NCBI GenBank assembly: GCA_002189035.1
Contig: NEEC01000019.1
Coordinates: 1,488,001-1,552,000, forward strand
Source: Utricularia gibba
Lineage: Eukaryota; Streptophyta; Magnoliopsida; Lamiales; Lentibulariaceae
Direction: 5' to 3'
DNA: 64,000 nt
Below are positions 1-64,000 of the stretch, piece after piece. A program made the position numbers and the translations under genes. Position 1 is the first letter of the stretch; each line of letters opens with the position of its first letter. The notes beneath the pieces are model-generated. The model searched no databases. It had not been told where the DNA came from and was given only the letters and a program-made list of their open reading frames with translations.

Positions 1-80
1 AATGCTGCTTCTTCGATATCAAGTTCTTTTACCGTTCCCATGTTGATGCCACCCTCTGCTATCAGCTATCAAAGAACCAG

Positions 81-746
81 AAGTTGGTGGACGCCACTCA
101 GAACCTGGGGTACGCTCGATTCCCCTGGTCATGGAACTGGTTCAGCGATCAGCTGCCTGTAGCAGATGCTTCACAGAGCCAAAAAGCAGCAGAAAGTGTT
201 GCATCAACTCCTCTACAGGCTTCCTCAGAGACAGAGTCGAGCACCCGCTTCCTTACAAGATTCTACAACCACAGGAATCTGTATTCCAAGAGTGGAGGGT
301 CTGTCACGCCGCAATCCACAAAGTCAGCAGCCCTTTTAAGGCCAACCAAAAGAAACCCGTTAGGAACCAGGAGGTTCTTCATATCAAGAGCAAGTCCTGT
401 TAGTTCAGCTGGTGACACTCAACCGAAAGATGATGACAGCCACTTGAGCTGCCCTCCGTTCTCCCGTCCTCATTACATGACGCCCACGATCTCAGCATTG
501 GCGAAAGCAAGAGGGGGTAGCAATCCGAAGGAGAGACTTCCCGGCACTGCGGACTCCGGGAGGCGGCGATTCTCGCTTCCCTTTACTCCGGACAGCAGAA
601 ACTTGAAATGGAAGAAAGGGGATTCCGGATCTCAGACAGGAAGTCAGTACCAGGAGTCTCCGAGCTCCAACAAAAGCTATGTTGCAAATTCGACGGTTTC
701 CATGCCGGCTTTTGTTGGCAGAAAGCCTTTTAACAGATTTGTATGA
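81..746 (+). CDS. IQD family protein, C-terminal exon (5' partial)
   Basis: Last exon of a gene that begins left of the window; a splice acceptor (ccag) lies just before base 81 and the frame ends in TGA at 744-746. The roughly 221 residues are Ser/Pro/Arg-rich and disordered. The recognisable part is a DUF4005-like motif, SRPHYMTPTISALAKAR (about residues 128-144), followed by a basic, RRRFSLPF-type stretch; this is the usual C-terminus of plant IQ67-domain proteins, which bind calmodulin and microtubules. The calmodulin-binding IQ motifs themselves would be in upstream exons outside the window. Family call is from the DUF4005-like motif only; the subfamily number cannot be given. Confidence 0.7.
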   Translation, partial: KLVDATQNLGYARFPWSWNWFSDQLPVADASQSQKAAESVASTPLQASSETESSTRFLTRFYNHRNLYSKSGGSVTPQSTKSAALLRPTKRNPLGTRRFFISRASPVSSAGDTQPKDDDSHLSCPPFSRPHYMTPTISALAKARGGSNPKERLPGTADSGRRRFSLPFTPDSRNLKWKKGDSGSQTGSQYQESPSSNKSYVANSTVSMPAFVGRKPFNRFV

Positions 747-967
747 ATCCTTTGTGCATGTCATGGCCATGTTTTCTCTGTTTTCTATTGAACGTGCATT
801 AAAAAAAAAAGGAGTTGACACTGAGAAAAAAAATACTTAATTTTAAAAAGAAAGACCTTAACCACATCCAAGTACCAAATTAAAATTCAATATTTCACGA
901 TCACTATAAATCGTATCGATTTTATATTTGAGGTAAATTTTATAATTGATAATTTGACACCAATATC
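747..967. other. 3' flank of IQD gene, AT-rich
   Basis: Presumed 3' UTR and intergenic sequence with A-rich runs near 800-850. No further gene seen. Its last 8 bases (960-967, ccaatatc) form the left target duplication proposed for the element that follows. Confidence 0.5.
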
Positions 968-1010
968 TAGAGGTGGACAGGGGACCGATTCAACAGGTTG
1001 CAGGTCAACA

Positions 1011-4000
1011 TGGAGCCGGGCTGGGCTGCTACCAGGAGTCGAGCTGGGCTGCCACGAGGAGTCGAGCTGGGCTGCTAAGAGGAGTCGGGCTGGGCTGCTA
1101 TGATGAGTCGGGTCGGGCTGCTACAAGGAGTCGGGCTGGGCAGCAACACTGAGCCCGGCGGGGCTGCCACGAGAAGTCCGGCTGGGCTACAACACGGAGC
1201 CGAGCTGGGCTGCCACGAGCAGTCCGGCTGGGCAGCCACAAGGAGTCGGGCTGCGCTGTCCCGAGGAGTCGGGCGGGGCTGCCACGAGAAGTCCGGCTGG
1301 GCTACAACACGGAGCTGAGCTTGGCTGCCACTACGAGTCAGGCTGGGCTGCCACGAGGAGCCGGGCTGCCACGAGGAGCCGGGCTGAGCTGTCACGAGGA
1401 GTCGGGATGGGTTGTCACGAGGATCCGGGCTGAGCTTCCACGAGGATTCGTGCTCCGTGTTGCAGCCCAGCCCGACTCATTGTGGCTGCTCAGCCCCACT
1501 CCTCGTGACAGCCTAGCCCCACTTCTCGTAGCAACCCAGCCCACTCCGTGTTATAGCCCAGCCCGGCACATCGTGACAGCCGACCCGACTCCTCATGGAA
1601 GCCCAGCCCGGCTCCGGGTTGCAGCCCAGCCCGACTCCCTGTGGCAGCCCAGCCCGGATCCGTGTTGCAGCCCAACCCGGCTCATTGTGGCTGAGCAGCC
1701 CCACTCGTCGTGACAGCTCAGCCCCACTCCTCGTAGCAGCCCAGCCTAGCTCCGTATTGTAGCCCGGCCCGGCTCATCGTGGTAGCCGACCCCGACTCCT
1801 CATGGCAGCCCATCCCAGCTCCTTGTTACAGCCCAGCCCGGTTCCGTGTTGCAGCCCAGCCCGACTCCTCGTTGCAGCCCAGACGGATCTGTGTTGCAGC
1901 CCAGCCGACTCCTCGTGGCAGCCCAGCCCCGCTCCGTGTTGCAGCCCAGCTCGACTGCTTATGGCTTCCAGCCCGACTCCTCGTGGCACCCCAGCCCGGC
2001 TCCGTGTTGCAGCGAAGCCCGACTCTGTGATGCACCAAAGCCCGGCTCCTTGTGTCTTCCAACCCGACTCCTCGTGGCAGCCCAGCCCGGCTCCGTGTTG
2101 TAGCCCAGCCCGGCTCCATGTTGTAGCCCATACCGACTCCTCGTGGCAGCCGACCCCAACTCCTCACGGCAGCCCAGCCCGACTCCTCGTGGCAGTCCAG
2201 CAAGCCTCCTTGTTGCAGCCCAGCCGGACTCCTCGTAACACCCCAGCCCGGCTCCGTGTTGCAGCCAACCCCGGCTCCATGATGCAGCAAAGCCCGGCTC
2301 CTTGTGGCTGCCAAGCAGATTCCTCGTGGCAGCCCAGCCCGGCTCCGTGTTGTAGCCCAGCCCGACTCCGTGTTGCAGACCAGCCCGAGTCCTCGTTGAC
2401 AGCCCAGCCCATCCCCATGTTGCACCCCAGCCCGACTCCTCGTGGCTGCCCAGCCCAGCTCCGTGTTGCAGCCCAGACCGACTCCTCGTCAAAGCCCATC
2501 CGGACTCCTACTAGCAGCCCAGCCCGACTCCTTGTGGCAGCCCAGCCCGACTCCTCGTGGCACCCCAACCCGGCTCCGTGTTGCAGAAAAGCCCAGCTCC
2601 ATGTGCGGCAAAGCCCGGCTCCTTGTGGCCTCTAACACGATTCCTCGTGGCAGCCCAACCCAACTCCATGTTGCAGCTCAGTCCAACTCCTCGTCGCAGC
2701 GCAGACCGACTCATAGTGGGAGTCCAGCCCGACTCCTCGTGGCAGCACAGCCCGACTCCACGAGGCAGCCCAGCCCGACTCCTCGTGAGCAGCTCAGCCC
2801 GAATCCTCGATGCAGCCCAGCCCGACTTCTTATGGCAGCCCAGTCCGACTCCTCGTGGCAGCCCATCCCGACTCCTCGTGGCAACCCAGCCCAACTCCTC
2901 GTTGGCAAACCAGCCCATATCTGCAGCCAGCCCGACTCCTCGTGGCTGCCCATCCCATCTCCGTGTTGCAGCCCAGCCCGACTCCTCGTCGCAGCTCAGC
3001 CCAGATCCGTGTTGCAGGCCCGCCCGACTCCTCGTCGCAGCCCATCCCGACTGCTATAGGCAGTCCAGCCCGACTCCTTGTGACAGCCCAGACCAACACC
3101 TAGTGGGAGTCCAGCCCGACTCTTCGTGGCAGCCAAGCCCGACTCCTCGAGGCAGCCCAGCTCGAATCCTCGTGGCAGCCCAGCCCGACTCCTCGTGGCA
3201 GTCCAGACCGACTCCTCGTGGGAAGCCAGCTCGACTCCGCGTGCCAACCCAGTTCGATTCCTCGAGGCAGTCAGTCCAGCTCCTAGTGGGAGTCCAGCCC
3301 GACTCCTCGTGGAGCCCAGTCCGACTCCTCGTGGCAGCACAGCCCGACTCCTCGTTGGCAGCTCAGCCCAGGTTTGCAGCTCAGCCCGACTCCTCGTGGC
3401 TGCCCAACCCATCTCCGTGTTGCAGCCCATCCCGACTCCTCGTGCCAGCTCAGCCCGAATCCTCGTGGCAGCCCAGCCCGACTCCTCGTGGCGGCGCAGC
3501 CCAACTCCTCGTTAGCAGCCCATCTTAGCTCCGCAGCACAGCCCGCTTCCTCGTGGCGGCGCAGCCCAACGCTTCGTTGGCAGCCCAGCCTAGCTCCGCA
3601 GCCCAGCCCGCTTCCTCGTGGCATCGGAGCCCATCTCCGTGTTGCAGCTCAGCTCGACTCCTAGTAGTAGTCCAGCCCGACTTTCTGTGGCAGCCCAGCC
3701 CGACTCCTAGTGGGTGTCCAGCCCGACTCTTTGTGACAGCCCAGCTCGAATCCTCGAGGCAGCCCAGCCGGACTCCGTTTTGTAGCCCACCGAGTTCTCG
3801 TGGCCGCACAGCCCAGCTCCGTGTTGCAGCAAAGCCCGACTCTTCGTCGCAGCCCATCCCGACTCGTATCGGTAGTCCAGCCCGATTCTTAGTGGGAGTC
3901 CAGCCCGACTCCTCGTAGCAGCCCCGCCCGACTCCTCCTGGCTTCCTAGCCAGCTCAGTGTTGCAGCTCAGCCCGACTTCTTGTGGCTTCCCACCCGACT

Positions 4001-5743
4001 CCTCGTGGCAGCCTAGCCCGACTCCTCGTGGCAGCCCAGCCTGACTCCTCGTGGCAGACTCGCCCGACTCCTCGTGGCAGCTCAGCCCGACTCCTCATGG
4101 CAGCCTAGCCCGACTCCTAGTGGGAGTCCAGCCCGACTACTCGTGGCAGCCTAACCCAACGCCTCGTGGCAGCCCAGCCCGACGCCTCGTGTCAGCCCAG
4201 CCGGACTTCTATTGACAGTACAGCCCGACTCCTTGTGGCAGCCCAGCTCGACTCCTCGTGTCAGCTCAGCCCGGCTCCGTGTTGCAGCTCAGCCCGAATC
4301 CTCTTGTCAGCCCTGCCCGAATCCTCGCGGCAGCCCAGCCCGACTCCTCGTGGCAGCACATCCCGACTCCTCGTGGCTGCCCAGCCCAGCTCCGTGTTGC
4401 AGCCCAGCCCGACTCCTCGTTGCAGCCCATCCCGACTCCTAGTGGCAGTCCATGCCAACTCCTCGTGGCAGCCCATCCTGACTCCTCGTGGCTGCCCAGC
4501 CGGACTTCTTGTGGCAGCCCAGATCGACTCCTCGTGGCAGCCTAGCCCGACTCCTAGTGGGAGTCCAGCCCGACTCCTCATGGCAGCCCAGCCCGACTCC
4601 TCGTGGCTTCCCAGCCAGCTGAGTGTTGCAGGTCAGCCCGACTTCTTGTGGCTTCCCACCCGACTCCTTGTGGCTTCCAGCCCGACTCCTCGTGGCAGCC
4701 CAGCCCGACTCTCCCAGCCCGAGGCCAGCCCAGCCCGACTTCTTGTGGCTTCCCACCCGACTCCCTTCCCTCCTCGTGGCAGCCCAGCCCGACTCCTCGT
4801 GGCTCCCAGCCAGCTCAGTGTTGCAGCTCAGCCCGACTTCTTGTGGCTTCCCACCCGACTCCTTGTGGCTTCCAGCCCGACTCCTCGTGGCAGCCCAGCC
4901 CGATCCTAGTGGCAGCCCAGCCCGACTCCTCGTGGCTTCCCAGCCAGCTCAGTGTTGCAGTCAGCCCGACTTCTTGTGGCTTCCCACCCGACTCCTTGTG
5001 GCTTCCAGCCCGACTCCTCGTGGCAGCCCAGCCCGACTCCTCGTGGCTTCCCAGCCAGCTCAGTGTTGCAGCTCAGCCCGACTTCTTGTGGCTTCCCACC
5101 CGACTCCTTGTGGCTTCCAGCCCGACTCCTCGTGGCAGCCCAGCCTGACTCCTCGTGGCAGCCCAGCCCGACTCCTAGTGGCAGCCCAGCCCGACTCCTC
5201 GTGGCTTCCCAGCCAGCTCAGTGTTGCAGTCAGCCCGACTTCTTGTGGCTTCCCACCCGACTCCTTGTGGCTTCCAGCCCGACTCCTCGTGGCAGCCCAG
5301 CCCGACTCCTAGTGGCAGCCCAGCCCAACTCCTCGTGGCTTCCCAGTCAGCTCAGTGTTGCAGCTCAGCCCGACTTCTTGTGGCTTCCCACCCGACTCCT
5401 TGTGGCTTCCCAGCCCGATTCCTCGTTGCAGCCCAGCCCGACTCCTCGTGACTGCCCAGCCCGACTCCTCGCGGCAGCTCATCCTGACTCCTCGTTGCAG
5501 ACCAGCCCAACTCCTTGTTGCAGCTCAGCCTGACTCTTCGTGGCAGCGCAGCCTGACTCCTGATGGAAGTCCAGCTTGAATCCTCATGGCAGCCCAGCCC
5601 GACTCCACGAGGCCCATCCGACTCCTTGCGGCTTCCCACTCGACTCCTCGTGGCAGCCTAGCCCGTCTCCGTGTTACAGCCCAGCTGGATCCGCGTTGCA
5701 GTCCAGCCCGACTTATTGTGGCTTGCCAGCCCGACTCCTCGTG
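1011..5743. repeat. GC-rich 23-bp minisatellite array
   Basis: Some 200 degenerate head-to-tail copies of a 23-bp unit, consensus on the plus strand close to GCAGCCCAGCCCGACTCCTC + GTG. Up to about 1448 the unit is in the opposite orientation (GAGTCGGGCTGGGCTGCCAC + GAG). Because 23 is not a multiple of 3, each strand yields the same 23-residue peptide cycle in all three frames, and the unit lacks stop codons, so long open frames exist on both strands. None has a conserved domain, splice context or codon bias, so no protein gene is called. Composition contrasts sharply with the AT-rich surroundings. Confidence 0.92.
4595..5440 (+). repeat. higher-order repeat (about 112 bp) inside the minisatellite
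   Basis: A block made of diverged units (CGTGGCTTCCCAGCCAGCTC, then a TTGTGGCTTCCCACC variant, then a TTGTGGCTTCCAGCC variant) recurs at about 4595, 4793, 4924, 5035, 5193 and 5328, with an earlier relative near 3928. Core spacing is about 112 bp; longer spacings (135, 158) equal 112 plus one or two 23-bp units. This indicates recent expansion by unequal exchange of multi-unit blocks at the 3' side of the array. Confidence 0.8.
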
Positions 5744-6083
5744 CGACGAGAAGTCAACATAAAAAATCGTTATGCCATAGATAAGGATCAACAAGTCATT
5801 TTACAATTTATATATACTAATACGAATTAAATTTAATTAAGAAGTTCTAGACCCAACTTAATTGTTCAAGTCATTTGATAAAAAAATGTTTTTTTATTAT
5901 AAAGTTATATTTTACGTTTAAACCATTTAATTTGTCATATTCACCCATATATATATATACTATGAGTATGCACGTGTTCCATACCCATTTTTTACGGTTA
6001 CATGTAACAGGTCTGACTTGTAACGGGTTAAGCCGACGAATATTCGAGTTGATTCGCATATGTGTCCACCTTTAATCAATATC

Positions 6084-6257
6084 AAAAATTGCAAAGCTTA
6101 TTCTTCTTTTTTCTTGTTATTTTTTATTAAATCGAAAAAAGGGTATAAAATGAAAATAAATTCATCTTTGTAAATAACATAGAATCAGGATATTTTTCCC
6201 CAAGCAGGCGATAATGACTTGGATTATAACATAAAGTGAAAATGGACAAATATTGGA
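6084..6257. other. intergenic, AT-rich
   Basis: Short AT-rich stretch between the repeat element and the 3' end of the DUF26 gene on the minus strand; presumably holds that gene's 3' UTR. Nothing else seen. Confidence 0.4.
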
Positions 6258-7367
6258 TCATCTTCTGCGCCAGATTCCGGTCCTCTTCTTCTGCTCCAAG
6301 GGAGAAAATGACCCCCTGTCTTCATTTACCCTCGCGCTCACGATCTGCAGTGACAAGACAAGAGCGTCAGCACCAGAAATGCTTTTTGTTTCTTTTATTT
6401 TACTGCGGAGGAGTTGATCATTACACATCCGGTCGGCGAGCTTGCTGTAAAAAGAAACGAAGACGATGAGGATCGCGATTCCGGCGATGAGGCCGATCAG
6501 GAGCGCGAGATCCCTCTGCACCTCCTCCTCCCCATGCGTGCCTTCAGCCCATGTATCAGTGAACAATGAAAGGGAATTGGGAGAGAATGAGGTGATTGTG
6601 TAGAATGTTATTACCGGTGTGGGAGGTGTAGGTACGGGGGAGTAACGCGCGTAGCACTTGGCGAGGAAGATGTCGCCCCAAGAGGAGGATGCGCAGTGGC
6701 TTCTGAGCAATTGGACGGCGTCGGAGATGCAATCTTGGCACTCACCCACACTCAGGTCTTGGACGCACTGCGCGGTTCCCACTATACGCCCCACCGCCGC
6801 CACCCGGAAATACTCGCCCCCGTTCATGAGCGACGACAGAACCGCGTCCTTCCTCGTCACCAGCTCCGAATCGTCCGCCGCCGCCCCGCACCTATCGACG
6901 ATCAAAGTCTTATCCGCCATCCCCACGAACGAGGCGTTATCGTACCTGATTAGCAGAATATTCATTTCTTTATGAGATTAATAAAGGGCTATCTACAGTA
7001 CTTGTAATCTTCTGTCATACCTGACAAAGCAGCCCTCCAACTGCAGGGCTCCACCGCAGGCACCGTCGCATTCGGTGCCGAGACGGGCCACCGCGGCGGA
7101 GACGCAGTCGTGGCAACCCGAGTTGCTGAGGTCGCCCCGGCACTGGAAAAGCCCGTACGCCGGAGGGAGGGAGATATTGAAGGTATTGTAGTAGGAGAAG
7201 GAGGCGGAGCTGACCAGGGCGCCGAGCAAGGATCGCACATCCGAACCGTCAGGATATTTCTGCGGCGAGCATCCCACGTAGATGAAGGTGTCGGGAACCG
7301 CAACCGACGGCGCGTGCCGAATCAACACGAATGTGACGAAGAAGTAAACCGCAGCCGGAGACCTCAT
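6258..7367 (-). CDS. plasmodesmata-located protein (two DUF26 domains, one TM)
   Basis: Exon 1 is 7367-7021 and exon 2 starts at 6945; the join restores EGCFVR|YDNASF, the usual DUF26 junction. The protein has an N-terminal signal peptide (hydrophobic VYFFVTFVLI), two gnk2/DUF26 domains each with C-X8-C-X2-C (CRGDLSNSGCHDC and CVQDLSVGECQDC), a short linker and one membrane helix (LALLIGLIAGIAILIVFV). That order is typical of PDLP/CRRSP proteins that sit in the plasma membrane at plasmodesmata and regulate callose and cell-to-cell transport. Start chosen at MRSPAAVYFF because it begins the signal peptide; the longer upstream frame would bury it. A second intron may start at 6614 (CCG then GTAATA) but acceptor and frame do not fit cleanly, and the tail after the membrane helix is longer than usual, so the 3' end is uncertain. 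Confidence 0.78.
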
Positions 7368-8837
7368 GCTGATGAAAATGAAACCGAAGCCCCTTCCTTC
7401 AACTGGAGACTCCGATTGCGTTATAATACCGTTGTGAACTTGAACCTTACTCAATTTAATTATCCAATAATCGTATAAAATACGTCATATTTTAATCATT
7501 TATGGCGTCATATTAACAATCAAACGAGTATGTTACGGTGATTATACCACATGCGCATGTCACATGTTCAAGATCACAAATTTTGGAGACTTTTCAATCA
7601 TATAATATATTCTAATTATCAATGAAATTTCAACATAATTTATGACTAGGGTGGGTGCGATGCCCCGGAGGCACTTTTCTAGGGCTCGTGGGGGTCTCCC
7701 TCAAACTGTTGGATTTATTATCTCTAGTGACATGATGCGATATGACTCTAGACGTGCCACATCCACTGTTCAAAAACACAACATATGATTGAGATCATTT
7801 ATAAAATTAGTCATTATTGATTTCTTTATTATACACTAAAATCATTTTTTTATATATATGATGATTATTTTTCTTACACACTAAAAAAAGATGATTAATT
7901 TTTTAATAAATCCACTTTTTTGAGGTATAAACTGTTCCCAATAGAAATTGAGTTAAATTCAATAGAATCATAATTGAATTGTGTTTACATTACGATCATT
8001 CATGAAATCGATTCACATTTTGAATCATTTTTTGATCACGTTTGAAAATTTAGAATAATTTTGTTATCAAACCAAAATATTCAATTTCACGGGGATACTA
8101 CAATTTTAGAAATATAATAACATTTTATAATATTAATAAATACTAGGATAACAAACTTAAAAATTGAGTCAAAATTTTGATGAAATTTAGAAATTTTATT
8201 TTAAAAAATATAAGTGGGGCCCATCTTTTAGGATCCTTGACACCAAGAGACCGCCTTTAGCTTTATTCTTCCTCATCCATGAGATTCTATTATTCTCCAA
8301 AATGGAAAAATTAAAATGGATTATAATAATTTAAAAGTATCCTGAAAAATGATAATAAAAAATAAAAAATAATGCCAAAAAGTATAAAAAGATTAAAGGG
8401 CATGGATGGTAAATATCACCCACTTTGCATATGCGAAAGTTGGATGGGGAACGCTGGTGTTGATATAAAGGAAAGGCATCTTCTTCCTTTGGGGTGGCGA
8501 GCTTTAGCGAGAGGGACAACCAGCACAAAGGTGAGGAAAATGGTTCCTTCATTAGTCCCTGTACAATGTGCATCAAAACACAACTGAAGTACTAAGGAAC
8601 GTTTCCGTTTTCGGTTTCAGTTCCGTTTTGTGACAAAATTATCCGTCTGGCTCGCCTTGCTTGCGGGTTTGTTACTTGATAAAGAAAGCATTGCTAGGGA
8701 ACTCGTAGAAGAATCAAGAGTTGTACATGAGCATTCTCGTGTCTGACCTAAATGTAATAGAAGTAGTAGTAGAAGTAGTAAGATCTTGAGAGGAGGACTC
8801 CATCTGCAGCTTATAGCACTCCTTGGTTGTATTGGTT
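7368..8837. other. intergenic, AT-rich
   Basis: Promoter side of the DUF26 gene and 3' UTR side of the UEV1 gene. Mostly AT-rich, with small patches such as ccccggaggc near 7661. No coding feature supported on either strand; open frames here (for example 8331-8587) are short and composition-driven. Confidence 0.5.
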
Positions 8838-10418
8838 CTACAGGATGCAGCATCGCAGGGTTATACCCTTCTGCTCCACCCCTCCACCGTCGCTTCCTGC
8901 AAAAATGAACAAGATGGTGATCTTCTAGCACTTCGCTGTAGCGACTGCATGGTGTGTGTGAGTACCTTCGGGAGGTTGGAGGAGCCTTCGGTTTTGTGGT
9001 GACAGCATCTCTTTCTTCAACTCTATGAGTATGGTCTCCATTGTGTACTCCCTTCTCCAGTGTGCCAGGATTGGGAACAGATATGGTTCTACCTGGAAGA
9101 TGGGAAGACAGAAGCCTGTTTCAAGTGATAATATGACACTTCGATTCGATCGGATCGAATCTAATGCAAGCACGCATCACTTACCATGCCGGTTTCCTGA
9201 TTGACACAACTCATGTTAATCCGAGATTGGAACATTACGGTAGGAGGCTTTTCTGGATAATCTTTGCCACAGAAAAGTTTTAGTTGGTATATGCGGCCCT
9301 CATGAACAGTCTGTTGAACAGGTTTAACGTTCAGGTAATGTTACCTCAACATGATTCCATGACACAAACATGAACATAGCAAGAATGGACATTAAACTAG
9401 AGATTCTAGCAGTGAGGAAAGCATAGTGCTATCACCAAGAAACATGGTAGATATAAACCAAGGGAAGACTAAAACAATGGTATTGGGCGAATGGTACTAA
9501 AAGCCTTGCTAGTGTTGCAGACTAGATGCATCCGGAAAACAAAACAAATCTGAAACTGAAACGCAAAGGGTAATAAACTCATGCGATATCAAAATGAAGC
9601 AATGGCAGGGATAACATAGTGTGGAAAACAGACAAGTCATGAACTCAAGCAGCATAGAATGATCAGGAACATGATGCAGTGTAAGCAATGGGTTTCATGA
9701 AGATGTCTGTGACTAGAAACGGAGAATGAGATGGCATACATTTGGTGGGCCGATGATAGTTCCAGTCCACGATTGCATATAAATATCATCAGCATCATCC
9801 ATCCCATAGCTCACCGTACCATCCCCTATTCCTTTCTCACCTCTTTCAAGCTCTTCCAATAGCCGGAAGTTCCTAGGGACTTCACCCAGCAAGTAACAAT
9901 TACCAATTCAAAGCAGAGTCATTACCAAGAGATTTCAAAAATTTCCCCATCCAAGCTTACGCCAATTCAAACAAGTGGAAACAAGAAACAGAAAGTTCAA
10001 GTTCATGATCAACTCCATTGAACGAAAGACTTTTCCAAACCACCCACCTTCCACGAAAAGTATTAAACAGCAGCAAAAAATTGGTGCTCGGAAATTGATT
10101 TGTGCTAAGGGAGTAGAAAAATGATCAAACATAACGAATCACAAAAATTTCTGCCAAATACACAAAATCACAAATTGGAGACACACAAAAAGACCCGTGA
10201 ATCATCAACACAGATGCCTTCCCCAAACGTATCAGTAATTCAACACAGACTCCTTCTCCAATTAAGGCATCTAGCAGAACCCAGAACAAGAAACGAAACA
10301 AGCTTCCCAATTAAGCAGTGAAATCAACCCGAAAACAAGAAAAAGCTACAAAACAAACAAACACTGCCAGCTCACCCAGAACCCTCGAATTCCCTTCCGC
10401 ATCCGCCTCCCGCTGCAT
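8838..10418 (-). CDS. UEV1: ubiquitin E2 variant UEV1/MMS2 with prenylation-type C-terminus
   Basis: Five exons read on the minus strand: 10418-10376, 9879-9740, 9310-9185, 9092-8966, 8896-8838, all with GT-AG borders and matching phases. The product is about 164 residues: a short N-terminus, [30 protein letters not shown], the [19 protein letters not shown] core and an ILIELKKEM helix. The catalytic cysteine of true E2s is absent, as in UEVs, which pair with UBC13 to build Lys63-linked ubiquitin chains in DNA-damage tolerance and signalling. The last exon ends in RCCIL, so the terminal four residues CCIL fit a CaaX box with X = Leu, predicting geranylgeranylation and membrane association, as known for Arabidopsis UEV1A/B. 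Expected length for the family is about 145-160. Confidence 0.93.
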
Positions 10419-10901
10419 TTCCAGGTGATCAACACGAAGGAAAAACCACTCAAAAAACTTTTCTCTAGTTGTAGTTATTGGAAAGAAAAGGGAGCTGCTG
10501 GACCCGATAGATCATTAACAATTTGACAAGGGTTGAACCACCTCTTATTTATAATTAACCCCCTCTTTTAAAATTTATATTTTTATTACTAAATTATTAT
10601 TTTAAATAGTTTTTAAAGCTCGAGGACAAAACTTGGTTCGGCCCGGCCCACTCCGAATTCTTCGGTCTGTGGCCCATATTCAATGGGCTCAAACTTCGGC
10701 CCATCATTAATTGTATTTTTTTTATGATTTTTAAAAAGATATTAATTCTAAATTCTACTTATTTTCCACGTCATATTTTACCCTCCAAAATAAAATAAAA
10801 AAAAGAAAAAAACGAAGAATGCCGAGTAAAAAGGATGATTGATACAACATTTGAGCATGTACAAAATGCAAAGGGAGTTTACAACAAAATGAGCGCACAA
10901 C
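10419..10901. other. intergenic between UEV1 promoter and NUP155 3' end
   Basis: Both neighbours are on the minus strand, so this holds the UEV1 promoter/5' UTR and the 3' region of NUP155. AT-rich; no gene seen. Confidence 0.5.
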
Positions 10902-13900
10902 TTACAACCGCTCAAACGGAGAAGGGCTCAGCAGTGACTCTTCCACCTCCCGGAAACCGACGTACACTGGAGTCGTTTGGTGCGCCGGAAGTGGCAGCCG
11001 TTTCACCTCCGCCATGTACCTGGTTTTCCAGTCACCAAAAAACACGCAGCATATGAGCTAATGATGCAAAGAGCAGGTGGAAGGAGATGAAACTAGAGAC
11101 TCCCACCTGTTGGCTGCGCTTGTGATCTTATCACGGATGCCTTTATTGACTGTTGTGTGACCGGCTGAAAACTGTCCGCCCAGAATTAGGGAAGCTCCGG
11201 CGGCGCTTGTGCCCATCTTCTGAGCAAAAATCGTCATTGCCCACTCGCGAACTATGACCAGAATCGATCGGAGAATCCGAAGCCGTAGAACCGGAGATGG
11301 AAGAATTGCGCCATTCGATAGCAGCTGGTCGTAGGTGTTGAGTACAGGTTCAACTGATCCCTTGCAAGCAGCAAGGATGGACCTTGCTACGTCTTCGTCG
11401 CCAATGGTTTCAACTCCGGAAGCCACTCGCTCCTATCATCATTCAAGTGGCATCTTGTTACAGAGAGAGGATGTGATAGAAGAAAACACAATGGAATGAT
11501 TCTTCAACGGAGGCCAACAGTGAGCTCTTACCTGAGCTGCCTTCTCAAGATGAAGGCACAGTGTATCCAATGGCAAATTAGTTCCATCTCCGGGAAAAAC
11601 TTGTGAGCCAACTCTTTTAAGCACCTCACATGCTTCAGCAATGCCACCTTTAAGAATGGATTTATCGATCAGTCTAGCCCATGTCTCTCTCAAAATGCTG
11701 CTATCTGCATCACTGGAGTAACTAGCGAAGTACTGCATTTCCAAGCATTCCTGAAAACAGGCAGGCCATGGGGTAAACCATCTTTAAACTATTATGCAAG
11801 GACAGAAGAGAAGATGAAAATGCAAAGCATTTGTATGAATGCACAACTGCAATTAGAATAAGATTTTCTGTAGTCATTACGAACCTCCCAGAGCTCAAAA
11901 GGCAAAGCGTATTCGTTGTATAATTGGGTGATGGGTTTTAAGTCCACTGACAACTCCCGAGCCTTCTCTCTGAGTAAAAGAACACTACCAGAAGTATCAG
12001 GTCCACTATATGCAGATTCTGACTGAGCAGCTTCCATATTCGAAGCTGTAGTCTCCAGTACATTTTTAATCTTCATCTGAAACTGAAGAATAGTGAGCTT
12101 ATCATCGAGAATATCAAGAAGTCCAGCATTCCCTCCAAATCCATGAAGATTATCAGATCCAGTGCCACTCTTTGCCTGCAGAACAGCATTACTCAGGTAC
12201 TGGTGCCTGCCAAAACAAAGAAAACTTTAATATTTACCTTCAAAAGAAAAAGGAATGAGCTCTCAGAAACCATTCCAAGAACGGAAAATTTGATTAGTGC
12301 TGTGTTTAATTTATCCTGACAAAAGAAATATACATAATACCTTTGCTCAAGGGTTGGTGTATTTGCAGAATCTGCACGCCTTTCTGCCAACCTGAACAAT
12401 ATTTGAGCAGCCAGACCATGTTGCCGTTTTGAGACATAATACCTTGCCAGAAGTTCGGTGTACTTTTTCTGGGGAGATGGTAGAGGTTGGCGAGAGTGAC
12501 CCATAGGAGAAATACGAGATGCAGCCCAAGGATCTGCTACCTGAAAGAGAGATGGTAGAGACGATTACTGAATGCTATATAAATTTTTTCTAGGGAAGAT
12601 AGTCAACCATTCTGTTTCAGCATAATGATTAGAAAAAAATGTAGAGAAAAAGCTTCTTCTAGTATGTGTAAATATGACACGAATCAAGCAATCAAGAAAT
12701 GAATCAAGTGATAAGAATGAAACCTCTTGAGTAGATTCACGTCCAGCATTTTGTAAGAACTGGACCAAATCTGGTCCTCCATATTCTAACAACTCATCAT
12801 CGAAGCCTAGATCAATAAGTGTACGATACAGATACTCATGGAAAAGTTTGTCTGAAGATTGAACACCAAGTTGAATGATCTGGCATATGTACTTCCTTCG
12901 AGAAGCCTGATCAACGGCAGTTTCAACAGGAGGCCGGAAAGTAGATCTAGAATCCTTTCCTGAAACCTCACCTTTGAGAGAACGCAGAGCATTAGCCACA
13001 ATTTCATAACACTGAATACGGGTTGAAAGTGCATGCTCTCGAACTGCCAATTCTATCTGATCATTGTAAGCTTCACCATCTGGATCTAGAGCATGGGCCC
13101 TCAGCAAAGGTAATCGGACAACAGCTTCATAGAATCTGCAAGGTCATAAGTAAGCAGGAAAGCTCTCGACTATTTCACAAATGTCAATCCACAAAAACAA
13201 ACCTTAAATCTTCAAAAAGTTTGCACACGGAGCGTATATCAGCAAATGCAGGGATTTTACTCAGATGATTAAATGCCTCCCTAGCTAGGGATTCCCTTTC
13301 CTCTGCACCAGAAGCACTAGCAGCTTTTTTAAGACATTCAACTGCTACATAGAACATTCGATCAGTTTCCCAGTAATAACTTGGACAACCATCACGCATT
13401 CGGTTACTGATATCATCTACTGTTCCCCTCCCATCAGGACCTGTATAGTACTGAATGCATGGATAACATATGTAAGTGATTAAAGGCTCGTTTTAAACAT
13501 TATAAAAAATATGAAGAAAATAAGTTACGCTATATGAAGAAACAGACATAAATAAAAGCTTCAGAATACAATTATGAATCAACTTGAGGAGGCTAATAAT
13601 TAAACCAACTGAAAGGTGGCATACCTCCATCAGAGCATAAATAAGCCTTCTTGAAAATCTATCTCCGGCTTCTGAGCATACTAACTGGTTGAATGTTAAC
13701 TCAACTACTGCTTGCCTGTCGCTTTCGTCAAAGCTTTGAACCAGACGCACAACAGCATGTTGTGAAAGAATTTGAAGCAAAAAAAGTGCTTCTCCACATC
13801 TAAGAAGCAACTGTCTAATGCACTCCATAGCTCTTACCTAAAAAAACCATATGCTTAATCACAAAGGTGGAAATATGCCAAATGAAGAAATTGATGAGAA

Positions 13901-16886
13901 ATAATATGCAATGAACCTCCATGGCAGCCAAGTCAGCTCCACTATATGGCATACGCTGCTTTTTGTTCGAAGATTCACCCTCCCAGAATCTCTTGAACCA
14001 AACAGATTCCGTGCCATACTTCTGTCACCAGCAACTAGATCTGATCCGGATCCAATTAAGATCGAACCAGTAATATCTCCCATGCCAGAAACATATCCAT
14101 GAAGTCCTCGCCTCATATTCCATCGAGACCTTAGAAATTTCTCAAGGGAACGAATCTTATCTTCAAGAAGATGCATTGCAGCAAGAGAAAGTCGACAACT
14201 TATAATGCCATCATGAGGGATACTATCTGCTGACGGAGAGCCACTTCTAATGACAAAAACAGGAAAGTCCCACAGTGGCAGAAGTAACCTTGACGTGCAG
14301 AGACACAAACCCTCATACGCACCTGAAAAGATTGGTTCAGATTCTTGAACGACCTGACCCATGCTGAAACCCCCAGAAACATTTCTAATGGTTGATGGCC
14401 CACCACTTCCTTCTAACTGCGGCAGTCCAACGACTCTGGATCATCAAAAGTTTCAGCTGCCTTCTCAGCAACTACATTGCTTATGAATGTCCCAGTACAT
14501 GCTATACGTGCAGCAAGCAGTAAACACATTGCAGCTGCTTCTCCCGCACCAAAACGACTAAAAAAGTCCTCAATGAGCGATCTTGGTGGGTTAGACTCAA
14601 GCAATCTCCTTAAAATTTCAATTGGCCTGTTAAAAGCTATTTCCATCACACCCATCGTACTGAATATGATCATTTCTCTTCTAGGCAATATATGCTGAGT
14701 AGAAAGGTCACCTCTAGCCCAAAGTTTCAGGGAGGCCTTTTCAGAAGACTCATGTGGACACTGATATCCACAAAGCCCTGATTCTGAATACAAGGACTCC
14801 ACAACGGATGCTGTGTCTTGCTGGTGAAAGACATCGGCCACAAAAAGCATTCTACCATCAACAGGAAGTGATGATACTGATTCTTTAAGTGCACGAGAAC
14901 TCCGTGGACCTGTTACCAGACTCCCAGAAGCAGAGGATTGAGAAATAGAATCTCTTTTAACAATTAGAAGAGATGAAAGAGCAGATGGAGATGAATCAGA
15001 GAGGATCAAAACAGAAGAAGAATAATGCGCCGATTCAATTTTCAATGCAAAGTCATCACTTTGAGATCTTCCAGCAAGAGATAGAACTCCTCCAGTAGGA
15101 GGAGCAGGTCTAGTAGACACAACCTTTAAGCAGCTGGGTCTTTGGTTATTTGATTCAAGCCCACCGTTGTTTCCACCTGATGAATATGTTGAGAGGTACA
15201 TTCTACGTCCATCGGACAAAATGGCGACAAGATGCACCCAATTTGACTCCAAGGTTGATACAGGGAACATGCACACTATAGAACATTTGGCTGATCGAGG
15301 AGCCCTTGAGCCTGCTGGCTGTCTGCCACCATGAGCAATCAAGTCTCTCTCTTCAGCCACCTTCTTGACTGGGCCATCTCCACCTGGCCCAAGTGAGAAC
15401 ACTTGTATTTTCATCTCCTCAGATCGTGCATATAAAATATTCCTCTCAGAATCAACCACCATTTCAACTATAGGATCAACAGCTCCAAATTTGAAAACAT
15501 TTGGAACAATCCACCTAAGCAAACGGAAATATCATGGCTGAGAAAACTCTAAGATATCGAGAACATAAGCGAAAAGCATTTACGAAACTCTATGGGTTGA
15601 GAAATATCATGGCACCGAAAGGGACTTAAGTAGAAGGATAATGATACCTTGAAATTAAACTTCCCAAGCCACCAGTTATGCACACCTTACGACAATGATT
15701 TTGCCAACCCAAACCATTTGTATACTGCAAAGTATATAGATGACCATCCCTGCCAGCTAGAAATATATGGCCATCAGCAGTGCTAGTGACACACGTCATG
15801 GTCACCCCATCAGATGAAATAGTATACTCTTGTAGCGGTTGCAATGAGACCTCTGAATACAGGTCAGCTTTACCACCTCTTCCAGAACAACATACCCCAA
15901 CAAGAACAATCTGTAGTACGTGTAAGATGGAAAAATCTAAGTTTTAAAGGATTAAAATAAAAGGAGTTTCCAACATATTTACCACGCACCATATGTGATA
16001 TTTGTACCCATGCATACCAAAAAAAAAAAAAAACGGAAATCAAGATTATGAATACAACCTCAACTGGAGTTGCCAGAACTAGAAGATACTGAATGGCCTC
16101 GACAAAAACCCCAGGTGTAGCTTTTGCCAAACCAACAGCACAGATAGCTTGCTCGTCCACACTAAATTCAGCACATTCCCCATCCCTGCATTTGAGTTTT
16201 GCACACATGATTCAACTGTGGATGTACCAAGAACACTCTGAAATCAAAATGTTTTTTTCCTACGGTGAATAGAAATTAAATACGCAATTACCATTTGTCA
16301 AATCTCCAAATAAACAAGGAGTTGTCTACTGAGGCCCAAGCTCTCCTAATTTCTGGAAATATTCCACATAAAGCTGTTCCTTCACCCCCGGCTGCATTGT
16401 ATCTTTGGATCAACACCGGTGGCAGCTCCCACGTGTTTAGAACTTCAACAGGGGGTGCCCACTGCAACAAACATGAAACCAAGTGACTTTATTACGATAA
16501 AAAAAAATAAAGAACATCTTATAACCGATATCACAACTCAAATTTGAATATAAACTTTACTTCAACTCATTGCAGAGCGGCCATCATCTCAATTATCCAA
16601 ACTGAATCTGGCTTAGGGGTGAGCATATGTACTACATGGCTTCCCAATACCACTAAAATAAGATCTTACCTAAAAAAACTGTACCGGCCTAAAAATCCCA
16701 ACTTCCTAAATAGAAACAGAAAATACAAATCACCTCTCGTGGTTGACAAGTGTAGGGGTGGCTCGCATATCTTGAAGCTTCCAAGGATTCTTCAATGTCG
16801 ATGTGCCCAGCAACCTCTCGTCCAATGCGGTCACTTACAACTAAACCCGCGTTGGAGACGTCCTTGAGAATAACCTCGCCATCCAT
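10902..16886 (-). CDS. NUP155: nuclear pore scaffold nucleoporin NUP155, with two apparent frameshifts
   Basis: A long gene of about a dozen exons. The first is 16886-16734 (MDGEVILKDV...ASRYASHPY), the second 16461-16292 (GEGTALCGIFPEIRRAWASV), then parts ending with the 11432-11107 exon and a last exon 11019-10902 (...VKRLPLPAHQTTPVYVGF...ESLLSPSPFERL). The N-terminal half is the beta-propeller (SDGVTMTCVTSTADGHIFLA), the rest the helical solenoid typical of the Nup155/Nup170 family, an inner-ring scaffold component. The large exon 15515-13917 needs two frame changes: near 14435-14439, where AETFDDP must continue to GLPQLEGSGG, and near 13979-13985, where MARNLFGSRDSG must continue to ESSNKKQRMPY. 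Each fits loss of one base. Other exons join cleanly, so sequencing error is more likely than a pseudogene. Confidence 0.9.
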
Positions 16887-17363
16887 TATCTGCCTTTCTT
16901 CGAGGTCACCCTGAAAACGCAGTGACCGACGCCACCCTCTGCTAATACAAACAACGACTTCAGCAACGACGCCCCTTTCACCAACCGCCGAAGTGAAACG
17001 AAAACCCGAGTAGGATTTCACGAGGGTTTTTCCAAGGACTTGCGACCGCTGGCGGGGTCCAAAATCCAATTTCGCAGTCTTTCAAAACACGATGGGCATA
17101 TTCGTCTTTTGCTTTTTTTCTTGACCTCCAAAGAAAGGGTCATGACGAGTCGTTGGAGGAGTCAAACACGATTTTGTACAAGTTTTCGGATTTATAGATA
17201 TATTTTCCCATTTTCCAATAATGAAAAGAAAATTATTCAAATATCTTAAATATTTATTCAATATATTTCATTCCACACACACAACAAAAGTTTATTCAGC
17301 TTCTTTTACCACACACGGACAAATACACAAACACCTCATCGGCACCGTGATCCTGCTTCTCCT
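16887..17363. other. NUP155 promoter/5' UTR and sHSP 3' flank
   Basis: The open frame of NUP155 runs upstream to about 17069 without a better start, so this is taken as 5' UTR. The rest (17230-17363) is the 3' side of the small HSP gene, AT-rich. No other gene. Confidence 0.5.
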
Positions 17364-17825
17364 CTAACCGGTGATGTCAATGGCCTTGACCTCCGGCTTC
17401 TTGATTTCCACCTTAGGGACTGTAACAGTGAGGACTCCGTTCTCCATGGCCGCCTTCACATGATCCAGCTTCGCGTTCTCCGGCAGCCTGAATCGGCGGA
17501 GGAATTTGCCGCTGCTCCTCTCCACGCGGTGCCACCTATCGTTCTTCTCCTCCTGCTCCTTGCTCCTCTCCCCACTGATCTGCAGAATCGCCCCGTCTTC
17601 CACCTCCACCTTGACCTCCTCCTTCTTCAGTCCAGGAACATCCACTTTGAAGACATGGGCGTCCGCCGTCTCCTTCCAATCGATCTTCGCGTTCGCAATG
17701 GCGGTTGTTTCCGTTGGAAAATTGGCGATCGCGTTGAGGCCCTGGAAGGGATCCCAGATATCCAGCGAGAATGGATCGAAGATGTTGCTGCGGCGGTTAC
17801 CGAAGAAGCTTGGAATCAGAGACAT
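17364..17825 (-). CDS. cytosolic class I small heat shock protein (about 17 kDa)
   Basis: Intronless frame of 153 residues. N-terminus [10 protein letters not shown]...[12 protein letters not shown] is the class I (CI) hallmark. The alpha-crystallin domain spans about residues 45-137 ([20 protein letters not shown], then [20 protein letters not shown], then GVLTVTVPK), and the C-terminus carries the I-X-I anchoring motif (AIDITG). It acts as an ATP-independent chaperone that forms 12-mers in the cytosol and holds unfolding proteins. The start at 17825 is chosen over the longer frame to 17918 because MSLIP is the conserved class I start and the extra part lies in the 5' leader below the TATA box. 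Length equals family norm. Promoter elements are listed separately and predict strong heat induction. Confidence 0.97.
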
Positions 17826-17921
17826 CCTTGAGGCTTTTTTCTCTTCACAGACTGACTGACGCTTGATTGATTTGGGAACTCGATCGAAAGCTGCTGATGA
17901 TCGACATGCAGGTAGCACAGC

Positions 17922-17929
17922 TATTTATA
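17922..17929 (-). promoter_or_regulatory. TATA box of the small HSP gene
   Basis: On the minus strand this reads TATAAATA, about 97 bases upstream of the ATG at 17825, a normal distance for a short plant 5' leader. Confidence 0.75.
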
Positions 17930-17954
17930 AGAGCATTTAGAGAACCCCCGGGTT

Positions 17955-17962
17955 TTCTCGAA
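17955..17962 (-). promoter_or_regulatory. partial heat shock element
   Basis: TTCtcGAA, two perfect inverted nGAAn modules, about 25 bases upstream of the TATA box. Likely a heat shock factor site that cooperates with the full element at 18034-18046. Confidence 0.6.
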
Positions 17963-18033
17963 GTCTCCAGACACACGGAGCACCTTCCCGTCCGGGCTCG
18001 GTGGAAGTATGTGGGCGTATCGTGAAGCACTAG

Positions 18034-18046
18034 AATATTCTGGAAA
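18034..18046 (-). promoter_or_regulatory. perfect heat shock element
   Basis: GAAtaTTCtgGAA, three alternating modules with correct 2-base spacing; this is the trimeric HSF consensus. It lies about 105 bases upstream of the TATA box. Confidence 0.8.
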
Positions 18047-18130
18047 TGGCATGAAACTACTCGAACAAGTCTCTTGATGAGGGGATCTGGAAAGATGAGA
18101 ATATTCAGGTAAAAAGATGAATTCCCTCAT

Positions 18131-18830
18131 TCAGCATGTGCATATCCACTGCTCGTGGTTCCATCGCCACTCTTTGGAGGTTAGAAATCTGTACTTGGGA
18201 AGGATGCTCAGATCTGCATCAGTTTGCCTCGTCCTGCAAGATCTGATACAATCTTTCTCAAAGATCAGGCGCTTTCTTCTGCATTGAGAATAGCTATGGT
18301 GCAAGGCAAGCAGGAGGGAAGAGGAAGCCAGGCATGCTACAACACCATACAATATGGCAAAAGTGACATGAATGGCAGGAATAGCACAGCAAGAAATAAG
18401 AGATTTTGCCATTGATTCAGGGTTCATCATGCCACCAAGAAATAGGAACAAGAATCATTCTTCAATTCAGCATGGTCTTTCATTCATAAATGAAGTTCAC
18501 AGACTAGCAGCATTTCTCCTACAAGAGGGATGCATTCACAAGCACAGAGAGAAGAACAGCATTCTTCAAATGAGCATTTCGAGCTTGAATAGAACAAGCA
18601 GTAGGATACGCAAAGATCCAAACCAATGGCAAACAAAAACCATGAATCGCCAGAATCAATCCACAGAAGACAATGAAATGGAGCCGCATCTGGGAACTTT
18701 GTTCCCTTCGGAGCACCAAGGTATTCGACTGCGTCCTCGCTCGCAATATAATTCTCTGCATCTCTACTCCAGTTTATCCCCTACCTCGAAGTCCACCTCC
18801 TGAATTCCATGAAACACTAACCATATGCGC
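18131..18830 (-). other. unassigned transcribed-looking region with two hydrophobic short ORFs
   Basis: Minus-strand frames 18451-18131 (106 codons; contains CAIPAIHVTFAILYGVVACL) and 18761-18519 (80 codons; contains LHFIVFCGLILAIHGFCLPL) both hold membrane-helix-like stretches. They lie in different frames and I see no convincing splice join or known family. It could be a small lineage-specific membrane protein, a decayed gene or a non-coding transcript. The rest up to 19316 holds a GC-richer block (19040-19110) that is probably the ASADH promoter. Confidence 0.2.
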
Positions 18831-19316
18831 CAGACGCTGAAAAGCATACCCACGAACCCAAATCCTAATCGGGAGATTGATTTTTTCCTTGTTAGTTCAA
18901 AGCAGCATTACGACCCTCAAAATAACGGCATATGAGTGCAACAGCGGGCTTCGAGTATCTCCCATCAGCCTAGGTTACTCAAGAAAACGGGCTGCAGTCT
19001 CGCATACGGGCATCGATGCTGCTGCCCGCTACTGAGCAGTGGATCCAAGAAAACTGATGAGCGAGAGGGGGGCGCCGGATGCGGCGGCTGAAAGCGCGCC
19101 GCCTCCGTTGTCTTGGAGTATCAGCCCGGAAGACATCTCAATAATTTGGATTCAGCACAAGCTTGCGAGTCGCGAACCCAAACCGTAAGGTGACAGAAGA
19201 CGGTGAGATTACTGAGTGCTTTTTCGGAGCCGTTGCGACTTTGATCACATTCTTCCGGTAACTCCCATTTTCGACCCAATATTTTTGAAATTCTTCATTT
19301 TTCGCCTTGACCCAAC

Positions 19317-21439
19317 ATGTATAACAGCTCCTTCCTTACATGCTTACTCACAGCCTTTCATTTAGATTCTGAACCCTACCGCCGTCGCCACGCCGCCAGG
19401 GATGGAGACTCATATGCTGGCATTCAATCATCAGCCATTTCTCAACGCGGTTTCCAGGCGATCCATTGGATGCTCTGCTCGACCCTGCGCAATCCGTTCT
19501 CCGTTCGTATGTCACTCCGAGAGGATGGCCCCTCCGTCGCCATAGTTGGAGTCACCGGTGCTGTCGGCCAAGAGTTCCTCTCCGTAATCTCCGACCGCAA
19601 CTTTCCTTACAGATCCCTCAAGCTTCTGGCATCGAGTAGATCAGCTGGTAAACCCATGACTTACGAAGGCAGAAACTACACTGTGGAAGAACTGACTGAA
19701 GACAGCTTTGACGATGTTGACATTGCTCTTTTTAGCGCTGGTGGAAGTATAAGCAAAAAGTTCGGCCCTGTAGCGGTTGCCAAGGGCACCATTGTTGTGG
19801 ATAATAGCTCTGCATTCAGGATGGATGAGGGGGTTCCCCTGGTGATACCAGAGGTGAATCCTGAAGCCATGGAAGGTATCAAGGTCTCGGGACGCAAGGG
19901 AGCGCTCATTGCAAATCCAAATTGCTCTACCATCATTTGTCTAATGGCTGCCACCCCATTGCATCGGCGTGCTAAAGTAAGGATTTTTATAAGCTGCTTG
20001 TTTGTTTCATTTCTTGTTTGTGATGGAGAAATAATCGTCGCGACGATGAAACATATCGCTTACAGAAAGGTAGACGACTTTGAAGAATATACCTTTGTCA
20101 AAGATTGATTCTTACCTTGCAATTGTTCTTTCATCTTAAATGAGTGACATACGTTTTTCGTATATCTGTTTTTTCAAGTGCTTGGGACACTATTCTTGTT
20201 ACATAATTTTTTATGGGTTTCAAGAATATTCTGACGGTTTAGTCATCCTTTTTGTTTTTGAGTTAGATCTGAGGTCCAATTTATACTTGTTTTGAAGCCG
20301 TGGTGGCAGACATTTTGGATTTGATTTCGATCACTATTAGTTGTATTTCTGAGCTGTAGTTCGGTTTTTCTCGCAGGTAAAGCGCATGGTTGTAAGTACC
20401 TACCAAGCAGCTAGTGGTGCAGGAGCTGCTGCTATGGAAGAGCTCGAACAACAGACACGTGAGGTAAATGAGTTCCTCTTGTTTCTGTTCTCCCCTTTAT
20501 TAGATCTGTGAAATGACGCAGCCTCTTACAGGTTCTAGAAGGGAAGGAGCCTACCTGTAAAATCTTTAAACAACAGGTTTTTCTTTCACATTTGAGTTTT
20601 GGAAACTTCTATAAACCATTTCCAATAAAATACGTTGTTCTGCAGTATGCATTTAACTTGTTCTCACATAATGCGCCTGTGCTTTCAAATGGTTACAATG
20701 AAGAAGAGATGAAATTAGTCAAGGAAACAAGAAAGATTTGGGTAAGCTTTTTGGTTTGGATTTCTGTAAGAATCGACTACAGGCACAATGGTTATTGTAT
20801 CAAACAATTTTGGAATCTACGCTGCAGAATGATAAAGATGTTAAAGTAACTGCCACCTGCATCAGAGTACCTGTTATGCGTGCGCATGCAGAGAGTGTAA
20901 ATCTTCAATTCGAGAATCCTTTAGATGCGGTAAGTGTAAATTTTTATGTAGTAGCACAGATGGAAGCACTTGTTTTTAGTGGTTGAAACCTTTACTGAAG
21001 CCTCCCAACACCCCCACCACCTATTTTGATGCATGAGCTAAATGGTTACTGTTGTTCTTCGCCAGGAAGCAGCACGAGAGATCCTAAGTGAAGCCCCTGG
21101 TGTGGTCATTATCGATGACCGAGCAGCTAACCTCTTCCCTACACCGTTACAAGTCTCAAACAAAGATGAGGTTGCAGTAGGAAGAATACGGCAAGATGTG
21201 TCACAGGATGGAAACTATGGGTAGGCACCCGCGTTCCAGGATTTCCCCCTTCATTCGACTAAATGCATGGCATGACATGCATCCTGCATTTTCGGTTGTG
21301 GAAAATAATTATATACCACTTTTTGTTGTGATCTAATTTGCATTTCTCTTGGATCAGGCTGGACATCTTTGTTTGTGGTGACCAAATACGCAAGGGTGCT
21401 GCTCTTAATGCTGTCCAAATTGCTGAAATGCTGCTATGA
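19317..21439 (+). CDS. aspartate-semialdehyde dehydrogenase, chloroplast
   Basis: Catalyses reduction of aspartyl-4-phosphate to aspartate semialdehyde, the branch step to Lys, Met, Thr and Ile. Exons: to 19976, 20377-20463, 20532-20576, 20646-20741, 20828-20929, 21066-21220, 21358-21439; all join in phase. Visible: NADP fold [17 protein letters not shown], active-site Cys in [21 protein letters not shown], and the terminal [19 protein letters not shown]. The mature part matches plant ASADH end to end. The N-terminus is unclear. The mature frame is open to an ATG at 19317, but a better transit-peptide-like start, [14 protein letters not shown]..., begins at 19402 in the next frame and would join the mature frame (VRMSLRED) if one base is missing near 19500-19510. 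I favour 19402 as the true start. Confidence 0.93.
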
Positions 21440-22268
21440 ATCTCTCTCCTTCTCAGGTTTGTGCATCAGATGAGCATAAGGTAAAATTTCTTGCAAAAAA
21501 GTTAGTTCAGTGCTCTGTAGCAGCATGTCCTGAAGTTTTCTGGGTTTTACAACTGTATTCCAAACCAGTTGTATGATTTCGGTTCAATTTCCAGTTTTGG
21601 ATGTAATCATGCTCATCAAAACCCAGATTGTTTTTTCTCATTCAACTGACGCTCCAAATTCAGAAGAATATACAGTACAAGATCTTCATGCTCAGGATCC
21701 AACCAAAATGGCGAGATATTAAATTGGTTAAGTAAAAACAACCCGACCCACATGAAAGAACTTGGTCGGAAGCTGGTTACCTGTTTCAGAACACAGCTTT
21801 CCGGCAACAACAGCAAGAACCCAAATCAAAACCAAGTTAGATGGAAGACAGAGTGGTGGATGAGATCTGAAGAAACCGCTTTCAGGCATTTGTACAAACA
21901 GTTGGAAGTCAGGAACCCGAGGAAACCACATTCAAAATTAAATGAATAAGTAATTGCACAGTAAATTAGATAACCCGAATACCAAATCGAATATTCATTT
22001 TAGAACTAAAAAATATAATTTTCCAAGAATTCTTTGTAATTATGTATCGTCAGGTTGCTCTAAAATCAGAACTGGAAATGCCGCTAAACGCGACCATCCA
22101 CAGCTCCCCACCGTGAAGTCCGAGCCATCGGAACAGCATTATACATCGAGAACTTCGGTAAATCCCCCCGCTTCTATTTCCATTGCAGAGCCAGAAACCA
22201 GCTTCGTTTCATTCCATCGGAAACAGTTTTCGCTGGCACGCCGAGAGCAACAAGATTTTGCTGCAGAA
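21440..22268. other. ASADH 3' region and promoter of BPA1-like gene
   Basis: No gene seen. An open frame from 21954 runs in frame into the next gene but lacks plant-protein character and is read as 5' leader. Confidence 0.4.
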
Positions 22269-23444
22269 ATGGATCAGGAGGAGAAAAAAGGAGAAGGGAA
22301 TCCACCGGCACCTCCTGCGGATTGGAAAATCAGCATCCCCCAGGTCAGTTGAAAGCCACGATCAAAAGCCTTCTTGATGGACGGATAAGCCATTTCGATT
22401 ATGGATCGCATTCGCAGACTAAGACGATAAGGGTGAGTAACATATCCGAACAAGTATCAGAGAGAGATGTCTTCGAGTTCTTCACCTTCTCAGGGACAAT
22501 TCAATACATAGAGATGCAGAGGTAAATCGCTGGAAATATACGATCAGAGTGAAAATCAGCACGGCACCAAAAGCTTTCAAGTTTTGCAGGGAAAGCGATG
22601 CTACGCAGCTTGCTTATGTTACCTTCAGGGAAGTTCAGGAAGCAGAAACCGCAGCCCTTTTGACGGTAGGCATCCTTGCTTAATCACTCAGCAGGCGCAA
22701 ATAGGATAACCTTTAATCCTCCAGGGGGCAGTTATATCTGGTCTCAGGGTGTCCATTACTCCTGACAAGGAGTATCAGCTTCCTCCAAACGCAGTGCCCA
22801 TCTTCTCGGTGAGTTGTATTGTGTGTGTCTCGTCCTGATAGATTTGGATGAATGGTCTAGTAAACTATTCCAGTACAGGAGGAGCAAAGTCCGAAAACAG
22901 GGGACTCTGGTTCAGTAGTAAAGAAGGCTGAGGAAACGGTGAGTACAATGCTGGCAAGGGGGTACGCATTAGGGAAGGATGCACTGAACAGGGCGAAGTC
23001 GTTCGACCAGAGGCACCAGTTGATATCGAACGCGACATCGACGGTGGCGTCGATCGATCGCAGGATCGGTCTGAGCGAGAAGCTGAGCATCGGGACCACG
23101 ATGGTGAATGAGAAGGTGAAGGAGATGGATGAGAAGTACCAAGTTTCCGGGATTACCAAATCGGCTCTGGCTGCCGCCGAGCAGAAGGCGACTGACGCCG
23201 GGTCGGCGATCCTCATCAATCCGTATGTCTCGAGTGGGGCTTCGTGGTTACGAATGCGTTGAGCGCCGTATCGAAGGCGGCGGAGGATGTGGGTGCCATG
23301 ACCTTGGAGAAGCTTGCTGAGGAGCAGAAGAAAGAAGCTCAGCAAAAAGAGAATGTTGCGCCTGCTCCAGAGCAATCAAATGAAGGTGAGAAAGGTGGCG
23401 CTGCTTCTATTCCTGCCACGTCTGCTGACGAGGAACACGTCTGA
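22269..23444 (+). CDS. BPA1-like RNA-recognition-motif protein (binding partner of ACD11 type)
   Basis: Exons 22269-22343, 22418-22521, 22590-22665, 22725-22808 and 22879-23444. The RRM has TIRVSNISEQVSERDVFEFF (RNP2 side) and QLAYVTFREVQEAETAALLT (RNP1 side, FVTF-type) and a long C-terminal helical region (VVKKAEETVSTMLARGYALG, then ALNRAKSFDQRHQLISNATS) that is the hallmark of BPA1/BPL proteins. In Arabidopsis these bind ACD11, a ceramide-1-phosphate transfer protein, and influence cell death and immunity. The last exon shows a frame break at about 23245: SSGASW continues as VTNALSAVSKAAEDVGAMTL only if one G is restored in a short G run; the unrepaired frame stops after four residues. Probable sequencing deletion. 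The first intron (74 bp) is inferred from phase and site quality. Confidence 0.85.
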
Positions 23445-23632
23445 TTTTTCTGATGTGTTCTTTTTTTCGGATTTTATATAATATAACATATATTTCAATG
23501 TAAATAAATATATATGGAACCATCAATAAATAACTGTAGAGAGTGTATGTGGGGCCCACGAGCAGGTTGGTATAAATAACTCTTTCACGCAGTTTCTGAA
23601 CCGTTCCATACAAAGTACTTCCAGTTTCAAAC

Positions 23633-25904
23633 ATGCGCACCTCGCGAAAGTCTCCTGCACCTGAAAATCTTATACCAGTCTCTCGTTTACCGATGAAACG
23701 CAAGCTCCTCACAGAGACTGCGACTACGACTACTGTGAAACAAGAAGAAGAAGTCAAATCAACCACGGGTCAATTTCTGAGTTTCACCACGAAACGCCTC
23801 CGATCGACCGTCCGTCGCCGGAGGCAGTTTCGCATTGCGCCCATCGTTCGAAATGCTGGCATCAATTCGCATGCTACGGAAGTAAGCGAAGTATCCTGCG
23901 TATCGAGTGTATCGCCGAATCCGCGAGATGATGATCGGTGTCCTCGACTCATTACGCGATCTTACTCCAGGATAAAGTGCTACGAGAACCGGTGCTGCGA
24001 TCAATCGTCGCTAGTATCGGAGAATTCGTGCCTGGAATCGCATTCTAGATCAATCCTAGAATTTTCATTGAAGCTTAAGAATGAGGATGTGAGCGAATCT
24101 GATGCGCAATCAGTAGAGCAGCTTTCGAAATCTGAAGTGTCCCATGCTCCGTCGTTCTTATCGTCGGAGACGGTCACAGGAAACGAAAGCTTGGTCGAGG
24201 TGAACGGAAATCGGATCATCGTTGAAGTTCAGAACGATTCATATCGGGAATTTAATGATTCGGATTCTGAAAATGAGAATTCACTTGGTAACGACGCGGT
24301 ATCCAGAATCGGTGAAACTGTGACGGGCGAAGATACAAGAATTCAAGGTATTGTTGGATTCAACCTTGATTTGGCTTGCTCTGAGAACTTGCCCAATGAA
24401 GGAATTTACAGTGCCGATGAGGCTGAGAATGAGAACAGCACCTTATCGTCGAAGATACCAAATCTTTCATCGGAATCATGTTTCGATAGTTCAGATTATA
24501 CGCCGTCATTTTGGAGTTATGCTTCTGGAAGTCAGTTTTCTGAAAAGTCTTCAGGAGAAGAGAGTTCTTCACCGACTTATGAAATGCTCATGCTGTTTAA
24601 AACGCAGTTCAATAGATCTAATTTCGCTTCACAAGAAAGTGAACAGCATGATTCTCTGCATATGGATGTAAGGACTCTGTTTTTGATCTCGTTAGCAGAT
24701 ATTGATCTTCTTCATAAGAAAATTATTTGCAATTCGGGAATCTAGGATCTGGGCCTAGAAGATGTAGAGGAGGAAGAACAATACAGAATGATTAGGAAAC
24801 GGGAGAGGAGGAAAAGATATGTTCACAACTACGTAGAGAAGTACAGCGCACTTGAATGCGGTAAATTCATCGTCGAACAGCGGCTGCACATGGTTCATTG
24901 GATTGTTGAGGTCACTGAAGCTAACTCTACTTCTGATTGTAGGTTTTTTCATATTGTTTCCTGATCCAACTGAAGTTTTTTTTTTTTTTTTTAATTTGTT
25001 CTTTCAGCAAGCTACCCTCCAGGAGCTTCAAAAGGAGACCATATTTTTAGGGGTCAATCTACTTGATAGATTCCTTAGCAAAGGATACTTCAAAAGTGTG
25101 AGAAATCTTCAAATCGCTGCCATTGCATGCCTCACTCTAGCAATCAGATTAGAAGAAAATCAGCCCTACAACTGGTACTAGGCATTTACGTTGGCCAAAT
25201 TTGGTGGATCATGTCACTGTTGAATGGTTAGTTTGTGTGATAAATGGCAGCGTAAGGAAACATACATTCCATGTGGGAAACACAAGATACAGCCGATGTG
25301 AGGTGGTGGCTATGGAGTGGCTGGTGCAAGAGGTTCTCAATTTCGAGTGCTTCTTACCAACCTCATACACCTTCTTATGGTAACGTACAACTTTAGAATT
25401 CATATCGCTACAGTAAATTATAAGTGGCTACGTGCAATTGGGATTGTTCATTTGTGTAACAGGTTCTATTTAAAAGCTGCTAGAGCGAATGAATCGGTTG
25501 AAAAGACCGCCCATTACTTGGCGGTTCTTACACTTCTGGGTCAGCAGCTTCTCTGCTATTGGCCTTCTACTGTTGCTGCCGGTCTTGTTATCCTTGCCTC
25601 AATTGCCATGAAACAAGATGCATCATGCAACAGGGTAACAGCGGTACGCACCATACAATATTGTGATTTCGCACATCAATTTAAGAGAAAGCACAACTTC
25701 GGAGATGAAACCGTAAATGTTTTCTAAACTTTCAAACTGGCAATACAGATTCATGCAAGACAGAAAGATGATGATCTACCTAACTGCATAAAGGTAATCA
25801 ATGATCCAGTTTATACGTCATTCTTTGCTGGTATGCTCACAATCCAAATGGCTTAACTTAAGATTGTTACACAGAGCATGGAGTGGTTGGTGAAGTACAT
25901 CTGA
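23633..25904 (+). CDS. SDS: meiotic cyclin SOLO DANCERS (SDS)
   Basis: Exons 23633-24668, 24746-24910, 25008-25174, 25251-25379, 25463-25643, 25749-25793, 25875-25904. The first exon encodes a long acidic/Ser-rich, poorly conserved part; the cyclin box follows: [80 protein letters not shown] and [20 protein letters not shown]. The end is ...[19 protein letters not shown]. These features match plant SDS, a cyclin needed for homologue pairing and DMC1-dependent recombination in meiosis. The Cys after QPYN is split across intron 3 and the Trp of FLW across intron 4, giving clean joins. No frame breaks. Part of exons 4-5 is duplicated at 29359-29700. Confidence 0.92.
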
Positions 25905-26821
25905 TTGACAGTGCGTTTCCATCTTTCCACGGCATTCATGAGACTGGTTTCGGGACCAGGTACCACACCATCTGCCATTCTTTTTATGTGTAGGAAGCAA
26001 CGATCATAAAATGTCCGTTGGCGATTCATTTAAAAGATGATATGCAATCCATAAGCACATTCTTTAGCTAATATAATAATATGGAAAAGGAAGCTATTAG
26101 ATACCAGGAATGTTATTACTCTTCTTTGTTTGAATTCTTTACCTAATCTACCCTCTGCTGGTTGTTTTGCAACATTCCCTGAAATTGAAAATTACAAGCG
26201 AATCAGAGAAGAACTGAATGCTCTAAAATTTCACTAAAAAGCATGGTGAGGAACCACGGCAGCGGATAGGGCATCCGGTAATAGCAACAAGTTGAAGAAG
26301 ACATGTACCTCCAAAAGCTTCAGAAATACATTGCAGTCCCATACGCAAATCCCGCTCTCCGAAGTACCGTAAAAAGCAATAGCATTTCATCTTCCCACAC
26401 CACGCAGGTAACAATCGATCTAACTAACCAATCCATATTAAAGAAAAAGCAACCGATCTGTCAGAGAATATAAGTAAAACTACCGTAATTAGGGCAGTTT
26501 AGACTTCGAAGCACAGCGATTGTGATCAGGGAGGTGGGAACGTTATACCAGACGGAATGGAAGGGGCAACCGTGTCACCGGAAGCCGACGAGACTGACTG
26601 TGCCGGTGATTAGATGGCCGCCGGCGGTGACTGTGGGATGTAGTGTACGAAAAATGATGGATTTACCCATCACCGAGAGACTCGGAAGTAGAAGTATGCG
26701 AACTGCAGGGGATTCAATTTTGACTTACTGCAATTTTTTATTGGTAAAGCGTCATTTATATCGCAAGCATTTAAATAAATGAAAAAAATCTACAAATAAA
26801 CATATTTAATAAATTTAAAGT
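25259..26821 (+). repeat. source copy of the SDS-tail segmental duplication
   Basis: 25259-25602 and 26369-26821 recur, in the same order and orientation, at 29359-29700 and 29701-30155 with a few substitutions; the copy lacks 25603-26368. The stretch 25905-26821 otherwise holds no recognised gene. A weak minus-strand frame around 26700-26520 (HPTVTAGGHLITGTVSLVGF) exists in both copies but matches nothing I know. Confidence 0.85.
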
Positions 26822-27593
26822 CTATTAATTAATAAAAAACATTTTTAAACATAATTAAAAATTATATATTTTTATCTTCTACACAAAAAGTCTAAACCCA
26901 AAGATTTGGAACATCTTTTTATATTAACCATGAAAAACGATAAATATTCTGATTTTTATAATAATAAGTTTTATCTTTCAATTGATGATATTAAATATGA
27001 TTATAACATTAAAACATAAAATAAATATAGCAAGTATAAAATATAACTAAGATAACCTTAAAGTGGTGTATGGTTGATAATTTTTATTATTTAAATATCT
27101 ATATATCAATAATAATATATATTTGATAAACTAGTTTAACAATACATAAGTATTATACAAAATAAATATAAAATACTTTGAGTTTAGTATTTTAAAACTC
27201 ACTTTTTTGTTGAAAAATTCAAATTTTAAATTATTTATTTTAAATATAAATAAATATTTTATTTATCTATTTTGTTGATATATTTATTGTTGATCACCTG
27301 TGCGTTGTGATATTCTTTGAAGTTCCTTTGTTTATTTTTTATGATTGTATTTGTTAATCAGAAGATTTTCATGAATGTTGGAATATGTAATTATGGTTTT
27401 TTTATTATTATTTATACTTGATAAAATCATGAATAATTAATCTTTATATAGAACTACAGCCTACTTAACACCTGATTATATTATATAATATTTTAATCAT
27501 ATCATGTTACATGGCAACATTTCCTAGTTTAGAGTAATATCTATATCTGATTACAAATCAGAATGTTTCCATATTTCAGGGCATCTGAATCCC

Positions 27594-27601
27594 TATAAAA
27601 A
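27594..27601 (+). promoter_or_regulatory. TATA box of left RING-H2 gene
   Basis: TATAAAAA, 74-81 bases upstream of the ATG at 27675. The same box is kept in the right copy, suggesting both genes can be transcribed. Confidence 0.65.
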
Positions 27602-27674
27602 GAGGGTTGTTTTCGTTAAAGTAATTCTTCACACAGACTAACAGCCTAACCCCTCTTGCCGACTTGTTTTTCCA

Positions 27675-28538
27675 ATGGATCGCCTGGCCGCTCCTTTCGT
27701 GTCTGCGCCTTTCCCGATGAATATCCATGCTCCTCCATACGTGCCACTAAGTTTGAGGGAGTTCATACTTCCACAGATTTTCGAAGCTCCTCAGGGGTTG
27801 GATCCCCTGGCCCCTCCTTCCGTGCCTGCGACTTTCCCGATGAATATCCATGCTCCTCCATACGTGCCACTAAGTTTGAGGGAGTTCATACTTCCACAGA
27901 TTTTCGAAGCTCCTTACGGGTTGGATCCCCTGGCCCCTCCTGTCGTGCCTGCTCCTTTCCCGATGAATATCCATGCTCCTCCATACGTGACATCAAGTTT
28001 CACACAGTCCGTCGTTCCACAGATTTCCGAAGCTACTTACGGGTTGAATCCCGACGCTCCACCCTTCGTGCCACGTTTCAGAGGCTTTTGGTGCTATGTG
28101 ATGTTTCCTCGTAGTGAGAGTATTTCCTCCGATGAAGAACTGGAGGTTCTGGACAAACCCATCGTTGAGGGCAATGAGGTTGGTTCGAACCAGAGGAGCA
28201 GCGAGACGGAGGACGCGGCCTTCGCGGAGGAGATCGAGGAGGATGAACCTGCGCATGACGAACATCAAGAAAGGTTACTGAGGAGGTATCAGAGGATACT
28301 AATGGAGAGCATGACACTGAAGAACAATTGGGAAATTGAAGCCATTGATGAAGAGGGGCAGTCCAACATCTGCGTCGTTTGTCAGGAGGGCCTCTGCGAC
28401 GACGACGGCGGCATGATCGGAATCCTGGACTGCCAACATGAGTTTCATTCCGCATGCATCAAAAAATGGCTGGAAGCTAAGGACAAATGCCCCCTCTGTC
28501 GCGCAAGAGTCAAGGTTTCTCTGAACCGTCGTCGTTGA
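27675..28538 (+). CDS. RING-H2 finger protein with 41-residue N-terminal repeats (left copy)
   Basis: Intronless, 287 residues. Residues 2-42, 43-83 and 84-124 are three tandem 41-residue repeats with core FPMNIHAPPYVPLSLREFIL and P.QIFEAP.GL; a fourth, broken repeat starts at 125. An acidic, Ser/Glu-rich part (150-200) and a helical stretch (HQERLLRRYQRILMES) follow. The RING-H2 domain is C233-X2-C236...C253-X-H255-X2-H258-X2-C261...C272-X2-C275 with WLEAKDKCPLC, the E2-binding Trp being W265, so E3 ubiquitin ligase activity is expected. I do not recognise the repeat region. Start MDRL is taken because it follows the TATA box by a short leader and starts the first repeat. Identical to the copy at 35502-36365. 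Confidence 0.85.
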   Translation: MDRLAAPFVSAPFPMNIHAPPYVPLSLREFILPQIFEAPQGLDPLAPPSVPATFPMNIHAPPYVPLSLREFILPQIFEAPYGLDPLAPPVVPAPFPMNIHAPPYVTSSFTQSVVPQISEATYGLNPDAPPFVPRFRGFWCYVMFPRSESISSDEELEVLDKPIVEGNEVGSNQRSSETEDAAFAEEIEEDEPAHDEHQERLLRRYQRILMESMTLKNNWEIEAIDEEGQSNICVVCQEGLCDDDGGMIGILDCQHEFHSACIKKWLEAKDKCPLCRARVKVSLNRRR

Positions 28539-28795
28539 TCACCTTGTTCATCTGAATGCCCTGTCAGCACCTTTGTATCTTGGATCCAGATTGCAATGAA
28601 TATTAGAGAATGTTCACTTTGGCATTGCATTGAATTGTTTCCTTTTTTTATTTTTCAATCCGTTATATTTTTCTCAACGCTTCGCGGCAACCAGAAGAAT
28701 CGATGGGGCCAGCTTCGGTTTCCTTTCAGTAGTATAAATTGATTTGACCGAAGGAGTAGTGAAATTAGAACAGGTGAGATATTTATCGATCAACT

Positions 28796-29358
28796 ACGGC
28801 GGCTTTGAGCGTTTCCCCGGTCTTGACTTCTCCGCGAGACGACGCTACGCAGCTATACCGCGCGTTCAAAGGTGATGCGCAACTCTTCTTCTTTAATTCT
28901 GCTATCAGGAGATTTTATTTCGTTGTTTGTGTTAGAAATTTGAATGCTGAAGGTCAATTGTGTTGTTCTAGGTTTCGGTTGCGATAAGGAGGCCGCTATC
29001 AACGTTCTTGCTCATCGGGATGCGGCGCAGCGGCAGCTGATCGAAAACGAGTACAGAATGATGTACTCTGAGGAGCTTTCGAATCACCTTGCGAAAGAAC
29101 TCCACGGCGATCTCGAGGTACGGTGATGGAAATGGAATCAGCGACTTTGAATGTGTTTTTTAATCTTGAATCGTTGGTTGAGTTTTTTTTTTTTTCGTAT
29201 TCAGACTTCAGAGAGCGTTTTTGATGTGTTGTCTGATCCGGCTTCGCGTGATGCGATCATTTTGAGGAAGAGTTTATCTGGTGAAATAATTAATCTAAAA
29301 ACTGCTACTGAATCATATATATGCTCCCGCAGTTGTGCGCAGCTTCAACTCTTGAAGC
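28796..29358 (+). pseudogene. annexin 5' fragment, start codon lost
   Basis: Matches exons 1-3 of the intact annexin at 33475-34904. The start is ACG (28796-28798) where the other copy has ATG. Exon 1 ([20 protein letters not shown]), exon 2 ([20 protein letters not shown]) and part of exon 3 ([20 protein letters not shown]) can be read, then the homology stops in annexin repeat I at LLKH and SDS-derived DNA follows. Splice borders of exon 2 are kept. Lacking a start and about three quarters of the protein, it cannot encode an annexin. Confidence 0.88.
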
Positions 29359-30155
29359 ACAACATACATTCCATGTGGGAAACACAAGATACAGCCGACA
29401 TGAGGTGGTGGCTATGGAGTGGCTGGTGCAAGAGGTTCTCAATTTCGAGTGCTTCTTACCAACCTCATACACCTTCTTATGGTAACATACAACTTTAGAA
29501 TTCATATCGCTACAGTAAATTATAAGTGGGTACGTGCAATTGGGATTGTTCATTTTTCTAACAGGTTCTATTTAAAAGCTGCTAGAGCGAATGAATCGGT
29601 TGAAAAGACCGCCCATTACTTGGCGGTTCTTACACTTCTGGGTCAGCAGCTTCTCTGCTATTGGCCTTCAACTGTTGCTGCCGGTCTTGTTATTCTTGCC
29701 TAAAAAGCAATAGCATTTCATCTTCCCACACCACTCAGGTAACAAATCGATCTAAGTACCCAATCCGGATTAAAGAAAAGCAACCGATTTTTCAAGAGAT
29801 TATAAGTAAAACTACCGTAATTAGGGCAGTGGAGGCTTCGAAGCACAGTGATTGTGATCATTGAGGTGGGAACGTTGTACCCGATGCAATGTAAGGGGCA
29901 ACCGCGTCACCGGCAGCCCACGAGACTGACCGTGCCGGTGATTAGATGGCCGCCGGCGGTGACTGGGGGATGTAGTGTACCAAAAATGACGGGTTTATCC
30001 ATCACCGAGAGACTTCGAAGTAGAAGTACGCGAACTGCAGGGGGATTCAATTTTGACTTCCTGCAATTTTTTATTGGTGAAGTGTTATTTATATTTCAAT
30101 AGCATTTAAATAAATGAAAAAAATCCACAAATAGACATATTTAATAAACTTAAAG
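29359..30155 (+). pseudogene. duplicated, internally deleted SDS tail fused to the annexin fragment
   Basis: 29359-29700 copies SDS exon 4 (from its residue HTFHVGN), intron 4 and part of exon 5; 29701-30155 copies the region downstream of SDS (26369-26821). Intron 4 acceptor differs (tttttctaacag). No cyclin box can be formed. The fusion point at 29358/29359 and the deletion point at 29700/29701 are both sharp. Confidence 0.88.
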
Positions 30156-30310
30156 GTATGAATATCATAGGCCTGATTCGTGTATCATAAATCGGGACAT
30201 GAAATGAAACACAACACCACACAAGAGAAGGAAGCAGCAACAGACACTTTCTTTCGACATGAAACGAAACCACAACTTCGACGCAGAAAACACCGAGAAC
30301 AAAACGTGGA

Positions 30311-31342
30311 TCATTGCACGAGCTTGGCCATTCCGAAGGCAGCCGCAGAAGCAATCGCCCCAATGGCCGTAGTCTCCAGCGCGCTCTTGAACGGCCTGCC
30401 GCCGGTGAAGCAGCCCTTGATGTAGCCGAAGACGAGCAGCGCGACGAGCGTCAGCACGACGGAGGCGAAGACGGCATCCCCGCTTGTAGTGAAGAGCATG
30501 TAAGGGAGGAGGGGGAATATCCCCCCCACAATGTAGGCTATGGCTATTGTCGCTGCACTTTGGACAGCTCTATGCGGAACTGGCTTCTCCAGTCCCAACT
30601 CAAATCTGCACAAGTCATGAACTTGAGTTGTAAATTCACAGTATCAGGGGGCTATAGATTTTGTGACAGGGGACTGAAAGCAGCATGAAAAGAAAAGGTG
30701 TTGAATACCCATTCTGCAGACAATGAGAGGTGCCCATCTCCCCCAAAATCCCCAAAATAAAAACAAGTACTCACTTCATCATAAAATCAACCCATGCTTT
30801 TGGGTTCTTTCTGAGAGAATTCACCACTGGAGTATACTCATGAGGCTGGACGCCATAGGCGGCCAAAATTTCTGCAACCTCAGCAGCTTCTGCAACTCAA
30901 CAACAACAAAAAAAACTTCATTCCACATGCATTTTAAAAATTATTTTATTGATAGGGAGACCTGTATCAGGCACTGTGATGATCTCCTCTTCTTCCCTTT
31001 CCTGCTCTCTCATGTAGTGGTCCTCTTCGCTCTTGGCCGCAAGGTAGCTGCCCACACCGCACAATGAAGAGTGGGGAACGAGGCATCACTATCAAAAAAA
31101 CCAAGTGCTGGAATGAATGTATACCCTCCGAGACCCATGGAGATGGCGCCCGCGGCGACCTCCGCCAGCCCGGCGGTGAGAATCAGAGACGGCGAGACCT
31201 TGGCGCCGGAGAGACCGGCGGCGAGGGCGAAGGGCACAGTGAGGCCATCGGAGACTCCGATGATCACATCGCGCACGACCTGGTTCGCCGTGAAGTGCTT
31301 CTCCTCATGGTGGTCGAGTAGCGAACGGTCCACTTGATCCAT
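30311..31342 (-). CDS. VIT1: vacuolar iron transporter (VIT1/CCC1 family)
   Basis: Exons 31342-31125, 31047-30962, 30889-30775 and about 30605-30311 join in phase. The product (about 238 residues) has five membrane helices: IIGVSDGLTVPFALAAGL, SLILTAGLAEVAAGAISMGL, then a cytosolic metal-binding region with EEDHYMREQEREEEEI and EAAEVAEILAAYGVQPHEY, then AATIAIAYIVGGIFPLLPYM, VFASVVLTLVALLVFGYI and ALETTAIGAIASAAAFGMAK. This is the plant VIT1 layout: an H+/Fe2+ (Mn2+) antiporter loading the vacuole. Start MDQVDRS is used rather than the upstream ATG at 31408, which overlaps the TATA box. The gene lies in the spacer of the inverted duplication and is single copy here. Confidence 0.95.
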
Positions 31343-31406
31343 TCCCCTCCGATCACGTTGCGACTTTTGGAAGGGGAAGGCTCCATGCCTCCATGGGCGG
31401 CACGCC

Positions 31407-31414
31407 ATTATATA
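31407..31414 (-). promoter_or_regulatory. TATA box of VIT1 gene
   Basis: Minus strand reads TATATAAT, 65-72 bases upstream of the chosen ATG (31342). It settles the start: an ATG at 31408-31406 overlaps the box itself and cannot be in the transcript. Confidence 0.6.
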
Positions 31415-31419
31415 GACCT

Positions 31420-33470
31420 CCGAAATTCCTTATAAACTATTAAATTATATAATTAAATATGGATTTATTAAATTATAGTTTAATTGAACCCAAAAATATT
31501 ATCCTTATTTTTTAATACAAAATTGCATAAAAATATTCCCTTACTATAAACTTAGAAAAATAATTAATCGGAACAATTACATGAAATAAACCAAAGTAAA
31601 TTGAAAGTAATGAAATCATTAATTAAAAAATATTATATTATCGGTTTTATTTAAAGTTAGTTATCTTATTAAGTTTTAAGTCTGGTCAATAAAAAGATAA
31701 ATCCACGTCAAGCAAGCGTTGTCATGACAACCTTTTTATTAAAAATAAATAAATAAATATTAAATGGATTGAAAAAGGCCGTGACAAGGGATGTGTGGGT
31801 TGGGCGTCCCATAGCCTCCTGGTAAGTGCAGGAGCACGTGCTGCATTGCTTCACTCTCTCCCTAACTCACAACACACAACACACATCCCCTGGGTTCGGG
31901 TCGGGTTCGGGTTGGTGGTGTAACGCCCTGACCAAAATCAGGCACGAATAGTGTACCGGAAGTAATTAAGTAGAATGATTATACAAATTCTATACCAAAT
32001 ATTTTTTCGAATAAAGAAAGAATTTTCTTGATAATTATTTTTCAATTAAGTATGTTTTATTTTTTCATAATAAATTATTATTTAAGAAAGTGTTTACATA
32101 AATATGAAAATAACTTAAAATTATGAGGGTTGAGAGCTAAATTATATAATATCGTACAAATATTACATGAATGGTTATAGTTGATAGGATAATTGCGTGG
32201 TGGTATGTAGATGGTAGTTGTGTGAGGTTAAAATTGTCAGTTCAAAGCAGGTGAATGAATGTCAAAGTAAGTAGTTGAAAGAAAAGGATGGCGTCCTCTC
32301 GTATTCATGTGCTACGGTTAAAATAACAACAAAAACAATGATGATTATTATGGATAGGTGGTGAAGTGTGATGATGTGTGTGTGTGTTGTTGTATTAAAA
32401 TGATGATAATTTCAGAAGAACAAGTGAATGAAATGGGGTTGGTGATGCTGTAAGGCCGACGCGACTGGTCCCATCAGCTTAGCTTTTAACTTCATGGGAG
32501 TGTGTGCGGTGCACGACGGGCTACGTGGACGCCCCGTTGGTCGCGTCTTGCAGCCTGCCGCGTCGACAACAGAGTGCCGTCATCGGTGGAGACAACGCCC
32601 TCTTCGCCAATCAGCTGCGATCATGAAACGGGGACCCTTGGGAACAATACGACAATCCTGTTGATGAGATTGAAAATCACGGCAGAATGGGGAGTTGTGT
32701 TTGATGAAATTTGTAGGCGTGTGAATGTGGGTGGGACGCACCGCACGCCCCAGTTCGTGTGCGGTGGGGGCCGCAGATCGATATTGTTCCCTTTGTCTCC
32801 GGGAGCAAATTCTCAGTCCCTCGCATCCACCGGAAGGGACGGCGCGCAGCGCTACCGTTGGCGGGCACACGGATTTTGGGGATTTTGGTTGTATTTTGCA
32901 ACAACCACAACACCCACTATTAAAATCGATCAATTTAGATTCAATTCTTTTTATAACATGTAGAATTGATATTAATAAGTTATAAAAATAATTATCTAAA
33001 GTAAAGATTGAATCGAATTTAATCATGAATTTAAAGAAATAAATTATGTAAACAATAAAATTAAAAATGGCTCAATTAATGGAGTCCAAAAATAAATCAC
33101 ACTACTGGTTTTTCCTTCTATCTTAACACCAAGGATAAAAAAAAAAAGAATAAGAACGATTCTCCATAATGGATATCTGGATTCTTGCATTTGAGATTTC
33201 TCTTGTGTTAAAACAAAAACATACAAAATATCGTTTCTATGGAAGATTTCAAACAAGGTGGTGCAATCAGCAATACTAAATATACCATGCGAAGGATTAG
33301 TTAGACAGCGGATTTGGTCTTATATTACAAACCCAAGGCGCATCACCGAAGTAAAGAAGCAGAAAAGATGCCTGGCACGACCTATCATCATGCTCATATT
33401 GCCCAATTTTTTTCTAGGAACATGCAGAAGAGGAAGAAGCATGAACGTTAGAGGGGTCATCACCCGGGAG
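31420..33470. other. long intergenic stretch, no gene supported
   Basis: AT-rich with a GC-richer island at about 32450-32880 whose open frames on both strands overlap and match no known family. At 31920 the sequence TGTAACGCCCTGACC resembles the start of some plant LTRs, but I find no matching second LTR, primer-binding site or retroelement proteins. 33258-33474 is probably annexin 3' UTR. Confidence 0.35.
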
Positions 33471-33474
33471 CCGT

Positions 33475-34904
33475 TCAGCGATACGTCGGCCCCAAAAGTG
33501 AAAGAAGGAATGCCCTGTAATGGCTGGATGTTTCTGCGTGAACTGCATCATTTAGTGGCGTGTGATACTTCTTTTGGTACTCTGCTTTTATGTACTGCAT
33601 GTCGATCTCTGTTCTGGTCACTATGACTCTTGTGAGAGTGGATTCATCAGTTCCAATGCCCTTCATTGAGTGATGCAGCAACTGTGGAATTTGCAGGAGA
33701 AATTCAGCATCATGAGGAATATATGTAAGATGTATAACACTGAAACACCCTTCAAGCAAGTGCAGAGAGGTGCAGTTCGGTCAATACCTTTGCGAAGTAC
33801 TTGGCAGGATTCAGAGCACATTGCAAAATTGTCAATAGGGCGAACTCGAAGAGGCCTGATGTTTCCCTTTTAACTGCCTGAAGGAGACGACGTGTTTAAT
33901 GTGTGGTATATGAATCAATTCGTGGGAGATCGTAACGAGCCTACCTTTTTCAGAGAGCGGCCGTACATTGAGTGATAAGCAGAAGCCACGGCAGCCAAAC
34001 GTCCAGGACTAGACTCGGAAAATATGTGTATGAATGTTTTCTCATCGGTTCCCAGCCTCCTTTCTCCAGCTTTGTAGAGTGACTTCGCATCGTGCTCTGC
34101 TCCTGCCCTGTCCACAATTGGACCTTCAAAGCGTACTTTACTGACGTAAGCCAGAAGCAACTGCAGCATTGGTGATGCTAGGACAATCAGTGAGTGATTA
34201 TATTACGCAGCACAAGGATAACCATCAAATATGCTTTCATGTTCTGGTATCATAGCAAGACGAGAATAATGACCTTTTTCAAATCACCGGTTATTTGACA
34301 CTCAATGTCTTGTTCAAGATGAAGATGAAATCTAGTAACGTATATCTGCTTCAAGTGTTGAAGCTGCGCAGAGCTGCGGGAGCATATGACTTCAGTAGCA
34401 GTTTTTAGATTAATTATTTCACCAGATAAACTCTTCCTCAAAATGATTGCATCACGCGAGGCCGGATCAGACAACCACATCAAAATCGCTCTCTGAATAC
34501 GAAAAAAAAACTCAACCAACGATTCAAGATAAAAAAAAAAAAAACACATTCAAAGCCGCTGATTCCATTTCCATCACCGTACCTCGAGATCGCCGTGGAG
34601 TTCTTTCGCAAGGCGATTCGAAAGCTCCTCAGAGTAAATCATTCTGTACTCGTTTTCGATCAGCTGCCGCTGCGCCGCATCCCGATGAGCAAGAATGTTG
34701 ATAACGGCCTCCTTATCGCAACCGAAACCTAGAACAACACAATTGATTTTCAGCATCCAAATTTCCAACACAAACAACAAAATAAAATCTCCTGATAGCA
34801 GAATTAAAGAAGAAGAGTTCTGCGTCACCCTTGAAAGCGCGGTATAGCTGCGTAGCGTCGTCTCTAGGAGAAGTCAAGACCGGGGGAACGCTCAAAGTCG
34901 CCAT
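33475..34904 (-). CDS. annexin (D5-like), intact
   Basis: Six exons: 34904-34829, 34728-34583, 34492-34274, 34160-33945, 33877-33788, 33681-33475, all GT-AG and in phase, giving about 317 residues, the normal length. Four annexin repeats are visible: repeat I with [20 protein letters not shown], repeat II starting [20 protein letters not shown], repeat III with [20 protein letters not shown], and repeat IV with [20 protein letters not shown] and [15 protein letters not shown]. Type II calcium sites (G-X-G-T-D) look best in repeat IV; repeat I has GFGCD. Annexins bind acidic phospholipid in a calcium-dependent way; D5-type genes are expressed in pollen in Arabidopsis. It lies next to a RING gene in the right arm; the other arm holds only its broken 5' part. 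Confidence 0.93.
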
Positions 34905-35501
34905 AGTTGATCGATAGATATCTCACCTGTTCTAATTTCACAACTCCTCTAGTCAAATCAATTTATAGTACTCAAAGGAAACCGAAGCTGGGCCCCATCG
35001 TTCTTCTGGTCGGGACGCGTTCGTTAGGATGTGACGTGTAACGCGTACGATAAAAATATAATATCATGGTTTTGAATTTTCTTCTTTTTTTTTGGCGTAC
35101 GACATACAAAGGTGCCAAACCATTTGCGAAATATATATTTTATTAAAAATAAATATGTTTATAAAATTTTCAAAAAAAAACCCCCGTTCAATTTATATTC
35201 AGTTTTGCTATCCAATTCTATTCCAAGAAAATTGGAAAAGTTAAAAATACTTTACATTTTTTAAAGCCTAAAAAAATGTGACCGAAGGAGTTGTTTTAAA
35301 AAATAAATTAGGTCGCGAAGCGTTCGTAAGAATGTGACGTGTGACGAGTACGAGAAAAATATAACGGATTGAAAAATAAAAAGGAAGCAATTCAATGCGA
35401 GTGACATTCTCTAAGATTCATTGGATTCTGGATCCAAGATACAAAGGTGCTGACAGGGCATTCAGATGAACAGAAGGATTCAATTCAAGCAAATCAGGTG
35501 A
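34905..35501. other. shared intergenic space between annexin and RING-H2 genes
   Basis: Annexin promoter plus RING 3' flank, both transcribed leftward. Contains the two 45-bp direct repeats noted for the right arm. No gene. Confidence 0.5.
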
Positions 35502-36365
35502 TCAACGACGACGGTTCAGAGAAACCTTGACTCTTGCGCGACAGAGGGGGCATTTGTCCTTAGCTTCCAGCCATTTTTTGATGCATGCGGAATGAAACTC
35601 ATGTTGGCAGTCCAGGATTCCGATCATGCCGCCGTCGTCGTCGCAGAGGCCCTCCTGACAAACGACGCAGATGTTGGACTGCCCCTCTTCATCAATGGCT
35701 TCAATTTCCCAATTGTTCTTCAGTGTCATGCTCTCCATTAGTATCCTCTGATACCTCCTCAGTAACCTTTCTTGATGTTCGTCATGCGCAGGTTCATCCT
35801 CCTCGATCTCCTCCGCGAAGGCCGCGTCCTCCGTCTCGCTGCTCCTCTGGTTCGAACCAACCTCATTGCCCTCAACGATGGGTTTGTCCAGAACCTCCAG
35901 TTCTTCATCGGAGGAAATACTCTCACTACGAGGAAACATCACATAGCACCAAAAGCCTCTGAAACGTGGCACGAAGGGTGGAGCGTCGGGATTCAACCCG
36001 TAAGTAGCTTCGGAAATCTGTGGAACGACGGACTGTGTGAAACTTGATGTCACGTATGGAGGAGCATGGATATTCATCGGGAAAGGAGCAGGCACGACAG
36101 GAGGGGCCAGGGGATCCAACCCGTAAGGAGCTTCGAAAATCTGTGGAAGTATGAACTCCCTCAAACTTAGTGGCACGTATGGAGGAGCATGGATATTCAT
36201 CGGGAAAGTCGCAGGCACGGAAGGAGGGGCCAGGGGATCCAACCCCTGAGGAGCTTCGAAAATCTGTGGAAGTATGAACTCCCTCAAACTTAGTGGCACG
36301 TATGGAGGAGCATGGATATTCATCGGGAAAGGCGCAGACACGAAAGGAGCGGCCAGGCGATCCAT
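35502..36365 (-). CDS. RING-H2 finger protein with 41-residue repeats (right copy)
   Basis: The 287-residue product is identical to the left copy at 27675-28538, including three 41-residue repeats and the RING-H2 at residues 233-275. The coding DNA also appears identical, since the out-of-frame translations agree too. The TATA box is at 36431-36438 (minus strand TATAAAAA). Upstream, a frame extends further (MRVILQTT...) but starts at the transcript start region, so MDRL is kept. Either copy could be the ancestor; its association with the intact annexin suggests the right arm is the original. Confidence 0.85.
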   Translation of the reverse strand: MDRLAAPFVSAPFPMNIHAPPYVPLSLREFILPQIFEAPQGLDPLAPPSVPATFPMNIHAPPYVPLSLREFILPQIFEAPYGLDPLAPPVVPAPFPMNIHAPPYVTSSFTQSVVPQISEATYGLNPDAPPFVPRFRGFWCYVMFPRSESISSDEELEVLDKPIVEGNEVGSNQRSSETEDAAFAEEIEEDEPAHDEHQERLLRRYQRILMESMTLKNNWEIEAIDEEGQSNICVVCQEGLCDDDGGMIGILDCQHEFHSACIKKWLEAKDKCPLCRARVKVSLNRRR

Positions 36366-37773
36366 TGGAAAAACAAGTCGGCAAGAGGGGGTTAGAGTAG
36401 TCTGAAGAATTACTCTCACGAAAACAACCCTTTTTATAGGGATTCAGATGCCTCACTTCCGCTGAAATATGGAAACATTAGGATTAGTAATGAAATACGG
36501 ATATCACTGTAAACTAGTAAATGTTGCCATGTAATATAATATAATTAAAATATTATATAGTATAATCAGTTTTCATTAGTGTTAAATATAATCAGGTTTT
36601 CATTAAAATATAGATTACTTCTTCATGATTTTATTAATTATAAATAATAAAAAATAGAAAAAAATCAATAAATCTGCCAAAATTACATATTCCAACAATC
36701 ATGAAAATCTTATGATTAAAAAATACAAACATCAAACATGAATAAAGTAATTTTTTTTTAAAAAAAGAACACCACAATGCACAAGTGATCAAGTCAGTTT
36801 ATCAATAAAATAGATAAATAAATTATTTTATTTTATATTTAAAATAAATAATTAAATTTTTGAATTTTTCAACAAAAACGTTAAGTATTTTTATATTTTT
36901 TAAAATATGCATGCAATTGTTAAACTAGTTTATTAAATATATATTATTATTAATATATAGATATTTAAATAATAAAAACTATATACCAAGCAACACTTTA
37001 AGGTTATCTTAATTATAGTTCATACTTGCTATATTTATTTTATGATTTAATGTAATATTCATATTTAATATCATCAATTAAAAAATAAATTTATTATTTT
37101 AAAAATCAGAATATCTATCGTTTCTCATGATTGATACAATAAGATATCCCAAATCTTTGGGTTAGACTTTTGGTATAGAAAAGAAAAATATATAATTTTT
37201 AATTATGTTTTATTTTTTACTAATTAATATAAATTTAGAGTAATAATGTTAAATCATATTAATAAATACATACAATATATTATTGAATTATGCTATTGTT
37301 TTGATGCATTTATATGTATTTATCTTCATCTTCTCCGTTGATCCTGGAGCACGTGTCCTTCGGGACTCCTCACGTGGATCCAAGAAGAGTGATGATTGCC
37401 TTGCGCGACTGAAGATGAAAAGCGGGCACATTCCGAAAATTCTTTCCTAATGATTGTGGTGCTGACACCTAAGGCCTAATCCAAAATTCCTTCCAGAAGT
37501 CAATGCAGAGCATATTTTTTAAATGGGAAATGCAACAATCATCCTGCCTGATACGACGCTATGGATCGAATCAATCTTCTGTTTCAAATCAGCACCATTG
37601 ATTGATCTCATCCATGACTTCTAATGGACCACTGATCGCAGTGCAGTGTGTACTCTTGGGGATGATATATACCAGTCACGTTTCTCAATTTTGTTTTCAA
37701 TATTCTTACGGCTTCTCGTGAGCTACTTTCTGTCGCCTTCTCTTTTGTTTTCTGTGTGTCCGACCAGTTGGGT
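36366..37773. other. intergenic, very AT-rich, with part of the inverted arm
   Basis: RING promoter, then AT-rich DNA of the right arm to about 37262, then the alpha-galactosidase promoter. A G-box-like ACGTG occurs near 37351 and 37374 (cacgtgtcc, cacgtgg). No coding sequence. Confidence 0.45.
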
Positions 37774-40463
37774 ATGGGGGATCTGCGAAGAGGTTCATCG
37801 CTTCTACTTCTTGTGTTGATCGCATTAGCTGTTGCTGTTCATTCCCAAGATGGAGATTTTTTGAGTAGAAGAAGTTTGTTGGCAAATGGGCTTGCGGCCA
37901 CTCCTCAAATGGGGTGGGCACCTTTTTCTTATCTTTTTTCTATTTGGGGTGAACTGTGTTCTGGGTTGTGCAGAATCATGACTGTGCGATGGTTTTTATT
38001 ACGCCGATGTACTTTTTGTTTGTCATCCATCCATTTGTTGAAAATGATGTTTCTGGAAACTGTTTTCTGGGGTCTGCCAGATTTTGCTAGTGTTCCTCAT
38101 CTTTCTGGCTTTGGAAATCATTTTTATCCATTGCATACTCTGTTCTCTTAATGTTATTGTGATCTTGTCGTTGAGGAAAGGATAATCTCTTCTTATTTTG
38201 CCTTTGCTGGGGTTTCACTTTTCAGGTGGAACAGTTGGAATCATTTTGCGTGTCACGTTGACGAAAAGATGATCAGAGAAACAGGTTTGCGACATCTTCT
38301 GGAGCCTCTTGTATTCAAATCGTCTTTCGCAACAGGGGAAGTTCCCTTGCTATATCCTTTTCATTACTTGTTCCAACACAACGATTTTGTTTTGGTCAGC
38401 GGATGCTTTGGTTTCTACTGGGCTTTCGAAGCTCGGTTATGTCTACGTCAATATTGGTATGTTCTTAGAGTTTGGAAATTGTTTCCACATTTCCTTGTCA
38501 TGAATGCTGGTATTCTTTGTTCCCAGATGACTGCTGGGCCGAGATTTTTCGTGATGACAAGGTTTGGTTCATTCGAATAATCGAACAACTGTGATATATG
38601 TCCAATGTTTTAGCTCCTGATTCATGGAAATTCACTCTCAGGGCAATCTTGTCCCAAGGAAGACTACCTTTCCTTCTGGAATGAAGGCATTGGCTGATTA
38701 TGTTCATAGCAAGGGGCTTAAGCTCGGGATATATTCAGACGCAGGGTAATCTAAATTCAACTTTGTGTTTGATATCAGGCTTCAAACTAGATAACTTCAG
38801 CTGTTCATTGGAATCTCTCAGGTAGAGTGACTGTTCTTACTGTGTTTTCTTTTCCTTTGGCAGAACTTACACCTGCAGCAAGACAATGCCTGGCTCACTT
38901 GGACATGAAGAACAAGATGCAAGCACCTTCGCATCTTGGGTAAGGATCGTTGTGTTGCAAATTCTGTTATCGATTGCTGTATTGCAGTTTGTGGTTTGGA
39001 AACCGGAACTTCATCCCTAGATTTTATTGCAAGAATCTCCACCCACAGAACTGACTTCCCTTCTGCATGATACTGTCTTTCAGGGTATAGATTACTTGAA
39101 GTATGACAACTGCAACAACAAAGAAATCAAGCCTATCATAAGGTACAGAATTTCTGTTTGCAATGCCAGACTCTCTGTACTCATTAAAAAGATTTGAGCT
39201 CCTGGATCTGTTCTTCATTCAAATGTCTATCTGTGCATTTGGATATGCAGATATCCCGTGATGACAAGGGCCCTGATGAAAACAGGGAGGCCAATCTTTT
39301 TCTCTCTCTGTGAATGGTGATTCTCGCTTACTACACAGCCTGCATTTTTTACCCCTTCTCGCATCTCACTTCTGTTCAACGACAGGGGAGACATGCATCC
39401 TGCTCTGTGGGGTGCCAACATTGGAAACAGTTGGAGAACCACGAATGACATTGCTGATAACTGGGACAGGTATGGATGTGCCTTTTACCTTTGAAAACAT
39501 ACAGAGGTTGCTTGGTAGAATCTGATCATGAGCGGCTCTCTTCTTCCAATCTGATGATCCTGCAACAGCATGGTCTCCAGAGCTGATCAGAATGAAGTCT
39601 ATGCAGACTACGCAAGGCCTGGTGGCTGGAATGGTTGGCCTTATAGATGAATCAAACATTTTGGAACACATTACTTAAACACAGATTCATTGCAGATCCT
39701 GACATGCTTGAGGTTGGAAACGGAGGGATGTCCAAGGATGAATACATAGTCCATTTCAGCCTATGGGCAATATCCAAGGTCTGTGTACAGTTTACTGGAG
39801 TAGACTCCACCGCATCTGTGTTCTCTGTTTCATCCTTTTCATCTTTCATGCCAGGCTCCTCTGCTGATTGGTTGCGACGTGCGAAACATGACTAAGGACA
39901 CTGTGGAAATCATTGGAAATAAGGAGGTTATAGCAGTTAACCAGGGTACAAGCAAAACCACTTCTCTGAATAGCAGCTGCCTGCTCTTCCTCTGTTCATC
40001 CTCATCCATAATAATCATTCTTGTTGCAGACAAGCTGGGGGTTCAAGCTAAGAAGGTCCGAATGGAGGGCGATCTCGAGGCAAGTCATGTTATTCATGGC
40101 CTCCAAAACGATCCTTGAAACTCAACTCCCAGTTTACAGGTTTGGGCAGGGCCTCTGTCTGACTACAGAGTGGTAGTTGTGCTCCTGAATCGAGCTCTCC
40201 TCCCGTACACCATCACTGCTCACTGGGACGATATCGGCATCCCCGTCAAGAGCTCTGTAGTCGCAAGAGACTTGTGGAAGGTAACCAACCCCCCTCCAGC
40301 AGCTCCCCACACTAATCCATCTCCTTCCTGTTGATAACTCCCTTTTGGTGGATTGTTGTCGCGTTGGCAGCACGAGACGCTGAAACAGAGGTTTGTGGGT
40401 AAGCTGACAGCAACACTTGATCCACATTCCTGCAAGATGTACATTTTGAAGCCTGTCGCCTGA
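37774..40463 (+). CDS. alpha-galactosidase, GH27
   Basis: About 14 in-phase exons encode a secreted enzyme that removes terminal alpha-galactose from raffinose-family oligosaccharides, galactomannan or galactolipids. A signal peptide ([15 protein letters not shown]) leads to the mature start [17 protein letters not shown]. Visible GH27 signatures: [17 protein letters not shown], nucleophile Asp in [18 protein letters not shown], and the acid/base region [20 protein letters not shown] with [10 protein letters not shown]. The C-terminal beta-domain ends [11 protein letters not shown]. One intron (40080-40139) begins with GC rather than GT (GAG then GCAAGT); the join restores [11 protein letters not shown]. 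No frame breaks. Start at 37774 is the first ATG before the signal peptide. Length is normal (about 410). Confidence 0.95.
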
Positions 40464-42318
40464 GCATTCTTCTCTGGTCTTCGGAGTTGAAACAGAGACA
40501 GAGATATTCAGCTCTGGCTTCTGATTCAATCCTTGCTACATGAATAAAAGCTACTGTCATTCTCACGAAATCAACCAATGCACCATTAACACTCAACAAG
40601 GTTTGAGAACACACAACTCACCTGAGTTGTTCTGAAAACTGACACAATTGACCTGCAAGTTGTGCGTGTGCAATGTGATTCTGCACACAAACGTGCCACC
40701 ATAAAGATGAATGAATGAGCACAGGCTGCACATCCATGGATCAAAACGAATCGGGTCGGGTCGAACCAAACCCAAACCACACAAATTGGTTTAGTGGAGG
40801 ATTACCAGCCAAACCAAACCACAAAACCAAATCATTAAATGGGTAAAAAAAGTCAAAACCAACCAAACCAGTTTCTGATTGGGAGTTACGCCAACAAATC
40901 TACCATTTTGGGTGGACGTACACGTGGCGGTTCGTCAACGGGATGGATTATGTATGACACAACATTTTTTATGTTAATTCACCTAACTTTTAAATTATCC
41001 GAATTGGAAAATAATAATAAATAAATACGTCACCCGGTAGCCGGCCAGGTTAGCTATTGGATTAGATGGACCACTTTACCCTTTGAAAATCTTCTCCACG
41101 TTTTCCACATGATCCAAAACGGGATATTAATTATAATAATTATTAAAATTGACATTGGATAATAATTATTACACAAAGACGACAAGAATCCTTCTCAAAC
41201 AAGGCTGAGGCTGTCCATTACTGAGACAAGACTGACGAGCCCCACCCGAATCCCATCATGCCCGACCCGAACAAAAAAAAAAGTTTATATTTATTTGAAT
41301 TTTTTATTTTAAAATAGCAAGAAAATTTGATTTTAAGCGTGTGGATGTGACGGGGGCTGAGCTGACCCATTCCCCGTGGGGGAGGGATCCTTTTTTGGGG
41401 CTGCCCATGAGTCAAACCTCCCGTTGACGCTTTGACCTTTCCTTTTAAAAACTATTTTCTTAATATTTCTCCAAATAATTAATTATTGAAAATTAATGTT
41501 CTGTGCAATAATCAGGAAAGAGTAAATGGGCTCTTAATCAAGGAATTAATAATTAAAAATAAATAAATATTTTAAGTATTATTATGAGAAAAAAAACTCT
41601 GAAAATCGTCATCGGTTTGGGTAGTGGCCCTGGAGCAGCGGAGTGGCGGTTGATAGAAATCGTGGGTGTGGCAGAAAAGACGTTATCTTTCTTTCTACGT
41701 GTTGAAGTTTTCTTTTCTACTGGTTTTCAAGGGAAACGTCTATTGTGTCTTCTCTGCCACCGCGTTTTGCATAGTTAGCAATACAGTTTACACGTATATA
41801 TATACATCGGCACACCATTCTGCGTTTTGGGACATCAATTGATTCTTGAATTCCTAGAAGCGACACTCGATCTCTTGCTTTACGAGGAAAACAAACTTTT
41901 CTTAGCTTTCAGATATCCGAATCCCTCGTGTGTAAGTCTCTTTTGAACAACCCCTTTTCGAATATTCTCTCGAATGCCAACTATCTCATCGTTTCTGGCT
42001 AAAGATTGCCTCTTTCGATCGGTGTTTCTTCAAAGACTACATATTTCGATGTGGGTTCTCTTGTTTTCTTGTTGGGTTTATGCTTTTTATTGAGATGAAA
42101 GCCCCAGAATTGACTGTTATGTTCGGTATTGGCTGCTGAATACTTTTCCGTGTTCCCGTTTTTATTGTTTTTTTTAATCAAATGTTTCTGTAGCTTTATT
42201 CTTATCTTTACAAATTGGCGGCTTCTAGCACATCTTTGTTGATTCGATCTCTTTGGTGGTTGATAACTATAAACAGAACCAGACAACCAGAGCCAGGAGC
42301 TTGCCAAATTCTCTTGCC
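40464..42318. other. intergenic plus 5' leader of RING-CH gene
   Basis: 40740-40880 is rich in AACCAAACC-like words. 41270-41600 is AT-rich. A TATA-like run lies at about 41796-41806 and a probable 5' UTR intron begins at about 41932 (GTAAGTCT) and ends near 42276 (aaacag). No coding gene supported. Confidence 0.4.
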
Positions 42319-43589
42319 ATGGGGGATCATTTCGTTTTTCTAGTTGATCGTTTGCTCACGGAGTCGACGCTAGAGGCTGCAATCCGAAGTGGGAACATGC
42401 TAAAACAGGCAGCTTCTGCCACGATCACCGATTCCGATGCCGAATTCTCGGAAAACTGTTCGTCGCCTAGTAAGCTAGCTGAGTGCAGGATATGTCTTGA
42501 TGAAGACGCGGTTTCACGCATGGAAGCTCCGTGTTCCTGCTCGGGGAGCTTAAAGGTACGTTTTGCTGCTTTCTAACTCTGAGATGAACTTCGCTGCTCA
42601 TCTTGATTTCCATGGTTTTTCTTTCCAGTTTGCTCACAGGAGATGTGTACAGAAGTGGTGCAACGAGAAGGGGAATACAACTTGTGAAATATGTCATCAG
42701 GTAAGCGTGTGCTTCAGAGATTTCTGTTTCATCGAAATATTCGACTCTTCCTGATTCATATGTGTTTTCCAGCAATTCAAGCCTGGATATGTTGCACCTC
42801 CCCCTCTGTTTCGGTATCCGATGGAATTCAGGTAGTTCACCTTTTCATGTCTGTATAGACATGGAGCATGTAGTTCTTTTTTCTTTCTTTTCACCAGCAT
42901 CTGTTGGTTCCTTTCAGGAGAAACTGGAGAATCGTCAGAAGAAATGTGGACAATCAGGAAATCATCGCAATGGTCTCAACAGATCCAACTTTTATTGATA
43001 TGGATGACAGCAACTACGCCATCTCTTCATCATCACGCAGAACAGTATTATGCCGTGCAGTGGCCACAATAGTAAGTTTCTATGTCCTGAACTGATAGCT
43101 TTGATGAATGCAATATCTAATCCATCTAATTAACTGTACGATTGGTTTTCTTCAGTTCATGGCTCTGCTAATCCTGGGACACACTCTTCTTGTTGGGGAT
43201 CCAGCCGAGAGCTACACTTTTCCATTGTTCATGGTAAGAAGTTAGCTTCTTCAAGAGTAGAAATTGTGAGAAAAGCGCTGCAGTATTGACTTTAATCGTT
43301 TGTCAAATACAGATCTTGATGCTGGGAATTACTGGGATTCTTTTGTCTGTATGCATAATACTGAAAACAATGATCTCCTTTCTAGCGCAACGGGATCAAC
43401 AGGTAAAGCCTAGCTACAGTCCCTACATTCGGTGATAGATGTGAACGCAGCCTGAATCGCCTTGCAACAAGATGACAATGTGCTTTTGTTGACTTACAGG
43501 CAAGTCTTAGTCTCTACCAACCTGCATCTGCTGAAGAAGATGACTTGGTGAATCATCCGCAACAGCAGCACATTATTGCAATACAATAG
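42319..43589 (+). CDS. RING-CH (MARCH-type) membrane E3 ubiquitin ligase
   Basis: Seven exons in phase. The N-terminal part [20 protein letters not shown] is followed by a C4HC3 RING-CH finger: CRICLDED...[34 protein letters not shown], with intron 1 after SLK. After [19 protein letters not shown] come an RRNWRIV stretch and two membrane helices ([19 protein letters not shown] and [20 protein letters not shown]), then a polar tail ending QQQHIIAIQ. This is the plant RINGv/PIT1-like layout; such ligases ubiquitinate membrane proteins in endomembranes. All splice borders are GT-AG and no frame breaks are present. Converges with the RPI gene on the other strand. Confidence 0.9.
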
Positions 43590-44207
43590 CAGGCCAAAGG
43601 TGCAAACAAATGGAGTTAATCTACTAGCTGAATGCTGCTGCTGTTAAAGAAGCAGGCAGCTATACACAAAACCAAACAAGACAGAAGAACCTAAAGAAAA
43701 CGTATGGAGCTTGAAGGTGATGTAGGTAGTTCATGTAGAGGTGTATCAGATCGGATACATCGGAAGTAAACATAAAGAAGGTGTGAAGTTCGAAAAAGGA
43801 TGTCTATAGATCCATGAATATATATACTTTCTATAAGATTCAAGTTTAAGGATATGCAGCTATAGTGTAATAGCATGTTGAGTAGTATCTATATAAATTA
43901 TACACCAGCAATCATTATCCAATCTTCAACACCACCTAAAAGATTTCACTGGATATGATGATAAACATGGACCATGTTAAGATAATGACTTTCTTCATCA
44001 ACCACTAGCAAACAAAATGTATGTTTCATCACTGTGTTATCATATCAGTCAATGAGAAATCAATGCCCTCACGCAAAGCAAAATTCAAAGAACTTAGTAG
44101 TAATAGAAGGCTCCACGTTCATCCTGATACAGACACTAGATAATTGGTTGATCCAATCCAAAATTTTCATCCTCAATGGATGGTGACATTGATGCTAAGC
44201 GTAGATA
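43590..44207. other. convergent 3' ends of RING-CH and RPI genes
   Basis: Two genes point toward each other here; the sequence is presumably their 3' UTRs. No gene. Confidence 0.5.
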
Positions 44208-45058
44208 TCAGAATCTATTCCTCAAGTCATTGTAACAAAAGGCATCTTCCTGCAATTCATTCCCAATTTTAGTCTTCACAGTGATACCATCAACACCAGC
44301 AACGATCAAAGAGGTCGCCAAGCCGATGAACATCCCATGCTCAACAATTCCAGGAAGCCTCAAAATTGCATCACTTGCTTCATTAAGGTCACCAATCACT
44401 CTTTGAAAGTACAAGTCAATGATGTAGTTCCCATTGTCAGTCACATATGGCTGCCCAGTTTCAGAAGATTTTCTCAACTTCCCAACACAGCCTGCATCAC
44501 GAAACAAAGCAACAAGCCTGTTCAAAGAATGCTTCCAACAGAAGGGAATAACCTCCACGGGCATGGCCAGTCCGCTCCCCCCTACATAATTGACCAACTT
44601 CGATTCATCGACTATGACAATGAATCTCCTGCTTGCTGACTCCACCATTTTCTCCCTCAACAAAGAACCCCCTCGCCCCTTAACCAAATTCATAAAAGGG
44701 TCAACCTCATCTGCCCCATCAATAGCTAAATCAACCACGGGATGTGAATCAAGATCAGATAATGGAATGCCCAAGGAAACAGCTTGCTGGTGAGTTATCG
44801 TTGAAGTAGGTATCCCACGATATCCTTCAGCTTCCCCTGTTTCAGAAGCTGCCCAATTCTCTCTACAGCATGCTTTGCAGTGGAGCCTGTGCCTAGCCCC
44901 ACAACCATACCAGATTCAACATACTCCACAGCCTTGTAAGCAGCAATCTTCTTCAAATCATCCTGGGTGAGGCTCACTGCTAAACAAGGGGAAGAAGAAA
45001 CGGCCGAGGAAACCATAATCTTAGCCTGCTCGTAAGACTCCGTGTAGGCTGCAGTCAT
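44208..45058 (-). CDS. ribose-5-phosphate isomerase A, cytosolic type, one apparent frameshift
   Basis: Intronless, as in the cytosolic plant RPI genes. It interconverts ribose-5-P and ribulose-5-P in the pentose phosphate pathway. The first part reads MTAAYTESYEQAKIM...KKIAAYKAVEYVESGMVVGL then GTGSTAKHAVERIG; the second reads TSTITHQQAVSLGIPLSDLD, VVDLAIDGADEVD (active-site D-G-A-D), KGRGGSLLREKM and ends NDLRNRF. Between them, near 44811-44815, the frame must shift by one missing base (KDIVG to IPTSTITHQQ); unrepaired, the first half ends after LLQR. Full length with the shift is about 283 residues, normal. Lost bases rather than gene death are likely because all motifs are intact. Confidence 0.9.
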
Positions 45059-45888
45059 AGCCTCAAGTGCAATCCAAGCAATTGGTTAGTAAAAATCCAG
45101 TAAACGCCAATATGTACTTTTCAACGATTGATTGGGATCTCAAAGGATGACAACCCTTTCACGTATGGCTAGGTTTTATCATCCCAACGAAGAAATCTGA
45201 TCGTCCGATTCATCTTCCACGATTTGCCTGACAGAATTAGGGCTTGGGAGTGGAGGCGCTTTTAGTAGGCGGTTCATGTTTTAAATTATATATATATATA
45301 TATAATATTTAATTAGATTTTAGATGAGGTTTATGTTTAAATATATATATATATATATATATTTTATATATATATATTTTACCATCATATAGATATACAT
45401 AATTTAAATATTATATAACTTATGCAATTATTCAAAATAATAAATGAATACATTATACATTCATACTAATTTAAATCTCCAAATATATTCATAATTCTTA
45501 GCTATAATTATTAATAGTTCATTAATTACCTCTTATTCAATAATTATGATTTTAAATATACAATTTATTTGAACTGTTTACAAAAATTCAACATGTATAT
45601 GTATATTAGTTGTATATTAAATGGAACTTCGGCCCAAAAGTATATACGAAACGGCTATAAATAAAATCTTGTGATAACCAAATTTATAATAAATCATAAA
45701 AATTTTATGATTTATACAGTTAAGATATAATTTTTAACAGTTACTGTTAAAAAACTGTTTAATAAAAAGTTACTGTACATTACCGAGCACAGTAAATTTC
45801 ATCAGTTTCAGTTCAGGTACAACAGCGAAGACGATATGCAATCGCAGGAAACAAGAGGATGCTATGGTGAGAAGAAAACGAAGCAAGA
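45059..45888. other. intergenic with AT microsatellites
   Basis: (TA)n runs at about 45286-45305 and 45340-45381; AT-rich throughout. Holds the RPI promoter and the 3' flank of the beta-propeller gene. No coding sequence. Confidence 0.55.
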
Positions 45889-46931
45889 TCAAGAGGTTTT
45901 CTTGTTCATATTTTGTGCAAGCTGCTTCATTTGAAATCTCCAGAAGGCGAAATACGCCAATCCCAAACCAATCGCCACGTAAATCCACACGTTCTCTTCT
46001 TTCCTCTCTGATTCTGCGACCGCCTCTGCTATGCTGAATTCATCTCTTTCAGAAACCCCATCGCCCACATGCCCATACAAAACGTACACCCTGTTCTCCG
46101 CTCCGGCTGCCACCGCCGTGCCTTGTCTTTCTCCGTCGAGTTTGGTTTCGTCGATCACAGCACCTGCACTCCAGCTGTCGTCGCTCTTGATGAAGTACAC
46201 CTTATTCTCCGGGACAACACCGATACGATGCCGTTCTTCCTCAAGGAGATACCCCCATTTTCAACAATTGGTAACTCCTTGTTCAGGGTCACCGCCTTCG
46301 CGGACCCATCGTCGGTGTTGACCTTGAATAGCTTACCGGAGTCTGATTTGGCAACAAGAAGATACCCCTTGGGATTGTAAACGACGCCGTTTAGGCCCGA
46401 TTTTAGGGATTTGAACGCCACTGATCTGGACAAGATTGTCGCCTCGCCTTGCTCGGTGACTTTGTAGATGACGTCGTTGGCGGAATCTGTGACGTACGCA
46501 TTCCCGGAGTAATCCACCGAGACGTCATTCGCCGCGACGGTTGACGGGAGGAGATCGTCCAGCGGTGCGATGAAGCGGAGGGTGAAAGAAGGCAAGTCAT
46601 AGGCGGTGATAGCCGAGTACGGAGGGGAGTCGCGGCGGATGACGGCTAGAAGGCGATGGTGTCGAGGATCGAGAGAGACACTCCGGAAGGAGGAATCGGA
46701 CGGCAGCGAACCCGAATCGGAGGGTAGCAGGAGGGACGAGACAACCCCGGCGTCAGATACGGAGATCAGTTGGGAGCGGCGGATGGAGGCGACGATGAAG
46801 TGCTCGGATTTGGGGTCCCACGTGAAGCGCCCCGGAGAGAGATCCGTCCACCTGAAATCAATGACGTGGTGGTTTCGGCAATGAATCTGAGTGATCAGGA
46901 AGACGAGAACGACGACGAATTTGTTCACCAT
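45889..46931 (-). CDS. secreted/membrane-anchored beta-propeller (SMP-30/NHL-like) protein, one apparent frameshift
   Basis: Intronless. N-terminal signal peptide (MVNKFVVVLVFLITQIHC), then propeller-like repeats (RFTWDPKSEHFIVASIRRSQ, VSVDYSGNAYVTDSANDVIY, LNGVVYNPKGYLLVAKSDSG), and a C-terminal membrane helix (VWIYVAIGLGLAYFAFWRF) with a basic tail. It resembles plant SMP-30/gluconolactonase/LRE-like six-bladed propellers of unknown substrate. Around 46215-46235 the frame must shift (ENGGISLRKNG to VVPENKVYFIKSDDSWSAGA); one missing base explains it. With repair the length is about 346 residues. The start at 46931 is the ATG of the signal peptide. Divergent from the PhyH gene, with 356 bp between start codons. 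Confidence 0.72.
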
Positions 46932-47108
46932 CGTCTGCAACCAACTTGAATTCGCGAATCACTTTCCTCTTCTTCAGGTGCGATCGGCGGTGCAGATGCA
47001 ACCAACTATCCCGTACATCGCCGTTTTGTGCCGGTGGCCCAGCCCTAGTATGCCCTTGAGCTATTTTCCGTCCAGGCCCAATGGGTCTCCAATCCACTAA
47101 TCTCAGCC

Positions 47109-47116
47109 ATATATAA
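47109..47116 (+). promoter_or_regulatory. TATA box of PhyH gene
   Basis: TATATAAT about 175 bases upstream of the chosen ATG at 47288; it implies a leader of about 145 bases with one upstream ORF. Confidence 0.45.
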
Positions 47117-47174
47117 TCTTCTATATTATTTGCCAAGTTGAGAGCTTGCGAAGTTTTATCTTGGAATTATTCGC

Positions 47175-47243
47175 ATGCTAACATCAAATGTTGGAACGTG
47201 GATGACTGGTATCCCCGAGGCCAATTTGTCTTCTCCTCTATAG
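47175..47243 (+). other. possible upstream ORF in the PhyH leader
   Basis: ATG at 47175 opens a 22-codon frame ending TAG at 47241-47243, out of frame with the main start at 47288. If the TATA box at 47109 is used, the leader includes it, and it may damp translation. Confidence 0.3.
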
Positions 47244-47287
47244 AGTTCCAAACCCAATTGATTTGCATCCAAAAGAAGGGAAATTGG

Positions 47288-48785
<1,498 letters not shown>

Positions 48786-49144
48786 GTTCTCAAGGGAGTT
48801 GACTGCAACCAGGCAGAAGTCTTTGCATCCTCCATTAACTTGTTTATCTTCAAAAAGTAATTTGCTTCACGCTTCATAGACACACTCTGTTGTGACTTCG
48901 TCATGTATCGAAACAGTCTCAGTTTGTTATCTATGATCACATCATTTTCTCAATGATCTATTCTATAATCCACAGGATCTTACTGTTAGCTTCAAATTCG
49001 ATGCTTCTGCAATTTCTCATAAAACTTTGATATCTGTGCAACGGTTGTTCTCTTTTTTAGATAGTAAACTGCACTGGGGACTCTTCAATGAAAGCTGTTA
49101 CATTGTTGAAATTACTAGGAAATACATAGTTTTGGCTTCCTGGA
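48786..49144. other. convergent 3' ends of PhyH and WOX genes
   Basis: 3' UTR-type DNA between two convergent genes; no coding feature seen. Confidence 0.5.
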
Positions 49145-50431
49145 CTAGATCTCTCTAGTGGGAAGGAACTCAAAGAATTGACTCGGCTGTAGCCTCGCTG
49201 TTCTCAGAAGGCTTTCCCCCTCCTCTTTGCCATCAGCCGGGATAAGCACAAGTTTCTTGGTTGGAAAAAGGTCTAGTGTCTGAGTGTCCTTGACTTCCCC
49301 TGAATTGTCTGAACAGCTTTCAAATTCAAACGAGTTTCCATTTTCACAGCCAAAGACTTTTTGTGCAGAGAAGCTTTTGGTGAACATAAAGGAAGACGAC
49401 TCCAAATCCAACGGCCAACTAGGTGCACTGCTTTCCGCTGTCTTAATCAAATCATCCATTGACGCTGGAACTGGATACTGGATTTTCATATCAATAGTCA
49501 AAGCCAGAAGAAGACAAAGGTGAGTAAATATTTGTGCACTTTCCCAATAAATTCTTAATAAACTACAGAAACCATGAAGTGCTGCAGCTTTCCCAGGTCC
49601 TCTTGCAAAACCAAAAAAAAGTGTTGTTTCCAGCTTTCCATTCCTTGCATTAAAGTCATCATCTTTTGGCCTACAGATGATTAGCCTATAATTTTGCCTC
49701 TGTCTTATGTCCTAATCCCCAGTTTTCAAGTCAGATGTCGTGTTCTGTGCGTTGTTGTTAACTCACATCATCATTCACTGTACACTACTCTACTGATCCC
49801 CTGCATTACATGGATAATCACTAAAACCCATTACCCTTTACCCACCAATCCGCACACAGTGCTCAGTGTTCCCTACAGTTTACCTTGAAAGGCAGTGTCC
49901 CCAGTGATTGAGCAAACGATGCTGTGGGAAATTGATGTGATCCTGGAAATAGCACAAAGATGCTGGTCCTTTACAGAGGAAAGGGAGGAATAAGTAGTGC
50001 AAGTGAACAATACATACCCTGGTGGTGAAGCAGAAACTCCAGACGGCGGCGCTTCCGCTGCTTTTCCCTGGCCTTATGGTTCTGAAACCAGTAGAAGACG
50101 TTCTTCCCTTCGATTCTCCCGAATCGACGGAGCTTCCCAACGATGTGGCGGATTTGATCCGCGGACGGAGTCGTGATCCCGTGTCTGTACAGGTCTTCCA
50201 GGAACTGCAGCTGCTCCGGCGTGGGGCTCCATCTTGCAGCCACTAATCCCCACTTCCTCCTACAACCAAAAAGAAAATGTATGGCAAACAAGTGAGCTAT
50301 TTTCACCCTCCTGAAACTTCATCCTATCCATAAGTTAACGCACTCGCAGCGGCAGTGGAGGATCGGCGATGATCCCATCCGCAGGCATCGTGCAAAGCAG
50401 TGGAAGCAGCTTCCTTGTGCCCTCCTCCCAT
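49145..50431 (-). CDS. WUSCHEL-related homeobox protein, WOX1/WOX6-like
   Basis: Exons 50431-50340, 50259-50018, 49942-49884 and 49477-49145 sum to 726 nt (241 residues). The homeodomain reads [20 protein letters not shown]...[20 protein letters not shown], the WUS-clade form with the extra loop residues. The C-terminal exon holds a WUS box (TLDLFPTK) and ends [11 protein letters not shown], like the YEFLPLKN end of WOX1/WOX6 proteins, so this clade (leaf blade outgrowth, ovule development) is preferred over WOX2/3/4. It is shorter than Arabidopsis WOX1 (about 350). The first exon ([20 protein letters not shown]) and its donor (GC then GTTAAC) are inferred from phase and are the least certain part. 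Confidence 0.87.
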
Positions 50432-52415
50432 GGCGACCTGGTATCTGCTGATGCAGGAATACGAACTTGGGGGGTGTGAGAGTTTTTATTGAGAGAATTT
50501 TTGGGACACGGGAGGTAAAAGCGACGTGTCGCTGACGACGCGTGTCCACAGTTTTTCCTTCATACTTGTTCCTGCTTCTACCAATCTGATCTGCCCCCCT
50601 CTGCCCTTCCCACTTCCCGAGGAAAGCTGCTCCATGGCTGACCTGAACATCACATTGACTTTCTTCACCGCCAACCTCCATGACATTACATCCCATGCAC
50701 ACGTGCATTTCTTCTTAATGACCTCATTACCATTAACATTAGTAGGGTATTTGATAGTTTGGGTATAGTAGATACTAATTATATCTATAATACTTACATA
50801 CTCAAATTTATATTCTCGAATATCAAACATTATATACAATTTAATGTATGAATACTCAATTATACTATGATTAAACATTCTAATACCCTATTATAAAACC
50901 ATTTTTATAACACACACCCATGATACGTTAGAACCCCTAGTGGATAAGCATGATGTATGAAAAAGGATTACATTAATACACGTGATTAATGGGCCCATAA
51001 AAGCCCAAGTTCGATTCATCGATTGGTCATTGTTAGGGTTTGTGACATGGAGGTTACTTGTAAGAGAGAACAAAGACGTTTGATTGTTCTTTAGTGGTAC
51101 ATATTTTTTAAATATTATTTTATGAATAAAATATTGTGATTGTAATTTTTGGTTTTGGGCCGACAGAGCAGAGGGGTAGTGGGATGTGGAGAGTGACAAG
51201 TGATGAGGTGGGAATAAATTTATTTTATTTATTATATTATAATATTCGTGGCCTGCGTTGAAATTCCCCGAGCCGTCAATTCTCATATCAACGCCTTGTT
51301 TTGTTCCCATTTTGCCCCTGTTGACTACCTGGCTTTTTCCATATTTATCCTCCTCGCCTCTTTCCCAATCCGTCCAAAAATACGTGTCATATATGTGGGA
51401 CCATGACTAGTGCCCAAGAAAATGGTGTGTTAAAATAAATATCAATTTACATTCTTTTTTATCAAAATTTTATTATACTTATTTGAGCTAGGGTTATATA
51501 AATTTTCACTTGAAAAAACAATAGTCATTGATTATAAGGATTAAATTAAGAACTTATTTATATAAAATATGAATATTAATAAATATGGATAAATTCGAAA
51601 TGAGGGTAATAAATCATAATAAATATTCACGATTTAAATTAGGAGTTCATGCCACGTATGATGAATTGTAATTTGAAGTCCCTGTATTTTTAAGCCATGG
51701 CAAAACAGTCCCTGTAGTTTTAAATTTTCCGAAAAGAACCCAATGGCAGACAGCCCATAAAAACAATCGCTATCCCATTTACCACTACGCGCCGGTCCTT
51801 CGAATCACAAGACGCTTCCAACTTCTCCGCCTGCTCGCGGCCGCGTCTTTCTCTGGACCTTCCGCCGTAAGCCCCGTCATCTTCGCATTCCTCTGCCATC
51901 ACATCTTCTACATTTTTTGCATGAATTACTTGATTTTATTGATAATTTCGGCAACTGAATGTTTAGGGATTGCATTTTATCAGAAGATCCAAACACTTAC
52001 ACAAGAAAGTCAGCGGAGATTTGGGAACAATATGTTGTTTCTGAGACGGGTTATCGATTCTGTACAAGTTGATTAGAATCATATCGCAAAGAGTGTGTAA
52101 CCAGGAGAAAAGATTCATACGGGAAGAGTTTTTTCTTCCGTAATCTTCGGTTGGATTCACCGATTTTTTTTGTACTCGGTTGTTGATCATGTGTAATCTA
52201 ATGAAAATCAAGGAATAATCTCTTTCTTTATTTTGAGTTGATAGTGTAGTGTACTGATAGCTATTGAGATTCTGTAATTCGGGAATTTTTTGAGTTCATT
52301 GACAACATGAACTGAAAATAAGAAAAAAGAAATTTTGTTTACTGGTAGTTCTGCCCCTGTTTATCTTCATCGGCTGGTGTGAGGAGAGTGCAAATTTTGT
52401 TGCGCTCATATTGTT
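50432..52415. other. intergenic, WOX promoter and poly(A) polymerase 5' leader
   Basis: AT-rich. Includes a candidate MITE (50742-50890, listed separately) and, from about 51750, the GC-richer 5' UTR and leader intron of the poly(A) polymerase gene. No other gene. Confidence 0.45.
50742..50890 (+). mobile_element. candidate MITE, about 150 bp
   Basis: Ends GTAGGGTATTTGATA and, inverted, TAGGGTATTAGA; flanked by TTA on both sides (50739-50741, 50891-50893), the target preferred by PIF/Harbinger (Tourist) elements. Its interior (tactcaaatttatattctcg) is homologous to 62420-62530, so two family members are in the window. Confidence 0.5.
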
Positions 52416-55766
<3,351 letters not shown>

Positions 55767-56761
55767 GAAAAATGCAGCAGAAGGGAGAATCTGTTTCTTC
55801 TCGAGTTGAGGGGATGTCGGATGTTTTGTGAATAGTTTGTTGAGCCGGGTGTCTTTTTATGCAACACAAGATGACTTTTATCTTCACTTCATCCCTAATA
55901 GAACCACATTTTATAAACATCTTATTTCTAGAGATACTCGATAAGAATTACTTTTGATTTAAAACGATGAGCTTTCCCAACTCATGAAGAACTTGCAAAA
56001 TGTTGTATGGTGTGTTTGATTTCGTAGGAGGCCTACTAGATGGGTAGACTTAAATGCATTGAAGCCCATCAGAGCCTGGGCCCTTGACCTAGAATTTGGG
56101 GGATGACCGGGCTATAAAATACATAGTGCCTTGTGATCAGGCTCACGGACTAACTGCCATTCCTTGTTGAGCTGTTTAGAAGCGAGCATGCTGAACTGCT
56201 TAGAAGCAGGCCAATTGAGCTGTTAGAAGCGGGATTGTTGCACTGTATGGAAGTGGGCTTCGCTGGGCGGTCTGGAAGTGTGTTTACTGGACTACTTGGA
56301 AACGAACTTGATTGGCTGTTTGGTATCGGCCAAGCATTGCTATTCGGCATAGCAATGAAATGAGATTAGATAGACATTGAGCAGATGTTTTAATCACTGT
56401 AGGCTGTTTAAAGCAAGCCACTATTAGAAAACAAAGCATGCGCTACAAAAAAACCAAAATGTAGTCGGCTTGAAGAATCATCATTGGAGGCAATGCAGCA
56501 AAAGAATACAGCAAGTATATTGGCTTGGCTCAATGTAGAGTCAGCAGCTCCGGGAAAATAGACGTTTTCACGACAACTGAATCGCTCCTTGAAGCTCTGT
56601 AGTTATGCAGTAGAGAACCAGAGGAGCAACAATGGTCAATTTACTTCTGATTACTGGGGACTAAAACACCTGGGAAAAGAAGAATGTACCTTTGGCAAGT
56701 GAATCGTCGGCAGCTTTCTTGTTACTACAAAAAATTCATTGTGAAATGTTTAGATGCTAGT
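55767..56761. other. convergent 3' ends of poly(A) polymerase and KRS
   Basis: Contains a short 24-bp minisatellite (56167-56335, listed separately). No protein gene supported. Confidence 0.5.
56167..56335 (+). repeat. degenerate 24-bp minisatellite, 7 copies
   Basis: Seven tandem units of 23-25 bp, pattern near CTGAGCTGTTTAGAAGCGGG + CTTG: for example ttgagctgtttagaagcgag, ctgaactgcttagaagcagg, ttgagctgttagaagcggga, ttgcactgtatggaagtggg, ctggactacttggaaacgaa. Units differ by several bases each, so the array is old. It is unrelated in sequence to the 23-bp array at 1-5.7 kb. Confidence 0.75.
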
Positions 56762-60001
<3,240 letters not shown>

Positions 60002-60314
60002 TGAAGATAACCGGCGACGCGAATGCTGAGCACAAGAACCGAGCTCTTTCTCCCTTACAAACCCTGAAGTTTAGCCCTGCAGCCTGCAACTAAAACCTAA
60101 AAATGTAACGACACTCCCTTATATGGGCCTCCCTTGGGCATCAACTCCATTGAGCCCTGAAGCCCATATGATTTTTTAAAAAATCTTCTAAATTTTTTTA
60201 ATATAATATTCATTTTTTATTAAAAAATTACAATCTTTAAAAATTAAATCGTTTTATACTACAACGATTAACCGACAACCACACTCCTCAAACAATACTC
60301 AACTAATTTTTAAA
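60002..60314. other. KRS 5' leader and GT14 3' flank
   Basis: Short intergenic stretch between two minus-strand genes. An open frame through 60089-59907 lacks an ATG and is read as leader plus intron. Confidence 0.45.
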
Positions 60315-61711
60315 TCAACGGTTAAAATGCATTACACGTGGCGCAAATCTCAGCAGCCTATCTAGCGCGTGTTGCGTGAACTTCCTAGCGAACAAGTGGC
60401 AAACGTTGGTTTCCATACCGTTGTAACGACAACGCGCCGCCGTCCTCAGCCTCTCCAAAAACTCCGGCGTGACGTGCGGCCGCACAAACCTCGACGGGTG
60501 CCGGCCGCCTCTCGACCAATCCACCCAAGTCAACGTCCGGTTCGCGTTTCTGGCCCCAAATTTCATGCTCACGAATGTTGGCAAATAATGCTCATCAGCA
60601 TAACACGGATCTTTACAGTATCTTCTAAACAAGGGGAAGTACACTACATCGGACATGATCTCCACCGCCAGTTCCCGGTCCACCGCGAACCACTGCGACC
60701 CTTTTCGCCAGTCGCTTATTTTGATTATTGGGTTCATTTTGTGATTGTACCTGAATAGTCTCCAAACACTCAGAAGCAATATGGCCATTAAAACTACTCA
60801 CAAAAATCAAAACTGTTTCAAAAACATCATATAAGAATTAGAATTATCTATCGGATTCTTAATTTCAACATAATCTCGAATTCTAAAACGTACCGGCCTC
60901 GGGCTACTCGGCCCGGCTGGTCGTAGGCTTCTATGAAGGTGTGTGTAGAGTTGAGAAGATACGAGTAGATGGTGGAGAAGTTGTAGAGAGGAATGCAGGA
61001 CTCGGAGAGGAGGATGAAGTACTGGTTCGAAGTGTCAACGAGGGCGTTTGCAAGGAGTCTCCTTTCAGCCTCCACCATGTTCACATTTCCCCATTCAACT
61101 TTCTGCAGCCTTCTTAATTCGTCAAGTTATATACACAAAATTTTAGAATATGTTATGATCGTTGATTTAGAAACATCTTCCAACTCTATGGTTGCAATTT
61201 GGCAGCTTCTAGAAGCCCAATCTATATTTATGTGCATTTGTCAGGAATTCAACTTTTGTGTAATTACCTAATATGGGAAAAATCTAAATAGACCAGCACA
61301 CCTGACTGGGAATCCTCCGGCCGAGAAACACCGAGCCGGGAGAATCCGACTCCGGCCCATTAAAAGAAGGATCCGAATGAACGTACAGGGAGAACTGCTC
61401 CTCGTGCCCTTTGAAAAACTTCTCCCACAGCGGCGCCAGAACCACGGCCCTCGAGTCAAAAACATGAACGCCAACTTGGGCTGCTGTCGCGGCGGACCTT
61501 CGCGGAGAAGAAAATCTCCGGTTGCGTTGGAAGGAGTGGAACGAATAAGGGGCGGTGAAATCTCAGGCGGAATAGCGGAGAACCGCCGACGGAAATTGGA
61601 GGGGAAGGCCGTGTAGTGGATGCAGCTGATGATTCCCAAAGCTCCGCCGAACACGAATATGAAGACTCCAGATATGAGCTTTCTTAGAATCGGTGATGGG
61701 AATCTTTTCAT
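60315..61711 (-). CDS. GT14 (Core-2/I-branching, BC10-like) glycosyltransferase, one apparent frameshift
   Basis: Type II Golgi membrane protein. Exons 61711-61302, 61102-60894 and 60750-60315. N-terminal anchor [22 protein letters not shown]14 domain [136 protein letters not shown], ending APRVMHFNR. Plant members (DUF266 family) act on arabinogalactan-type glycans or wall matrix. In exon 1 near 61441-61450 the frame must shift after LTRGP to continue [20 protein letters not shown]; one base seems missing. Otherwise complete, about 380 residues, normal for the family. Confidence 0.88.
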
Positions 61712-62254
61712 GGTGGCCGCCGGGTGGAACGGAAGAAAGAATCTGTAAGTGCCCGCGTTATGAAGGAAATGAATTCCGCTTCATCGTTTTGCCAATGGAA
61801 AGGGCACGCAAAGGTAAAAAAGCGTTATTCTTTTTGGTCGTACGTTGAACGCGCTTTCAATCCAGATCAGGAATTGGTGTCACGAACTTAATGACTAGGA
61901 TTAGGGCTGCGCTTGGGTCTGTAGATATACTCTTTTATTTTCCTTTGGTAAACATATAAATCAAACTTCATTTATTTTGCAAATCACATCATCTATTTCA
62001 TAAACTTTTTTCTAAACATAATCTATTTTGCAAAGCAAAATCATAAAGTACATCTAAATAAATCATTTTCAGCTAGGATTAGGGTTGATTTTTCTTTATT
62101 TTCCCTCCTAATTAGGTTTTTGACTTTTAATATGCGCCTGGATCGGTTGATACCCCTCTTGTGGGTGTAGCCCCGTGGGGGCTGCTTTTGATAACCATGC
62201 CCTTAGATTATTTATTCACCTCGAGGTATTACTCTAATCCTTTGTGTTAAATTT

Positions 62255-62535
62255 AAAGATTGTTTGATATTATAGTATATAAAATTTATATCTAAGTTTA
62301 TACAGAAATTATTATTTAATTAACTAACATATGTATATCAGTTTTACATAATTATATCATTTATATATTCATTTTTTTTGAATATGTGGAATCAAGTATA
62401 TAATTATATTTATATTAATTACGTATTCAAATTTATATTTTCAAATATAAAATATTATATAAAATTAATAATATATATATATATATATCTAATTATAATA
62501 TACTTAAACATACTAATATTTTATCAAACTACCTC
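62255..62535 (+). mobile_element. second MITE-family copy (diverged, longer)
   Basis: Starts ttgtttgatattatagtata and ends tactaatattttatcaaact, so ends are loosely inverted. Interior words (attcaaatttatattttcaa, atataaaatattatataaaa) align with the MITE at 50742-50890. AT-dinucleotide expansion inside makes it longer. Edges are approximate. Confidence 0.4.
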
Positions 62536-62640
62536 TTGCATTCATCTAATTAACTTTGATTATCTTGAATTTTAGTAAAAATATATATGTATTTTATTTA
62601 AAAATAAAATAAACACACAGAATTTTCTAAATACTAGTTA

Positions 62641-62641
62641 A

Positions 62642-62683
<42 letters not shown>
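62641..62683. repeat. (AC)n-(TA)n compound microsatellite
   Basis: About 13 AC dinucleotides followed by about 8 AT dinucleotides. Useful only as a polymorphic marker; no function inferred. Confidence 0.9.
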
Positions 62684-63808
62684 GTACATAAATTTATCTT
62701 TTATATAATTAATACAGAAAAAATACTTTATTACATATAATAATTTAATTTACTTTTTAATAATTATAGATTCAATTTATATGTAAAATATTACAGTAAA
62801 TTAGTATTAAAATAATTTTCATGTGGAGTGCACATTAACAAGTCATAGGCTACGCCATTAAAGCAAACCACTAGGAAATAAAAGAAATGCTAAGGGAGTG
62901 AGGTGGCATGTGGGCGAGTGTGTTCGTGCGTCCGCATCGATTATAAAACAACACTGAACAGTGAGTCTCTTTTAAAAATGAGTGTCATGGTACCATCTCG
63001 CAATATTTTTATAATATTTTTAACGGAATTTAAGTTTTTTATACTTATTTTAAAATATAAAATATGTTGTCAGCAGATTCACGGTGGACAATCGGGATCC
63101 ACCGATCGTCAACGAGAGCAGTGGCAGCGGCAGCGGGCGGGATTGGGACAGGGAATTGTTACTTTCCGAGCGTCTGAATGGATCGGAATGTCCCGTGGTT
63201 AGTCCCAGGCGGCGTTGGAAGATGGGTTTTGCGGGATGAGGTAAAAATTATTGAAATTTATGATGAAATAGGCAAGCATACGTAAAATATAATTATACAA
63301 TAAAAATGGATCATATTAAAAAAATTAAATTTAATCGATTATTAATGATTTATAATTTGTTATATACATAATTATTATATTTTCAAATTTCGATATGAAA
63401 TCATATATTCAATCACTTGCCCTCAAATTGAATTGATTTCTGATTCGATTAAGTAGGTGGATTTAATTTTTGGTCACTTAAGTTTAATACATCTTTTTTG
63501 TTTTTTTTAATTAGATCTCACACCAATTACAAACTCATTTTGGTCATCCAAATCATATTGCAACGCAAACGCTCTAATACTATATTAAAATTTAAGATAT
63601 GATAAATCAAATGAATACACATGAAATCCAAATACATAATATATATAAATTATATTAAAAAAGATAGTATAAATCGATTATTAATGATTTATAATTTATT
63701 ATATACTTATTATTACAATTTTAAATGTATATTTAGTATCATGTGTTGTAACATAAAATGGTGTTGCATCTCCAGACGCATGCGCACAAGATGAAAAAAG
63801 AAACGTTT

Positions 63809-64000
63809 TTACCCATCTTCAAATACAACCTCCCATCTGTCGCCGCCACCGTCGGCGCACGCCGAACCCCACCACCCGTGGAACTCGAGGACCACTGGAT
63901 GTTGTACGTGTAAGTCTTCGGTAATCGTCCCAACTACTTCACCCACCGCCAAATCGGACCAGCCGCCGTAACCCCAGATGGGGTCACTTCGACCGGCGTC
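63809..64000 (-). CDS. unrecognised protein, C-terminal end (5' partial)
   Basis: An open minus-strand frame enters from the right edge and ends in TAA at 63811-63809: 63 residues including DPIWGYGGWSDLAVGEVVGT, ITEDLHVQHPVVLEFHGWWG and RWEVVFEDG. The sequence is GC-rich compared with the DNA to its left and looks like a real protein end (balanced composition, clean stop). I do not recognise the family. A competing frame in the same strand (MGRLPKTYTYNIQ...) looks less protein-like. Confidence 0.4.
   Translation of the reverse strand, partial: DAGRSDPIWGYGGWSDLAVGEVVGTITEDLHVQHPVVLEFHGWWGSACADGGGDRWEVVFEDG

What the first reader, a model, noticed from the sequence alone, without database searches (positions are those of the whole stretch)
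968..6075. hAT-like element whose interior is almost entirely a 23-bp minisatellite
The ends are inverted (TAGAGGTGGACA against TTAAAGGTGGACA) and the flanks carry a 7/8-matching 8-bp duplication (ccaatatc / tcaatatc). About 4.7 kb of the 5.1 kb interior is tandem repeat. A non-autonomous transposon acting as carrier for a satellite would explain how such GC-rich DNA landed in AT-rich sequence and could seed arrays elsewhere in the genome.
Basis: partly seen in the sequence, partly recalled or inferred. Interest (0 to 1): 0.65.

Follow-up and report, generated by a model that had tools for sequence, protein, structure and literature searches.

The report
Plant hAT mini-transposon holding a minisatellite
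A short, old, non-coding DNA transposon in a small plant genome has acquired a 4.7-kb block of 23-letter tandem repeats; the block also exists at three other places without the transposon, so the transposon is a host for the repeat and not demonstrably its carrier.

Summary
Window 968-6074 is one element: TAGAGGTGGACA...TGTCCACCTTTA, flanked by ACCAATATC/ATCAATATC (8 of 9). A profile of seven other genomic copies, built without the window, matches its right part at E=2e-45. Relatives with intact TIRs mostly have 8-bp target duplications, and one related end adjoins a hAT RNase-H fragment. It is a ~370-bp hAT MITE, split about 44 bp from one end by a 4.73-kb array of 23-bp units that switches strand once, near 1455-1461.

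The carrier interpretation fails for this array. Most likely the array entered the MITE as templated filler DNA and expanded locally (six ~115-bp higher-order copies, 94-96% alike). One outside array ends in a 43-bp copy of a coding exon, which suggests template switching. An 8-bp GTCAACAT repeat flanking the array could instead be a target duplication; tests conflict.

In contrast, a sister subfamily of this MITE does carry a different, 56-bp minisatellite at a constant internal position at about ten dispersed sites with separate target duplications.

The parts
959..967 (.). left target-site duplication ACCAATATC of the MITE
   Evidence: 8/9 match to 6075-6083, flush with the TIRs; chance 2.5e-4
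968..1011 (+). MITE end A: TIR TAGAGGTGGACA plus subterminal sequence
   Evidence: position-specific score over 76 family ends (positions 13-45: 0.0032 of shuffles as good); blastn to L078, L063, L082, L061, L068; profile match on its own 5.8 bits
1004..1011 (+). GTCAACAT, left copy of an 8-bp direct repeat flanking the array (possible nested duplication, unresolved)
   Evidence: (null 0.005) against (colinear alignment without duplication scores 7 bits better)
1012..1460 (+). minor arm of the 23-bp array, unit GGAGTCGGGCTGGGCTGCCACGA
   Evidence: TRF 1012-1454; all 21 core matches forward
1461..5752 (-). major arm of the 23-bp array, opposite strand
   Evidence: TRF 1462-5743, 188 copies; all 164 core matches reverse
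4593..5440 (+). recent higher-order amplification, six copies of a ~115-bp block at 94-96%
   Evidence: C142:1492593-1493440
5753..5760 (+). GTCAACAT, right copy, at the position native to the MITE
5751..6074 (+). MITE body and end B with TIR TGTCCACCTTTA
   Evidence: nhmmer profile 49-408 of 410, E=1.9e-45, profile built without the window; blastn 62-68% over ~275-335 bp to L062, L029, L016, L035, L015, L034, L041
6075..6083 (.). right target-site duplication ATCAATATC

Best explanation
Window 968-6074 is a defective copy of a ~370-410-bp hAT MITE family that, about 44 bp from its end A, has acquired an array of an independent, GC-rich 23-bp dispersed minisatellite. SHOWN: the MITE frame, its family, the position of the array inside it, the single strand switch, and three other arrays without MITE ends. 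INFERRED: the seed of the array was copied in during repair of a break in or next to the MITE (filler DNA by template switching, as known inside Ds elements), in head-to-head orientation; the array then grew in place by unequal exchange or slippage, most recently at 4593-5440. The MITE is the host of the array, not its distributor.
For: The MITE profile covers positions 49-408 of 410 on the right side, and the 44-bp left piece supplies the start, so the array interrupts an almost complete element. Relatives without the array provide empty sites inside the element (L029, L062, L034, L041). The close unit is found at only four loci: the window, C4:530k, C4:929k and C413:4.35M, and the other three have no TIRs or MITE profile match. 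The unit consensus is shared across loci (GGAGYCGGGCTGGGCTGCCAYGA and near variants), with no sign that the window is the source. The unit has no similarity to the MITE sequence (0.36 of shuffled units as good). Template switching: the C4:929k array abuts a 43-bp, 86% copy (first 32 bp 94%) of a start-codon region that lies ~375 bp downstream of the C4:530k array. Precedent for filler DNA inside hAT elements: PMC3260210.
Against: No ortholog or empty allele was available, so the order 'MITE first, array later' is not shown. The GTCAACAT repeat could mean that the array entered as a mobile unit. The template-switch evidence is from a different locus. Whether the element could still move with the array was not tested.
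Confidence: 0.68

Rival explanations
1. The array was itself a mobile unit (fold-back-like: opposite-strand arms made of tandem repeats) that inserted into the MITE and made an 8-bp duplication, GTCAACAT.
For: An exact 8-bp repeat lies flush at both array edges, 0.005 in a flank-matched null; the right copy sits where the MITE natively has GTCAACAT; the arms are on opposite strands. Drosophila Tetris is a fold-back element with tandem-repeat TIRs (PMC4079207).
Against: The colinear alignment without duplication scores 178.5 against 171.1 bits, because the duplication reading needs a ~14-bp deletion in the left piece. The three other arrays show no duplication beyond chance. The arms are very unequal (0.45 and 4.3 kb), the short arm is not a mirror copy of any part of the long one beyond background, and the array ends share no obvious TIR.
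Confidence: 0.17
2. One reading: the MITE with the array transposes as one unit and seeds arrays elsewhere.
For: The MITE frame has intact TIRs and an 8/9 duplication; a sister subfamily moves with a 56-bp array.
Against: Only one MITE copy holds this array; the three other arrays have no MITE ends; end A is separated from the rest of its subterminal region by 4.7 kb.
Confidence: 0.1
3. The TIR pair and duplication are coincidental, and the array is a plain minisatellite in intergenic DNA.
For: Minisatellites of this unit occur without transposon ends at three loci.
Against: Both ends match a specific family in the correct polarity, with a 320-bp profile match at E=1.9e-45.
Confidence: 0.02

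Closest known systems
Ds2 and Ds-like hAT elements of maize with filler DNA (PMC3260210)
   Same: Non-autonomous hAT ends around unrelated DNA acquired from elsewhere in the genome; 8-bp target duplications.
   Different: Here the filler is a GC-rich tandem array, about 13 times the size of the MITE, only 44 bp from one end.
Tetris/DAIBAM of Drosophila virilis (PMC4079207)
   Same: A non-autonomous DNA transposon related to a MITE, with internal tandem repeats; the same repeat also occurs as arrays without the transposon.
   Different: Tetris repeats are part of its TIRs, occur in several copies and are thought to be its own amplified sequence; the 23-bp unit here shows no similarity to the MITE and is in one copy only. 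The 56-bp sister subfamily is the closer parallel.
Fold-back elements (FB, Galileo, plant fold-back elements)
   Same: Opposite-strand arms built of short tandem repeats.
   Different: Very unequal arms, no shared array ends, no consistent duplication.
Dispersed plant minisatellites (e.g. Beta vulgaris, PMC2820488)
   Same: Short-period arrays dispersed on chromosomes.
   Different: GC-rich here, only four loci found, one of them within a MITE.

Membership tests
hAT superfamily (non-autonomous) | short TIRs of hAT type shared by a repeat family | tested here: met
   TAGAGGTGGACA/TAAAGGTGGACA; the longer TIR pattern has 85 genome matches against 10 for the reversed control
hAT superfamily (non-autonomous) | 8-bp target-site duplication | tested here: inconclusive
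   In the family mostly 8 bp (best length 8 in 15, 9 in 2, 10 in 1 of the clearest copies). The window copy itself reads best as 9 bp flush, 8/9, like L034, L035, L041 and L081.
hAT superfamily (non-autonomous) | related element with hAT transposase | tested here: met
   L031 (C213:2917122): family end B (E=1.1e-5) and, ~1.4-1.8 kb inside, PF14372 hAT-like RNase-H (E=1.2e-6, above cut-off); a relic, other end not found
MITE | short non-coding element in many copies with shared ends | tested here: met
   dozens of copies, most 300-770 bp; the window copy is 5.1 kb only because of the array
Fold-back transposon | long terminal inverted repeats that are copies of each other | tested here: not met
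   Arms 0.45 and 4.3 kb; the best alignment of the short arm lies within the background of array-to-array similarity
Fold-back transposon | target duplication around the repeat unit | tested here: inconclusive
   GTCAACAT: in favour, against; none beyond chance at the other three arrays
Satellite-carrying transposon (Tetris type) | array present in several copies of the same transposon at different sites | tested here: not met
   23-bp unit: 1 of 4 arrays in a MITE. Met for the 56-bp unit of the sister subfamily.

The most novel reading that the evidence does not exclude
The 23-bp array is an independent mobile minisatellite (fold-back-like), which inserted into the MITE with an 8-bp duplication and reached the three other loci by the same route.
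Probability: 0.12. Interest if true: 0.6.

Novelty: new variant of a known kind. Interest (0 to 1): 0.36.

Why it matters
How a short tandem repeat reaches unlinked sites is rarely visible. Here one hAT MITE family offers a matched comparison in one small genome: a 56-bp minisatellite that travels with the element and keeps its position, and a 23-bp minisatellite that sits in one element but spreads without it. This separates 'transposon as vehicle' from 'transposon as landing site'. It is mainly of interest to repeat and genome-evolution specialists; no function is implied.

Tried and rejected
Mutator membership (9-bp duplications) was considered because the window and four other copies read best at 9 bp; set aside because most family copies have 8-bp duplications and a hAT RNase-H fragment adjoins a related end. 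Origin of the unit from the MITE's own sequence: no similarity beyond shuffles. PacBio-type fold-back artefact as the cause of the strand switch: the short arm is not a mirror copy of the long arm, so unlikely. Common flanks among the four arrays: no convincing one with the window (only weak AT-rich matches); the 43-bp exon piece links two of the others. One literature search failed on a term that was too short and was repeated without a useful result.

Full report
OBSERVATION. The window lies at C142:1488001-1552000 of a 100.09-Mb, 516-contig genome. Genes around the arrays look plant-like; size and contig number resemble the Utricularia gibba assembly (NEEC01000001-NEEC01000518, quoted in PMC6982007). 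That identification is an inference and nothing below depends on it. The element is 968-6074: TAGAGGTGGACA at 968-979, TGTCCACCTTTA at 6063-6074, and flush flanks ACCAATATC / ATCAATATC (8 of 9). Two random points match this well with probability 2.5e-4. Tandem Repeats Finder finds 23-bp arrays at 1012-1454 and 1462-5743, with consensus units that are reverse complements of each other. All 21 core matches up to 1427 are forward and all 164 from 1463 on are reverse.

THE FRAME IS A hAT MITE. TAGAGGTGGACA occurs 21 times in the genome (reversed control 10); the longer pattern TAGAGGTGGACAYGGATAYG with up to 3 mismatches occurs 85 times against 10. Fetched copies are mostly 300-770 bp with matching TIRs and, in the clearest cases, exact 8-bp target duplications (L047, L063, L068, L078, L082). 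The family has two different ends; window 968 onward is end A and the window's right side is end B. A profile built from seven other copies matches window 5751-6072 from model position 49 to 408 of 410 (E=1.9e-45). An end-B copy, L031, has a hAT-like RNase-H domain about 1.4-1.8 kb inside (PF14372, E=1.2e-6) and matches the MITE end over ~230 bp (E=1.1e-5), so the family belongs with hAT. A minority of copies, the window included, read best as 9-bp duplications; this is recorded as unexplained.

WHERE THE ARRAY SITS. With the array taken out, the two flanks align as one MITE to its relatives; the interruption is about 44 bp from end A. Two readings of the edges compete. GTCAACAT stands flush on both sides (1004-1011, 5753-5760), as a target duplication would; a flank-matched null gives this 0.005 of the time. 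But an alignment without duplication scores 178.5 bits against 171.1, since the duplication reading needs a ~14-bp deletion in the left piece, and the common array variant CAACACGGAGCC could itself supply CAACATGGAGCC (sequence). I leave this open.

THE ARRAY ELSEWHERE. Searches of several designs found the unit at only four loci: the window, C4:530.0k (L013, ~0.46 kb), C4:929k (L012, ~0.87 kb) and C413:4.352M (L014, ~1.57 kb); one isolated 17-base match elsewhere (C2:4938293) was not followed up. The last three lack the TIRs, the MITE profile and any convincing paired TIR + duplication in ~0.9-kb flanks. Units of all loci share a consensus, and nothing marks the window as the source; the larger arrays are mostly nearest to themselves. 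The window array contains six ~115-bp higher-order copies at 94-96%, so it has been reshaped in place recently. L012 ends in a 43-bp copy (86%; first 32 bp 94%) of the start of a coding exon that lies ~375 bp downstream of the L013 array, ~400 kb away; that exon, thiolase-like by my reading, has no second full match in the genome. This is what template switching during repair synthesis would leave. L014 also has a short forward unit fragment before its reverse array.

MECHANISM. Most likely a seed of the dispersed minisatellite was copied into the MITE as filler DNA during break repair and then expanded (inferred). Filler DNA inside hAT elements is well documented for Ds (PMC3260210), where the terminal ~200 bp are needed for full transposition; by analogy, displacing all but 44 bp of one end should hamper this copy. 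The carrier model fails on its own stated criterion for this array.

THE CONTROL THAT WORKS. Five of 40 fetched MITE copies carry an internal 56-57-bp tandem array. A genome search found the unit at about 19 loci. In L047, L050, L052, L060, L081, L088, L090, L091 and L097 the array lies between the same TIRs with duplications of different sequence at each site, matching at 7 or 8 of 8 bp (L081: 9 of 9); L085 has 6 of 8. L089, L092, L094 and L096 have partial MITE matches; L084, L086, L087, L093 and L095 show none, and two of these hold the longest arrays (544 and 604 bp). In the profile matches the left breakpoint is at model position 129-143, so this array was probably acquired once and moved with the element. 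Random positions scored at most -0.33 on the same test, against 1.66 to 8.7 for the ten carriers.

VERDICT. Real, correctly seen, partly misread. A new variant of a known kind (hAT element with acquired tandem-repeat filler); modest interest, raised by the matched 56-bp subfamily.

Noticed in passing
L047, L050, L052, L060, L081, L085, L088, L090, L091, L097 (and fragments L089, L092, L094, L096): A sister subfamily of this hAT MITE carries a 56-57-bp minisatellite of variable copy number at a constant internal position, with different target duplications at each site: a transposon-carried minisatellite. Some of the longest arrays (L084, L087) have no MITE ends.
   Followed up: partly
L012:3211-3253 against L013:2850-2891: The C4:929k array abuts a 43-bp copy of a coding-exon start (thiolase-like by eye) whose only full genomic match lies downstream of the C4:530k array; looks like template switching.
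   Followed up: partly
window 26823-29359 and 34347-37229: Large inverted repeat (88-91% identity) containing mirrored 123-bp tandem arrays (27676-28052, 35988-36364); a 341-bp direct duplication (25259-25599 / 29361-29701) is 98% identical.
   Followed up: no
L034, L035, L041, L081 and window 959-967/6075-6083: A minority of copies in this hAT family read best as 9-bp flush duplications (L030: 10 bp) instead of 8.
   Followed up: partly
L031:323-2117: Relic of a hAT element with family end B and a hAT-like RNase-H domain; possible former source of transposase for the MITEs.
   Followed up: partly
window 1-746 and 6258-7454: The element lies between the 3' end of a + strand reading frame (weak DUF4005, below cut-off) and a - strand gene with two Stress-antifung (PF01657) domains.
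   Followed up: partly
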